Positions 1-64,000 of a stretch of DNA of 64,000 nt are shown here, one piece after another. The DNA lies in contig NC_073354.2 of assembly GCF_027580225.2 (NCBI RefSeq), positions 8,284,001-8,348,000 of the forward strand, written 5' to 3'. Position numbers and translations under genes: made by a program. Numbering within the stretch: the stretch's first letter is position 1; every line of letters starts with the position of its first letter. This DNA comes from Misgurnus anguillicaudatus (taxonomy: Eukaryota > Chordata > Actinopteri > Cypriniformes > Cobitidae). Under the pieces are notes generated by a model. The model ran no database searches. It was not told the DNA's origin and saw only the letters and a list, made by a program, of their open reading frames with translations.

Positions 1-141
1 ATATGGTTCTACATAGCACTATGTGGTTCTACACAGGTGCCTTACAGGTGCTTCACTGGTGCTATATGGCACTGGAAGCGGTTCTTCTATGATTACGAGC
101 AAAGAACCACTTTTGGTGCTATATAGCACCGTTTGTTTTTA
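1..141. repeat. MITE fragment rich in GGTGCTATATAGCACC-type motifs
   Basis: Short degenerate inverted and direct motifs (AGCACTATGTGG, GGTGCTATATGGCACT, GGTGCTATATAGCACC) recur within 140 bases. This is the end of a common fish MITE whose other part lies outside the window. Confidence 0.5.
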
Positions 142-165
142 GAGTGTAACATGAACCAAAAAAAC

Positions 166-779
166 TAGGGCTGGGACTTTAACAAAAGTTTTTACACAAA
201 AAATAACGCGTTAAACATTTTTAACGCATTTTAATCACACTTCTTTTTGCACCGCGGAACATTTCTCATTGGATGAGTTTCTGCGGACCGATTATACTGG
301 AGCACCAACTAGCGTTCATGACTTCAGACAACAACCAAACACATTGAACATGAACGAAGAAGCTGATGAGATCGCTTTGGTTGGCCCCGTGGATGGGAAT
401 TTTTTAAATAAAAAAGAACGGATGGAAGCGTCGATAAGAGCATGGTTGTTTGTAAGCTATGCAACAAGGAATTCACATATCACCGCAGCACATCGAGCCT
501 CAAGTATCATCTCAATGCAAAACATGTAGCAGCTAGAGTGGACGTTAGCCCGACTCCAAGTACAACGACTTGGTTGAACAAAAATAAACAGTATTTTGTT
601 GCTTAAGCTTATGTATTCAGTCATTATTCATGGTATACTAAAAATCCATGTGAAAAAATAATTTCTCAATGTTCTCAGGTCAAATATTTATATGTGATTA
701 AAATGTGATTAATTTCGATTAATTAATTACAAAGCCTCTAATTAATTAGTTTAATTTTTTTAATCGAGTCCCGGCCCTA
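166..779 (+). mobile_element. non-autonomous hAT element with BED-finger remnant
   Basis: The ends read TAGGGCTGGGACT and, inverted, TAGGGCCGGGACT (12 of 13 matches). They are flanked by A-rich 6-8 bp near-duplications (AAAAAAAC / AAAAACAT). The ends, the size and the internal BED-type zinc finger all point to the hAT superfamily. The interior is otherwise AT-rich and non-coding. Confidence 0.75.
442..606 (+). pseudogene. BED zinc-finger fragment of a hAT transposase
   Basis: A 54-codon frame starting at ATG 442 encodes VCKLCNKEFTYHRSTSSLKY followed by HLNAKH, a BED-type C-x2-C...H-x4-H zinc finger, then a Ser/Thr-rich linker and a stop. BED fingers bind DNA at the N-terminus of hAT transposases and ZBED proteins. 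The usual upstream WxHF part is missing from this frame; an overlapping frame (269-529) runs into it, so a frameshift near 440 is likely. No catalytic domain follows, so it is a relic. Confidence 0.7.
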
Positions 780-869
780 AAAAACATTACCATCTACAGC
801 CATGAGAGGGCGCTATATGTTGCTCGTGTAGCCTACCCCTGAAAAAAACTGTTACTACTGAAACATTAA

Positions 870-1147
870 AGGAACAGTATGTAAGAAATTTATATCAATT
901 TATCATAAAATGGCCCTGATATGTCACTAGACATTAAGAAATCATTTTCATGTCAAATACTTATATCACTGACAACAGTGATCTGGCCAGTATATTGTCA
1001 TTTAAAAAGTGGAGTTGCAGCCCTCAACTGATGTTTATGTTGTCATTTTGTGTATTGGCCACCAGTTGTGTGACTGCTGTACCAGTTTTTGCCACAAGTT
1101 TTGTGATTGCAATACCAGTTTTGGCCACAATCCTACATACTGTTCCT
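870..1147. mobile_element. TTAA-flanked MITE, copy 1
   Basis: TIRs AGGAACAGTATGT and CATACTGTTCCT are flanked by TTAA on both sides (866-869, 1148-1151). TTAA duplication is the signature of piggyBac or Kolobok transposases. A second copy is at 8722-8996. Confidence 0.85.
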
Positions 1148-1219
1148 TTAAGTTGAAGACAACGGAGAAAGACTTAACAAACAAAATGCCCCCAAAAAGA
1201 ATAATAATTTTAGAAATAA

Positions 1220-1895
1220 ATGTGACTTTTGGTGCGCACCCGGGTTCGATTGACATCAAAGTTCGCTACATTTGGATGATGTGAACGCTGTCTTCCGAAC
1301 TTGGGTGCGCACCTGCGAAACGTACTCGAGTCCGCTTAAAAAGGGTGGTTCATGTGAACTCCAGATCGGTTCGCTGCTGATGTGAGCGCAATCGTACCAA
1401 ATCGCAGAAGTGAACCGCTGTTAATTACGTATTATATGGAATGTCCCACCAAATCAGACGTGTGTGTTTGTGTGCGTGCACTTACTTTGAAAACAAAATG
1501 CATAGAATGCTTGCTTGACTTTTGTTCTTATTTTTTTTAAACCTTTGGTTTTGTTTTCAAATAAATAATACAGAAACACACTTGCGTCTGTCTGCCCCAA
1601 ACATAGTAAAGTTGTTTCGATGACAACGGGCTGTCCGCCGACATAAATTTTTGCTGAGGCATTCAGAAATCATCTCTCTGCTTGCAGTTCAACAATCACG
1701 CTTGTCGTCTTCTCGTTTACAGCAGTTGCCAAGCAACATGAGAACGCGCTGGCTGCATCTTGATGATGCAAGCGTACCGCGGTTCGGATGCAAACATGAT
1801 ATGTGAACACAGTCCATGGGGGGCATGGGTAGGGGGGAGCAATCGAACTCGGGTTCGGACCAGGCAATCGTATCAAATGTGAAACCGTCCTTATA
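1220..1895. repeat. probable degenerate inverted-repeat element
   Basis: Related motifs appear in opposite orientation near both sides (GGGTTCGATTG near 1240 and CAATCGAACTCGGGTTCGG near 1840), with repeated GTGCGCACC. Ends and target duplication are not clear, so the limits are approximate. Confidence 0.35.
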
Positions 1896-2250
1896 GTCCA
1901 GTGTGACTATATGTGTTTTTTTTCCTCTTCATGATGCTTTTTTTGACTGATGCGACTTATATTCCAAAGCGACTAATCTGGAAAATACGGTATGTGAAAA
2001 TTCTTCAATTATTCTCAACTCCAAACACACCAATGCAACACGCAATAACTTTGTATTTGTTAACAATTAGTAAATGCATTAGGTAACATTAACGAACAAG
2101 TGAAACGTTACTTCTACAGCCTTCTCAGTTCAAGTTAATTTCAGCATTTACTAATACATTTATAAAATCAAACGTTGTAACCGTTAATATTAATTAATGC
2201 ACCATGAACTAACATAAATAACTGTACTGACAGTAACTAAAAGTAAATAA

Positions 2251-2425
2251 GGAATAATTGACAACAGGCCATTGAATGATAAGAAAATAATGCACATTCA
2301 AGGTGGTAATCCTATTTAAGACATTTGACAGGTTAGGTGTGTGGTTTACAGAAAAATTATCAACACCTATGGAACATTTCTCAGCCAATCAGAATACAGC
2401 ATTCAACAGACCCATGGTATAACAA
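2251..2425 (-). repeat. fragment of the GGAATAATTGAC repeat family
   Basis: An inverted partial copy of the repeat at 35573-35866. Shared stretches include GGAATAATTGAC, CATTGAATGATAAGAAAATA and ATTTCTCAGCCAATCAGAAT. Confidence 0.65.
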
Positions 2426-2927
2426 AATTAATACAGGTTGAAAAACTATATTGTCCATTGTTGGTTTATTAATGCATACGGTTTACTAATACAACCTTAT
2501 TGTAAAGTTGTACCAAATATTTCAAGATTCGAAGTTCTAGGTTGGACAAAAATTTGTATGTCAGGATTTGCTAATCAGGTTAGTGTGGATTACATTTTGA
2601 GCGGATATTCATTCTGATACTTATTCTTGGTCCATAAATAAATAATCAGTTTTATTAATAATAAATAAATATGAATTCATTTATAATAAAAATGACTATT
2701 AAGTCATATAGTTCATTAGCCTAACTGTAGTCTGTTTATTGTTGACATCAATGTAACGATCAAAGATCATATCATAAATAAATGATTGATGCATTAATAT
2801 TGAATTCACTCATGTGCAATCTTAAAATCAGCTATTACAACAGATTTTAAAGTGGCTCATGCAGTCAGGGCTGGAATCTTTCCCTTTCAAAACAAACCAG
2901 CAGAAACCTAACCCTAACTAACAATGG

Positions 2928-3160
2928 CTATGTTTACATGCACAAAATTGGTTACGACAGTAGAGTTTACATGTACCCTAAACATTGCAATCTAATTAAA
3001 ATGTTGGTTTACATGTACATTCTAGATAATCTGAACCAAACGTCTTCGCAAGTGCACAGCCAGGGTTGCCAGATTTGCATAACAAAACTAACCCAATGGA
3101 CATTCAAAACTAACCCGAAAGCATACCAATGACTATTCACAACACAAATACCAATAACTA
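2928..3160. repeat. left part of a GGCTATGTTTACATGCACAA MITE
   Basis: Starts at GGCTATGTTTACATGCACAA and runs through CAGGGTTGCCAGATTTGCAT. It matches 54195-54540 in inverted orientation. The hAT element at 3162 has inserted into it; the remainder continues after 4357. Confidence 0.65.
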
Positions 3161-3161
3161 A

Positions 3162-4357
3162 TAGGGGTGGGACAAAAAATCGATTCTTAGATGAATCGCG
3201 ATTCGGACGTGGGCCGATTCTGAATCGATTCACAAATGTCAAGAATCGATTCTTTTATGTTATTTTACAAAATAATAACGTGACGTTATCAGAACCAAAA
3301 GGCGGAACTCAACTGGGGGAGTGGTGATGCACACGGACAACGTAAGAGAGCGCGCACTGCATGAGCACATAGCGGAGATTACAAGAGCAGAAGAGAAAGA
3401 ACACTTTAAATGCTTGTATGACTATACTGCATATATCTCTATTCTTTTTGAGGAGTTTTTAAAAAATCCTTGAGTACATGTCGAGTACTCCTTAAAATAG
3501 CGGAGATGCGGTTTATTGAAACAAACTCGAGAAAATTACAACAGTATCAGAAGCATACAAATCAGCGCTACGCTGCCTCTCTCCCTCTCTCGTTTGCTCG
3601 CTCACACACAGACACCGTGCGCGTCTCTCCTGCGTGAGACAAGAATGCGCATCCTTGTTAATTGTGGAAGTTAAAAACGACTGAGCTGCAGTGGCCTGGC
3701 AAAACACATTTGAGACATAAGGCGCAGCAACTCAAAAAGACCTGCGTGTTTCACAATTACTCTAAAAGACCATAATGACAATTTCGCGTGATCTACCGGC
3801 ATTGCCTTTGCAATCGACGTATTGGACACCCCTGCCCAAAACCATCCGCTGACTGTTTAGATATAACATGAATATACTTCTGTAAAAATATGCACATAGT
3901 TTGTTATTCAGTCACTGGGTGCGCTGCATTATATAAATACAGTAATACTGCCAATCACTGTTTATAATGATGATGATTAGACGCTTAACGTTAGTCAGTT
4001 CTTGGAAGTTAATTCCGGTTAACATATAGAATTAATATGTCACGTTTACTACGTGACATTAATATGTGACGTAAAAATTACAATTTTTACTGGTTTTAAT
4101 GTCTTACAACAGAAACAGGACATATATGTATATAAGAATGACATTATTTATCTCTTAGTTGCATTAAAGTACAGTATATGACAGTTCAGAGACTAGTAGC
4201 AAAAGCGCAAACATTAACCTGGCTTTGAGAGCAAATGTGACGTAATGACGTCGCAGATATGCAAATTAGTACGTCAAGAATCCATTCTGAATCGAATCGG
4301 GACCCCAAGACTCGATTCTGAATCGATTCATGAGGGTCCAAGCGATTCCCACCCCTA
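3162..4357. mobile_element. non-autonomous hAT element with perfect 8-bp duplication
   Basis: The ends TAGGGGTGGGA are inverted 11-bp repeats (3' end TCCCACCCCTA). The flanks are identical 8-bp copies, ATAACTAA, at 3154-3161 and 4358-4365. Both termini carry multiple ATCGATTC motifs, likely subterminal transposase sites. No transposase frame is present in its 1,196 bp. Confidence 0.9.
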
Positions 4358-4959
4358 ATAACTAATTAACTACATACTAACGTAAATAAAAACGTAAATA
4401 AGACGTAAATATAAGACGTGAACTTAAGCACAATTAATTCTTCTGCGCATGTGGCTTGACATTTTTTAGGGTAAAATTGGACTTCCATTAGAAATTTAAT
4501 GATAAATAAATACTGTGCAAGTGTGTTTGAGATTGAAAAGCAAAGATGATCTTCAGACGAGAAACACGAGTTCAAATCTATTAGCCATTTTCTTCCTCCT
4601 CATTTTCCGTCTACTCTCCGTACAGTCTCTTTTAATAAAAAAAACCCTAAAAAATAAATGGAGTAATTTTTGTCTGCTTTTCTCTAACCCACCCATCATT
4701 TAGCTTTCAGCTCTCATGTGGCTCCAATAGTGATACTTCACCTCAAAACCATCTGAAGATGACTTCAAAACCACAAAATCATCCCTGTCCACTTCTGAGA
4801 GCTGTGTGTGCGTAAATGAGGGTTTATAGTGCAAACACTTGATCACAAAGGCAATTAGTCTTCCAGTCAACATAATGGAGCACTAAAAGAGAAAAAGGGA
4901 AGAGACAGCATTTCATTTAATTGCTACAAATTGAAGGGTCAGGAGATGTGAAGGGTTGT

Positions 4960-5360
4960 TTATTAAAGTGGCAGAGTTTTGCAGTGGACGTTCGAGCAGA
5001 AATTGAAAAGCGGCTCACTGAAGATGGCCTTCTTGTCTCAAATACACAAATTGAAAACATTGTTGCGTTTGGCTCACCGTCAGGATCGGCCTTCTTCGCG
5101 TGACCCTCGTACATTTTATCGACAGCATTCCTCCGACATATTTGCCCAACACAAAGACTGTCTGCCCACATACTTCCCATAATTGTATTTCTCCAGGAGC
5201 CACACGTGTCTCGCTCGGTGTAATCATGGGTAAAGATCCAATACTGGTTAGCTTTAATTACGCTTTTAAACCGTGAGTGAGACTCCCTGTGGGCAGGAGG
5301 GAAACAGAACCGGGGGAACTGGAGAGAGGTTTGTAATGGGCCACGGTTCATAAATTTCAA
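4960..5360. other. candidate conserved noncoding block
   Basis: A non-repetitive, relatively GC-rich stretch with a 147-codon minus-strand frame and overlapping plus-strand frames. None resembles a known protein, and open frames on both strands fit conserved noncoding DNA as well as coding. I see no splice signals that would link it to ptprt. Confidence 0.3.
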
Positions 5361-5657
5361 GACGATCGATGTGGCAGCCTGCTAATGGTGCGTACATTAG
5401 CTAAGAAACAAACACTTACGCTCACGTTCAGCAGATACAGGCCTATCGAAAGTCTAGATTTCTTCAAAATATCATTGGCAACCTCGGTTTGGCTTGTAAA
5501 CAGTTGTTCATGAAACATACTCTTCAGAAACGACCAATGTATGGACTAAGTATCTCAATACTAATGTATTGTTGAAACAACATCCGGCTTCCTTTCAAAG
5601 GTGGACAGACGACCAGAACAGTGTGTTGTATATTGCTGGTCTACGTCTACTGGTTAA

Positions 5658-6380
5658 AGGAATAGTCTACTCATTTTCAATATTAAAATATGTTATTACC
5701 TTAATTAAGAACTGTTGATACATCCCTCTATCATCTGTGTGCGTGCACGTAAGCGCTGGAGCGCGCTGCGACGCTTCGATAGCATTTACCTTAGCCCCAT
5801 TCACTCAATGGCACCATCCAGAGACAAAGCCAGAAGTGACCAAACACATCAACGTTCCTCCCATCCAAGACGAGTAGTTACACGAGCAAGTTTGGTGGCA
5901 CAAAACAAAACGTATCGCCCCTCTAAGCGGACCCAAAAGAGGAGCTACATTTTATGGCGCAACAGCACCCCTGGGAGCACTTCGACTCGGCGCAGTAACA
6001 CCCTCCCTCTCCCATTATGAGAGTGAGAAGGGGAGCGGACTTTTCAGGCGAGTCGAAGTACTCCCAAAAGTGCTGTTACGCCATAAAATATAGTTCCTCT
6101 TTTTAATCTGCTTAGAAAAGCGCTACGTTTTATTTTGTACCACCAAACTTGCTCGTATAACTAGTCGTCTTAAATATGAAAAACGTTGATGTGTTTGGTC
6201 ACTTCTAACTTTATCTCTAAATGGTACCATTGAATGAATGGGGCTAAGCTAAATGCTATCGAAGCGTCGCAGTGCGCTCCAGCGCTTACGTGCACGCACA
6301 CAGATGATAGAGGGATGTATCAACAATTCTTAGTTAAGGTAATAACATATTTTAATATTGAAAATGAGTAGACTATTCCT
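5658..6380. mobile_element. TTAA-flanked foldback element
   Basis: Both termini read AGGAATAGTCTAC, and the two arms of about 330 bp are inverted copies of each other (for example CATCCCTCTATCATCTGTGT near 5722 and its complement near 6300). TTAA lies on both sides (5654-5657, 6381-6384). The transcript would fold into a long hairpin. Short frames inside are by-products. Confidence 0.9.
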
Positions 6381-6470
6381 TTAAGCTGCCCAGCCAGCAA
6401 TAGCCATCACTTCATCGTCTAGATTAACTGTAGACTCAATATAGTCCGGCTATGAGTAACCCACTTCAAC

Positions 6471-6701
6471 ACTCTAAACCTGGCTGGGTTATTGGAAAAA
6501 TAATGGGAAAATATTGGACAGAACACACCGCTGGGTTAAAAAATTGACCCAATTCTGAGTTGTTTTAACCCAACTTCTAGGTATTATACCCCATGGTTGC
6601 ATAACATCAACCCAACATTGGGTCAGTTTTAACCCAGCAGGTGTGTTCTGTCCAATATTTACTGATTATGGGTTAAAAATAACCCAGCCAGTTTTAGAGT
6701 A
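6471..6701. mobile_element. MITE with CTGGCTGGGTTATT inverted ends
   Basis: Termini ACTCTAAACCTGGCTGGGTT and ACTCTAAAACTGGCTGGGTT face inward. GGGTTAAAA and TTTTAACCCA motifs recur inside. A familiar cyprinid MITE type; the target duplication is unclear. Confidence 0.75.
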
Positions 6702-6785
6702 AAGCCAAAATTAACTTAATTTGGTCTTTTTTACCACAAAACTTGTGAGATGTCTGATATTCCATCATGTAAGCAAATCCTAACG

Positions 6786-7144
6786 AAAAGACCAGCTTGA
6801 CCAGGTAAAAAGTGGCCAAAACCCCACTAAAACTAGCTTGTTACACCAGCTCAATCCACGCTTCATTTTAGCTGGTTAAGCTGGTGTAACAAGCTGGTTT
6901 TAGTGGCGTTTTGGCTACTTTTTTAGCTGGTCAAGCTGGTCTAAGCTTGACCAGGCTGGGAGGCCAGCTTAACCAGTTTTGCCAGGTCCAGCTACTTTCT
7001 TTAAACTAGCTACTTTCATCTTAACCTGCTAAGACCAGCCAAACAGCTCAGCCTGGTCAGGCTGGTGTCCAGCTAAAAAGTGTCCAAACCCTCTCTAAAA
7101 CCAGCCTGCTACATCTGCTTAGGCTGGTTTAAGCTGGTCTTTTC
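6786..7144. mobile_element. palindromic MITE of AGCTGG/CCAGCT repeats
   Basis: The outer ends are AAAAGACCAGCTTGACCAGG and the inverted AAAAGACCAGCTTAAACCAG. Inside, TTAGCTGGT and ACCAGCTTG motifs alternate in both orientations many times, and GTAACAAGCTGGTTTTAGTGG pairs with its complement near 6820. Confidence 0.75.
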
Positions 7145-7284
7145 AGTAGGGAAGTCAACAGTGATTACAAGGTGTTTGGTTTCATTAATAGATTTTTTAA
7201 TTTCATTTATTTTTGGCCAATAGCAAGCCACATTATGTCTTGTTTTAGTCTAGGACATCTGGGCTGTGTTTGTACTGCTATTAA

Positions 7285-7610
7285 AGGAGCATTTCACCCA
7301 TAGAAACATTAATCTTTATTGAAAGTGAGTCTTATTTGTAGTTGAAATGTAACATACATTTTGAATTTGGTGCCTATTTGACCAAGAAAAGGGGTGTTTG
7401 TAGTCTCACCCCCTCAACAAAGACATTGCACTTCCTTCTTTCAATGATGCAAAATGATGATTTTTACATGATTGAAAGAAGGAAGTGCAACACTGAAATC
7501 TGTATTTCTCCTGTCTCAGTGGCAACTGAGGAAATGATGCACGGCCATTCAAAAACATGACTGAGGTTCTAACTATACAAAGCTTAATGCAAAATGGGTG
7601 AAGTGTCCCT
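7285..7610. mobile_element. TTAA-flanked MITE
   Basis: Ends AGGAGCATTTCACCCAT and inverted AGGGACACTTCACCCAT lie between TTAA copies (7281-7284, 7611-7614). A central hairpin pairs GCACTTCCTTCTTTCAAT with ATTGAAAGAAGGAAGTGC. Confidence 0.85.
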
Positions 7611-7611
7611 T

Positions 7612-7789
7612 TAAGGCTGCTCAATTATAGGAAAAATCATTATCTCGATTATTTAACACGATTAGTCGCCGCAATTCAGCTGATTCACTCACGCTGATCA
7701 TGACATGGTTTACCTCGATTAAAAGTTTTTTTTTATCGTTTGAATCAAAAATCGAAATAATCGAAAAAAGTATTAATTGCACAGCCCTA
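7612..7789. mobile_element. degenerate hAT MITE (GGCTGYGCAATTA ends)
   Basis: Left end AGGCTGCTCAATTA and inverted right end AGGGCTGTGCAATTA match at most positions. The interior has ATCGATT-like runs typical of this fish hAT group. It abuts the next element directly. Confidence 0.55.
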
Positions 7790-8095
7790 ACTGTGCATTC
7801 AGACCGCCACCGGCAAGAGCAGCGGCGCGGTGTGTCATGTACATTGTGAGCGTCGAGGAGAGTTGAAATCAGCTCAACTTTATGGTAATGAGATATGACG
7901 CGGTTTGGCGGCAACCAATCGGAAGGCGGAAATGTTCGGTGGCAACCAATCGGAAGGCGGAAACCTCTGCCTGAGAGGAGTTCAGAGAATGCATTCGAGC
8001 GTCAGAACGTCCACTACACCTTTTCTTTAGCGTCGTTGGCAGGGCAGCCAGAGCTTTTATTGACGGTCTAGCCGGTGGCGGTGTGAATGCACAGT
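7790..8095. mobile_element. MITE with CTGTGCATTCAGACCGCCACC ends
   Basis: Left end ACTGTGCATTCAGACCGCCA and right end complement ACTGTGCATTCACACCGCCA form a 25-bp imperfect inverted repeat. An internal direct repeat, GGTGGCAACCAATCGGAAGG-like, appears twice (about 7908 and 7939). Confidence 0.75.
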
Positions 8096-8721
8096 AACAG
8101 CTATTAGACATCTCTAATGATAATCTTTGCTGGGTGTGCGGTCAAGATTTTTTTTATCTGTATCTATGTAAAGCGTGCCTGTGTGACTAAGAATAAAGTT
8201 TCATCACTCAGACCACCATGAGAACATGTGAGGAACCAATCATCTGTAACATCTGAGTCTGATCTCACCCTAACCTTTTAATATCACACCGATGTTCCAC
8301 TTAAATCAAGCTTACAGCAGCTTTTATCAGCAGCCTTCACACTTTCAGCTCATGGTTTGGTTTCTGCATTTATTTAGTAGAGGACCATCATCCGTGCACA
8401 CGAGTTCAATATAATCTACCGAATCATCCTCTCATCTCCTGAATCGGTGTGTAAACACCTGTAATGATCTCAAAGCCTTAAAACCACAATGACTCAGGGG
8501 ATGAATACATAACCAACCAACACCATCTGCCCATTACTGCAGTCCAATTGACCCATCAGAAACGCTGGTCTGATCCTCACACCTGCTGCTGGACGCCACT
8601 CTGCTTCTCATATGTTTCAACAGAGAACTCAATAATCTCTTAAACCCTGATAAGGTTTGCCAAAAGATACCAAAAGTCAAGCAATTTTTTATAAAGTTAA
8701 ATGTTTTTATGTTTTCGTTAA

Positions 8722-8996
8722 AGGAACAATACGTAAGAAATTTATAATAATTAATCATAAAATAGCTCTGATATGTCACTAGACATTAAGAAATCATTTT
8801 CATTTCAAATTCGTATATCACTGACAGTGATCTGGACAGGATATTGTCATTAAAAAAGTGGAGTTGCAGCCGTCAACTGATGATTATGTTGTAATGTTGT
8901 GTATTGGCCACCAGTTGTGTGATTGCAGTACCAGTTTTAGCCATAAGTTTTGAGAATGCAATACCAGTTTTGGCCACAATCCTACATACTGTTTCT
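8722..8996. mobile_element. TTAA-flanked MITE, copy 2
   Basis: A second copy of the 870-1147 family in the same orientation, flanked by TTAA (8718-8721, 8997-9000). It shares ATATGTCACTAGACATTAAG and GTATTGGCCACCAGTTGTGT with copy 1 but is diverged. Confidence 0.85.
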
Positions 8997-9035
8997 TTAA
9001 ATTTCATTTGCTATGCATACCACATTCATTTAATA

Positions 9036-9255
9036 GCTCGTTTAATATCGCGTTACTCGCTCTAGATTACTCGCGGAATTTTAACTGAATTTTTCGCTCG
9101 AGTTTTCAACTTGGGCAAAGACACGTGTGAGGCGAATAGCGCGTGTTTTTGTGACAAACGCTCCGCCCATATCTCGTCATTCGCATCGGCCCACGCGAGG
9201 ACGCGTCTGATCGCGTCTTTGCATTGACTTTGTATGTAATCTATGTCATCAATGT
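9036..9255. repeat. MITE fragment (CGCGTCTTTGCATTGACTTT family)
   Basis: Matches 48450-48950, sharing CGTTACTCGCTCTAGAT, CATATC-CGTCATTCGCATCG and GCATTGACTTTGTATGTAAT. It shows the uninterrupted site where a hAT element inserted in the other copy. Confidence 0.7.
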
Positions 9256-10389
9256 CACTTCTTACTCTGCGGTCCAATCACAGTGGAGGAGGGCGGGACA
9301 AATATAACAACAAACAACAGGCAAAACAACGAGTGATAAACAAAGCAGTAGTATCATATCATGCTGCACATTTACATGTAAAATAACGAGCATGTGCGCA
9401 CAAAACGCGATATGTAAATGACCACATACACTGTTCTGTATGTCAACAAAAACCAAAACATGGCTGGGTATATGATGGCATTACTTGATATTTGTGTGAA
9501 CTCGCATTGTGAGCTATGAATGAGCAAAATCTGAGCAATAACTTAATGCTCTGAGAAAGGGGGGTTATAAAGTGAAGCCAAATACATATTGCCACAGTAT
9601 AAAATCCTAATGACTTATAAACTCAGTAATGCTATTCTCTTAAAGCAGCTTGCTCTTGAATATCATTTCTGCGTCTCTGTGGCTTTCTCTCCATCTGTCT
9701 GCCTCTCGTCTGTCGGACTATCAGAGTGTGAAGAGCCAGATTAGTTTAAGCTTTTTCCATCATCATATGTTTTCTACTGTCAGGCCTAAAATCTCCCTCC
9801 CGCCAGGAATCACACAAGGCCCTTATGTGTTACCAGGCAACCAGGAACAGCCCATAATCTTTGTTTTTTACAAATAAACATGGAAAAGAGGGAGATTAGG
9901 TAAAGTATCCTGACACAAACACACGGGACATCTCAAACATGAGATCAACAGTCACTTCAGTCCTCATACAGATGACACATCCACTACCCATATTCCCCTA
10001 ACCCCAACCATCACAAACGGAAATCTGTGCCATCGTGCACATGTGTTAACTAGCCACTGATGCTCGAATGGAATTAAGCATAAATAAATAAATAAAAATG
10101 TCTGACTTATAGATGTCTCTGAATATTTTACTAGAGCTGTAATCTAAAAGCTATAAGCAAACATTCATTAAACCCGTTGATTAATTTCCTCCAGACTGAT
10201 CAAAAGAGGGCAGTTTGTTTAATGTTAATTTAATCCTGAGAATCAGACAAACTCTAAAGAGACATGAAATATTTTATTCAATGCAGTAAATGTAAACTAG
10301 ATCTGCACAGGTGTGAGACATACACACACAACCCTCAGTCGATTATGTTTCACCTCTTATCCCTGCGCTGACAAGCACTAATAAATCAC

Positions 10390-10700
10390 TTCTTCAGTCG
10401 CGGCGGACACCAGAAAGGAAGGTGGGGGGATGATAATCATAAAAAAACGAGCGTGTCGTTTCCTCTGTGCCTCCCTGAGGGGAAAAAACTAATTCACACT
10501 GTTCCCGTGAGGAAAATGAAACGGCGAACGTGTCATGACAGCATCGTATCAATTACCCATAAAGCAACGGGGCAATCTCACAACCCCACAACTATCGGCA
10601 CCACATAAAAATTTTCAATTAAGCGTCTCTTCCGAACCTCCATCTGAACATGTGCATAACTTTACCCATAGTTTTTTTATTTATTCTGAATTGGGTGCAA
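10390..10700. other. candidate conserved noncoding block
   Basis: A non-repetitive stretch of mixed composition with no inverted ends and no convincing frame. It could be regulatory; the sequence alone cannot show that. Confidence 0.2.
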
Positions 10701-10729
10701 TTGAAAACACGTCCTGACATAGACACAAA

Positions 10730-10755
10730 GAAAGAGAGAGAGAGATAGAGAGAGC
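10730..10755. repeat. (GA)n microsatellite
   Basis: A short AGAGAG tract with single interruptions. Confidence 0.9.
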
Positions 10756-11370
10756 TGCATTACTATCAAAAAATGAAACAAGATAGCAAATAACAGATGG
10801 AGATATTGTTGAGACAAAGCGATAAATTCATTACATAATGTATCGCTCATCTATGAGCTGTCATCTGCGCACTGTTTGCATATTACATGATTAATTTTGT
10901 GTAGTCTACAGAAATGGAAGAGCAAAAGTACTTTTAGTATGGTGTGCGTTACTCTTACATTATGCACTACATTACCATAGAAATTCAATAGCTGTGTTTC
11001 AAAACTTCGTAAAGCATCGTAAAACCTAATCGAGCTAGAAAGCATTTTAGGATATTCTCCATACACAATAAAATGCAGAAAACAACATTGCTGCCTTTTA
11101 CGATACCTCGTTTTATGCCAGATAGCACCAAAAATGATTGTGAGACATTGCTAAATGTAGCAGATAGAGCCACCTTTTAGTTAGAAAAAGTATTTTTAAT
11201 AAATATATAATTTGTATGTTTAATCTTAAGCATACATGTGTATGAGCCAGACTTGTATGAAAAGACAATCTTTTATTTGAGCTAAAGAAGAAACACTTAT
11301 GAAATTGTATTCATGATGCTTATAAAACTTAAAGGGATGGTTCACCCAAAAATGAAAATAATGTCATTAA

Positions 11371-11586
11371 AGGCGGAGTCCACGATGTTTGAAAAAGGGT
11401 TTGGAAAAGGAGACGGGCCGACAACCAAAACACACTTATAGCCAATCAAATCAAATCAAATGCCGGGTTGCGTATGTGTGGGGCGGGTCTATCAACAGAA
11501 GGTCCAAATTCTATTGGGGTAGGGGCGTGTTTGTTTAGGTGATTTCAAATATCAACATTGGCTTTCAAACATCATGGACTCCGCCT
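11371..11586. mobile_element. TTAA-flanked MITE nested in a foldback
   Basis: Ends AGGCGGAGTCCACGATGTTT and inverted AGGCGGAGTCCATGATGTTT lie between TTAA copies (11367-11370, 11587-11590). The unoccupied site CATTAATGACTCACTCTCAT is seen in the copy at 60145. Same family as 55921-56159. Confidence 0.92.
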
Positions 11587-11870
11587 TTAATGACTCACTC
11601 TCATGCCGTTCCAACTCAAAAGACCTCCGTTCATCTTCTGAACACAGTTTAGGATGTTTTATATTTAGTCCCAGAGCTTGTTGACCCCTTATTGAAAATC
11701 ACAGTACGCTAAAGTCACGTGACTGCAGTGATGCGGATGACATGTTATCCTCAGACATGTATGCAAAGTTTTTTTCCAAACTTACAGCGTGCGTCTGCCT
11801 CAGACTGTAAACAAAGCCCGGGCACAAAAAAACCCAGCTGGGGCGCACCAGATAACACGTCATCCGCGTC

Positions 11871-13264
11871 CAGTGATGGGAGTAACGCGTTACAAAATCC
11901 ACTACTCCACTACTTTTAGCAGTAACGAGCATGTAACGAAGTATTTTTTTAAATCAAGTAACGCAATTACAATTACTGAAATTTAAATGAGTTCGTTACT
12001 CGCGTTACTCTATTTTGTAAAAAAAATAGACAAGACATATCTGACGTCGCAGGACCGTAGTTGGTGGCGCAATGAATCATTACACTTCATCATAGCTGAC
12101 AGTGCATTTAGAATGAACATGAAAAATCTAATTTGTTTAAAAATTGTGCGCAAGTCATAATCCATCCGGACTCATGTTTGTAAATTATCTTCACCAAGCA
12201 ATCGCAGTATGACATCAACTTGCATACGTAGTCCACAAAGGTAATAAATCTGAGAAATGTTCATATATTCTTAGATGTTTACATCGGCTTCATGGAAGAG
12301 AACGATCCGCGATTGTTGTTTCCACTAAAATATTCACACTGCGCTGTACACCCGTGTTAAAACTCCATAGTATGTGTGAGCTCGCTTTTAGTTTTAGTTT
12401 CAGTCTTTCCATATCCGAAAAAACAATCCACTCGCTCTGTGTCCGTCCGACAAAACAATCCACGTAGCCTACTCCGTTTTCTGATTAAATATTTTCCTTT
12501 AATCCTGTGTATCATTTAAATCCAACAGAAAACAAACAATATATGACCAAAGAGCACAGTCCCTTCCGCGAGCTTCACAAGCTGTGTTCCAATTCAAGGG
12601 CTGCACCCTACTAAGCATGCCATAAAAGGTGAGCACTCGGTCTTTCAAGGCGCTCAGAAGTTCGCGAAGAGAACTGAAATGAGACGGTCTAACCTTCGGA
12701 GGACCCATAATTTGCCTCACCTGCTGCATGCGCATCGCGCCTGTCAGCCGGACACAGCGGAGACGTTTCTAACTTATTAAAATAAATATGAAATCAGAAA
12801 AATTATCATTTATTTTAGAAAATATGACATGTTGACACCAATTGTCTCCAAATTTTTAAAGAGACACTACACAATTTTAACACATTATATATTTTTTTAA
12901 ACATGCAGAATATTTGTCTAAATGGTCTAAATGATATACATAAATAAACTAAGTTTACATATTAAGATAATATCTAACAAAAATATTCAAAGGTTGAATC
13001 TAAAGCAAAATAGGCTCCTACAGTATGTGATATATTAGAGTCTTACGTGTAAAATAGCCCATCCATATTATTTTATTGTTTGACTGTTCAGTACTGTTCA
13101 TATATACATTTAAAAAGCAGACATAAAAGTAACTTAAAAGTTACTTTTCTAAGTAACTAATTACTTATGCTATACAGTAACTGGTGGAGTAATTCAGTTA
13201 CTTTTAAAAGAAGTAACTAGTAACTGTAACTAATTACTAATTTTCAGTAACTTGCCCAACACTG
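11871..13264. mobile_element. hAT-type element (CAGTGATGGGAGTAACGCG) nested in a foldback
   Basis: Starts CAGTGATGGGAGTAACGCG and ends CAGTAACTTGCCCAACACTG. The flanks are identical 8-bp copies TCCGCGTC (11863-11870, 13265-13272). The empty site is present near 60590. The ends are rich in GTAACT/AGTTAC motifs. 1,394 bp with no transposase frame. Confidence 0.92.
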
Positions 13265-14371
13265 TCCGCGTCACTGCAGTCACGTGACTTTAGTCTCGCG
13301 CATGCGCTTCACAACAGACACGAAAGAGAAGACAATGCTGAATAAAGTCGGAAAAAAAATCTTTTTGTACCAAAATGTGTTTTCGAAGCCTTAACGAATT
13401 CTAACTGACCCACTAACGTCACATGAACTACTTTGATGATGTTTTTATTACCTGTCTTATATATTTCTGTTTTATACCGTACATATATTTTCAATGAAGG
13501 GTCAGAAAGTTCTTGGACTAAATATAAAACATCTTAAACTGTGTTCCGAAGATGAACGGAGGTCTTACGAGTTTGGAACGACACGAGGGTGAGTCATTAA
13601 TGACATTATTTTCATTTTTGGGTTTAATCCTGATATAAAAACTGTCCAAGATGACCAATGAGTTAACTAACTTGACTTAAGGGGCTTTGATAGCAGCACA
13701 TCTGGTATAGCAACATGTTAATGTTAAGTCTCCTCTGCACTTCATGTAAGGAGAGATGTTAAGGAGGTATACAGATCCGTCATTTATTATCATTTCTATT
13801 AACTTAAGATGCTGCTGTGAAAGGAGGCTGTAGACAGCAGCCAGTTTTCTAGGTTTAGGAAGAGAGTTTATATGTGAAAAGAGTCATTCAGCATTTAATG
13901 GCTTTTCTTCACACGACATGAGCAGAGCTCATAACATTAACTTGTGGAAATAAAGCATTGGATGTAAGCAGGGCTGCTCAGAGATGTGAAGTCTCAGTAT
14001 AATGAGCTAAGAGGAGCGTTAAAGGTTGGAAAGCTCTTATTCACGCATTAGTGCCTTCACAGTGAGCCGTATGAAGATGATGGGAGGAAATTAACCACTC
14101 GCACACTTATATACAAACATACACACAGAGTTAATGGGAAACTTTAACCATGTCACATTCTGACTGGTCTCTCATTAGCTGTTTATATACCCACATATAC
14201 ACTCTCTCTCGCTCTCTCTTCGGGGAGAAATATTTTATGTTTGTGTGCAAACCAGTGGCAACATTTCATCATATTTCTGCTCTTGCACCGCAAAATGCTC
14301 ATTGGGGCTATATACATTTACATGTCAAGATTTTTCTTTATTATTTTTAAATAAAAACTGTACTGTAGTGT

Positions 14372-14835
14372 TTCCTGTAGCTCAACTGGTGGATTATTGT
14401 GTTAGCAACAGTTAGCAGTGGGTTCAATTTCCTGAGAACACACATATGGAATTTTTCCATTGTGTGGCACGACGCGGTTCGCTCGCTTTGCTTTCCCACC
14501 GCAGTTTAGAGCCGCTTCAAAGTGGGTGGGATTATAGACTTATCGCCACATCTACAGCCGTAACATCATCGTAAATGCGATACAAACACAGGAGCAATGG
14601 AGTGACAATTCTCTCAGTGATCTGCAGCATTACATGACACATTTTTGTATTGGTACGACTTGCCTGAAACCTCTATCGAGGTGGTACTAAAAAAGCACCA
14701 GGTACTGTACACAGTGGACCCCCCCATACCGAGCTGAACTATGAAAAAACACCAATACTGATAAAAAAATGTATAGCTTGACTGCACTGTAAGTTGCTCT
14801 TGATAAAAGCATATGCCAAATGTGTAAATTTAAAT
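14372..14835 (+). mobile_element. tRNA-derived SINE (cyprinid DANA/HAmo type), interrupted
   Basis: The head has tRNA-like A and B boxes (GTAGCTCAACTGGTGGATTA and GGGTTCAATTTCC). The tail, GCACTGTAAGTTGCTCTTGA then TAAAAGCATATGCCAAATG, is the 3' segment of a widespread cyprinid SINE. A separate element of about 300 bp lies between head and tail. Confidence 0.75.
14452..14747. mobile_element. MITE-like insert between SINE head and tail
   Basis: Begins TTTTTCCATTGTGTGGCAC and ends near CGAGCTGAACTATGAAAAA, a weak inverted-end pair. It contains GGTACTAAAAAAGCACCAGG, common in a fish MITE group. Limits are approximate. Confidence 0.5.
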
Positions 14836-15064
14836 TGTACTATTAAAAATGATTAATTACTATGAATAATAATTACTATTAATTATTAATAAAAATAAAG
14901 GTCTATTGGTTTATGGACCTGAAACAAAAAAAAAGTTTTAGCAACTTATCTGGTGTTAGAAAAATCACAGGTTCAATTCCTAAAGATGAAAATACACTTT
15001 AAACATTTAAATTTTTAGTCATTTCAATTTGAGATTTTTTAAAATCTTTTCTAGTGATGAGTTG

Positions 15065-15770
15065 TCATACTTAATTCTAGTCCGAATTTCAGTCTGATAC
15101 CGCTCCATTGGGCTATGATTATGAGGCGTGTCTCAACCAGGACAAAAAATTCCTCTGCACTCAATTGGATAGACCTACAACCAATCAGAGCATCCGAGTG
15201 TGTGACGTATGTTGAAATGGCGTCTCTCCTCTTTTGCAACCTGACCTGAACTGCAAGTTATTTCGCAACGAGACTAACCTTATGATTGTACGAAGTCTGA
15301 TTTGGCGAACGTATATCGACAGCTACTATGTTTACAACATTTCATTCACATCACAACATTGTGCGTTATTTACTACGTCATACAGCCAGACTATCTCTTA
15401 CCATTTGTAAGTTAGATGAACTTCATCCACGGGCTTCTGAGCTGACAACCATCGATAGTTATATCAATATTGTTGTGCGCACCGAGCCAGCTGATAAATG
15501 AAACTTTTGCCGAATCCCGTAGGAGGGACGGCAAAAACATCTTTCCTATCAACAAATGCCTTGATCGCGTTCTCTGTTCCTCTTTTAAAATCAATGCGCT
15601 GTTGATATCTTCTAGAACAGCCGTCTTTGTTGTAAACCGATTCAACACAATTTGATTGGTCCGAACAGTTTTTGTTCGAGCATAGTAGCGCCGCAAGGGA
15701 GCGACTCCAGACCGAACTTCCCGTCCTGAAATGTTGTGGGCGGGGCTAAGTTCGGATGGAACCCAGGCTA
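15065..15770 (-). mobile_element. RecQ-fragment element, copy 1
   Basis: Flanked by an 11-bp direct repeat GTGATGAGTTG (15054-15064, 15771-15781), extendable to 14 bp with CTA on the left. The right end reads TTCGGATGGAACCCAGGCTA. The left end is diverged, but TTCTAGTCCGAATTT pairs with the inner part of the right end. It carries a helicase fragment and shares the CCAGGCTA end with 38529-39050. Confidence 0.6.
15468..15655 (-). pseudogene. RecQ-like helicase fragment with Walker A
   Basis: Read on the minus strand, one frame gives LILKEEQR then HLLIG. After a one-base frame change the neighbouring frame gives DVFAVPPTGFGKSFIYQLA. The EEQR segment corresponds to RecQ motif 0 (its glutamine contacts adenine), and PTGFGKS (15503-15523) is the Walker A loop that binds ATP phosphates. 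Only the start of helicase domain 1 remains; there is no DEAH motif and no second domain, and the frame is broken. An intact form would be a 3'-5' DNA helicase; this copy cannot be active. It lies inside a mobile element, so it is probably element cargo rather than a host gene. Confidence 0.7.
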
Positions 15771-15792
15771 GTGATGAGTTGCTGTAACTTAA

Positions 15793-16725
15793 AGTGACAC
15801 TTTGTAGTTTTTCAACCTTCATAATATATTTTCAAGACCCTTGTGATGGTACATCGACTTAAAATAGGTTGAATGACATGTCTACCATAGCCTGACGGGG
15901 TCTTTATTGCTTTTACTTGTACTTTTAAACTTGGGGTTTTGGGTAGTAACCCAAGCACAAAACAAAAAACTACAAAAATCTGCGTTACGGCATACGTCAC
16001 TTTCTCCACTTCCTCAAATTCAGACGTGAGAGCTCAACTATTTATTTTCCTGATGTTTTTGTCATGGCTGAAGCAGCAACTAAGAAAAAGAAACCCAAGG
16101 TTTTGTAGGAGGAGACAAGAAAGAGAAAAGGGGAGAGTGACAGAATATAAAGAGGGACGAGGATCAATTATATTGGGCCAGCGTTCGCTCGCTGGCATGG
16201 ACTAAAGAAGGAGGAGAGGTTTCTGACTGATGCTGACTTGGCCCCCATGCTTTTGTACTAGTAAGTAATGTTATAAAGCTTGCATATATAAGTCCTATCT
16301 GGCGCCCAAACACTATTTTTTTTACGTGAATTTTACTGGAGGCTACTTGGAGAGTTTAGAGAGAGACTTATATCACATGACATCTTGGTGCCGTGGTGGC
16401 GTCATGGACCTACGACACGGGCGATCCAGGTTCGATTCCCCTTTAAGGCAATATTTTTTTAAATATAAACTTTAACCGAACGATCATTGTTACAACTGTC
16501 TTGTAAACATGAGCTAAGCGATCTTTTGGCGTTTGAAAAAAATAAAACCCATGTAATTATATTATATGACACATGACATGCTGGAAGGCACACTTTGTGA
16601 CCTAAAGAGTTGTCTTCATTTCCTTTGCGACAGTGCTGCGGCGCTTGTGGCCTCTAGGGGCGCTAGACGTGAAACATACATGTCTAGCACCTCCTAGTGG
16701 CCAAAAAGTTACATGGTGTGTGCCT
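15793..16725. mobile_element. TTAA-flanked element with internal tRNA-like promoter
   Basis: Left end AGTGACACTTTGTAGTTTTT and inverted right end AGGCACACACCATGTAACTT lie between TTAA copies (15789-15792, 16726-16729). The interior includes a tRNA-like stretch at 16390-16440. 933 bp; no transposase recognised. Confidence 0.8.
16390..16442 (+). promoter_or_regulatory. tRNA-like A/B box pair
   Basis: TGGCGTCATGG (16397-16407) resembles an A box, and GGTTCGATTCC (16429-16439) is a perfect B-box match about 30 bases on, the spacing used by RNA polymerase III. There is no complete tRNA cloverleaf, so it is a SINE or tRNA relic inside the TTAA element. Confidence 0.5.
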
Positions 16726-19399
16726 TTAATAAATAAAGTTAAAATAACTTAAGCCAATTCAAATTTATTTTAGGAATTACAACTAGCAACCCCTCGCTAG
16801 TAAAAAATTATATTTTATTTAAAATAATAATAAAGTATATGGTCTCATGTTTGTCGCTATGATTCTCCATAATGCTTCATTGTTTTGTCTTAAAAGCCCC
16901 TATGATGTTGCTATAAAGAACGTTATTTTATGTATTTGGTGGTCGCGTGGTGGTTAATAATTCAAAAACATATTTTTCACATACTGTACGTTAGTGTTAG
17001 TCCTCTATGCCCCACCTTTCTGAAAGCGTAAATTTTGTACAAAGCTCATCGTTCTGAAAGACGCAGTGCACTCCATTTTGCCAGCTATCCAGTGCGTTTC
17101 CGAATACCTCAAGCGTCTGGTGGAAATGTGACGCCCCTTACTATATTTCGAAGATCGGCTTCCTACAGGAGTTAAACTCGTCTTTAATACATCAATACAA
17201 GCCCAAATATGATCCAGAAAATGCAAATGACCAAGGTGACCGATCAACTTTACCAGTGCGGCTTGAGCAGAACGTAATGGATTGGTAATGTAAGGATACT
17301 AAAATAAGCATGTCTGCATTTGTGATCGTAGAAACGACCAACAACAAGCGCTACTCCAAAACTTGTGTTTGAGTCATGGCTTAGTCAGGAGATTTTTTAA
17401 ATATGAAAACATAGACTACTTACAGGCTGTGAATCAGAAGCAGGGGGAATTATGATAATGACCGTCGTGTCCACGTCAACCGGCCGAGGAAGTACACTGT
17501 TGCCTACAATCTGTGTGTTTGTAGTAGTCCAAAAGAAGTCCAACTCGCATCATCTCTTACTTTGGGATTTGTACCTTTGCATATCGTTAACTAATACACA
17601 CTTACACACCAAAGGTTTCAGAGCCACACCAATAGGGGCTCTTTATAAAAACTTTCAGCGCTGTGTAAATCTACATCAGATTTCAGGCAGATTTAACTCT
17701 ATATTGGAAATAAATTAACTTTAGTGGAAACGCTGTGCATTCATTTAGCACTGATAGCAAAACTATCAAGCTTTTCTCAAATCCATGGCTTTGGTGTCTT
17801 CAGATTTTTCTTTCTCCATGAGAGTCACATCAGTGTGATGAAGACTCGACTACTGTAGCAGCAGGAATGATATGTGCCGCTTATTAGCTTTTCTCTGATG
17901 GAGTAATATTTGGTCAGGACCCCTTTTTCATGTCATGTTTTATTCATTGGGTCGGGATGCGCGTGCGTTCTGGTTCTGGATTATGCTGGGATTTTATTGT
18001 GCGGGGAGATTGAAATTACTTCAGCATGTGGAAATGGGAATTGTGCTTTATGTGTTTTTATGCCTGAGGAAAGCACTGTCGAGACACGCAATAGAGATGA
18101 AAGACCGGTTAAAGGTAAGGCGGACCGGGTAACGGCACTCGAGCAGCGTGTTCATCCAACCGGCTTCTTAGAAATTCAAATGAGGCCTGCTGAGGACCTG
18201 ATAAAACCTCAGAGCCAACACACACCTTAACCCTTCCACTCACACAGGATTATGGGTAATAAGGTCAGAGAATAAATGTTATTATACAAACACAAACCAA
18301 CCTCAGCATACAGAGGCAAAAAAGTGAGTCAAACACAGTAACAAGACGACACCGACGGACTGTACAACAGAGCGACATGCGTGGACTGTGCATAAATATA
18401 TGTGGAAAAAGACAGAGCTATTTTAAATATCACGCAGAGAGTGTTTCAAATGAAGTTCATCTACATGTTGATTTGAGTTTTATTCTGTATAACTAAACAG
18501 TGTGAAATATTGTTGGGAAACACACAGCGCTGTTTGTAATTCATGAGAAGTGTTTCCTCACACAGCAAGAAGAATTCAATTTTCCAGTGGCCTATGTGAA
18601 GTCCAGATACATTATTATTGTCCTGTATTGTTTCTGTCATCTTGAAAAACAAGTTATCTTTGGCAAAACAACTTTTTAAAATAAAAAGAAAAAACAGTTC
18701 ATACAAAATATCAGGAATGTAATGCTTCTACACTCCATTCATATTTAATTTAATATATGATTGAATATTTTGATGATTTATTTTGTAATTATTATTATTT
18801 TTTGCCATATCGCCCAAGATGAATTTTCTTAACTGAATAATATAAATATAAGATATAAATAATAAAGGGGCAGTTGCATTAATCACACGTTAATACATAT
18901 GTATAATATTTGCCTGCTTGGCTCTTTATAAGAAAAAATATTGAGTGAATACACAAACATGATCTAACACATAAAGTATTAAAAGTGTTTCACAGCAGAC
19001 ACACAATTATAAAAGTAAACCTGTTTTTGTTTCCACTACACAACACAAACGCTCACTCACTGGAGTTGATCAATGTCCTTAAAGATTTAATCAATCATAA
19101 TAAAGCACACAGGCTAATGGCTTTAATGACCTCTTAAAATCTCCTATCAACTGAATGTTAAAATGAAGGTTATTATAGTTACTTTAACAGACTCACAGGA
19201 ATCATTACTGGAGCGATGGGAGGTGAAATACAATGACAAACATCAGAGTAAAACACAAAAGCAGCATTAACTTATCCTGAGCTAAAGATTGAGGAGTTTA
19301 AAAGTGAGACTGATGGTGGTTGAAGAGGTCAGACGTATTGACTCACCTATACCAGTGGACAAACATTTAACATCCACTCCATCAAATCATTCGGACTGA

Positions 19400-19520
19400 A
19401 TGAGCAAACAGACAGACAGAATGTAGACAGATGGACAGACACACAGGCAAACATAAAGACAGACAGGCAGAAAGACATATACAGATGGACAAATGGACAC
19501 ACACACAATGCATGCATGCA
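19400..19520. repeat. degenerate GACA-rich simple repeat
   Basis: Recurrent GACAGACA and ATGGACA motifs followed by a short CA and GCATGCAT tract. Confidence 0.7.
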
Positions 19521-19824
19521 CACACAGATTATTTTTCTTTCATAGAAATGTCAAATCAAAACATCATTCCTGATGAAATGTGTTTGTTATGTTGATATTG
19601 TTTCTTCAGTACAGATAATGCACATTCATTTCCTTGTGATTCAGGTGTTACATATTGACCAGATCACTAATGATTTGTCTATCACATACTGGTCAAAAAC
19701 AAATCTGTCAAATAACAAATCATATTTTATATTAAACACTTCTTTATAACCTCTCCAATTTTATAACCTATCCAATCTATATAAAAGAACTCATAAAAGC
19801 AACAATCACACATCACGCACATCA

Positions 19825-19856
<32 letters not shown>

Positions 19857-19858
19857 CG
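19825..19858. repeat. (TG)n(CG)n microsatellite
   Basis: A TG run that switches to CGCGCGCG, a possible Z-DNA-forming tract. Confidence 0.9.
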
Positions 19859-20124
19859 GGTGCATGCGTTTTATAAGAAACTTAAAAAAAACAAATAATG
19901 ATTTTCTCTCAGACTGGTACATTATAAAAACAACTCTAAATAAAAGAAATGAGACAGACAGAACACATCATATTCTGATAATCACACACATTTCCTCCTT
20001 TAATTTACCTGAAATAAGACTTAAACAAGGGTCTCAAATCTGACAATATTTCCCTGATAACCTATACTGAAGATTTATTGTTGTTCTAGCAGTGAAACAA
20101 CAGAAATCTAAAGTGTCATTTATA

Positions 20125-21190
20125 GTCATGCATAGAGGTGTGCGATAAACCGGTAGATATGATAAATCGGTAGAAATTTGTCAACCAGTAGAGATTTTGG
20201 ACTATCGTCTCTATCAAGGTTACGCACCCATGTCACGCTCCTGTGCGCGTGGTCACAAAAACGTAACGTTTCTATACGTATTTAAGCAATGCACTTTTAA
20301 AACAAGTGATTTTAAGCCGTTGAAACACAAACAACAGTGCTATTATGCGCGAGCTGTTTGTGTGATAGAGAAGCGCGCAAGTCGCGCATCCGCTGCTTAT
20401 ACAGCTTGTGAGCATTTAGCCGCTTTATTGGCCTTAAATACACACATGCGCCAAAATTTCACTCTTTGCAACTATCCTCAAAAACGCGACCATTAAGGTC
20501 TTAAAAGAAAGTAAACAGCTGAAAATGAAACGCATGTGTAACAGTAGATTGGATCCGGACTTTGGTCTTAAAGGGGAAGTTACCTAATTTTACTCCTGTC
20601 TGTCACTCGTGTTAATCAAACAGCATTGAGAGAAAATCTAAAACTAAATCACTTTTCTACCTTTAATAAGAGCTCCCCTAGAGTTAAACATTTGATTTGT
20701 ATCGTTTTGGAATCCATTCAGCTGATCTCCGAGTCTGGCGCTAGCATTTTTAGCATAGCTTAGCATAATTTGAATAGACCATTTAGCATCAGGCTCAAAA
20801 ATAACCAAAGAGTTTTGATATTTTTCCTATTTAAAACTTGACTCTTCTGTAGTTACATTGTGTACTAAGACCGACGGAAAATTAAAAGTTGCAGTTTTCT
20901 AGGCAGATATGGCTAGTAACTATACTCTCATTCTGGCGTAATAATCAAGGACTGCTGTAACATGGCTGCAGGAGGCGCAATGATATTACGCAGCAGCCGA
21001 AAATAGTCCTCTGCTATTAAAAAGTTACCAAGGGGACTATTTTCAGGTGCTAGGGGAGCTGAAAAATGAGCATATTTTAAAAAATCCCTTTAAAGTGTCC
21101 CTTTAAAGATTTTAATACCAGATAAATCTCCTTAAAAGATAAAAAACTCTACCATAATACATATCGTTATCATGATATAAAATGAATGCT
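20125..21190. repeat. eroded hAT-like element with nested TTAA element
   Basis: Begins near TAGAGGTGTGCGATAAACCGG and has ATATCGTTATCATGATAT near its right side, as in a common fish hAT group. The ends are not confidently matched. The inner part is the separate element at 20572-21102. Confidence 0.45.
20572..21102. mobile_element. TTAA-flanked repeat (TTTAGCATAGCTTAGCATAA type)
   Basis: Starts AGGGGAAGTTACC after TTAA (20568-20571) and ends at AAGTGTCCCT before TTAA (21103-21106). The interior TTTAGCATAGCTTAGCATAA and GGCAGATATGGCTAG are hallmarks of an abundant cyprinid repeat as I recall it. Confidence 0.7.
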
Positions 21191-22317
21191 ATCGTAATAG
21201 AAGATTTCGGTTGTTTTATATGTTAAATAATTCAAAGAAGCTTCACCGTTAGAGCTGTTTAGGGTTCATGAGCTTTTCTCATGTAAAACTGACTTCATAT
21301 TCAGAAAAACATCTCCAAGACATGTTATTTATAAAAGCGCACTCTATATCTATAAATAAGCACTCGAACATATGTCTAAACAAATCCAATGAGTTCTTAA
21401 CTCAAACGAAAGTCTGTTTTATATAGAATGATGGAATCACAAGTGTCTGATTCAATGTATTTGCATGCATCACCACCATACAAACTACCGAAGATACTGA
21501 ATTTCATCTGCTCTGTGTGTCTTCACTTATCATCATGAAGAATGACAAAAAAACTAAACACAGCACATGTTGAAAATCACAACATGGGCTCATAACATTA
21601 ACATATAGAAACCAAATAAAAGTCTCAAGTCTGCTGGGTTGCCAAAAAAAATACAAATGAAACAGGAAAGCGCTCTAGCCTATATGAAGTTTAAACGGCA
21701 CATTTCACTGTCTGTAAACTCTTAATATTTTATTGTGGATGGCTGAATGTTTTATCTACTGAAAATATGCAATATGTTCTTGTAGGCAGAGCATATAAAA
21801 CAGCACAGATGGTAATATGTGTGCCAGTTTTATTTAAGTCTCCTGTAACAACAACAACAATTTAACCAGGATTTATCAAAACTCCCAGGTTGGGTTTGTA
21901 TGAAAACAAACAGCATTGCTTTAACAGACGAGACGATTAATAAAACACATACTGCATACAGAGCTGTGCATTAATAATACATCAAACTACTCTCTAAAGG
22001 ACTTCACTTTACATCGTTTTCACTTTCAGTAAGATTAAGAGGGATCAGTTTACTAAAAAGAAGTCTTTATTAATTATAACCCGGACAATAACTGTCCCTG
22101 AATCAGCAACACAAGCACCAACTCGACTGCAACAAAAGTAGTGCGGATGCATTAAATCTCCAATAATACACACTGTTTCTGCTCATCTCATGTTAATCTT
22201 GAGTACCTATAGAGTAGTATTGAATCCTTAATATCTCCAAAGAGTCTAAATTTTTTCTTCTTGCATCCAAAAACAAACTTTTTGATATAAAACAAAGATG
22301 TCACATGCAGTGAGGCC

Positions 22318-22816
22318 CAGTGTTGGGGGTAACGCATTACAAGTAGCCTAACGTGCATTACGTAATAATATTGCTTTTCTGAAGTAACGAGTAAAGTAAA
22401 GCATTACATTTTAAATGTACACATTAAAATGTAAGTTCCTTTTTTAAAAAGTAATGCAAGTTACTTTTTCAGTTTAATTAATTCAATTAATTTTGTACTG
22501 AATTAAACTAAACGTTGTCACATTATGCAATCCATGTGTGGGAACAGTTTAAGACAGAAACTGAGATGGCAGGTCAGAGCTCGACATTTTTGCGATATAT
22601 GCAATTTCTTAATGTAGAACTTTTCAGTCATAAAAACACCTCCAAGGCCTGAAAGAAATCAAGCCTCAGCCAAGAAAAAGTAACGCTAAAGTAACTAAAA
22701 AGTAACGCAAGCATTACTTTACATGAAAAGTAACTAAGTAACGCAATGAGTTACTTTTTTGGGAGTACCTTAATATTGTAATACATTACTTTTAAAAGTC
22801 ACTTTCCCCAACACTG
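22318..22816. mobile_element. hAT-type MITE (CAGTGTTGGGGGTAACGC)
   Basis: Ends CAGTGTTGGGGGTAACGC and inverted CAGTGTTGGGGAAAGTGAC. The flanking 8-mers are GTGAGGCC and GTGAGGAC (7 of 8). It has many GTAACG/AGTTACTT motifs and is the same family as 11871-13264. Confidence 0.88.
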
Positions 22817-22884
22817 GTGAGGACTCGTAGGAACATTGCTAATGAGGGTCCTTGTCATTCTCGCTCTCACCCTGATTGACGTGT

Positions 22885-22972
22885 GGGCATGCTTTTCCGG
22901 GGGAAGTGCCCATAAAAGGAATATGATACATAAGGGGGAACCTGTGATACATAAGGGGTACCCATGTTAAAA
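22885..22972 (-). repeat. repeat fragment shared with 62094-62195
   Basis: CCCATAAAAGGAATATG and GGGGTACCCATG match the segment at 62094-62195 in the opposite orientation. Ends are not defined. Confidence 0.5.
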
Positions 22973-23071
22973 AAAACGTTCCTAAAACTTGTAGAAAAGA
23001 GGAGGCATGAGTTTGGACCAAAAATACTCTATTGCCTTTTCGACACTTTGCATGCATGAAATAGCATTAAG

Positions 23072-23089
23072 CCCCCCCCCCCCCCCCCC
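23072..23089. repeat. poly-C tract
   Basis: A run of 18 C. Its length may be unreliable in assembly. Confidence 0.85.
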
Positions 23090-23446
23090 TTAAAAAAATT
23101 CAAGTTTACAAAGATCTTCAATAAGCTCTGGTAAAGACCACAGATTGACATTAGCACATAAATGGATTAACACCAATCCCTGTGTGTTTCCTGTACATAA
23201 GCAGAGATGATGCTGAATGTTTAGCGTACTTAGTCGGAGGACTTCACCTTGACGGACGATGACAATTAGTGATTAGATTCATCCAATCTCACATTCTGCC
23301 ACATAGGCAGAAAAAAACAGAAGCCGATGCTTCCTGAAATGGCCTACATGCCGATGTAGTTTAATTGAAAATTGTCCTGCTAAATTGAGCATGGACAGAG
23401 CGTGGGCCATCGGAGAGACAACGTTCAGCACATTCAGCATTATAAC

Positions 23447-23447
<1 letters not shown>

Positions 23448-23480
<33 letters not shown>
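23448..23480. repeat. (CA)n microsatellite
   Basis: A CACACA run of about 32 bases. Confidence 0.9.
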
Positions 23481-23481
<1 letters not shown>

Positions 23482-24103
23482 CTTTTCTTCATGTTAATTA
23501 CAACACCATCTCTCTCACTCTCTCTCTTTCATCGCCGTAAGCTACCGCAGACTCGTATAACCTCATACTGCGAGCAAAGTCAAACTGCACAAACTATATA
23601 ACCTGATAAACTCACACCTGCGCACATACACATACAGACACTAGAGAGCATCGAGGAAAACAACAAACCTAAAAGACAAATCAAACATCACTAAAGGCTA
23701 CTTCAGTACACTCTTGTTACTTATTACATCTTACATAAAGCAGTTCAAAGCAGATACTGAAGTATAATTCAGTAAGCAAACATTGCTCTATAGTGCTTTA
23801 TGTAAACTATATAAGAGCGGGGTACAAAGTAACGCTTTTTGACTTTTGTAAGTTTGAATAATTTTTTTAATCAATCAATCAACACACAAATGAACACAAA
23901 GTTTGTTTGTGGGACCTACTGTTATCGTACAATTACATCCAAAGTGACAGGAGTGCAAACGTTACAACTTACCCTATAGATGAGGTTCATTGTAACAAAC
24001 AGAGGGTCTGCTAGAAAATTTAGTTAAAACACAAATAATTCAATTCTGTCTATATACTAAAGGTGCATATTGTTTATATAGCTGCCTATAATAGATAGAT
24101 CAG

Positions 24104-24802
24104 GGTTCTCACACCATAGTTAACTTCAAATTCAAGGACCTTTCAATGACTTTCCAGATCCAATACCCTCAAATTCAAGGACTAAATGTGGGGACACATT
24201 TCAAGTGAGAGCAAGGTTACATCGAGTCATCTTTAAAGATACACTGTTACAGTTTTTGAGGGAACTCATGCTGCGTCACTGCAGTGACACTTTGGGGACA
24301 CCTCCAGGGGTAGGTGCGTCTGAATGTGTATATCAAATTCAACCAGTAGTGAGGCTTAACGACAAAGACAGGGTGTCACAGAAGTATATCGCTATCTGAA
24401 ATATTGTCAAAGACGGCATTACAGAGACACAGGAAGTATGGCAAGGGAGACGCAGCGTCTCGTTCCCTTCTCAGGGAACAACAGTTACATACGTAACCCA
24501 AGATAAAAAATTTGTGCCAAACACAACTTTGCAAAAAACATTTTGGTATGAATCAACATTCGCATACAGAAGATATAAGCATTTAAAGCTAACAGTTTAG
24601 CACGTGTGCTTAAAAAGTATTTTTATGATATTATCCTACACTACACAGAGAATAATATGGATTTTTTTCCAGAAAACTTCTTGCATTAAATAGATTCAAG
24701 CACTTTCAATGACCTGCATCTATGTATATATATTACCAAAAACTTCGCAGGGCCTTGATCCCCCCCGATTCACAAACTTTTAAGGACCCGTGGGGACCTT
24801 GA
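24104..24802. repeat. eroded CAGGGTTCTCACACC element
   Basis: Starts CAGGGTTCTCACACC and repeatedly uses TCAAGGAC and TTTCAATGAC phrases; the right side ends near GACCCGTGGGGACCTTGA. It resembles a common fish DNA element, with another insert near 24200-24500. No clean target duplication. Confidence 0.45.
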
Positions 24803-24900
24803 TAGATATCCACACGTTCATCCATCCATGATCCTTCATCTAACCATCCTTTCATTAACATCAATGCATAAATAGATTTTTGAGAGGGCTGCACAATTAA

Positions 24901-25386
24901 CTCTTTCGCCGCCATTGACGAGATATCTCGTTAATCAAGAGAAAACGCTTCCCCGCCAATGACGAGTATTTCCGTCTTTCGGCAATACCGCTATTATTCA
25001 CCAGGTGGTGCCCTTCCGCAACTTTTTAAACCCGAAAGTATTGCCCTACGGCAAGTGGCTGCGTGTCCGTGTCTGTTTTAAAGATCGCTCTGAATGGGAT
25101 CTCTATGAAAAGTCCGTCACAAAAATGGAATGATCTCAGCTTTTTGCTCAAAATGTGGTGTTTTTGCAGAAACCTACCCATATTCAAAAGCTGATTACAA
25201 AAGAACTACTGAAGGTAGGATGAAACGTTTTTTTTTGTTTGAAAGCAGAGGGTCTGTTCTTTTATTTGATATATTGTATGTTTATATATTTAAAGAAGAA
25301 CTTTTTCTGGAAGGCATTAAACTCTTGTGAAAATCATGAAAAACGCTGGCTGGCAACTATTTTTAAAAACGCTGGCGGTGAAAGAG
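24901..25386. mobile_element. TTAA-flanked MITE (CTCTTTCGCCGCCA ends)
   Basis: Left end CTCTTTCGCCGCCA and inverted right end CTCTTTCACCGCCA lie between TTAA copies (24897-24900, 25387-25390). It landed beside a GGGCTGCACAATTAA hAT fragment. Confidence 0.85.
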
Positions 25387-25974
25387 TTAAGACAAAAAAA
25401 GGATAAATGTGAGTTATTTCCCCTGATATTGTATTAACAGTTATCATTTTAATTAATAGTCTTTACATTGTTTCCATTTCATTATCATACCCATATCTAA
25501 CCCTAACCATAACAACCCCCATCTCTTTACATGAACATCACACACTTCTCTTTCTGAACTGTTATATTAGATAAACACTTCCTACGTGTCTCGAACACAA
25601 ACTGTTGTCTGAAAGTTTTATTCATCTATGCTGTTGTTAATTGCTTTGTGACTTCGCGATCAGTCGCTTGATATATGTGATGTAACCAAGTCCTGTTTAG
25701 ACTTGTGTAGTCATTAAAATCAGCTGACGCATACATGGACACACACAGTCCCACACGTACACCATGTAGACTCGATTTTTAAGAAATTAAATCCAAGACC
25801 GTATAATAATACTTTTTCCTATTATTTTCTATTCCTGTTCCCATGCATACTGTAATCATTTGTACTTAACCGTATGTGAAGCTGTATGAAACATCTCACA
25901 CAGTAAATGTGTTATATTTCAGTACGTGAATATTGTACATCTCAAAATGTCAAAAGAGCTTTAAAGGGTAAATA

Positions 25975-26419
25975 TTATGCAAAACCCACTTTTACAAGGT
26001 GTTTTCACATAAATATTTTTGGCAGTGAGTGAACACAACCACTCTACAATGAAAAAATCCCTTTTAAATTCCCATTAAACCAAAGCAGTCTAATTAGACA
26101 TGTTGCTTTGATTATCTTGTTAATGTGATGTCACACTGATTAAGCCCCGCCCACAGACACTGACTGAATCAAATACTTTTCTAAATGTGTTTGTTAGCAT
26201 GTTGTGCAGTTAAATAAACCATTGTCTCAGACTGTATTCACACGAATCAGATCTATTTTTAACCCAAAGCGCTCACTGTCTGTTAGTAAGGGAGGGAGGA
26301 GCTGTAGCTCATTTGCATTTAAAGGTACAGACATGAAAACAGCACTTTTATGCTCCCACCTAAATAGGGTCATTTTGTACATGCTACATCTTGTAAAAAT
26401 GTGAACAATATTTGTCCCT
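25975..26419. mobile_element. TTAA-flanked MITE
   Basis: Left end AGGGTAAATATT and inverted right end AGGGACAAATATT lie between TTAA copies (25971-25974, 26420-26423). Interior phrases GTAGCTCATTTGCATTTAAAG and AGCACTTTTATGC also occur at 31445-31495, so it is related to the 31164-32675 element. Confidence 0.8.
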
Positions 26420-26778
26420 TTAAAGATCTAAACAGGATCCTGTTGTCCAGCAATAAATGCTGTGAACAGAGTAATAATATTCTGCTACACATTCTGAACC
26501 CTAAAACCTCCAATACACATTAAAGCCTCTTGCAATAATGTACCGATGCCCCCCAATAAGCATCTCTAACCATTTGAACATGCATAGAGAGGAAAAGATG
26601 TTGAGGGCCGTTGTCGCCCCAGCAATGCCATTAAAGCCCCAGGTAAACTCATATCTGACAGCAGCGCCGAGAGACTTCACTCGCAGGTAAAGACCAGATC
26701 AACCATTTTCACACTGTGACTTCTGTTGTCAGAAAGCAACCTGTGCTGGTGGACTCTCTAAAACCACAGAATTATGTC

Positions 26779-26806
26779 AGAGAGAGAGAGATAGAGATAG
26801 CGAGAT

Positions 26807-26848
<42 letters not shown>

Positions 26849-26850
26849 AC
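26779..26850. repeat. (GA)n microsatellite
   Basis: About 70 bases of AGAGAG with GATAGA interruptions. Confidence 0.9.
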
Positions 26851-27062
26851 AAGTGTTACAAGCTGCCCTCCAGCTATCAGACACATGGGAATATGACTTT
26901 TAAATAAACACAGTGTTTACATGGCATAATTTTAAGGTGACTGGGCATCTATATTACAACATATACAATATGTGTGTGATTTAGTCAAAATATGATCACT
27001 ACACTGCACAGAAATGCAAAATACCCAAGAAGATCCAGTGGTTCTCATTATTAGGTTCAGGC

Positions 27063-28001
27063 TAGGGATGCTCCGATCGATCGGCCGCCGATCGGTATCG
27101 GCCGATAATGGCATTAAATGACTCGATCGGGGCTCACTAAATCTGCCGATCTCATAAACCGATCTTTCTGTTTACTTTTGTCATCAAAAGAATCCTGAAT
27201 GCGGCTGCAATTAAAGACATTTTTTACGTAGCGCGAGCATTTTTACAACCTGTTGCTCATGTGCAGCGTGCAGATTTGTATGTCTCTCTTTGCCTTTAAA
27301 GAGATATGCGAATTTTCTATGAGGATCGCGCTCCGGTAAACAGCGCGAGGCGTCTTCACATCCCCATCAAACAGCGTATACAACACATTTCTATCACGGA
27401 CAGTTGCGTCCTCATGCCAGGAGTTTCATGTTTGCGTGCGTCTTGAAGTTTTGAGCGTTTAAACTTTTGTTTTCCTCACAGCTGCTTTTCTGCGTTCAGC
27501 CGCCGCCCACACACACAGCAGCCTGTCATCAGTGCACGTGAACACAGCGATCTCTCTCTCTCACGTCTTAAAGCTGCAGTAACCTAATTCATTTCTCAAT
27601 AAAGTCACTCTCTGCTCTTGACTAAAGAATTTTTATACTGCATACGAATGCGTGTATATTTAATTAATACAGTAAAGACTGTGAAGTGTTTTATTTTCAG
27701 TACTTTTAGGAGACATAAGCCTTTTTAAAGCCATATTAAATTTCTCTTTGCAGAATAAATATTTGTGCTTATTTATTTGAGTCTCTACTAAAACAATGAT
27801 ATACCTAATTACTGCAAGTAATATAACAAAGGCAACATCCGTGGTATTATTTTATTTAGAAAGATTGTAACAGTTACAGTCATCAAAGAGCTTGCATATC
27901 AGCTTTAAAAAAATCGGTATCGGAATCGGTATCGGCCGATCACGAAGATTACAAATCGGTGATCGGTATCGGCTGCAAAAATCCTGATCGGAGCATCCCT
28001 A
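27063..28001. mobile_element. non-autonomous hAT element with perfect 8-bp duplication
   Basis: Ends TAGGGATGCTCCGATC in inverted orientation. The flanks are identical GTTCAGGC copies (27055-27062, 28002-28009). Both ends are dense in CGATCGG/ATCGGTATCGG motifs, probable subterminal binding sites. 939 bp, no transposase. Confidence 0.92.
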
Positions 28002-28375
28002 GTTCAGGCGGTTGTTATCTAGGAATAACAGACCCTGGAATGTCACAACTGGCCAATTAGAATCAAGCATTTCGGAGCGCTGTGTAATAAATATATATAA
28101 AATCTATATGCATTTGACCACTCCATATATATATTTATATGCCGGTGTTTAGTGCATGCATGTGCTGGTTTCATGAATACAAAGAATGTGCACAAAAAGT
28201 ATTCTTATCAATTCATGAAAAGAACCACTGTAATCACATAAACTATTTGTGTTTCCAACTATGGAGGCTCAGAAAGCTCTCGGATTTCATAAAAATTATC
28301 TTCCTTTGTGTTCTGAAGATGAACAAACATCTTACAGGTGTGGAGCAACGTGTGACAAAAAATTTAATTCTGTAT

Positions 28376-28430
28376 TTACCGTATTTTTCGGTCTATAAGC
28401 CGTGTTTTTTTCTAGATTTTTTAATATTAC
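28376..28430. repeat. hAT end fragment
   Basis: TACCGTATTTTTCGGTCTAT followed by AAGCCG resembles the terminal repeat of a widespread vertebrate hAT MITE. Only one end is present. Confidence 0.45.
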
Positions 28431-28554
28431 TGTATTGTGTCATGTTAATGAAAACTGAAAAGTGCTCAGTTTTCCACATGTACTTAAAATTAATGTTACG
28501 GATTGCAGACAGCCACAGAACCATTCAATTATTGTACTCATTCAGTAAGAAATA

Positions 28555-28920
28555 TTCAATTAAATTTTATTTATATAGCGCTTTTCACAATACTTAATTG
28601 TTTCAGAGCAGCTTTACATTAACAGAAGCAGTAAAAGCACAGAAAAACGACAGATAGCACAACATAATACACGATAGCATAAGCAGACAAATTTGCTGGG
28701 GCTATGACTCGACATTATAAGCGAGCGTATTACTAATGTAACGTCTAGAAGAGGAAGCTAAGTTAAGCCCAAGAAGGCTGCCTAGGAGAAAAAAAAACCC
28801 CTGGGCTGTTTAGCCGAGGAAATAAAAAAAAGTCCTAGGAGGGAAAAACCCTTGGGAGATATATATGTATATACACACATATAAACGGATAAGGAGATTA
28901 AGCGGAGATTAAGCGGGTTC
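28555..28920. repeat. retroelement-like 3' segment
   Basis: Contains ATTTTATTTATATAGCGCTT then TTCACAATAC, a phrase I associate with 3' ends of fish non-LTR elements, followed by GAGAAAAAAAAACCCCTGGG-like repeats. No reverse transcriptase is recognisable. Confidence 0.4.
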
Positions 28921-29368
28921 TGCCGGTGATCGTTGGTCAGGCATCAGCTGGGCATCACGTTGATATAATGTATTTATTGAAATAAATCACATCCTGTTGT
29001 TTCTATAGAACCACACATTACACATTATTGTGTAATCTGATTAATTGTGTAGTTGCGCTGTTTCAGTGCTCTGATTAAAAGCCAAAACAGAAATCAATGT
29101 GATCTCAATCTTGTGTTGCTGTATTTCATCTATAATATTCAACAGCAGGTCAGATTCGAGTGTATTCATCCAGACATCATTACAGATACTGCACTGAATG
29201 TTTGACATCTCATTTATTTACCAGGACATCATGGGGAATGTGATCAATTTGCTATTTTAAGGAAATGGTGCTTGTACAAAATAAAGCACAGAAGATGAAA
29301 ATAATGGTGTGAGGAAAAAACTAGGAAACTGAATTAAAAACGTGAGCCAGCGGTACCGAACTGTACTC

Positions 29369-29689
29369 TTAATGACTTTCCTCTGGTGGCTCTACAGTAA
29401 AATTAATCTGCAGTAAAATAACAGCTAGAGATTCAGCCCACGGGATGGAAATACACTGAGGTTTACCTTTAACCATCAGTGAAACATAATCTAGTTCATA
29501 TTCAAACAAAATCTCAAAATAAACACCTTTGCTAAAGTATTTTCCTGTAGAAAAATTCACACGGGTCTCCAAAAAAGTTTCATATGAGAAGAACAACAAC
29601 TCAAAGATGCTCTGATTTACCAAAATCCCAAAATCTGAAAGGAAAATATAATAATCATCTCCCCAAAAATACTGGAACAAACACAGCAC
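29369..29689 (-). other. unrecognised open frame of 106 codons
   Basis: A minus-strand frame rich in Phe, Tyr and Leu with no known motif, overlapped by a plus-strand frame. I see no splice sites or start context to support it, so a gene is doubtful; decayed retroelement sequence is possible. Confidence 0.15.
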
Positions 29690-30079
29690 AGACCTTCTTG
29701 AACAGGTGTATAGAGAAAATCTCTGATAAAGTCACAATTCAAAACTCACACAAATCAAATCAAGGCTCGGGTGCTTTACTCAATCAATTCTCTTGCCATC
29801 TTTAAATGGAAAAAATCTAAGTGTTTGGCTTGACGTACAGCTGATGATGTTTACCCCCTCTCTCTCTTTTCCCTTTCAATGTGCAAACCTACAACAAAGA
29901 TAAACTATGCTTCGAAACATAATAGTTATAAATGTGAAATACGCACGAGCTGTGCAAGAGCCAGTAAACAAGGTTTAAGAGGAAAGTAAGCGACAGACAG
30001 AGAGAAAGAGAGAGAGAAAATGTGAATTTAAACAGAGCACTCGGCCAGACTGGCACCAATCTAAATGTAATTGTGTAAA

Positions 30080-30560
30080 TTCAGCCGTTCCACTCAGTTC
30101 TCCCTGTCCGAGTCGAGATAAGCGTGTGATTGGCTGGAAGGAGATGAAAAAAGCCGAGCGTTCCATCTAAAGCCGACCTGGAAAATGGCTTTTGCCAAAA
30201 TAAAAAAATATATGAAAGTTCAAATGCGACTGATGGGGAGAGGGGTTCCTGTTTGAATCTCAATCATTGAGCGAGCGAGCGAGCGGCCGCTCTACTGTGC
30301 CGTCACCGGGGACACAGAGAAGCTGTTGGGTAAATGAAACACAGAAAACCTCTTTTCCGACTCTCTCCGCCCGTTGCTCCGTGCCTCCCCATACGAGCCG
30401 TATATCTGCCATCGCAGAGTCTCGCCACGTTTAATACGGATGCCATGGCAACCCGTGGAGAGAATCGCATCGCAGTGCTCAAATGAAGGCACGGTGCTCT
30501 TACACACAGACCGGATGAGTGTTTGCTCTTGTGCTCGTTCAATTTTTATAAGAAAGCAGG
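30080..30560. other. candidate conserved noncoding block
   Basis: Unique, GC-richer DNA with CpGs (for example GAGCGAGCGAGCGAGCGGCC near 30269) and overlapping frames on both strands. It carries no inverted ends. Possible regulatory DNA. Confidence 0.25.
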
Positions 30561-31528
30561 TATACTGTGCGTGGTTTCCGGAATAATCAGCATATATACA
30601 TGCAATGCTCAACACACACACACAAAGCCTGTAAAAGTGTGAGTGGCACCGATGACAGCAACTTCGCACAATCTCTTGTTTACTTTATTTTCCAATTAAA
30701 TTTCTGAAGAAGCTCCGGGCAATTATTTATGTGCAAATACAACTCGCAGAGGGAGAAAAAAACACTTTGGACTGATGGTGGGCTACAGTAGGAAATAGAG
30801 GATGTTGGTGCTTGTGGCTCTTTCAAAAACTGGAGTTGAACCTGAACCTCCATCTGCTTCAGGGGAGCCCGGAGGCTGTGTTTGGTCCCTTCTGGTATGT
30901 TTGTGTTTAGATATAAGCAGGTGTGCACAACTGAGCAGGACTGGTTAAACAAGACCAATATAAGGTGGCAGATTTTTGTGGCCCACCAATGACAAACATT
31001 CAGTTCCTGCTCAAATCACACAACTGATTTAATAAAGACTGCCGTGTCAGGCGGTCAAACAAACTGGAATAAATGGAAGTACCAAAGTGGCACATTACAG
31101 ATTTAAGCCATGTTCACACTGACGGCGGTTGACAGACACAGTAAGCAGAAGTCAAGAAGTTAAAGGTCACCTAATATGAGAAATTCACTATTATGTTGTT
31201 TGAACATAAGTGTGTGTCGCCCTGTAATTATAAAAATATCCCCACTTTTTTATAAGAACATGCTGTTGGGATGTCACTTTGTGTAGGCTCCGCCCACAAC
31301 TGACCAATGACCACAGTTAGGTCCATCATTTTTATTTTAAATCATCTTCACTTAATTCACTACCAAATGTTTATTTAAAAAAATAAGGTAATTGTCTAAT
31401 TAAAAATTATTTTCAGTGTAGACAACAGTAAACGTGGAGGAAAGCAGCAGCTCATTTGCATTTAAAGACACACAAAAACAGCACTTTTCATGCACACCCC
31501 AAAATGGGCCTTTCAACATGGTATCATA

Positions 31529-32573
31529 CACTCACCTAAAGGATTATTAGGAACACCATACTAATACTGTGTTGCCTTAATTCTACGTGACATTGATTCA
31601 ACAAGGTGCTAAAAGCATTCTTTAAAAATGTTGGCTCATATTGATAGGATAGCATCTTGCAGTTGATCTAGTGCATGAAGCTCCCGTTCCACCACATCCC
31701 AAAGATGCTCTATTGGGTTGAGATCTGGTCACTGTGTGGGCCATTTTAGTACAGTGAACTCATTGTCATGTTCAAGAAACCAATTTGAAATGATTCGAGC
31801 TTTGTGACATGGTGCATTATCCTGAAGTAGCCATCAGAGGATGAGTACATGGTGGTCATAAAGGGATGGACATGGTCAGAAACAATGCTCAGGTAGGCCG
31901 TGGCATTTAAACAATGCCGAATTGGCACTAAGGGGCTTGAAGTGTGCCAAGACAACATCCCCCACACCATTACACCACCACCACCAGCCTGCACAGTGGT
32001 AACAAGGCATGATGGATCCATGTTCTCATTCTGTTTACGCCAAATTTTGACTCTACCATCAGAATGTCTAACAGAAATCGAGACTCATCAGACCAGGCGA
32101 CATTTTTCCAGTCTTCAACTGTTTAATTTTGGTGAGCTCGTGCAAATTGTAGCCTCTTTTTCCTATTTGTAGTGCAGATGAGTGGTACCCGGTGGGGTCT
32201 TCTGCTGTTGTAGCCCATCCGCCTCAAGGTTGTGCGTGTTGTGGCTTCACAAATGCTTTGCTGCATACCTCGGTTGTAACGAGGGGTTATTACAGTCAAA
32301 GTTGCTCTTCTATTAGCTTGAATCAGTCGGCCCATTCTCCTCTGACCTCTAGCATCAACAAGGCATTTTCACCCACAGGACTGCCGCATACTGGATGTTT
32401 TTACCTTTTCACACCATTCTTTGTAAACCCTAGAAATGGTTGTGTGTGAAAATCCCAGTAACTGAGCAGATTGTGAAATACTCCGACTGGCCCGTCTGGC
32501 ACCAACAACCATGCCACGCTCAAAATTGCTTAAATCATTGAACTGGTGTTCCTAATAATCCTTTAGGTGAGTG
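31529..32573 (-). mobile_element. Tc1/mariner-like transposon, defective
   Basis: Inverted ends CACTCACCTAAAGGATTATT (continuing AGGAACACC) lie between TA dinucleotides (31527-31528, 32574-32575), the Tc1/mariner target duplication. Its 1,045 bp length is close to one transposase gene plus short ends. Confidence 0.92.
31650..32530 (-). pseudogene. decayed Tc1-family transposase
   Basis: Minus-strand pieces in different frames match a Tc1-type transposase. First comes a helix-turn-helix region ending in RRMGYNSRRPHRVPL (around 32150-32335). Then comes the catalytic part with GGGGVMVWGMLSW and the DG-x-FRIMHH region (31746-32021), where intact family members have a QQDNAPCH-like catalytic stretch. 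Stops and frame changes separate the pieces, and the catalytic aspartate context is lost. The protein would cut and paste its own element at TA sites; this copy is dead. It is oriented like ptprt but unrelated to it. Confidence 0.85.
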
Positions 32574-32847
32574 TAAATTATCTATAGGGTATTTAGACCT
32601 AAACCTTCACAGGTACATTCTGGGGACACCTGAGACTACTATTATATTTGGAAAAAATGTCATATTAGGTGACCTTTAAGTTTCTGTAAACGAGGAGTGG
32701 ACACTTTGATAATAAAGTAACTACAACTAAAATGAATGACTGTCAATGTGATATCAACTTCACAGAGATACAAACTCACTCGCACAGGGTAAAATGCTCA
32801 TAAAGAATAAAAGAGCAGCAGAAAAAAATATTTATGTTTTGACAAAC

Positions 32848-33141
32848 CTGCACATTTGGTCCTGGTGATGAGAGCAGGTCCAGGCTGGCCGGTTCCTCCC
32901 TCTCCCGGGCGCGTCAGTAACACTCGGATCTCATACTCCGTGTCCGGGTCGAGGTGCCAGAGTTTATAATTGGGCGAGTTGACAGCGTGAGTCTCTGTCC
33001 AGCTCCCAGATGTCATCCTGTACTCCACCTCTTTCAAAATGATGGGACCATCTCCAAATATTGAGTTGGCATTTAACTGGATGAGCAGGTATGTTGGGCC
33101 GACAGCAAGAAGCTGCGGTGGGGCGATGGGTCTCGGGGGCT
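32848..33141 (-). CDS. ptprt: ptprt exon: first fibronectin type III domain
   Basis: A 294-nt exon encoding Glu plus 97 residues, beginning [20 protein letters not shown] and ending LITRTKCA. Features of an FN3 fold are present: the proline-rich A strand, the [17 protein letters not shown] region with its conserved tyrosine, and the [11 protein letters not shown] loop typical of receptor phosphatase FN3-1. The combination [19 protein letters not shown] matches my recollection of PTPRT; PTPRM and PTPRK differ at several of these positions. The acceptor is GTGTCTCTAG and the donor GTTTGTC; both ends are phase 1. The next exon (second FN3) is not found in the remaining 32.8 kb, so the following intron is very long. 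Confidence 0.95.
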
Positions 33142-33891
33142 CTAGAGACACAAAGATAAATCTATACATTAACTGTTTCATGAAGAAAGCCTTATGCGAC
33201 TACTTTTATTGATATTTGCACTTTATTATATGCAATTCCAATCTCTTGGATTTTAAATAATAAAATGTCCATATACCAAAAGAGAGCAATCAGAAGTTAA
33301 CTGAAATCAATTTGTAAATATTACAGCATGTTTACATAGTTAATCAAACTCTTTCATTACACAGAAGTAAGAAAAACACTTTGTTTAGTGACACAGTATT
33401 TTAAGAAACAGGTACAACCGAATGTGAATAATAATGTGATTTAATCCGCAGTACTGCACTGCAGACGAACACATAAGCCATACACTATTACGACACCCGA
33501 GACAATCCAGATGATCCATCAGGAAGGTCTCATGTCTGTGACGGCACCTCTTAGCTGTACATAAAACAAGCTATAATCTATTTTTTACTTTAAGGGAAAA
33601 GCGGAAAGAATTATGCCGTCTTTAGTCGCTCGACTTAGTGGAACGCAAGAAATCTTCTAGAGCTGTGAATCGGCTCATATAATTTTCACATGAAGAGTTT
33701 AGAGATTTTGGACATTAAAAGAAACGCTGTTGAGGACTCTGTGATGTTGAATAAATCATCCAGGATGGAGAAACACACAGAGGAACCTTTAAAACAAGTG
33801 CTAAAGCATATACTGACAAATACACTTGTCTGGGTGACATTTAAAGTCATCATGTAACAGCTATTACAACCGCATTTAATTCAATCGTTAA

Positions 33892-34085
33892 AGAGCACCT
33901 ATTTTCTGATTCACGATTTTACACATTCTTTGTTGTTTAAGTGTGTTAGTACATGTTAAGGATATGCAAAGGTACAAATCACAACGTAAACGATGATGCG
34001 AGCTATCTTCTCCAACTTAAATCTCTTTTCTCGGACTACAACAAACGGATTGTAGGCAACACGGATTGAAGGCAACAGTTTATTT
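33892..34085. repeat. TTAA repeat (AGAGCACCTATT), copy A
   Basis: Begins TTAAAGAGCACCTATTTTC and continues through AAACGATGATGCGAG and GGCAACAGTTTA. Matches 34332-35043 but lacks the latter's internal insert. Confidence 0.7.
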
Positions 34086-34331
34086 CTGTTTTAAAAGCTC
34101 TCTCTCTCTCCAGATGGCTCTTGAACCCTCGATTTGTTTCGGCTAATTAACCGGCTCAGATGAAGCTCAGCATTAGCACATTACACCCATTACATAAATG
34201 CACAAATATTCAAAAACCTTTATGAAAATGCTAAGAGTATACATTTCTAAAACAAACAATGTGAAGAGTATTCATAATGTACACTATTATTCCCAAACGT
34301 AGGGTCAGTCTCTCATTCATTATTTTATTAA

Positions 34332-35043
34332 AGAGCACCTATTGTCCGATTCAAGTTTTTACATTTCCTTTGGTGTGTAAGTGTGTATTTGTACATGTTA
34401 ACGATTTGCAAAAGGTTTATAAATTATAAAACGGGCAGTTTTGGTTCTTCATTCTGATTGGTTGAAACGCGTTCTAAGCCGTGATAAAATACCCCGGTAA
34501 ACCCACGGTTCAGATCGCAGTACATAAGTATTACTGCGCCACTGTTGCTGCGTACTGATTTATGAAAATAAACACCACAATCTTTAATCATATTTTCATT
34601 GTGTCTTTGCTGTGTCTGTGTTGGTTGTGAACTGCGCTCTGTTTCAGTCACACTTGATTCTGAGGAACTACTTTCTTTGGCGGAAGAGTAATATTTGTAC
34701 TAACATAATTACAACTTATTTGTGTTTTATTTTATGAAACCCTGCTATGCATTTGAAGTAATTTATAAACGCAATAAGCCCCATGAAGCAGTGGTGTTAC
34801 AGTGCATTATATAACAGCTAAGGGGGTTTTAGTCGTGTCTAACAAAAATGCACTGGTAACCCACTGCTTCTTGGGGCTTATTGCTTTAGTAAACGATGAT
34901 GCGAGTTATCGTCTCCAGCGTAAATCTCATTTCTTGGACAACAAACACATGGATTGTAGGCAACAGTTTACTTCCTGGGATTGGTGACGTAGTAAAGACC
35001 GACATTATCACAATTCCTCCCGCTTCGAGTCACAGCCTGTAAG
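34332..35043. repeat. TTAA repeat (AGAGCACCTATT), copy B with insert
   Basis: Same start as copy A. It is interrupted by about 470 bp (about 34413-34884) before AAACGATGATGCGAGTTATC resumes. It ends near GAGTCACAGCCTGTAAGTTAA. Confidence 0.65.
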
Positions 35044-35572
35044 TTAACTCCTTAAATTTTATTTTGTGGATGTTCATGTGGTATGTTTAGTTTCTGGACA
35101 AATTAGTTTAATGTTTTCCGATCGTAAAGTTGGCGAGTGCACTTTACACACAACGAGTGCACGTGGAGAGGAATTATCTGAAATGCTTTTGACAACAGAT
35201 AATTATTACAGCAATGTTTCCTGCGTTGAAATTGTTTGCAGATCCAACATCATGATTGTGTTCGCTCTGACAAACACAAAATGTGACTTAAAATGTACAA
35301 TGCAAAAAACGAATGACTCTTTTGAATTGATTTGTTTAAATGAACTGCAAGTCAACCAGTGACTCAGTCTGAGCTCAGTGAATCAAGCAGAGATTAGTGA
35401 AACGGAGGACATGAAAACTTTTTCCTGCACTTAGTAAGGTTTATAAATAAGATTTAGCCCAAATAATCCAAATTGTCGAGTTAATGCTTGTCTACAAAAT
35501 CCTTTAGTTTTGACTGGCATAAGGAAATGCATAAATATCAAAGCAATATTTGATGAAAATATATTTTTGTCA

Positions 35573-35866
35573 ATTATACCACAGGTCTTTTGAATGCTGT
35601 ATGCTGATTGGCTGAGAAATGTTCAGTGAGTATGCATTAATTTCTGATAACTGCACACCTAACTTGTTAAATGTCTTAAAATAGGCACCAGAGCAATGTT
35701 TGTGGTATCCATGGTATAAGAGGAATAATTGACTCCGGTCCTTTGAATTATTCGAAAATAATGCACACCCGCAGTGTAATGGCACTCTGCTTCGCGCCGT
35801 GCCGCGTTGCACCTTGGGTGTGCATTATTTTCTTATAATCCAATGGCCCGTCGTCAATTATTCCTT
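35573..35866. repeat. GGAATAATTGAC repeat with terminal hairpin
   Basis: The right half, 35722-35866, is an inverted repeat: GGAATAATTGACTCCGG with AATAATGCACACCC pairs with GGGTGTGCATTATTTTC and CGTCAATTATTCC. An inverted partial copy is at 2251-2425. Confidence 0.7.
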
Positions 35867-36394
35867 ACATATATTATTATATAAAACTATAATTATTAGA
35901 TCAAGCAAAGGATTAGGATCCTAACAGAACCGTTTATTTTATTAAGCAATGAAGGCAGTAAAAATACTTTTCATTGCTAAAATGGGACAAAAGGAGGACA
36001 GCAAGAGTGCCAGATGATGTTTATGATTATGTACATCATCAGCTATCACCAAAGACTGCAGAACAATGCAAAAGGAACTGTAAATGAAAATCTTATTTGA
36101 TTTTAAACAACTTTTGTGTCTGTTAACACATTAGCTGCTATGTTATATTTCATTCATTTACTAAAATAAAAGTTAATAACTGTAATTTTCTCCAATCATC
36201 TAATTATTAACGCACTTAAATTAAGTTGATTGTAAAGTGTTTGGTTGAGCCGCAAATGTTCGCATGTGATCAGGATGGCACCACCTCATTTCGAGCCAGG
36301 AAAAACCCTGTGTACCTCACATACTCCTATATTATAGTATAGCTATATCGCATTGGACACATTGGAGTTGTTCTGCCCGTGTTATTCACAGCAT

Positions 36395-36550
36395 GCTGAT
36401 GTACGACCATAATGAGGCGTACAAACCAAACGTGAATTTGCACGAGTAGATTACATACAAAGTCAATGCAAAGAGGCGAATAGATGCAAACTCGTGCAGA
36501 GCGATGTAAATTGCGAATTGGGCAGTGAAAATATTCAACAATATTGCATG
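36395..36550 (-). repeat. MITE fragment (GCATTGACTTTGTATGTAAT family)
   Basis: TAGATTACATACAAAGTCAA followed by TGCAAAGA is the complement of the phrase in the copies at 9036 and 48450. Confidence 0.6.
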
Positions 36551-37195
36551 ACGTGAAGTTAAATCCTGTGATTAATCTTGATGCTTCGTATTTGGTGTGT
36601 ACACATCATAACAGCAGGACTGTGATAAACAAAGAAAATAAATCCCTGTTGTGCATGTTACTACTTTCTCCTGGCACAGATTCAGGGTCTGCTAGTACTG
36701 CTGTAGTTTAAAAGTTGTGTTTGTGCCTCATGTAAAAAATGTCATGTAAGAACATACAACATGGACTTAAAGAAAAAAATGTCCACTGATGAAATCAATA
36801 ACTTTGTATGGTTACTGTGGCGCAGTGGCACTATTGAACATCATGTTTACAATCAGATTTAAGGACCAGAACAAAGTGTTGTACATGCATGTTATACTCC
36901 CAATCATTTAGCACAGTGAACCCTATCTGTTTATTAAGGAGCTGGTTTTGAATTCTCAAAATAAAGGTGACTGTGTTCCAGTAAGTGACCAGCGGTGTAA
37001 TCTGGTTTGTGTCCTAATGGAAGGAAGGAATGAGAGTTAATTCATTTATATTGTGTTTCTGAAGGGAAGTTGGTGTTATTCCTCTGCAATCAGATCCTAC
37101 TTGTTTTAATGCTGCAATCAGATTCCAGCGTGTGTTGTGTTGCATGTAACACTTCAAACAGAAACACTGTAATCTAATCACACTGACACTAAAAG

Positions 37196-37197
<2 letters not shown>

Positions 37198-37227
<30 letters not shown>
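37198..37227. repeat. (CT)n microsatellite
   Basis: A CTCTCT run of about 30 bases. Confidence 0.9.
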
Positions 37228-37230
<3 letters not shown>

Positions 37231-37399
37231 CCCACAAAATAAAAACCATATAACACTATTATAGTGATACTATTGTACTGTGATGATAATGGCGCATTGT
37301 GCGCTTATAATTAAAGTCAGTCTCTCTTTCTTCATACAACGCAAGCTGCACATTTATCAGGCACTGCTGCTTCTCAACTAGCTTTGTTAAAAGCAAGGC

Positions 37400-37565
37400 A
37401 GCGTTGCCAGGTCCTCTGCCTTTCGAATTGGGCTAAGTTTCTGCAGGTTTAATGTTTTCTGCAGGTTATAGATTGAAGGATTTGGTTTATTAGTTGTTGG
37501 TATTTGGGCTGTGAATAGTCATTGGGATGAGTTTTTTTTACGCAAATCTGGCAACCCTGACAAGA
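37400..37565. repeat. GTTGCCAG...CTGGCAACCC repeat fragment
   Basis: GCGTTGCCAGGTCCTCTGC, TGGGCTGTGAATAG and GCAAATCTGGCAACCCTGAC are shared with 54195-54400 and, inverted, with 3059-3160. Confidence 0.65.
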
Positions 37566-38528
37566 CAATGACGGAAGCAAAAGAACGCTGGTTATTGAGG
37601 GTTTCATATTTCTTTATATTCACACATCTTTTAATATGAGTGAGTTTGTATTTGTTTAATTGTTGTTTGGTTTTTACAAAAATAGTAAAGGGGGAAATTC
37701 AGGTTTTTATTACTGTAACAACGTATGTATGTCACTTTTATATTATATGGATTATTTATTTCGTTAATGATGAATAATGTTTATTCTCATTAAGGTCTTA
37801 AGTTGAAGATTAAAATGAGTTTATTGGTCTGTGACAAAATGTCCTCACCTGCACATTTAAACATGACATTTAAAGATGTTTCACTATTTAAAAGCTGCAC
37901 AAACTTTTATTTAAAGCTTAAAAATATCAAAAAGATTATATTAGTTAAACTCTGTAGTAGTGTGTGGCTTTTGTACTTTTAAAAGTACATTTCTACATGT
38001 AAATGCCCTAATTTAGTGCCTTATTTAGCTTTAATAAGTGAAAAATCTAATTGAGTAAATATTTATGTTTTTATTCGATTAGTCAATTATTCGCAAAGTA
38101 ATCGCCGATTAATCGATTACAAAAATAGTCGCTAGTTGCAGACCCAAGACCGACCCAACCCAACTGCATTTTCTTTGAAACACTTAAGTAAAGGGCTACA
38201 ACCCCTCCCACGAGGGGAAAAAATCTGGGTCACATTTTCGCCGCTTGCGACGGTTAAACCATAGATGAATGTACATTTAGGAGGATCTCTTGATAGAATT
38301 GCAAAATGCATAAAATACATAACTATGTTTTCAGTGTGTAAAGAGCTTACATAATAAACATATGTTTTATTATCTTAGAATGAGACATTTTTATACACCC
38401 CAGGTCCCCCTTACGTGGAAGTCACCATCATGTTTCTATAGCCTTAAACAGACAAACTGTTCTACAGAGCCCGTTTTGTCACTGCATTATCTCAGACCAT
38501 GACGTTTTTGTCTTATGGCGGCTACCGT

Positions 38529-39050
38529 TAGCCTGGCTCCGCCCTCCTCTGTGCTTCCGCTTAATTTTCATTTCACTTCAGTACTACGTCTGGGACTGTT
38601 GTGTAGAATTTTGTTTTCTCCTGCAAAAATCTGCAGGTCCAATCAGCGAACAGAGGGGGGTGGCTAAGAACGATGACGTTGAAGTCATGCGTCAGTTTGA
38701 GTTTTAGTTCTGTAATGGCAGCGGAGAAAGACGTGAGAAAAGCTATTCGGTCCGTTGTTGCAAAACTGCCGAATATACCGAAGTTAAAGCCGGAGCAAGA
38801 ACAATGTTTGCTACGTTTTGTTGGTCTGATCATTCGGACTTGTTATTTTCGGCCGGTTTCAGCCCATGATATACGTCACGACCACACGTTAGCGATTGGC
38901 TGGAAGATTCTGAGTGACTCTGGGCAGATCCAATAGTTTAAAACTTCAACAGAGGACCCTCCTTAACGGAAGTAACGCTTTGCAATGGAGCGTGGCCAGA
39001 CTCTCTGTACAAATGAAATGAATGTACAAGAGTTTGGTTGGACCAGGCTA
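38529..39050 (+). mobile_element. RecQ-fragment element, copy 2
   Basis: Ends TAGCCTGGCTCC and inverted TAGCCTGGTCCAACC. The flanks are identical 9-bp copies GGCTACCGT (38520-38528, 39051-39059). The 522-bp interior includes a RecQ-like helicase N-terminal fragment. The 9-bp duplication excludes hAT (8), Tc1 (2) and TTAA groups; a Mutator-like or less common superfamily is possible. Confidence 0.75.
38715..38936 (+). pseudogene. N-terminal fragment of a RecQ-like helicase
   Basis: From ATG 38715 the frame reads MAAEKDVRKAIRSVVAKLP then LKPEQEQCLLRFVG, which aligns with the motif-0 region (LKEEQR, HLLIG) of the fragment at 15468-15655. After FVG, where a helicase would continue GKDVFAV and Walker A, the sequence becomes unrelated and stops at 38936. 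The fragment therefore looks like the 5' end of an element gene with the rest deleted, as in non-autonomous derivatives. The link to RecQ is by comparison with the other copy; alone it would be weak. Confidence 0.5.
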
Positions 39051-39832
39051 GGCTACCGTAGCTTTACTATGCATTTAAAAACCGTTGGTTGCAATTCACA
39101 GTCTTACCATAAGATGCCGCTAAAACTTCCTGATTGCATCTTGAAGATCTCAAGCTGCAGCAAAAGTTGTTTTTCGCAGAAGTATAAATAAAATCTGACA
39201 TGTGGCCTACGGCATTGGTCCGACGCAGACGTATAAATCACACATAAGCGGTATCGATGTGTGCACAGCCTGCAGCCTGGCATGTGCCACACAGATCCAG
39301 ACTGACCATCAGGAGCACCAGGAGGAATCCCGGTGGCCTGGCAACCCCCTTGCTTTCTGCTCTGTTTATTTTCATTTATTTATTTATTATAACTTTATAT
39401 TATTTCCTGCCCTATGCTGATCCACACGAGTGATTTGGGTCATGCAGTGGAAAGTGTTTCATGATGAATGCATGATTCTCTGTGTGTGAGGTTACACACA
39501 TGTGCTTTCCAAAAATGCACTTCACATGATGGCATGAGTACACACTAAAGATTTTGAGTTGGTTTCTGTTTATGTAGTGCTGAAATGTCAATCCCTCATT
39601 AGTACAACTTCATTACAACCTATAACTTTCGGAGAAATTTTGAAAATATTTCTTATTTTCCTGATTATAATTCAGGTCCCAGGTTCACTACTCTTAGCCA
39701 ACAGTGGAGGCCACAAATATCAGCCTGAGGCATTCGTCAAAGTTTAAGACCCAAACCTGCTCGGGTCTTGGGTCATACCTTGGGTTTTTAGATCCAAGTA
39801 GACCTGTATAGACCTTTACTATAAAGTATATC

Positions 39833-40596
39833 CAGGGTTTCCCACAGCACTTTGCAGTTCGGACGGCCCGCCTAAGCTGGGAAACCTTACCGCCTTAACT
39901 AGGTTGTCCAAAAAATTAAAAAAAAATTGCAGCGTAAAAGGCCGTCAAGTGCATCTTGGAGAATAGCGCGGACGCGCTTCACACTGCGAGCGTGCACGCC
40001 CGTCACACGGCCAAAATGAGAGACGTGGTCCGTCACTGTACCAGTTGATAAAACGCGTGTCTATAGACTAATGTTTTTGTATTAGTCTATAGTTCTTGCA
40101 AATTTAAAGTAAGTTAGCTGGTGATTTTGTTGTTTGAGCAACCTGCTAGCTAGGTTTCACGAGCCTGTTGATTAGATATAATTGTTGAGCGCTCTTGCTC
40201 ACGTTATTTATGTGCATTATTTTCATGCTACAATAGTTACACTCCTTTAAGGTAATGTAATTAAAAGTGGGAAATTATCAGTTTTTACAATCTTCGCGCT
40301 ATCTATCATCGTTCGCCAGACGTTCTACAACATCTGCTTCAGTTTGTGTTTATTAACCCTTTAGTTTCACTTCATCACGCAGCTATTTCCATTAGAGGTA
40401 TCTGTTAAAAACATTTAATTCATTAAAAATCTAGTATGTGGTCATTTTCATAGTTTCTTCAAAATTAAGTTTTATTTGAATGTTTTTAATAAAAATATTT
40501 TCATTTTCATCATGACGCAAACGCCCCGCCCCTTTGATTGCCGCCCCCCAGCCCCAGACACCACCACAACTAACTAGTTTTCTGCGGGAAACCCTG
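39833..40596. mobile_element. hAT-like element (CAGGGTTTCCC ends)
   Basis: Inverted ends CAGGGTTTCCC / GGGAAACCCTG extend to CAGGGTTTCCCRCAG on each side. The flanking 8-mers AGTATATC and ATATATAT match only partly. 764 bp, no transposase found. Confidence 0.75.
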
Positions 40597-41199
40597 ATAT
40601 ATATGTCACGGCATCTAAACAAATTACGAGGAGTTATATTACATTATGGCACATGACCAAAATTCTTTGGCACTACTATAATACCTTGGACTTGTTAGTT
40701 CAATAAATTGTAAAACAATCAAATTAAAAAAAAAAATTTTTTTTTAATTTAATTGCATTTCTCAAAGTTTTTAGGAAAACATGTAGAGTTTCCAACATTC
40801 ACTGCGGAGGAAACAATCATTACTATTACACAGTCATGTATTCCTAAATAGTGCAAAAATTTTATCAGCCTGACAGTGTCTGTTGTCTTGTTGGTGAATG
40901 CTATGCAGTAAAAAAAGTGTTTGATGGGATTAAACCAGCACATAACACACAGCGCTACATCTGCCTTTTATCACTAATGAAGTGGCTCAGGGACTGAAGT
41001 CACATCAAATATGCATTAATGTGTACGGCTGCATTTCATTAAAAAAATACAAGCGTTTGAGAGCACACGGCAAACACAGAGCCCTGTTTGTTTGTGCTTT
41101 TACCTGCAGACAAACGACATTCATCTCAATTCATTATAGTGACTGACATGTTCACCCACATAAGAGATTCACTATAGAAAGCTTTAACTGCTTTAAACA

Positions 41200-41224
41200 T
41201 ATGAATGAATGAATGAATGAATGA
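41200..41224. repeat. (GAAT)n microsatellite
   Basis: Six tandem GAAT units. Confidence 0.9.
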
Positions 41225-41397
41225 AGCTGTATTCATACATTAGCTGAAACTTTAACTTTACTGCTCTGATGCTCAGTTGGTTGACACGGCCCAGTAAGAG
41301 TTATTAGACATTTTACCGGTTTGTATTTATACGGATACAGAAATTAAAAATTAATATCATTATGTTAGGAGATTTTAATTATGATCATGTTATTGAG

Positions 41398-41430
41398 AGC
41401 GAGAGAGAGAGAGAGAGAGGGAGAGAGAGG
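41398..41430. repeat. (GA)n microsatellite
   Basis: A GAGAGA tract with one GG interruption. Confidence 0.9.
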
Positions 41431-41559
41431 CGTGAATCTCTTGTTGTCAGGTGTCACTGGCAGTTTCATGCAGGTCATCCATCACGTCAGACTGACATGA
41501 GTGTAAGATAGCAATGTGCCCTGCTGTTACCCTCAAGTCCTGTCTCTCATCTGTCTCTC

Positions 41560-41597
41560 TCAGACACACACACACGCACACGCACACACACACACAG
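41560..41597. repeat. (CA)n microsatellite
   Basis: A CACACA run with two CGCA interruptions. Confidence 0.9.
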
Positions 41598-41879
41598 TGT
41601 AATTATTTACTCTCTTATGCAGTGGAACATATAAAGTACAATTACAATAAGGAGCGTGTGATGCGCTGCTTTGTCATGCTGGTGAATGATCTCAGCTTCA
41701 GTCCAGCTCGCCGAAATTTCTTGACGTGAATGTTAATCTGCGTTTATATCGCTGTGTCAAAAAACTGAACCATAACTTCTTGTTGCAATGACACGGCTCA
41801 CTACGGCACGCCCCTTACAGCATTGTTTCTGCCTCTTCTTCACACAGAATGCTTTCCGTGAATGATACGACAATGTTAC

Positions 41880-42968
41880 TAGGGGCCCTATTTTAACGAT
41901 CTAAGCGCATTGTCTAAAGCGCACAGCGCAACGTCTAAATGGGCGTGTCCAAATCCACTTTTGCTAATTTAACGACAGGAAAAATGGTTTGTGCGCCGAG
42001 CGCATGCTCGAAAAGGGTTGGTACAATTTTTTATATGAGAAATGGGAGTATTTTGGGCGTAACGTGCAATAAACCAATGAGAGTCTCAGCTCTCATCCCA
42101 TTTAAAAGCCTGTTGCGCTGGCGCTATGTCTAATCCCTATTTAGATGACGGACTTTGTAAACTGAAAAACTAAGCGGAGGAAGAGGATCCTCAGTTTAAG
42201 ATTAATGTTAAATAATTGTGTTGTTTTTCACTTATTGAAATTGTTATTTTTTGGATTAAAACCTTTAAAACCCGTTTTCTTTTAGTCATGGAAGGAAAAA
42301 AGCAGGCTTATAATTGCTTTAAATGTATGGCTATCCAATATCATCAAAAAATAATTTACAACCATGTAAGAAAAGGTTTGTACTCTAAAAATACTTTATT
42401 TGTAACAAACAGGAGATAAAGAATTTAGCACTTGGACAGCGTCACAAGATTTTTTAAGCATTAGTTACTTAAAAATGTTTCTCATCTCACCATATCCACA
42501 GAGTCATCATATACAATAAATCTGTGGGGTAGCATTTAAAAAAACTTTTAAAAACAGATGCATTTGTTTAAAGCAAAACATTTATTTACTTACCAGGCTG
42601 CAGGTGAAGCAGCTCTTTATGCCTTCTAACGTCTCATAATTAGTCCTCATTTATGTCAAAGAGACTCAATAATAATCTTTTACATTCAATCCTTTAATCT
42701 TTCATATTTAAAAAGCATTTTTGTGCTGCTGCGCATTCATGTATGTGTTAAGCAAACCCGCGTTGTCGTCCCGTTTAGGCGCATATTACTAATGCGCTCT
42801 TTAAATAACAAAAAAATATATTGCGCCTATTATAGTTGCCAACTATTTTAGTTGCCTCAAAATAGCAACGCGCCAACAATGCGCCTGAACACACCTCGTT
42901 TTCAGACCAGAACGCCCATGGGTGCAAAAGGGGGCGCAAATGCATTTGCTATTTAAACAATTGGGTCG
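41880..42968. repeat. truncated TAGGGGCCCTATTTTAACG element
   Basis: Left end TAGGGGCCCTATTTTAACG then AAGCGCA-rich motifs; the right side contains GGGGGCGCAAATGCATTTGC and TATTTAAACAA but no inverted terminus. It resembles a known fish hAT-like repeat missing its right end. Confidence 0.6.
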
Positions 42969-43313
42969 TTTCATTTTTTTTTGTGTGTTCGTTCTCTCTT
43001 CAGGAAGTATCAGATAAACTCACTTGATCAAACTTTTATGATTCTTTTAAGAGTCGAGATCAGTTACAGTACTGGAGTCGGGAGTCTTTATCTCTCTTCT
43101 TTTAACTCTGATCCTTCACTCGCTCTCTGTCTCGCATATTTACCAACAATCACCGTGGAATGAATTTAACCATGGTAAAATGTAGTAAAACTAAGTGTTA
43201 TTTAACTTTTTACCAATGAATCTTCAAATGAATTAATCTTTTTAGTAGATCTCTTACTCACAGAAAGCAAATATAAATATACAGTATGAAGAGTTTGGTT
43301 CCAAAACGTGATA

Positions 43314-43423
<110 letters not shown>

Positions 43424-43430
43424 TATATAT

Positions 43431-44349
43431 ATGGGTGATTCTCACGAAACCATTGAAACACCACGGCACTAATGATTTTAGCTTTAAAATGTGTAATATA
43501 GTAACATTAAAAGCATCAGAATTAACACAATACTGTGTTCTACCTTGCACAATGTGTGATTTCAACATAAGAATTTATAATTGGAAATTTTATCTCATTT
43601 TCTGCTGAAATTCTCATTACCACAATGTGTCCGGCTATGTTTGAATATGCCTTATGTTGTAATTTAATCAAATTAACACAAAAATATTAAGAAAAAAAAT
43701 AAATGAATGTTTTGCTAGACTACTTTAGATGACAGAAAAAATATTTACTGAATATTCATGTATAATAATAATGAAGAAAAATTAGGAAAATGATGTGTCC
43801 ATGCCTGATGTTCTCATCCTCCGCAACACTTTTTGAGAACAGTTTAAGCACACATACAGAATTTTAATAAAGTTTGATTTTGAGTGACCAAGCACATGGA
43901 CCAGTTACTTCAAGATGGCTACCAGGTAAGATCATTTTTTTACAGTTAATTTGAAATACTGTCTTGTCAGAATGCTTACACGACATTTTGATTATCATTA
44001 CCGCAACAGATGCTTATTAAATGTTAATTTAATTAATAGAAGCATAATACTTTGATTTTAAATGCATGTGCAGAATCTCCAAATTATGTTCTTTCAGGTT
44101 TGTCATGTCATTTTGAAAATATGTCAGTGTTGATGTTTTCTGACTGTTGCGGTAAAGAGATTTTTTAGGACTAATTTTTTAAATTATGTTACAAAAAGTG
44201 TTAAATGATAAGTAAAAGTTTTAAAATTAATGTTCCCATTTACTCCAGACTTTTTTTCAATGTCTGGTGGGAAACAAAGTAAATTTAAGCAGTTTTTACA
44301 TTTTCATGCTTGACATTTTTAAAACCAAGTTTTCGTGAGAATCACCCAT
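43431..44349. mobile_element. DNA element with 19-bp perfect ends (ATGGGTGATTCTCACGAAA)
   Basis: Both ends read ATGGGTGATTCTCACGAAA in inverted orientation with no mismatch. The flanks are AT-rich (ATAT each side), next to the TA microsatellite. The phrase CATTACCGCAAC or its complement recurs inside, probably as subterminal binding sites. Related to 63139-63803. Confidence 0.85.
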
Positions 44350-44812
44350 ATATCAATCAAACTGCAGTTGGTTTGTTTTGATTTAAGCCTTCTTAACTAA
44401 AAATACAGCTAAGTAGCACCATAAAACACCATAAAAACATAATAATAAACAAAAACATCTGAATTATTTCATTTTGACTGATATTGAGAGCAAAAATTGT
44501 TATATTTCCCTCTTATTTTCAGTTTTCAAAATTGTATGAGCCCTGCTAATTTGTAACTAAACAGCATTATGAAATTAGCCAAAATATTCAATAAATGATC
44601 CTGATCTAAATTCTTTAATATTAAAATTACTATAACACACACCTGTCATCACCACACATCTATATTAAAGCACTTCAACTTATTATGTTATTTGGCAAAC
44701 AAAGCCTAAAAATGTTACTGATGAAAATAAATGGAAGAATTGTTTATTCCGATCTGTGTGGATTATTTTAAGAAATTACAGCACTGTTAGTAATTACAGT
44801 ATTATATTATCT

Positions 44813-44962
44813 TTACAGAATAAAACTAAAATAAAAGCCTCGTGCACAGCATTCTGGGAACCAAAATCTGGAGGAAAAAACTGAAAAGGGTTGATGAGGA
44901 TTCCTGGTTCCCAGAATGCTTTGCGTGATGCTGTTATTATAGTTTTGTTCTATAAAGATACA
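44813..44962. repeat. short foldback (CAGCATTCTGGGAACCA)
   Basis: CAGCATTCTGGGAACCA and TGGTTCCCAGAATGCT pair across a short loop, and the arms extend into AGAATAAAACTAAAATAA / TTATTATAGTTTTGTTCT. Confidence 0.65.
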
Positions 44963-45579
44963 ACCTTGTTAATGTTTAATGTTCATTTAATTTTAAACAA
45001 ACTGTTGCCAGCAAATAACATAAATATAAATGTACAGTAAGTTACTGGCAAACAGCTGCATAACTATTGTTTTACAGTGAGTGTATAAATGTGTGTGGCA
45101 AATTTTATATCATCACAATAAAATAAGAGCATAATAAAAATTAGGTTCTGAATTTCAGTTCATGTTATTTGTTCACAATTTATAATTGTTTCCCCCCAAA
45201 AAAACAAACTGAACCGTGAACAGCCATGCACCTGATATAGAGTTCAGTCTAAAGTCATCGTCTTTGAGATAAACTCGAACTCTTTTGTTTTTATTTAGTC
45301 AAGCAAGTAATTTTAGATTCAAGAAAAGTCATGTATCCCGAGTACCACACTTCTGATACAATATTGAGAAAACCTTACATGGTTCTGTCTAAATTCAACA
45401 TTTCTTGATGTTTCACTAAAGGTTGATGTATTGCATTCTGGGTACTTTAAAGCAGCAGGTCATATATTTTGGTTTTCAAAATATCCAGAGGGTAAACCAT
45501 TCTTAAGGAAATGTAAAAATCACCCTTTTCACTTGTAATTGAAAGTGTTATTTTTAAGAGAAAGACTCAAAGAAACGCC

Positions 45580-46100
45580 GTCTTGGATTTCCAGGCCGCT
45601 GGTATCTAATAAAAAACAGGGTGGTGCTTATTGACTGTTTGCTTTCAAATCTATTTCACACCGCACGTCTTGTCAATTTAGTTTATTTTCTACAAGCGAG
45701 AGGAGGCTAATGTCATTACTCTGAACCTTGGGCGAAACACGGCAAGCTCCCGGCTCGCTGCGACTGCAAGCGCGTTCTGTTATGTTTTCTACTTTCTCCC
45801 CCCTCTTCCATCGCTCTTCTGCAGCTGGGGGACACGCAGATCGATACCACCTCAGCGTAAGAATTCGCAGCTGAAATTTTCATTTGTTACAAAGCGGCCC
45901 CAAACAGCCGGGAGGGCCCGCTGTCGCCCCGCATTAGGGAGAGGGAGAGCTAATAAAGCGCTAGCCCCGGGTCACGCGCGACAATAGGCAACTCCGTGCC
46001 AGCTCCCATTAGAGTGCGCACAAATCCGTGGCCCAAAAATTTCCGCTGAAATTACCATCTTTGGTATCCTTGTAGCAGGATGTCAGCCGGGGAAGTGTGG
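45580..46100. other. candidate conserved noncoding block
   Basis: A GC-rich island in AT-rich intron, without inverted ends or simple repeats, containing GCGGCCCCAAACAGCCGGGA and CTAATAAAGCGCTAGCCCC. Short frames on the flank have no known similarity. Composition unlike neighbouring repeats suggests constraint. Confidence 0.4.
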
Positions 46101-46576
46101 CGGAGATATCTGAACTGTCAGTGTGGCTGAAACTCAACTGGCCCGAGCTGCTAACATCACAAGCCTTCTGCCCTGCGGCCAGCACTAACTATTGCACTTC
46201 TCTCTTTGAGTTGTCACGGGAAACTCTGCACGTCACTCGGTGCATCAATAACGGCACACAGCAACACTCGCCCATACACGATGTAAGGCTCCAAGAGATT
46301 TGTTTGCATAAACAAGTTGTGCATATTAATACGACCCCATCATGTGCCCAATGGTTATTCACATTTTAATACATTTGAATTATTTAGTGGAGCTAAAATA
46401 AGCAGATGGTCGCTGTGGCCGTTTCTCCGTGATTTGAAGATGATACAGATTGGGTTGAAAGGCCATATGAAAACACATAATAGACAACACTGTATAAAAG
46501 CCTATGTGTGATGAGTGATGTACCTTACTTAGGGGTTTTTCAGGCACAGTGTGATAAAAGATAAACATGACATTAA

Positions 46577-47083
46577 AGGGGACATATTATGAGACTTTTT
46601 AAAGATGTAAAATAAGTGCGTATGGGAAGTTTTAGCTCAAAATACTGCACAGATAATTTGTTATAGCATGTTAAAATTGCCACTTTGTAGGTGCGAGCAA
46701 AAATGTTCCGTTTTTGGGTGCGTCTTTTATAATGCAAATGAGCTGATAAAATGCAAACACTGATCGCCATAATGGTGGCTTGTTGAAATTGAAACTCAAT
46801 TGTTTTGTCAATTACTCTCTCTCTTTCTCTCTGCACTAAATGGCAGTGCCATAGTTGGATAGTGCAGATTAAGGGGCGGTATTATTATAATAAGATCCCC
46901 TTCTGACATCACAAGGGGAGCCAAATATCAATGTCCTTTTTTTCATATGCTTGCAGAGAATGGTTTACCAAAACTAAGTTACTGGGTTGATCTTTTTCAC
47001 ATTTTCTAGGTTGATAGAAGCACTGGGGACCCAATTATAGCACTTAAACATGGAAAAAGTCAGATTTTTATTATATATCCCCT
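46577..47083. mobile_element. TTAA-flanked MITE
   Basis: Left end AGGGGACATATTATGAGAC and inverted right end AGGGGATATATAATAAAAA lie between TTAA copies (46573-46576, 47084-47087). It ends 110 bp from the Ig exon 47194-47368, on the donor side. Confidence 0.85.
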
Positions 47084-47193
47084 TTAAAGAATTACACTTA
47101 TCATTTAGATTTGTCAGCTAATACAGTTTTATGAATACAGTGTGCTATAGACACCCTGACCAGAAATACGCAAATAACAAAACAACATTTTAC

Positions 47194-47368
47194 CTCTAAC
47201 AATAAGTCCAGCGAAGTTGGACACCCCAGATCCTCTTTCTGATTGGGTGACACACCGGTAAAGGTCTTGGTCCTGACTGGTCACCTCCCTTAGTCTGAAA
47301 GATGCCGCAAACTTTCTGTGATTGATGTTTTTCTTCTCGGCCACAGGGATGTCCTCTCCGTTACGTCT
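47194..47368 (-). CDS. ptprt: ptprt exon: second half of Ig-like domain
   Basis: A 175-nt exon coding for 58 residues plus one base, beginning RRNGEDIPVAEKKN and ending NFAGLIVR. The DLYRCVTQ motif is the typical Ig F-strand (D-x-Y-x-C) whose cysteine pairs with the FQC cysteine of the previous exon. The SERGSGVSNFA stretch is highly characteristic of the PTPRM/K/T/U group. The acceptor is TTTAG and the donor GTAAAATG; the final G supplies the first base of the glutamate codon that starts the FN3 exon. There is no stop or frameshift. The 14-kb intron that follows separates it from the FN3 exon. Confidence 0.94.
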
Positions 47369-47514
47369 CTAAACATCACAAAGGAAACAAATCAGATGAA
47401 TCCAATTGTTTCTAAATACCATAACGACTTCATTAGCATCATTCATCAAAACTGAACACACACTTTGTTTCAACTGTCCATGAAACTTGTTATAATAAAT
47501 CTGTCACTCTCATG

Positions 47515-47834
47515 GTGCGTTCACACCGGACGCGAATAAAGCGTTAAGCGATAGCGATTTACATGTTAAGTCAATGCAAAGACGCGATAGACATCCTGCG
47601 GCGATTCGTCCAAATGAGGCGCATGTGATTCACGTGAATCGCGCGAGTTGAAAAATCTGAACTTTGGTGGATATTGCCGCCACGTTAACCAATCAGGAGC
47701 TTACTCTAGTAGTGATGTGATTATAACGCGAATGTGATGAGAATGGCGCGAATTTCACACGCGAATGAAGCAAGTTTACTCAAAATGTTCAACAGCGCAA
47801 TTTTTTGGCTTTATTCGCGTCTGGTGTGAACGCA
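47515..47834. mobile_element. MITE with TGCGTTCACACCGGACGCGA ends
   Basis: Left end GTGCGTTCACACCGGACGCG then AATAAAGC; the inverted right end reads GTGCGTTCACACCAGACGCG then AATAAAGC, about 27 bp of near-perfect inverted repeat. Confidence 0.85.
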
Positions 47835-48217
47835 CAGTCAGAGAAACTTCAGTTTTAAAGGTGAAGCTTCATAGGGCTGCAAGTAATACAGAAAGATCAC
47901 AAATGTGCACACATCACATAATTGCAATAAACGCATGATTTGAATACTTCAAAAAGTTAATGCATAGTCAAAATTTTAGATGAATGGTAGACAGACTGGT
48001 TAAAGACAGAGAATTATGCTTTCTTTTCCTAGAAAGAACCTGAAATGTGTTTGTTGTTGGTTTTTAAATATATTATTTTTATTATTCAAATCACTCAACA
48101 AGTTACTGCATACCGCATTCTTCTTCAATATCGTGCAGCCCTAATGCTCCATTACAGAAGTGATGCCCATCACTGTCACAGTAATGTTTGAGACTTAATG
48201 TGTGTGAATTAGGGATG

Positions 48218-48300
48218 GGTGATATCATATAGTTTGCAAAATATCTGTTAAAAAGTAATCCTCCCGTGATAATAGCGATAAAGCCTAGTTGATGAAGTAC
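48218..48300. repeat. hAT end fragment (AGGGATGGGTGATATC)
   Basis: Left terminus TTAGGGATGGGTGATATCAT, with no matching right end nearby. Confidence 0.4.
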
Positions 48301-48449
48301 TTCTGTGTGACAAATATGAGGTAAGCATTTGTGTTAAATCACTCTCTTTTATGAAGATGGGAGCCTGACTGCTGCCCCTCGCATTTCAGGTCCCGTCCAT
48401 CAAGGTGGCACATCAACTCTGGTCACAAGATTTGCAGCTTGAGTTATTA

Positions 48450-48952
48450 TGCTACGTACACACCAAACGCGGGGCACCGCGTTACTCGCTCTAGATCAGT
48501 GGTTTTTAAACTGGGGGCCGCGAGATGGTGCCAGGGGGGCCCCAGTTTTATGACATTTTATGAAATACATTAATTTATCATGAATTCTGTGTAATTAAAC
48601 CTTAAAAAATAAGGCTACTAACCAAAAGCACTACTTTTTTGTACAATTTAATGTTTTTTATTAAAATGTTGAGTTTTAGAACAGTTTTTTTGTCACAAAT
48701 TTTCTTTGGGGGGGCCGCAAAGGAATGCACCGTACACAAGGGGGGCCGCACACTGAAAAAGTTTGGGAACCACTGCTCAAGATTACTAGCGGGATTTAAC
48801 TTTGTGGAATGCAAATTTCACGCCCATATCACGTCATTCGCATCGCCCCACATGAGGATGCGTTTGATGCGTCTTTGCATTGACTTTGTATGTAATCTAC
48901 TCGCGCAAATCGTTGAACACGCATTTGGTGTGAACCCACAATTAGATGAAGA
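48450..48952. repeat. MITE (GCATTGACTTTGTATGTAAT family) split by a hAT MITE
   Basis: Left end ACGTACACACCAAACGCGG and right end CACGCATTTGGTGTGAACCC are inverted. The hAT element 48497-48775 interrupts it. Related copies lie at 9036-9255 and 36395-36550. Confidence 0.75.
48497..48775. mobile_element. nested hAT MITE (CAGTGGTTTTTAAACTGGGG)
   Basis: Ends CAGTGGTTTTTAAACTGGGG and inverted CAGTGGTTCCCAAACTTTTTC. The flanking 8-mers CTCTAGAT and CTCAAGAT differ at one base. The copy at 9059-9076 shows the empty site. Same family as 63049-63927. Confidence 0.9.
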
Positions 48953-49671
48953 GTGCCTTTTCACTTTCTCGCTATCACTACAGATATGGAAGTATGAATG
49001 AATTCTGATGCGTACGGCGACAAGGCTATGCCGTACGACCTACAATCAACTGTAACACTGCCATCTACTATTTGCTACAAGCTCATCAGACAGGTGCACA
49101 TTGCTTTTCCTTACTTTCCACCCCTTATATGTCGAAGAAGAGGTCATTTTCCCTCTTTCTCTCTAACTTTCTCTCTTTCATTATGTCTACACCTTGCTTT
49201 ATCTTCTCATTAGTTAATTCAGATCAGAGAGCAGCAGCTCAACAAAGAGATGCTCTGCATGAAAGCTCCACTGACACAGATATCATTAAGAGAGCAGAAC
49301 TCTTCTACGGCAGAATTAAGTGAGAAAACACCAGGGTATGTGTGACAGATTCACTTTTAACAGTCGGATTCATTAATATATGGAGTTTTATATATACCAC
49401 AACACTGACACTGAATAAAACATATCTGGAGATTCCAAAAAAATATTCAGTGAGTGTTGTGAAATCGTGTTGTCAAAGTTTAAATCAATTAATCTGAACA
49501 TGACATTCAGGGTCAATTAACCAACACTTTTCTGCGAAAGCATTTGAACGTTTATGTGTGCATACATCACAATGATTCTGGCCTGAGAATCAGGGAAACA
49601 AACATTCATTTTACACAATCATTGTTGTAGAAAAAGTGATTTGGGGACAAAAGCACAGGCACGCGTCTCAC

Positions 49672-49787
49672 CTGTAGCCAGAGTTTGTTGTTGACAACAT
49701 CCCGAACAGTGGCGATACACTGGAAGGTGGCGTTCTGTCCGGCGTTTACCTCCACGTCACCCAAACGCAGAAAATGAGGAGATTTAT
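49672..49787 (-). CDS. ptprt: ptprt exon: first half of Ig-like domain
   Basis: A 116-nt exon that completes a split Asp codon and then encodes 38 residues starting [20 protein letters not shown]. It holds the first Ig cysteine (FQC), the core tryptophan region (KLWLQ) and one N-glycosylation sequon, NAT, next to the cysteine. The acceptor is CATTTTAG and the donor GTGAGA; the exon ends in phase 0. In type IIB receptor phosphatases the Ig domain works with MAM in homophilic trans binding at cell contacts. Length and phase fit the family pattern. The reading frame joins without a gap to the MAM exon upstream and the next Ig exon downstream, which makes a pseudogene unlikely. Confidence 0.93.
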
Positions 49788-50140
49788 CTAAAATGTACAG
49801 AAAGACAACAGTGTGTGACATTACAGAAACCCAAGTTAACCACAGCCTAATACTTTGACATTAACAGTAACATTACTGTAAAGATATCTGACAATTCATG
49901 CCCAGGATGTGTTTCTGCTATTCAATCAAACTAATAACACCAAAAATGTTTTTATGTATAAACAATAAATAGAAAAAAGTTACTAAACATTATTGTCCAG
50001 GAATAAAGATACACTTCAGTTCAACATATGCATAGCTTTTTGACAACATGACCCAAGAGTAGTTGAAAATATAGTTTGCAATAATCCTCACCTAAAAAGT
50101 TTACAAATGTAATTTTCATATTTCAAAACCTTTTAGCAAT

Positions 50141-50158
50141 AATAATAATAATAATAAT
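50141..50158. repeat. (AAT)n microsatellite
   Basis: Six AAT units. Confidence 0.85.
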
Positions 50159-50379
50159 GCAGTGACAGTAATGTATTAATTTGTGACAAGAGTATGCAGC
50201 AAACCGTTGTCCCCTAGTGGCCGTTGTTGATAAAACCACTAAAATTGTAATACAAACCTCATTTTTTGTGATAACTTATGTTTAAAATATATATTTTATT
50301 GCATTATTTTTATTTATTACAATAAATGTAGGCTATAACAAATTTTTATTAATATTTTCTTTGCTTTTTATGTCTATGG

Positions 50380-50837
50380 TAGGGATGGGACGATTACCGG
50401 TTTCACGATTAACCACTATAAAATGTCCTGATGGTTAGTATTATCATTTAAAATGTAATTATCATTACAAGCGTGTTTGATTACCGTGATTTTGAAAACT
50501 TGCAGTAAATCCTATCCAGACAGAATCAGTTTGACACAGGGGCGCACATGCAACATAGTTTTTTGCACAAGAAGACATTTAAGGGATAATGTATTGTATT
50601 CATTCATGGTAAACTTATTAGACAGATTTATTATTTTTTACCACACAAATAATTTCAGGGACATGAAAAATTAAATAGTGATTTCCAAAAAGTGATTGTT
50701 CAAATGTTTTCAGTGTGTGTATCAGTTCTCTTTGAACATTTCCATCTAATTTTAACAAAACCATGAAAATATTGATAACCATGATAACTTTGGTCACTAT
50801 AATCATGATATGAAATTTTCATACCGTCCCATCCCTA
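50380..50837. mobile_element. non-autonomous hAT element with perfect 8-bp duplication
   Basis: Ends TAGGGATGGGACGAT and inverted TAGGGATGGGACGGT. The flanks are identical GTCTATGG copies (50372-50379, 50838-50845). 458 bp and AT-rich, without a transposase. Confidence 0.93.
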
Positions 50838-51373
50838 GTCTATGGTAACAGCAATTTCTCTGATAGCGTTTGAGAATTAGATAATTAAACACGTTTGTTC
50901 TGTTAAAACCACATTCAACTTGGGCCGTCTACTAAAGCACATATACTGGACTGTCTGATCTGGAAGGTTTATTTGTTATTGTTCAAAACTCTATTTCTCT
51001 ACAGAGCAAATGAGATTTTTATTTTATTCTACAGTGAAAGCCAGAAGCGCACAACATGTAATTGAATTTGAGAGTAAATGCAGAGTTACTGTCAGTCTAT
51101 AGTGTGCACTCAACTCTGTTTTAATTATATTGAGCGTTCATTTGGCAGGTCTGGGGTTATTCGCTCAATTAAACTCCGGCAGAAACACACGACACACACT
51201 GAGACAATGAGACCAAGAGCTGAAGATGAACAAATAAGAGCTGATATGAGAGAGCAGAACCGCTCTCATTAACCCGAGGAAAAATTAATTCATATGTTTA
51301 TTTCTCTTGCTTTTTGTTATGCTTAGTGTTGTATGACGGGAATTACAAGTTATACATTTTATTATTATATCTG

Positions 51374-51437
51374 TTCCCTGGGATCAACCCCACAACCTTT
51401 TGTGCCCCTAGAGCAATGCTCTACCATTGAGCTACAG
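51374..51437 (-). mobile_element. tRNA-derived SINE head
   Basis: Read on the minus strand: CCTGTAGCTCAATGGTAGAG (A box) and GTGGGGTTGATCCCAGGGAA (B box). The tail seen at 14765-14835 is not present here. Confidence 0.65.
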
Positions 51438-51551
51438 GTTAAATTTTTATAAAAGAAATACAATTTCACTTCAGATTTATAACCTCTAAATATTTACATC
51501 TTTCATAGGTTTAATTCTGTATTTAAACTGAAGTATTGCTCTGATTTACTG

Positions 51552-52790
51552 TAGATTCACACCAGCCGTGTTTGAGGCGTCAAATTTGCGTCTACATCGT
51601 CTAGTTTGCTGCTTGAACATTTTGATTTTACTTGCTTCATTTGTGCACGAAAGCCGCGTGTGAAATTCTAGTCATCGAGACATTCACACGAAAATTTGCG
51701 TCATATGAGGAGCTTCTGCGACCCCGCTCGCTTCCTGTAATCACATCACTACTAGAGCAAGCTCCTGATTGGTTAAAGGACAAGTTTGGTATTTTACACT
51801 TAAAGCCCTGTTTTCAGATTGTTTATGATGAAATAAAACGGTTTTGACTGAAATTTTGACATGTGCGGCTGCCCCGGGAATTTTCGGGTGTTTGTTGTTT
51901 CACCTCCCACCTCTACAATGGGTTTAATGGTGCGCTGGAACAATCCTTCCTAAAATGCATTAAACTTTCGATACAAAGACGTGAAACTCACTGAGTGGTC
52001 AGGGGTGTTCAATGATATGCTCACACAAAAATGGCTGCAAAAGATGCTTTCCAACAGGTGTTTTAGGAGTCATTATTAACTTGTGGACCTATTTTTCCAA
52101 ACGCATCACACCCGTATATTCTTCCGCTGAGAGCTTGAATAACAGACACTCCAGCCCAGGTGGTGGCGCTAATCCACCTTTGCCAATTGCAAGAATAGAA
52201 ACAAAGTTCCCGGCGCGGAGTAATACCGTACCTCACAGCACATCTAATACAAGTCAATGGAGTTGGACAAAAACTACTATAAAACCTGTTGGAGTGCGTA
52301 TTTTGCGGCGATTTTTGTGTGGGCGTGTCGGTGGACACACCCCTGACCACTCGGTGAGTTTCACTCTTTGTAAACGAAAGTTTAATGCATTTTAGGAAGG
52401 ATTGTTCCTGTGCACCTATACATCCATTGTAGAGGTGGGAGGTGAAACACAAACACCCGAAAATTCTCGAGGCAGCCGCATATGTCGAAATTTCAGTCAA
52501 AACCGTTCTATTTCATCATAAACAATCTGAAAACAGGGCTTTAAGTGTAAAATACCGAACTTGTCCTTTAATGCGGCAGGTTTTTCCGGCAAAGAAAAAA
52601 TTTTTCAACTCGCGTGTTTTACGCTGCAATGCTCAATTCGCGGCATTTGTGCAAACTAGATGCGTGAATGAGGCGGAATCGCGTCTACCGCGTCACGCTA
52701 AATGCCTCATTCGCGCCGCGGGACATACATTGACTTAACATTGAAATCACTTGCGCTTGACGCCTCTACGCCGGCTGGTGTGAGCGCAGC
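51552..52790. mobile_element. MITE with TTCACACCAGCCG ends, split by a foldback
   Basis: Left end GATTCACACCAGCCGTGTTT then GAGGCGTCAA; the right end reads TTGACGCCTCTACGCCGGCT then GGTGTGAGCG. It is interrupted by 51777-52567. A related uninterrupted copy is at 61679-62036. Confidence 0.8.
51777..52567. mobile_element. TTAA-flanked foldback nested in a MITE
   Basis: Termini AGGACAAGTTTGGTATTTTA and inverted AGGACAAGTTCGGTATTTTA lie between TTAA copies (51773-51776, 52568-52571). The arms extend about 340 bp. Open frames of 127 and 145 codons inside are by-products of the palindrome. Confidence 0.92.
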
Positions 52791-53057
52791 ATTAGAGTGT
52801 TTTTGTGAGTAACAAAATCTCCATCTTTCACTCATCTAGCATTATTTTTAATAAGATATCTGATCAGGGACAGAAGCACCAGAACACACAGACAGACAGA
52901 CACGGATAAACATGGAATGTGGCTGCGAGAGGCTGTGCTTTGATAGACGGATGAATAACAATTCAAAAGGATATGAAACTGAAGCGTGTGCATTGACCGC
53001 ACCGTCACTTGACCTGTAAACACATCACATTAAGAGCAATATAATAAAGGTTAATTA

Positions 53058-53190
53058 TACAGCTTCGAAAAAAATTAAGAGACCACTTCAGTTTAGCCTT
53101 TAATCATTTCTACATATATTATGACAATTTCGGTGTCTGTTGAATTCCAACAAATATAAAGTGACCCAACAGCAATGTAAAAAACTTAGT
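53058..53190. repeat. mariner-like end fragment
   Basis: TACAGCTTCGAAAAAAATTA then AGAGACCACTTCAG resembles a terminal repeat of fish mariner-like elements. No partner end is visible. Confidence 0.45.
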
Positions 53191-54194
53191 GAATAAAAGA
53201 CACAATAAGAACAATTAGATTTCGATTCAATCCAGTATCGATTTGTAATTCGTATTTCACAAAATATTTAATCAGAAATGGAATTCATTTGGTGTGCTGT
53301 CACTTTAAAACCTACATGTAATTCCCAGATCTAAAAATACTTTTACACGTGGGTTTTCTTTCACAGCATTTTGAAATCATTTTGTGTAAATATGTTTGTT
53401 CAAGTGCAAGGAAACGTGAAACCAGTATTTGCATGCTGTCTGAAACCTTGAAATGCAGCTTATCGGGCGTGTGCTTCAGACTTCTTAAACAGCGTTTGAG
53501 TAGCGCATTAAGATCTGTTTTGCATCTTCTTTGTTTAAATATTTAAATTGGCAAGGCCTAAAACACGTGTAAATGATAAACTTTCATGACGGAGCAGCAC
53601 TGGCCCGATCGGCCAAGTGGCAGTTCTGTCCCGAGCATTTTTCATGCTTACCCTGGGCCATCGGACACTCCTTACAAGCCCTGCCTGAAGTAAAGCGAAT
53701 CGATTCAGGATCAATATTGTTTTGTTAAACAGAAGATTGATTAAAAATGGAGAATAGATTTTTTTAACAAATCCTATGTACATTATCATCATGTCATTAT
53801 AGCTCTAAATAGCTTTATTTCATACAAAGCAAAACCTTCTTATTAAAGATAAGTGGATCAGACTGCTTGACAAGCACATTTTCTCTGTAATGTGTTTTTT
53901 TGTTGAAACAGGAAATTAGGGACAGACATATTGAAGGTCTTGTCTTTTTTTAATAAGCCCAAAGTCTTCAGTCTTTACATTAAAACTGTGATTATGATGT
54001 GCTATAGCTTGTAAGAAGCAGATTGTATATGATGAAATTAACATTTTCACTCCACAGCATTTTATATTTCACAAAAATCATTTATAAGATTTCTTTCAGT
54101 AAACTATGTTTAACAGTTAACTTTTATGAGTCCTCTATCATACAGATGCCCAAAAGTGAACAGAATACTAAGAGAAATAACACTTCCATAACAT

Positions 54195-54540
54195 TGCGTT
54201 GCCAAGTCCTCTGCTTTTTTCAAGTTAGGGAGTTAGGCTACTGTTTAAACTGTTTCCACAATGTGTTATTTTATCTGTGGGTTAAAGATGAAAGGATTTC
54301 ATTGATTAGTTATTGGTATGTGGGCTGTGAATGGTATTCAGGATGCTTCTGGGGAAGTTTTAGATATGCAAATCTGGCAACCCTAGCTGTGTGCTTGCGC
54401 AGACGTTTGGATGGGATTATAAAGAATGTGTATGCAATTAACATTTTAATCAGATTGCAATGTTTAGGGTGCATGTAAAATGTATTGTCGTAGCCTGCAA
54501 TTTATTTAAATTCAGCCAGATTGTGCATGTAAACATAGCC
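54195..54540. repeat. GTTGCCA / TGTTTACATGCACAA MITE
   Basis: Contains GCGTTGCCAAGTCCTCTGC, GCAAATCTGGCAACCCTAGC and the terminus TTGTGCATGTAAACATAGCC (complement of 2928). It lies 75 bp beyond the donor of the MAM exon. Confidence 0.65.
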
Positions 54541-54614
54541 AATGATACCCACACCCCTAACAAGATAAAAAAGCTTGGACCTCTCTCTCTCATTAGTGAT
54601 AAATGCTGACTCAC

Positions 54615-54696
54615 CACATGGATAACTGAGCACCTGGATGTCATCGATAGCAATAAAACCTCTTCTGCCGTGGGTCACCTCAGCCTCAAATATGAC
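54615..54696 (-). CDS. ptprt: ptprt exon: C-terminal end of MAM domain
   Basis: An 82-nt internal exon encoding 27 residues plus one base, ending in GFIAIDDIQVLSYPC, the closing strand and last cysteine of a MAM domain. MAM domains in type IIB receptor tyrosine phosphatases mediate homophilic cell-cell adhesion outside the cell. The acceptor is a long CT tract ending in CCTCCAG and the donor is GTGAGTCA. The split glycine/aspartate codon (phase 1) is completed by AT at the start of the next exon. The 82-nt length matches the fourth coding exon of the PTPRM/K/T/U family as I recall it. No preceding MAM exon is seen in the 9.3 kb upstream. Assignment to PTPRT rather than a paralogue rests mainly on the downstream exons. 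Confidence 0.9.
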
Positions 54697-55169
54697 CTGG
54701 AGGGACAAAGAGAGAGAGATTATTATAATACATGACTGAACCAGATTCCCTCATTACAAAACATGTTACAAACAACACAAACCAAAGGTTTCACAGTACA
54801 GTAACAAATATTATAGATAGATGTTCTTTTTATCAGCATAACTCAGAGATATCTCTGTCTCTATTTATCTGAGCTACAGTCATTAGAGCCATCAGGGTTT
54901 ACAGTCTCTGTTTATATTCAACTAAGCACCAAATCTGATTTTGGTAATCCCAAAAGACAAAACAGATTCTCACAAACAGTTGCTCATTTATGAGAGCAAA
55001 AGCTTTTACGGCAAACACCCACATGCAGATGAACGACTTTCAGACTGTGACAGAATAAAACGCATAACTTGCAGGTCATTCTTTTTTTACGTGAAGCATG
55101 ACACTGTGTTCTTAAACGTAATCTGTATCACCGGCACTTTCTAAATAAGCCTTTAATGTCATACTTCTG

Positions 55170-55450
55170 TGTTGAGATGGCAGAGATCAGACCTCCGAAC
55201 GCTAAGCCTGCAATCTGAACGTGACCCGACTCTATCGGGGCAGGACCGCGGCCTCAGAGGAGGAGAAGCCATTTCAATTAGAGCCGTGGCCATCTGCGGC
55301 CCGCGTGAAAGAATATTGATGCCAGTTTTCTTTTAGCCGAGCATCAAAAATGATCTCTGTTAAAACGACTCTGACATTTCCAAAGCAAATCTCAAGCTCG
55401 CACTTGGCCAGTAATGCTTATGAGCCGATTATGATGTAAATCTTCAAAAG
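55170..55450. other. candidate conserved noncoding block
   Basis: GC-richer unique sequence (for example GGGGCAGGACCGCGGCCTCA and GAGCCGTGGCCATCTGCGGC) with no repeat ends and no long frame. It sits about 500 bp upstream of the MAM exon. Possible regulatory element. Confidence 0.35.
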
Positions 55451-55920
55451 TGCTCTGGATGAAAAGCGCCAGCACGCACGCCCGCCCGCACTTTCTCTCT
55501 CTCTCTGCTCTGGTTAATAATACAGGATTGTGTCGTACAGTAATATTGCTGATAGGGCCACATTTCTATACAGTCTGGTAAAGTCTAGCAGCTACAGTAA
55601 CACTGATAATAACTATCACACATCATTCAACACAAAGGCAGTTACAGGACCCATAGGTCTGTGTTAGAGTTTTAAAACTGTTCACATGCCTCATTGGACT
55701 AGTGATATTCTTGATCATGCATTTGTATTTCTCAGCCTTTCAAACATAAAAAATCCTTCTTTTTTCAAATTGCAAACTATGCTGATTTAAATATATTAGA
55801 TGGAAGGAATATCTTTATTCGTTATTTATTTTAAAAATGTAAACAGTTTTGCCTGATTAGCAATTACAATCTCACAAAAGGGAATTAATATTCAACATGA
55901 AGTTACATTATAGCTTTTAA

Positions 55921-56159
55921 AGGCGGGGTGCACGTTTTTTGAGAAAAGGTTTGGAAGAGGAAGTCGGTCCGAGTACCAAAACACACTTGTAGCCAATCAT
56001 CAGTAAGGGGCGTGTCTACTGCCCGATATCGTTGTCTGGGTTGCGTATGTGTGGGGCGGGTCTATCAAAAGAAGGTCCAGGTTCTATTGCGGTAGGGGCG
56101 TGTTTGTTTATGTGTATTTAAATATTAACATTGGCTTTCAGAGATCGTGCACCATGCCT
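55921..56159. mobile_element. TTAA-flanked MITE (AGGCGGGGTGCACG)
   Basis: Left end AGGCGGGGTGCACGTTTTTT and inverted right end AGGCATGGTGCACGATCTCT lie between TTAA copies (55917-55920, 56160-56163). It shares GTTGCGTATGTGTGGGGCGG with 11371-11586. Confidence 0.88.
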
Positions 56160-56538
56160 TTAATAAGGAAAACTTACATTTATTCAAATATTTTATTAAA
56201 AACATCTAAAAATATTCTAATAATCCTATTTTGTATGTCATATAAATAATAAATAATTCTACTTAAAAAAAATAAAACATTCACACAAGGATCCTAACAG
56301 ACAAATACAATTTCTACTCACTTGAATATTTAAAAATATATTTGAGCCATTTCATCACATCATCGCATTGCAAATCTAGAATTTTATTTAGTACAGATTG
56401 TTTTATTCAGAATTTCCTATTTAAATTGCCAAATTATTCAAGTAATAATGCATCAATATTTTTGAGAGGGCTGATAATGATATGGACTAAAAACATTTTA
56501 AACGAAGTATATTACACTGTATGACACACTCCAATTTA

Positions 56539-56662
56539 CGCATGCAGAACAATGCGCGCATGCAGAATAATGCACGCATGCATTTTAATAATAAATGCAT
56601 GCAAAATAATGAATGCATGCAGAATAATTCACACATGCAGAATAATTAACGCATGCAGAATT
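56539..56662. repeat. 18-bp minisatellite, left block
   Basis: Imperfect tandem GCATGCAGAATAATGCAC units. The same unit resumes at 57058. Confidence 0.88.
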
Positions 56663-56787
56663 TTTTTTTGCCCAGCCACCACCTCCCCGACTTCGGAGGA
56701 CAACTTTATTTTTATTCATATGTAGGTTTAACAAACACATATATTGATTTTTAAAAAACGGTGAAAAAAACTGCTCCGAGTGTCATA

Positions 56788-57024
56788 TAGACCAGTTCAA
56801 ATGATGTAAACAACGCTGGTCCAAAAACACTTCCTGTTACAGTTTGTGACAGTTATTTTTTTATTTTACATATATTATTATCTTTAAGATGTTTGTTTAA
56901 CTTCAGTTAATTCAGGTTTATATGTTCTGTTGGTTTATTTTATCCCAACGTTTATCTAGTGTTAAAAAACGGAAACGGGAGGTGCTTCTGGACCAGTGTT
57001 GTTTACATCTCTTGAACTGGTCTA
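56788..57024. mobile_element. palindromic MITE between minisatellite blocks
   Basis: Left end TAGACCAGTTCAAATGATGT then AAACAACGCTGGTCC; the inverted right end is TAGACCAGTTCAAGAGATGT then AAACAACACTGGTCC. TA on either side suggests a TA target. Confidence 0.85.
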
Positions 57025-57057
57025 TACATAAGATGAAAACAATAAAAAGAGAAAAAA

Positions 57058-57368
57058 GCATGCAGAATAATGCACGCATGCAGAATAATGCACGCATGCA
57101 GAATAATGCACGCACGCAGAATAATGCACGCATGCAGAATTATGCACGCATGCTGAACAATGTATGCATGGAAAAAAAAGTATGCATGCAAAATAATCCA
57201 CACATGCAGAAAAATGCACACATACAGAATAATGAACGCATGCAGAATAATGAACTCATGGTGAACAATGTATGCATGGAAAAAATGAATGCATGCAAAA
57301 TAATCCACACATGCAGAATAATGAACGCATGCAGAAAAATGAACGAATGCAGAATAATGAATGCATGG
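57058..57368. repeat. 18-bp minisatellite, right block
   Basis: About 17 units of GCATGCAGAATAATGCAC and variants. The 18-bp period keeps several frames open on both strands (for example repeated MQNNAR), but these are by-products. Later units drift to GAAAAAATGAAT. Confidence 0.9.
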
Positions 57369-58228
57369 GTAATTTTATAAATGACAGGTAGATGTTTTTC
57401 TCTTAAAAAACAGCCAGAAAACAAAAAAGAGGAAAAAGCACAGCTGTGACATATTGAGATCAGACCTTCACAGGAAAAAAGCATAAGTCTTTGTTTCCTC
57501 TTCTTGCTTTTTTGTCAATTTGTTTGAAACAAGAATCTGTGAAATGTCTGACATTTTAAATGTGACGCACTAACACTGCCAAAAACTATGATTCACATAA
57601 CCTCACTGCAATAATAATTATGACAGAATACACCGATTAAAGAAAAATCAATAATGTTATTAACAACAGAAACTAACAAACATGTTTCTACAATGAACTG
57701 TAGTGTTATATTCTGTTGTACACCAGATATAGATGCATCATTCTAATGGGATTTCTAATGACATACTGTATTAAATAACACAAAATAAACTTTAATTAAA
57801 ATGTTTCATTTCAAAAACATTGATTTTTGAAACGTAACAAGTTTCCATTTAAGTATTTTAATGATGACTTTATATTTTGGCACATTCTTCTTTTTGGTAT
57901 AATCTTAATATCGAAGGCATTTAACTTTGAAATAAAAACTATAAAAAACATTCTCAAGAGATTATAATTGTTTAAAATCACTTGCTCATACTCCATTCTC
58001 CACAGAAAACACAACATATCATTCAGACCCTGAAACATTTCTGCAATATAATCAAGACTGAGACCTATTCTGAATTCTGTGCGTTTGTGTGTGTGTGCTG
58101 TCGTAGTGTTGACAGCAGATCGGTCTGCAGGAGGAAGCCTGTAGCTTTGCTGTCAATCAGAACCTCATCGTAGGAAAACACAATCACACACACATCATCT
58201 GACACCATCTCCCCACCCACCTTTAAAA

Positions 58229-58229
<1 letters not shown>

Positions 58230-58281
<52 letters not shown>

Positions 58282-58296
58282 ACACACACACACACA
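58230..58296. repeat. (CT)n(CA)n compound microsatellite
   Basis: About 50 bases of CT followed by a short ACAC run. Confidence 0.95.
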
Positions 58297-59139
58297 ATAA
58301 GAAATCTCAAAAAAATGTTGCTCCTGCATTTAGACTCGTCACATACTTCACAAATCTTATATTTCAATAAAATGATAATTTTAATGAGCACAAAGTTCAT
58401 GTGTTTGTGTCTCAGCAGAATCACATCAAAACATCCATTACACACACAATCATCAATCATGACTCTATTGAACACATAAATGACTCTTCAGAGCATTAAA
58501 TTATAAAACATTGATCACATCTGGACCACAATCAATATCGGTTACAGCTCCACACTCCTAACACACACATAGATATTCATACTCGGACGAAGAGAGAAAG
58601 TAAGAGAGAGAGAGAGTGACAACATACGTTGACAGGCAGACGTTCATTATGAAGAACAAGCCACATCTCTCACGAGAGCATCAGTTAATGTACATGATAG
58701 ATGAGCGTGTGCATGGCATGCATGATAATATGCAAGTATGTTTGTACTGTATGTGCATGTACTGGTACTTATATGAAGAAATAGCACTGAAAAGCAAAAA
58801 AAAAAAAATACTGTAAATGCTGTTTTATTTATTTGAACATGTACTACTAACCCACGCTAAACTAACTTGAGTAAAGCTTAACTATTGTGGATGGTAGTCA
58901 GGGTGTTGTCATGCAGCTGTCTTATGAGTGCATGCTGGACATCACTTTGAGGTGATCACAGTGTTGCTGAGGTGTTTTATCACATTGGTTGTTAATGAAT
59001 GGTTAATACTGAAGTTTCAGCTGAGTTTAAGATAAAGTGATAGTTAGGCTTGATTTTGCAAATACCACTAATTACAAGAAACTGCTAATGAACAGCACAT
59101 TCATTCAGAAACACTTCCACCAAGTTTCCTCTTCCTGTC

Positions 59140-59660
59140 AGTATGATATCAGCAGATCCTCGGCTCTGTCTTCACCTGTCACGAGAGCGCATTCACACGC
59201 CAGCACATTTGCATTCAGCGTGGTGATCATTACCACAGCTCTCGGAGTAAACAACGAGATAACAATGAGAAAACCCACTGCCGATACAAATGTGATGCTC
59301 TTTGTTTTATTCTGGGGCTGGTGAGGGGGTCTGTCAGCGAGCGGCGAGCGAGACGTCCTTCATCATTTGGAGAGACGTGTGCCAAAATGTTTTTCCTCCA
59401 GAACAGACGGCCCCCCATTTCAGCCCCTCCGCGTGCCAAGACTCCAGCGTAACGACGGCCTATTATGGCCAATATATTCCTGCTTCTCAAGCACCAGATC
59501 CATCAAGCCCAAGTCTACCGGATAGTCCATCTCCCTCTCAGAGTAATGTCTCTGCTTTGATAGTAATCCGTCACATCTTTCCTCTATGAGTTTATGGAGA
59601 TCAGCTTCTCGAGTTGAAATGTTTATTGCGCTTTTTACAGCAGCCCTGCAGTGGCTGCAG
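59140..59660. other. candidate conserved noncoding block
   Basis: Unique GC-rich sequence with open frames of 95, 86 and 83 codons on both strands. None resembles a known protein. Overlapping frames fit conserved noncoding DNA better than an exon; no clear splice pair bounds it. Confidence 0.35.
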
Positions 59661-60113
59661 ATCCAGTTCATAATGGATCTCTCTGGAGTGAATGATAGAG
59701 ATCAGTCTGAAAACAGATGACTTCTAGAAACACAGCAGATCAAATACGGTCCGATTTCACGATGGAAATGTCACTGTAGTGCATCATAATGCCTTCAAAA
59801 GATTTTTTTGGCATGCTTAAATTGTAACAGGCTGACGCACAAAATGTAAGTGCACTTTTTTGACATGCATTATACAACAAAAAAATGAAAAAATTGTAGT
59901 CCCCTTAAAAAAAGGTAAATCAATACTTTTTACATGTAAAATAAATATTTTGTGTCCCTAGAGTACATAAGTGAAGTTTTAGCTCAAAATACCATAAAGA
60001 TAATTTAGATGATCCAATATGAATCTAGGGTCAGAGAAATTGAGTATTTTCTTAACATTCATGTGAACCTAAACTAAATAGAAAACAGATTTATACCTTC
60101 TTGTTTTTTTTAA

Positions 60114-60949
60114 AGGGATAGTTCACCAAAAAATGAAAATAATATCATTAATGACTCACTCTCATGTCGCTCCAAACTCGCAAGACCTCCGCTCATCTTC
60201 GGAACACATATTTTATATTTAGTCTGGGAGCTTGTTGACCCTTCATTGAAAATCTATGTACGGTATATTGTCCATGTCCAGAAAGGAAATAAAAACATCA
60301 TGAAAGTAGTGGGTCAGTTAGAATGTGTTGAAGGTTCGAAAAAAACATTTAGGTCCAAAAATAACAAAAAATACGACTTTAATCAGCATTGTCTTCTCTT
60401 CCGCGTCTGTTGTGAAGCTCATGTGCGAGACTAAAGTCATGTGACTGCAGTGACGCAGATGACGTGTTATGCTTAGACATGTTTGCAAAGGTTTTTTTTT
60501 CTAACTTACAGCGTACATCTTCCTCAGACTATAAACAAAGCCCGGGCGCACAAAAAAAACAGCTGGGGCGCACCAGATAACACGTCAGCCGCGTCACTGC
60601 AGTCACATGACCCCTGTCCCGCGCATGCGCCCCACAACAGACGCGAAAGGGAAGACAACGCTGAACAGACTCGCAACCTTTGTCACTTTTGGACCAAAAT
60701 GCACTTTTGATGCTTCAACACATTCTAACCGACCCACTGATGTCACATGGACTACTTTGATGATGTTTTTATTACCTTCCTGGACATTATATCGTACGTA
60801 GATTTTCAAAGAAGGGTCAACAAGCTCTCAGACTAAATATAAAACATCTTAAACTGTGTTTCGAAGATGAACGGAGGTCTTACGAGTTTGGAACGACATG
60901 AGGGCGAGTCACCAATGACATTATTCTCATTTTTGGGTGAACTATCCCT
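60114..60949. mobile_element. TTAA-flanked foldback element, uninterrupted copy
   Basis: Ends AGGGATAGTTCACCAAAAAA and inverted AGGGATAGTTCACCCAAAAA lie between TTAA copies (60110-60113, 60950-60953). The arms of about 390 bp pair (CAAGCTCCCAGACTAAATAT-like on both sides). It shows the empty sites of both insertions in the 11333-13623 copy. Confidence 0.92.
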
Positions 60950-61509
60950 TTAAGGCTAGGCAATGAAAACAAACATCACTTTGTCTTTTATAGAAAACAT
61001 CTTCTCGCACATTCTGACACACTTATCTTTCAACACAGGGTAAGAAATGTAGGGTAGTGAATTCTCTGCTTAATCTTCAATGGTATGGGCTACAACTGTA
61101 TGTGTACCCATGTGGATAAAATCAATTCATTTTCAAAAGATCTTTTTAGAGAAAATAAATAACAAAACAACCATAGGTTCTTCTCCCAGAACGTCCAGCA
61201 TACACAAACCCCTGCAGATGATCCAGAACACAGCAGTGAGATTTGTTTTCATTCGAGCTCAAGAACACACATTAAATCTCTCTTCATCTGACTTTACTGA
61301 CGGGTCCACCGAAATAACAGCATCTCACCTACACTGTCTCTGACATATCTACATCTCCACCAGAAACACCTGCGGTCAACCATTACAGTCTCACTGTTCT
61401 CCAAAACCCCATCCAAAAATCACAGCATCTTCAAGAAACATTAAGAAACAGTAAAAAAAAACATTTGACTGTATCCGGTTATAAATGCATGGCTGTATTT
61501 ATGTAAATA

Positions 61510-61580
61510 TTAGGGGTTTAACAATACACGTATTCGGACCGAACCTTTTCGATACATGATTTCCGGTTCAGTGCACAGTA
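61510..61580. repeat. hAT end fragment (TAGGGGTTTAACAATAC)
   Basis: One terminus, TTAGGGGTTTAACAATACAC, with no partner end. Confidence 0.4.
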
Positions 61581-61678
61581 GGCTTGTTTTACATGCATAG
61601 CTTACTTTAAATCCGAGTTCCCACACAACATATTAAGGGGGGCGGGGAGTTTAACGTTAAAGAGTTGTAATCTTTATT

Positions 61679-62036
61679 GTGGGTTCACACCAGACGCATT
61701 TGAGGTGTCAAATTCGTGTCTACCGCGCGTAGTTGGACGCTTGAACATTTTGAGTGTACTCACTTTATTCTGTGTGAAAGCCACGCGTAAAAATGTAGTC
61801 ATCGAGACATTCACACGGAAATTCGAGTCATGGGAGAGGCTTCTGTGACTCCACCCGCTTCCTGTAATCACGTCACTATTAGAGCAACCTCCTGAGTGGT
61901 TAACGCGACACGTTTTTCCGCTAAAGTTCTGATTTTTTAACTCGCGTGTTTCCCGTAGCAACACTCAATTCGCGTCATTCGCGCAAACGAGGCAGAAACG
62001 CTTTAACGCCTCTTTACATTGACTTAACATTGAAAT
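61679..62036. repeat. MITE (GGTTCACACCAGACGC), uninterrupted copy
   Basis: Begins GGGTTCACACCAGACGCATT and includes CCTGAGTGGTTAACGCGACA, the unoccupied counterpart of the foldback site at 51773. The right end is truncated after CATTGACTTAACATTGAAAT. Confidence 0.75.
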
Positions 62037-62093
62037 TAAAAAAGTAGTTCAGTGTGTGGTGTATTTCTAGGCCAAACTCACGCAAACTCTTCG

Positions 62094-62195
62094 TACATGG
62101 GTACCCGTTACATATCAGTTACCCCATATTCCTTTTACGGGCACATCCCCTGAAAACGCACAAAGCACTATGATAGGTGCCCATTTAAAGAGTTA
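62094..62195 (+). repeat. repeat fragment shared with 22885-22972
   Basis: ATGGGTACCC, CATATTCCTTTTACGGGCAC and related phrases match the earlier segment inverted. Confidence 0.5.
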
Positions 62196-63048
62196 AACAT
62201 GTGGTGACCTTGACTGATCATACTTTACAATCTGAACAATCCTGCCTGGAAACTTCCCCAGACTTTATCTAAATCAAACATTCACACAGAAAACACCTGC
62301 TGTCCACCTCCTTTTGAACCCGGAAAGGCCTTTTCCCACCCCCTCATCTTCCCTGTGGGAAAGGTGTGAGCCGCTCTTCGCCTGATGACACATGTTTGCA
62401 TTCTCTATAACACTCATAAAGAACAAAACACGAGCCAGAGAAACCACGAAGGAACACGGACTATATTTGGCTCAAGAGAAATGAAAACAACTTTCTTGAA
62501 ATCTTTTCAAGTATAAAGACTTTGGCCGGATGTTGGGTTATTCAAGAGAACTGAAAGGCGACCAAAGAAACACATCCAACGCATTAACTCATTCCTTTTG
62601 ACAAAATTAATGACGGCGCGCGCTGATGAGTCCTGCGACACTTCCTCAAACAGTTCGCTCGACGGGCTGGCGTGCTTTCTTAAGACGTGACTTTAAATAA
62701 TTGAAGGTAACTGCGGGCAGGTGTCCAGCTCATTAAAAGAGTCTGTTTGACGCAGTGACTAACTATCTAAGCTTAGAAGCGTGCGGCCCGGGCGGGGGTG
62801 AAGAACATTCCCTCAGGAGTTATCAGTGAATAAAACTCAATGTGATTCTGGTCTCACACTCACACGGCCAACAGAAGGAAAGTGATTTGAGTCATCAGCG
62901 ACTAATTAAAGAGGACAAGAAATAACATGCAGGCTTACAGATGGACCGCAGAAGAAAGAAAGTGTGTAATACAGAGATGTCTGGACTCATTAGACGGATC
63001 AAATCTTATCATACACCTAACAGGGTTCACGGGAGCACAACTCTAGTG

Positions 63049-63927
63049 CAGTGGATCTCAAACTTGGGCCCTGGCCCCCCAGATGGTGCATACAGTTACA
63101 AACATCTCTTCATGTACTATTTTGCACATAATTTCAAATGACATCATACAAACAAATGTTGTTGTTTTTTCCACATTTCAGAAGAAAATTTTCATTACCG
63201 CAACGTGTCCATGACTGGATTTGGGTTCTTTAGCATGGAAATATTTATAATTAAAAAATCTAAAAACTAAAAAGCTTTAGTGCATGTTATACTATAAACA
63301 TTTACAGTGAAGAAACATGTGGTATTTGGTGATCCTTGTTAAATGTAGAGACAAAAATAAGGAATATAAATGTGTCCAAGAAAAATTTTCTCATCCTCCG
63401 CAACAATTTTCAATCATTGTTTAAGCCCTCAACGAACTTACATTTTAAAAAAATTGTTGGGAGGGACATAATTGACTGTGACACTCAAGATGGCTAACAG
63501 GTAACCAGTTCTTATTTTTTTTCTCCAGATAAAAATTGAAATTTTGTTTGTAGACAACTTTTTAGTTCTCATTACCGAAACATGAGTTTGTAAATGCATA
63601 TATTGAATGTAATATCATGTTGCGGTAATGATACTTTTTGATAATGATAATCTAAAAAATGTAAATAATTCTATTGGAAATGTTTTTTAAATTCTCTAAA
63701 AATAATGGTTATAGTAAGTTCAGACCTTAATCTTAAAAAAAATTGGCTTCAAGGGCTTTTAAAAAAAATCTGATGCTGGACACCTTCTAATGAGAATCAC
63801 CCCCATTATATAATTTAATATATTTTGTTTAATTCAAATTTTAAGTTTAAATTTTCCCTGGGGGTGCCATATAGAGATGCACCATACACAAGAGGGGCCA
63901 CACACCAACAAAGTTTAAAAACCACTG
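63049..63927. mobile_element. hAT element (CAGTGGATCTCAAACTTGGG) hosting a nested element
   Basis: Ends CAGTGGATCTCAAACTTGGG and inverted CAGTGGTTTTTAAACTTTGT. The flanking 8-mers CTCTAGTG and GTCTAGTG differ at one base. A CATTACCGCAAC-type element occupies about 63139-63803. Confidence 0.85.
63139..63803. mobile_element. CATTACCGCAAC-type element, nested
   Basis: Shares CATTACCGCAACGTGTCCAT, CTCATCCTCCGCAACA and CAAGATGGCTAACAGGTAA with 43431-44349 in the same orientation. The right end AATGAGAATCACCC matches that family's terminus. The left end is eroded, so the start is approximate. Confidence 0.65.
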
Positions 63928-64000
63928 GTCTAGTGTGCGAGACCGGGAACATTAGATCACGACCACATGAAAAACCAAAGCTATTAGTAAGAAAACCTAA

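What the first reader, a model, noticed from the sequence alone, without database searches (positions are those of the whole stretch)
38520..39059. Mobile element carrying a RecQ-like helicase N-terminus, with 9-bp target duplication
The element 38529-39050 has inverted TAGCCTGG(C/T) ends, perfect 9-bp flanking copies (GGCTACCGT) and an internal frame from ATG 38715 whose LKPEQEQCLLRFVG part aligns with the helicase motif-0 region of the element near 15500. A 9-bp duplication does not fit hAT, Tc1 or TTAA groups. A family of DNA elements whose autonomous member encodes a RecQ-type helicase would be unusual. The duplication and ends are seen directly; the family concept is inference.
Basis: partly seen in the sequence, partly recalled or inferred. 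Interest (0 to 1): 0.75.

Follow-up and report, generated by a model that had tools for sequence, protein, structure and literature searches.

The report
Shrunken copy of helicase-carrying jumping gene
This is a shrunken copy of a fish jumping gene whose long relatives carry both a DNA-unwinding enzyme and a probable cutting enzyme; the kind seems to be an already known one (AcademH), so the find is real but fairly ordinary.

Summary
In detail: 38529-39050 has inverted TAGCCTGG ends and perfect 9-bp flanks (GGCTACCGT). It belongs to a large family in the window's own genome (40 of 1167 candidates scored, all near full length). Of 37 loci examined, 32 show both ends; the flanking repeat is perfect in 22 of 32 and fits only the 9-bp register (94% of bases; 22-33% at other lengths).

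I found its long relative. A 9186-bp element (C18:31829-41014) has the same ends and a perfect 9-bp duplication. It encodes a RecQ-type helicase and, convergently, a DUF6589 protein. The window copy is an internal-deletion derivative: 1-297 is the 5' end (with helicase codons 1-37), 298-322 junction DNA, 323-522 the 3' end. The frame from 38715 is a remnant.

A second lineage (C2, 8428 bp, perfect 9-bp duplication) has the same two genes. A DUF6589 relative is predicted to fold like DDE transposases.

Added here: a family, its complete relative, and the DUF6589-transposase link.

The parts
38520..38528 (.). left copy of the 9-bp target-site duplication GGCTACCGT
38529..39050 (+). non-autonomous (internally deleted) AcademH-type transposon, 522 bp
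38529..38536 (+). left terminal inverted repeat TAGCCTGG
38529..38825 (+). 297 bp homologous to the 5' end of the 9186-bp C18 element (85.9% identity; family consensus 89.9%)
38715..38825 (+). remnant of the first 37 codons of the RecQ-type helicase gene (MAAEKD...LKPEQEQCLLRFVG), upstream of Walker A
   Evidence: 70% identity over 37 aa, E 1.7e-12
38826..38850 (+). 25-bp junction of the internal deletion, not aligned to either end of the C18 element
38851..39050 (+). 200 bp homologous to the 3' end of the C18 element (87% over 31 bp, 94% over 172 columns)
39043..39050 (-). right terminal inverted repeat (TAGCCTGG on the minus strand)
39051..39059 (.). right copy of the 9-bp target-site duplication GGCTACCGT
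15063..15770 (-). second helicase-stub element, of another subfamily of the same kind, apparently lacking the outermost bases of its far end; flanked by GTGATGAGT(TG)
15485..15661 (-). helicase remnant including the Walker A stretch PPTGFGKS
   Evidence: 41% over 59 columns, E 8e-8
15401..15430 (-). short helicase motif II remnant VDEVHLTYKW
   Evidence: 9 of 10 identical, E 0.072 on its own

Best explanation
The feature is a miniature, internally deleted copy of an AcademH-type DNA transposon. The long relative encodes (a) a DUF6589 protein that is most likely an RNase-H-fold DDE transposase, with a Cys-rich, zinc-finger-like N-terminus, and (b), on the opposite strand and converging on it, a RecQ-type helicase in at least two exons. 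The transposase is thought to recognise the TAGCCTGG ends and to cut and join DNA with a 9-bp stagger, so that gap filling leaves 9-bp duplications; the helicase is thought to unwind or process the ends or to help repair. The short copies keep both ends and are moved in trans. Shown: the ends, the 9-bp register, derivation from the two ends of the long element, and both genes inside two complete elements with perfect 9-bp duplications. Inferred: that DUF6589 is the catalyst, what the helicase does, the exon structure, and movement in trans.
Confidence: 0.9

Rival explanations
1. A Mutator-like (MULE) element, which also makes 9-bp duplications, that captured a fragment of a helicase gene.
For: Duplication length fits; the window copy alone shows only a helicase fragment.
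Against: The complete relative with the same ends encodes both helicase domains and DUF6589, and no MULE transposase domain was reported in the six open frames scanned. The same gene pair recurs on C2 and C9.
Confidence: 0.02
2. A transposon of a superfamily other than Academ that independently carries a RecQ helicase: AcademH-like in anatomy but not related to it.
For: Relationship of DUF6589 to Academ transposases was not tested here. KolobokH shows that RecQ helicases were picked up by another superfamily (passage of PMC9587614).
Against: Helicase plus 9-10 bp duplication is what is reported for AcademH. Kolobok itself inserts at TTAA (recalled), which is not seen here.
Confidence: 0.08
3. 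A chance open frame in an unrelated short repeat.
For: The frame alone has no Pfam or PDB match.
Against: 37 codons are 70% identical to the helicase N-terminus at the same place relative to the element's end.
Confidence: 0.01

Closest known systems
AcademH lineage of Academ DNA transposons (Kojima, Mob DNA 2020; citation seen in reference lists, paper not held)
   Same: Helicase-encoding DNA transposon, 9-10 bp target-site duplications; animals and fungi according to its title.
   Different: This family and its TAGCCTGG ends were not compared with named Repbase families; relatedness of DUF6589 to the Academ transposase is untested.
KolobokH
   Same: Transposase plus RecQ helicase (passage).
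   Different: [quoted passage not shown] Kolobok duplicates TTAA (recalled), here 9 bp of varied sequence and the helicase on the other strand.
Mutator-like elements
   Same: 9-bp duplications.
   Different: No MULE transposase found in the frames scanned; DUF6589 and RecQ instead.
P element and hAT (Hermes) transposases
   Same: Nearest solved folds to the DUF6589 relative.
   Different: 8-bp duplications (recalled); the DUF6589 profile has no sequence match among PDB chains.

Membership tests
AcademH | autonomous-type member encodes a helicase | tested here: met
   RecQ-type helicase inside the complete C18 and C2 elements; activity not tested
AcademH | 9 or 10 bp target-site duplications | tested here: met
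   32 short copies with both ends, 22 perfect at 9 bp; both complete elements perfect at 9 bp; criterion
AcademH | Academ-superfamily DDE transposase | tested here: inconclusive
   DUF6589 partner gene; a DUF6589 relative folds like DDE transposases, but no Academ reference sequence was available for comparison
AcademH | phylogenetic placement with named AcademH families | not tested
   no named sequences held
Mutator-like (MULE) | MULE transposase domain in the long element | tested here: not met
   six open frames of L051 scanned with Pfam: only DEAD, Helicase_C and DUF6589 pass their cut-offs; the short exons were not scanned
Kolobok (KolobokH) | TTAA target duplication (recalled) | tested here: not met
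   9-bp duplications of varied sequence
Helitron | no target-site duplication and no terminal inverted repeats (recalled) | tested here: not met
   inverted ends and 9-bp duplications
hAT / P element | 8-bp duplication (recalled) | tested here: not met
   8-bp register matches 76 of 256 bases, 9-bp register 272 of 288

The most novel reading that the evidence does not exclude
DUF6589, which Pfam lists as a family of unknown function, is a widespread RNase-H-fold DDE transposase family, and in one branch it works with a RecQ helicase as a convergent two-gene cassette in which the helicase is part of the transposition machinery (for example in end unwinding or in setting the 9-bp stagger).
Probability: 0.35. 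Interest if true: 0.5.

Novelty: new member of a known kind. Interest (0 to 1): 0.3.

Why it matters
It gives a well-anchored pair of long and short forms of a helicase-carrying transposon in a vertebrate: long elements with both genes and precise ends, and many short copies with clean 9-bp duplications. That makes the question of what a RecQ helicase does in such a transposon testable in a fish. It also ties Pfam's DUF6589 to a transposase-like fold, which would help annotators avoid naming such frames as host genes.

Tried and rejected
Rejected: chance frame, MULE with captured gene, KolobokH, Helitron, hAT and P (see rivals and membership rows).

Led nowhere: Pfam and PDB searches with the 87-aa window frame. 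Pfam searches with three of the four partner-gene frames gave nothing above a cut-off. AlphaFold of the amphioxus homologue P0002 with 16 sequences was unusable. A profile search of PDB sequences with that alignment gave nothing. Foldseek alone gave no significant PDB match. The far end of the C9 element was not found in the 4 kb fetched. The genome count of the 15.1-15.8 kb subfamily was never obtained: the request got no answer five times. The AcademH source paper is not held. Paper searches for DUF6589 returned no paper. A first count of catalytic positions was one residue off for the glutamate of P0043; one search repeats it at the right residue.

Full report
OBSERVATION. The interval 38529-39050 begins TAGCCTGG, ends CCAGGCTA, and is flanked on both sides by GGCTACCGT. 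In the window this is the only perfect 8-bp inverted end plus perfect 9-bp flank within 12 kb; 30 simulated windows gave two such pairs in all, and the number of 8-mers is within what chance allows (3 seen, 0.97 expected, 8 of 100 shuffles reach 3). The window alone makes the structure likely, not certain.

THE FAMILY. The window lies in a genome of 1.12 Gb (G000). A DNA search returned 40 scored matches out of 1167 first-look candidates; all 40 cover at least 517 of 522 bases at 92-100% identity. The copy number is therefore probably large, but the tool gives only a lower bound. I examined 37 distinct loci (18; three further loci repeat a place already counted and were dropped). In 32 the alignment reaches both ends; in five it reaches one. 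The 9-bp flank is perfect in 22 of 32, with one mismatch in 6, two in 3 and four in 1. Only the 9-bp register matches (272 of 288 bases; 22-33% at lengths 6, 7, 8, 10, 11 and 12). Thirty of the 32 copies have lengths of 505-530 bp and differ from their consensus by 2.1-4.8%, the window copy by 4.2%. The target sequences are varied; G is common at position 1 (15 of 32) and A/T in the middle, a weak preference at most. The loci were chosen as best matches, so the proportion of perfect flanks is that of well-kept copies.

THE LONG RELATIVE. A RecQ profile search of the genome (52 match rows, 45 of 481 candidates scored) returned host-like helicase exons, several transposon-like helicases (C2, C9, C18, C5) and many N-terminal fragments. 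Next to the transposon-like helicase on C18 lies a terminus TAGCCTGGCTCCGCCC, the same as the window element's. Reading the locus outwards gave a complete element, C18:31829-41014, 9186 bp on the minus strand, with GGTAGGCTC immediately outside both ends. The first 297 bp of the window element align to its 5' end (85.9%), 31 bp (87%) plus 172 columns (94%) align to its 3' end, and the 25 bp in between are not aligned; with the family consensus the figures are 89.9, 93.5 and 97.7%. The window element is thus an internal-deletion derivative of such an element. In the consensus the frame stops at a different place than in the window copy, so the short copies are not expected to make a useful protein.

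GENES OF THE LONG ELEMENT. The helicase has DEAD (4.3e-16) and Helicase_C (9.9e-19) domains in two open frames. Both match the RecQ family profile (4.9e-19, 3.8e-26), each below that model's whole-protein cut-off. The second frame has RecQ as its best PDB sequence match. The motifs GFGKS, DEVH and QQVGRAGR are present. On the other strand, converging on it, a gene of several exons matches DUF6589 (1.9e-21). Its pieces match residues 10-987 of a 992-residue amphioxus homologue, except 306-368 and short gaps. Exon borders were judged by eye and no transcript was seen. An N-terminal Cys pattern is present; the only profile hint is a sub-threshold zf-AD match in one of two homologues scanned (E 0.085).

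RECURRENCE. The genome has six DUF6589 matches (8 of 8 candidates scored). Three, on C2, C9 and C18, lie 1.2-2.4 kb from a transposon-type RecQ and converge on it. The C2 pair lies in a complete 8428-bp element, C2:12577510-12585937, with GTCAGTGGT outside both ends. The far end of the C9 element was not found. The other three DUF6589 matches showed no helicase within their 1.5-kb flanks, which is shorter than the spacing of the C9 and C18 pairs; two of the three are of a different DUF6589 lineage. Of six loci with short helicase stubs (L035, L040, L043, L048, L049, L050), four show both ends, all four with perfect 9-bp flanks: C13 GGTTTCAGC, C1 CAGAGGCTT, C16 ACTAATGCG, C23 CCAAATACA; in L040 and L049 the second end was not recognised.

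WHAT IS KNOWN. A passage of PMC10045372 states that within the Academ superfamily AcademH makes 9 or 10 bp duplications while AcademX makes 3 or 4, and links this to the helicase and nuclease they encode. The primary paper (Kojima 2020, whose title says AcademH is found in animals and fungi) is not held; I know it from reference lists only. Passages of PMC10799480 describe AcademH helicases in fungi. Passages of PMC9587614 describe KolobokH with a RecQ helicase. Passages of PMC4746887 list Academ in zebrafish, medaka and stickleback. A search of the held library for DUF6589 returned no paper.

VERDICT. The concept already has a name. The element belongs to a non-autonomous AcademH-type family, with a complete long relative identified here; I count it as a new member of a known kind, without having been able to check whether Repbase already lists this very family. 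Membership is supported on helicase and duplication length; the transposase relationship to Academ remains to be compared.

HOST. A protein row for Misgurnus anguillicaudatus gives a contig length (37107445) equal to that of G000:C9. The host is therefore probably this loach (Cobitidae, order Cypriniformes).

Noticed in passing
window 15063-15770 (minus strand): A second helicase-stub element of a different AcademH-type subfamily (related to L035, L043, L049), apparently missing the outermost bases of one end; flanked by GTGATGAGT(TG). Its genome copy number could not be obtained.
   Followed up: partly
L026:3441-3535 (C9:8774888-8774982): A 95-bp element with both termini of the second subfamily and perfect 9-bp flanks TAATACACC, lying between the helicase and DUF6589 genes of the C9 element: close to a minimal mobile unit.
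   Followed up: no
L077 (C18:35143567-35144616) and L078 (C15:6215963-6216403): A distinct DUF6589 lineage with no helicase match within 1.5 kb; its relatives include fish, a coral and many unnamed proteins, and one of them (P0043) is predicted to fold like DDE transposases.
   Followed up: partly
C20:39253949-39671184: Four copies of the short element with nearly equal scores within about 0.4 Mb, suggesting segmental duplication rather than separate insertions.
   Followed up: no
P0017 (protein search): A protein named B-cell CLL/lymphoma 7 family member A in Fundulus diaphanus matches the DUF6589 partner protein (E 3e-73), probably a gene model fused with a transposon.
   Followed up: no
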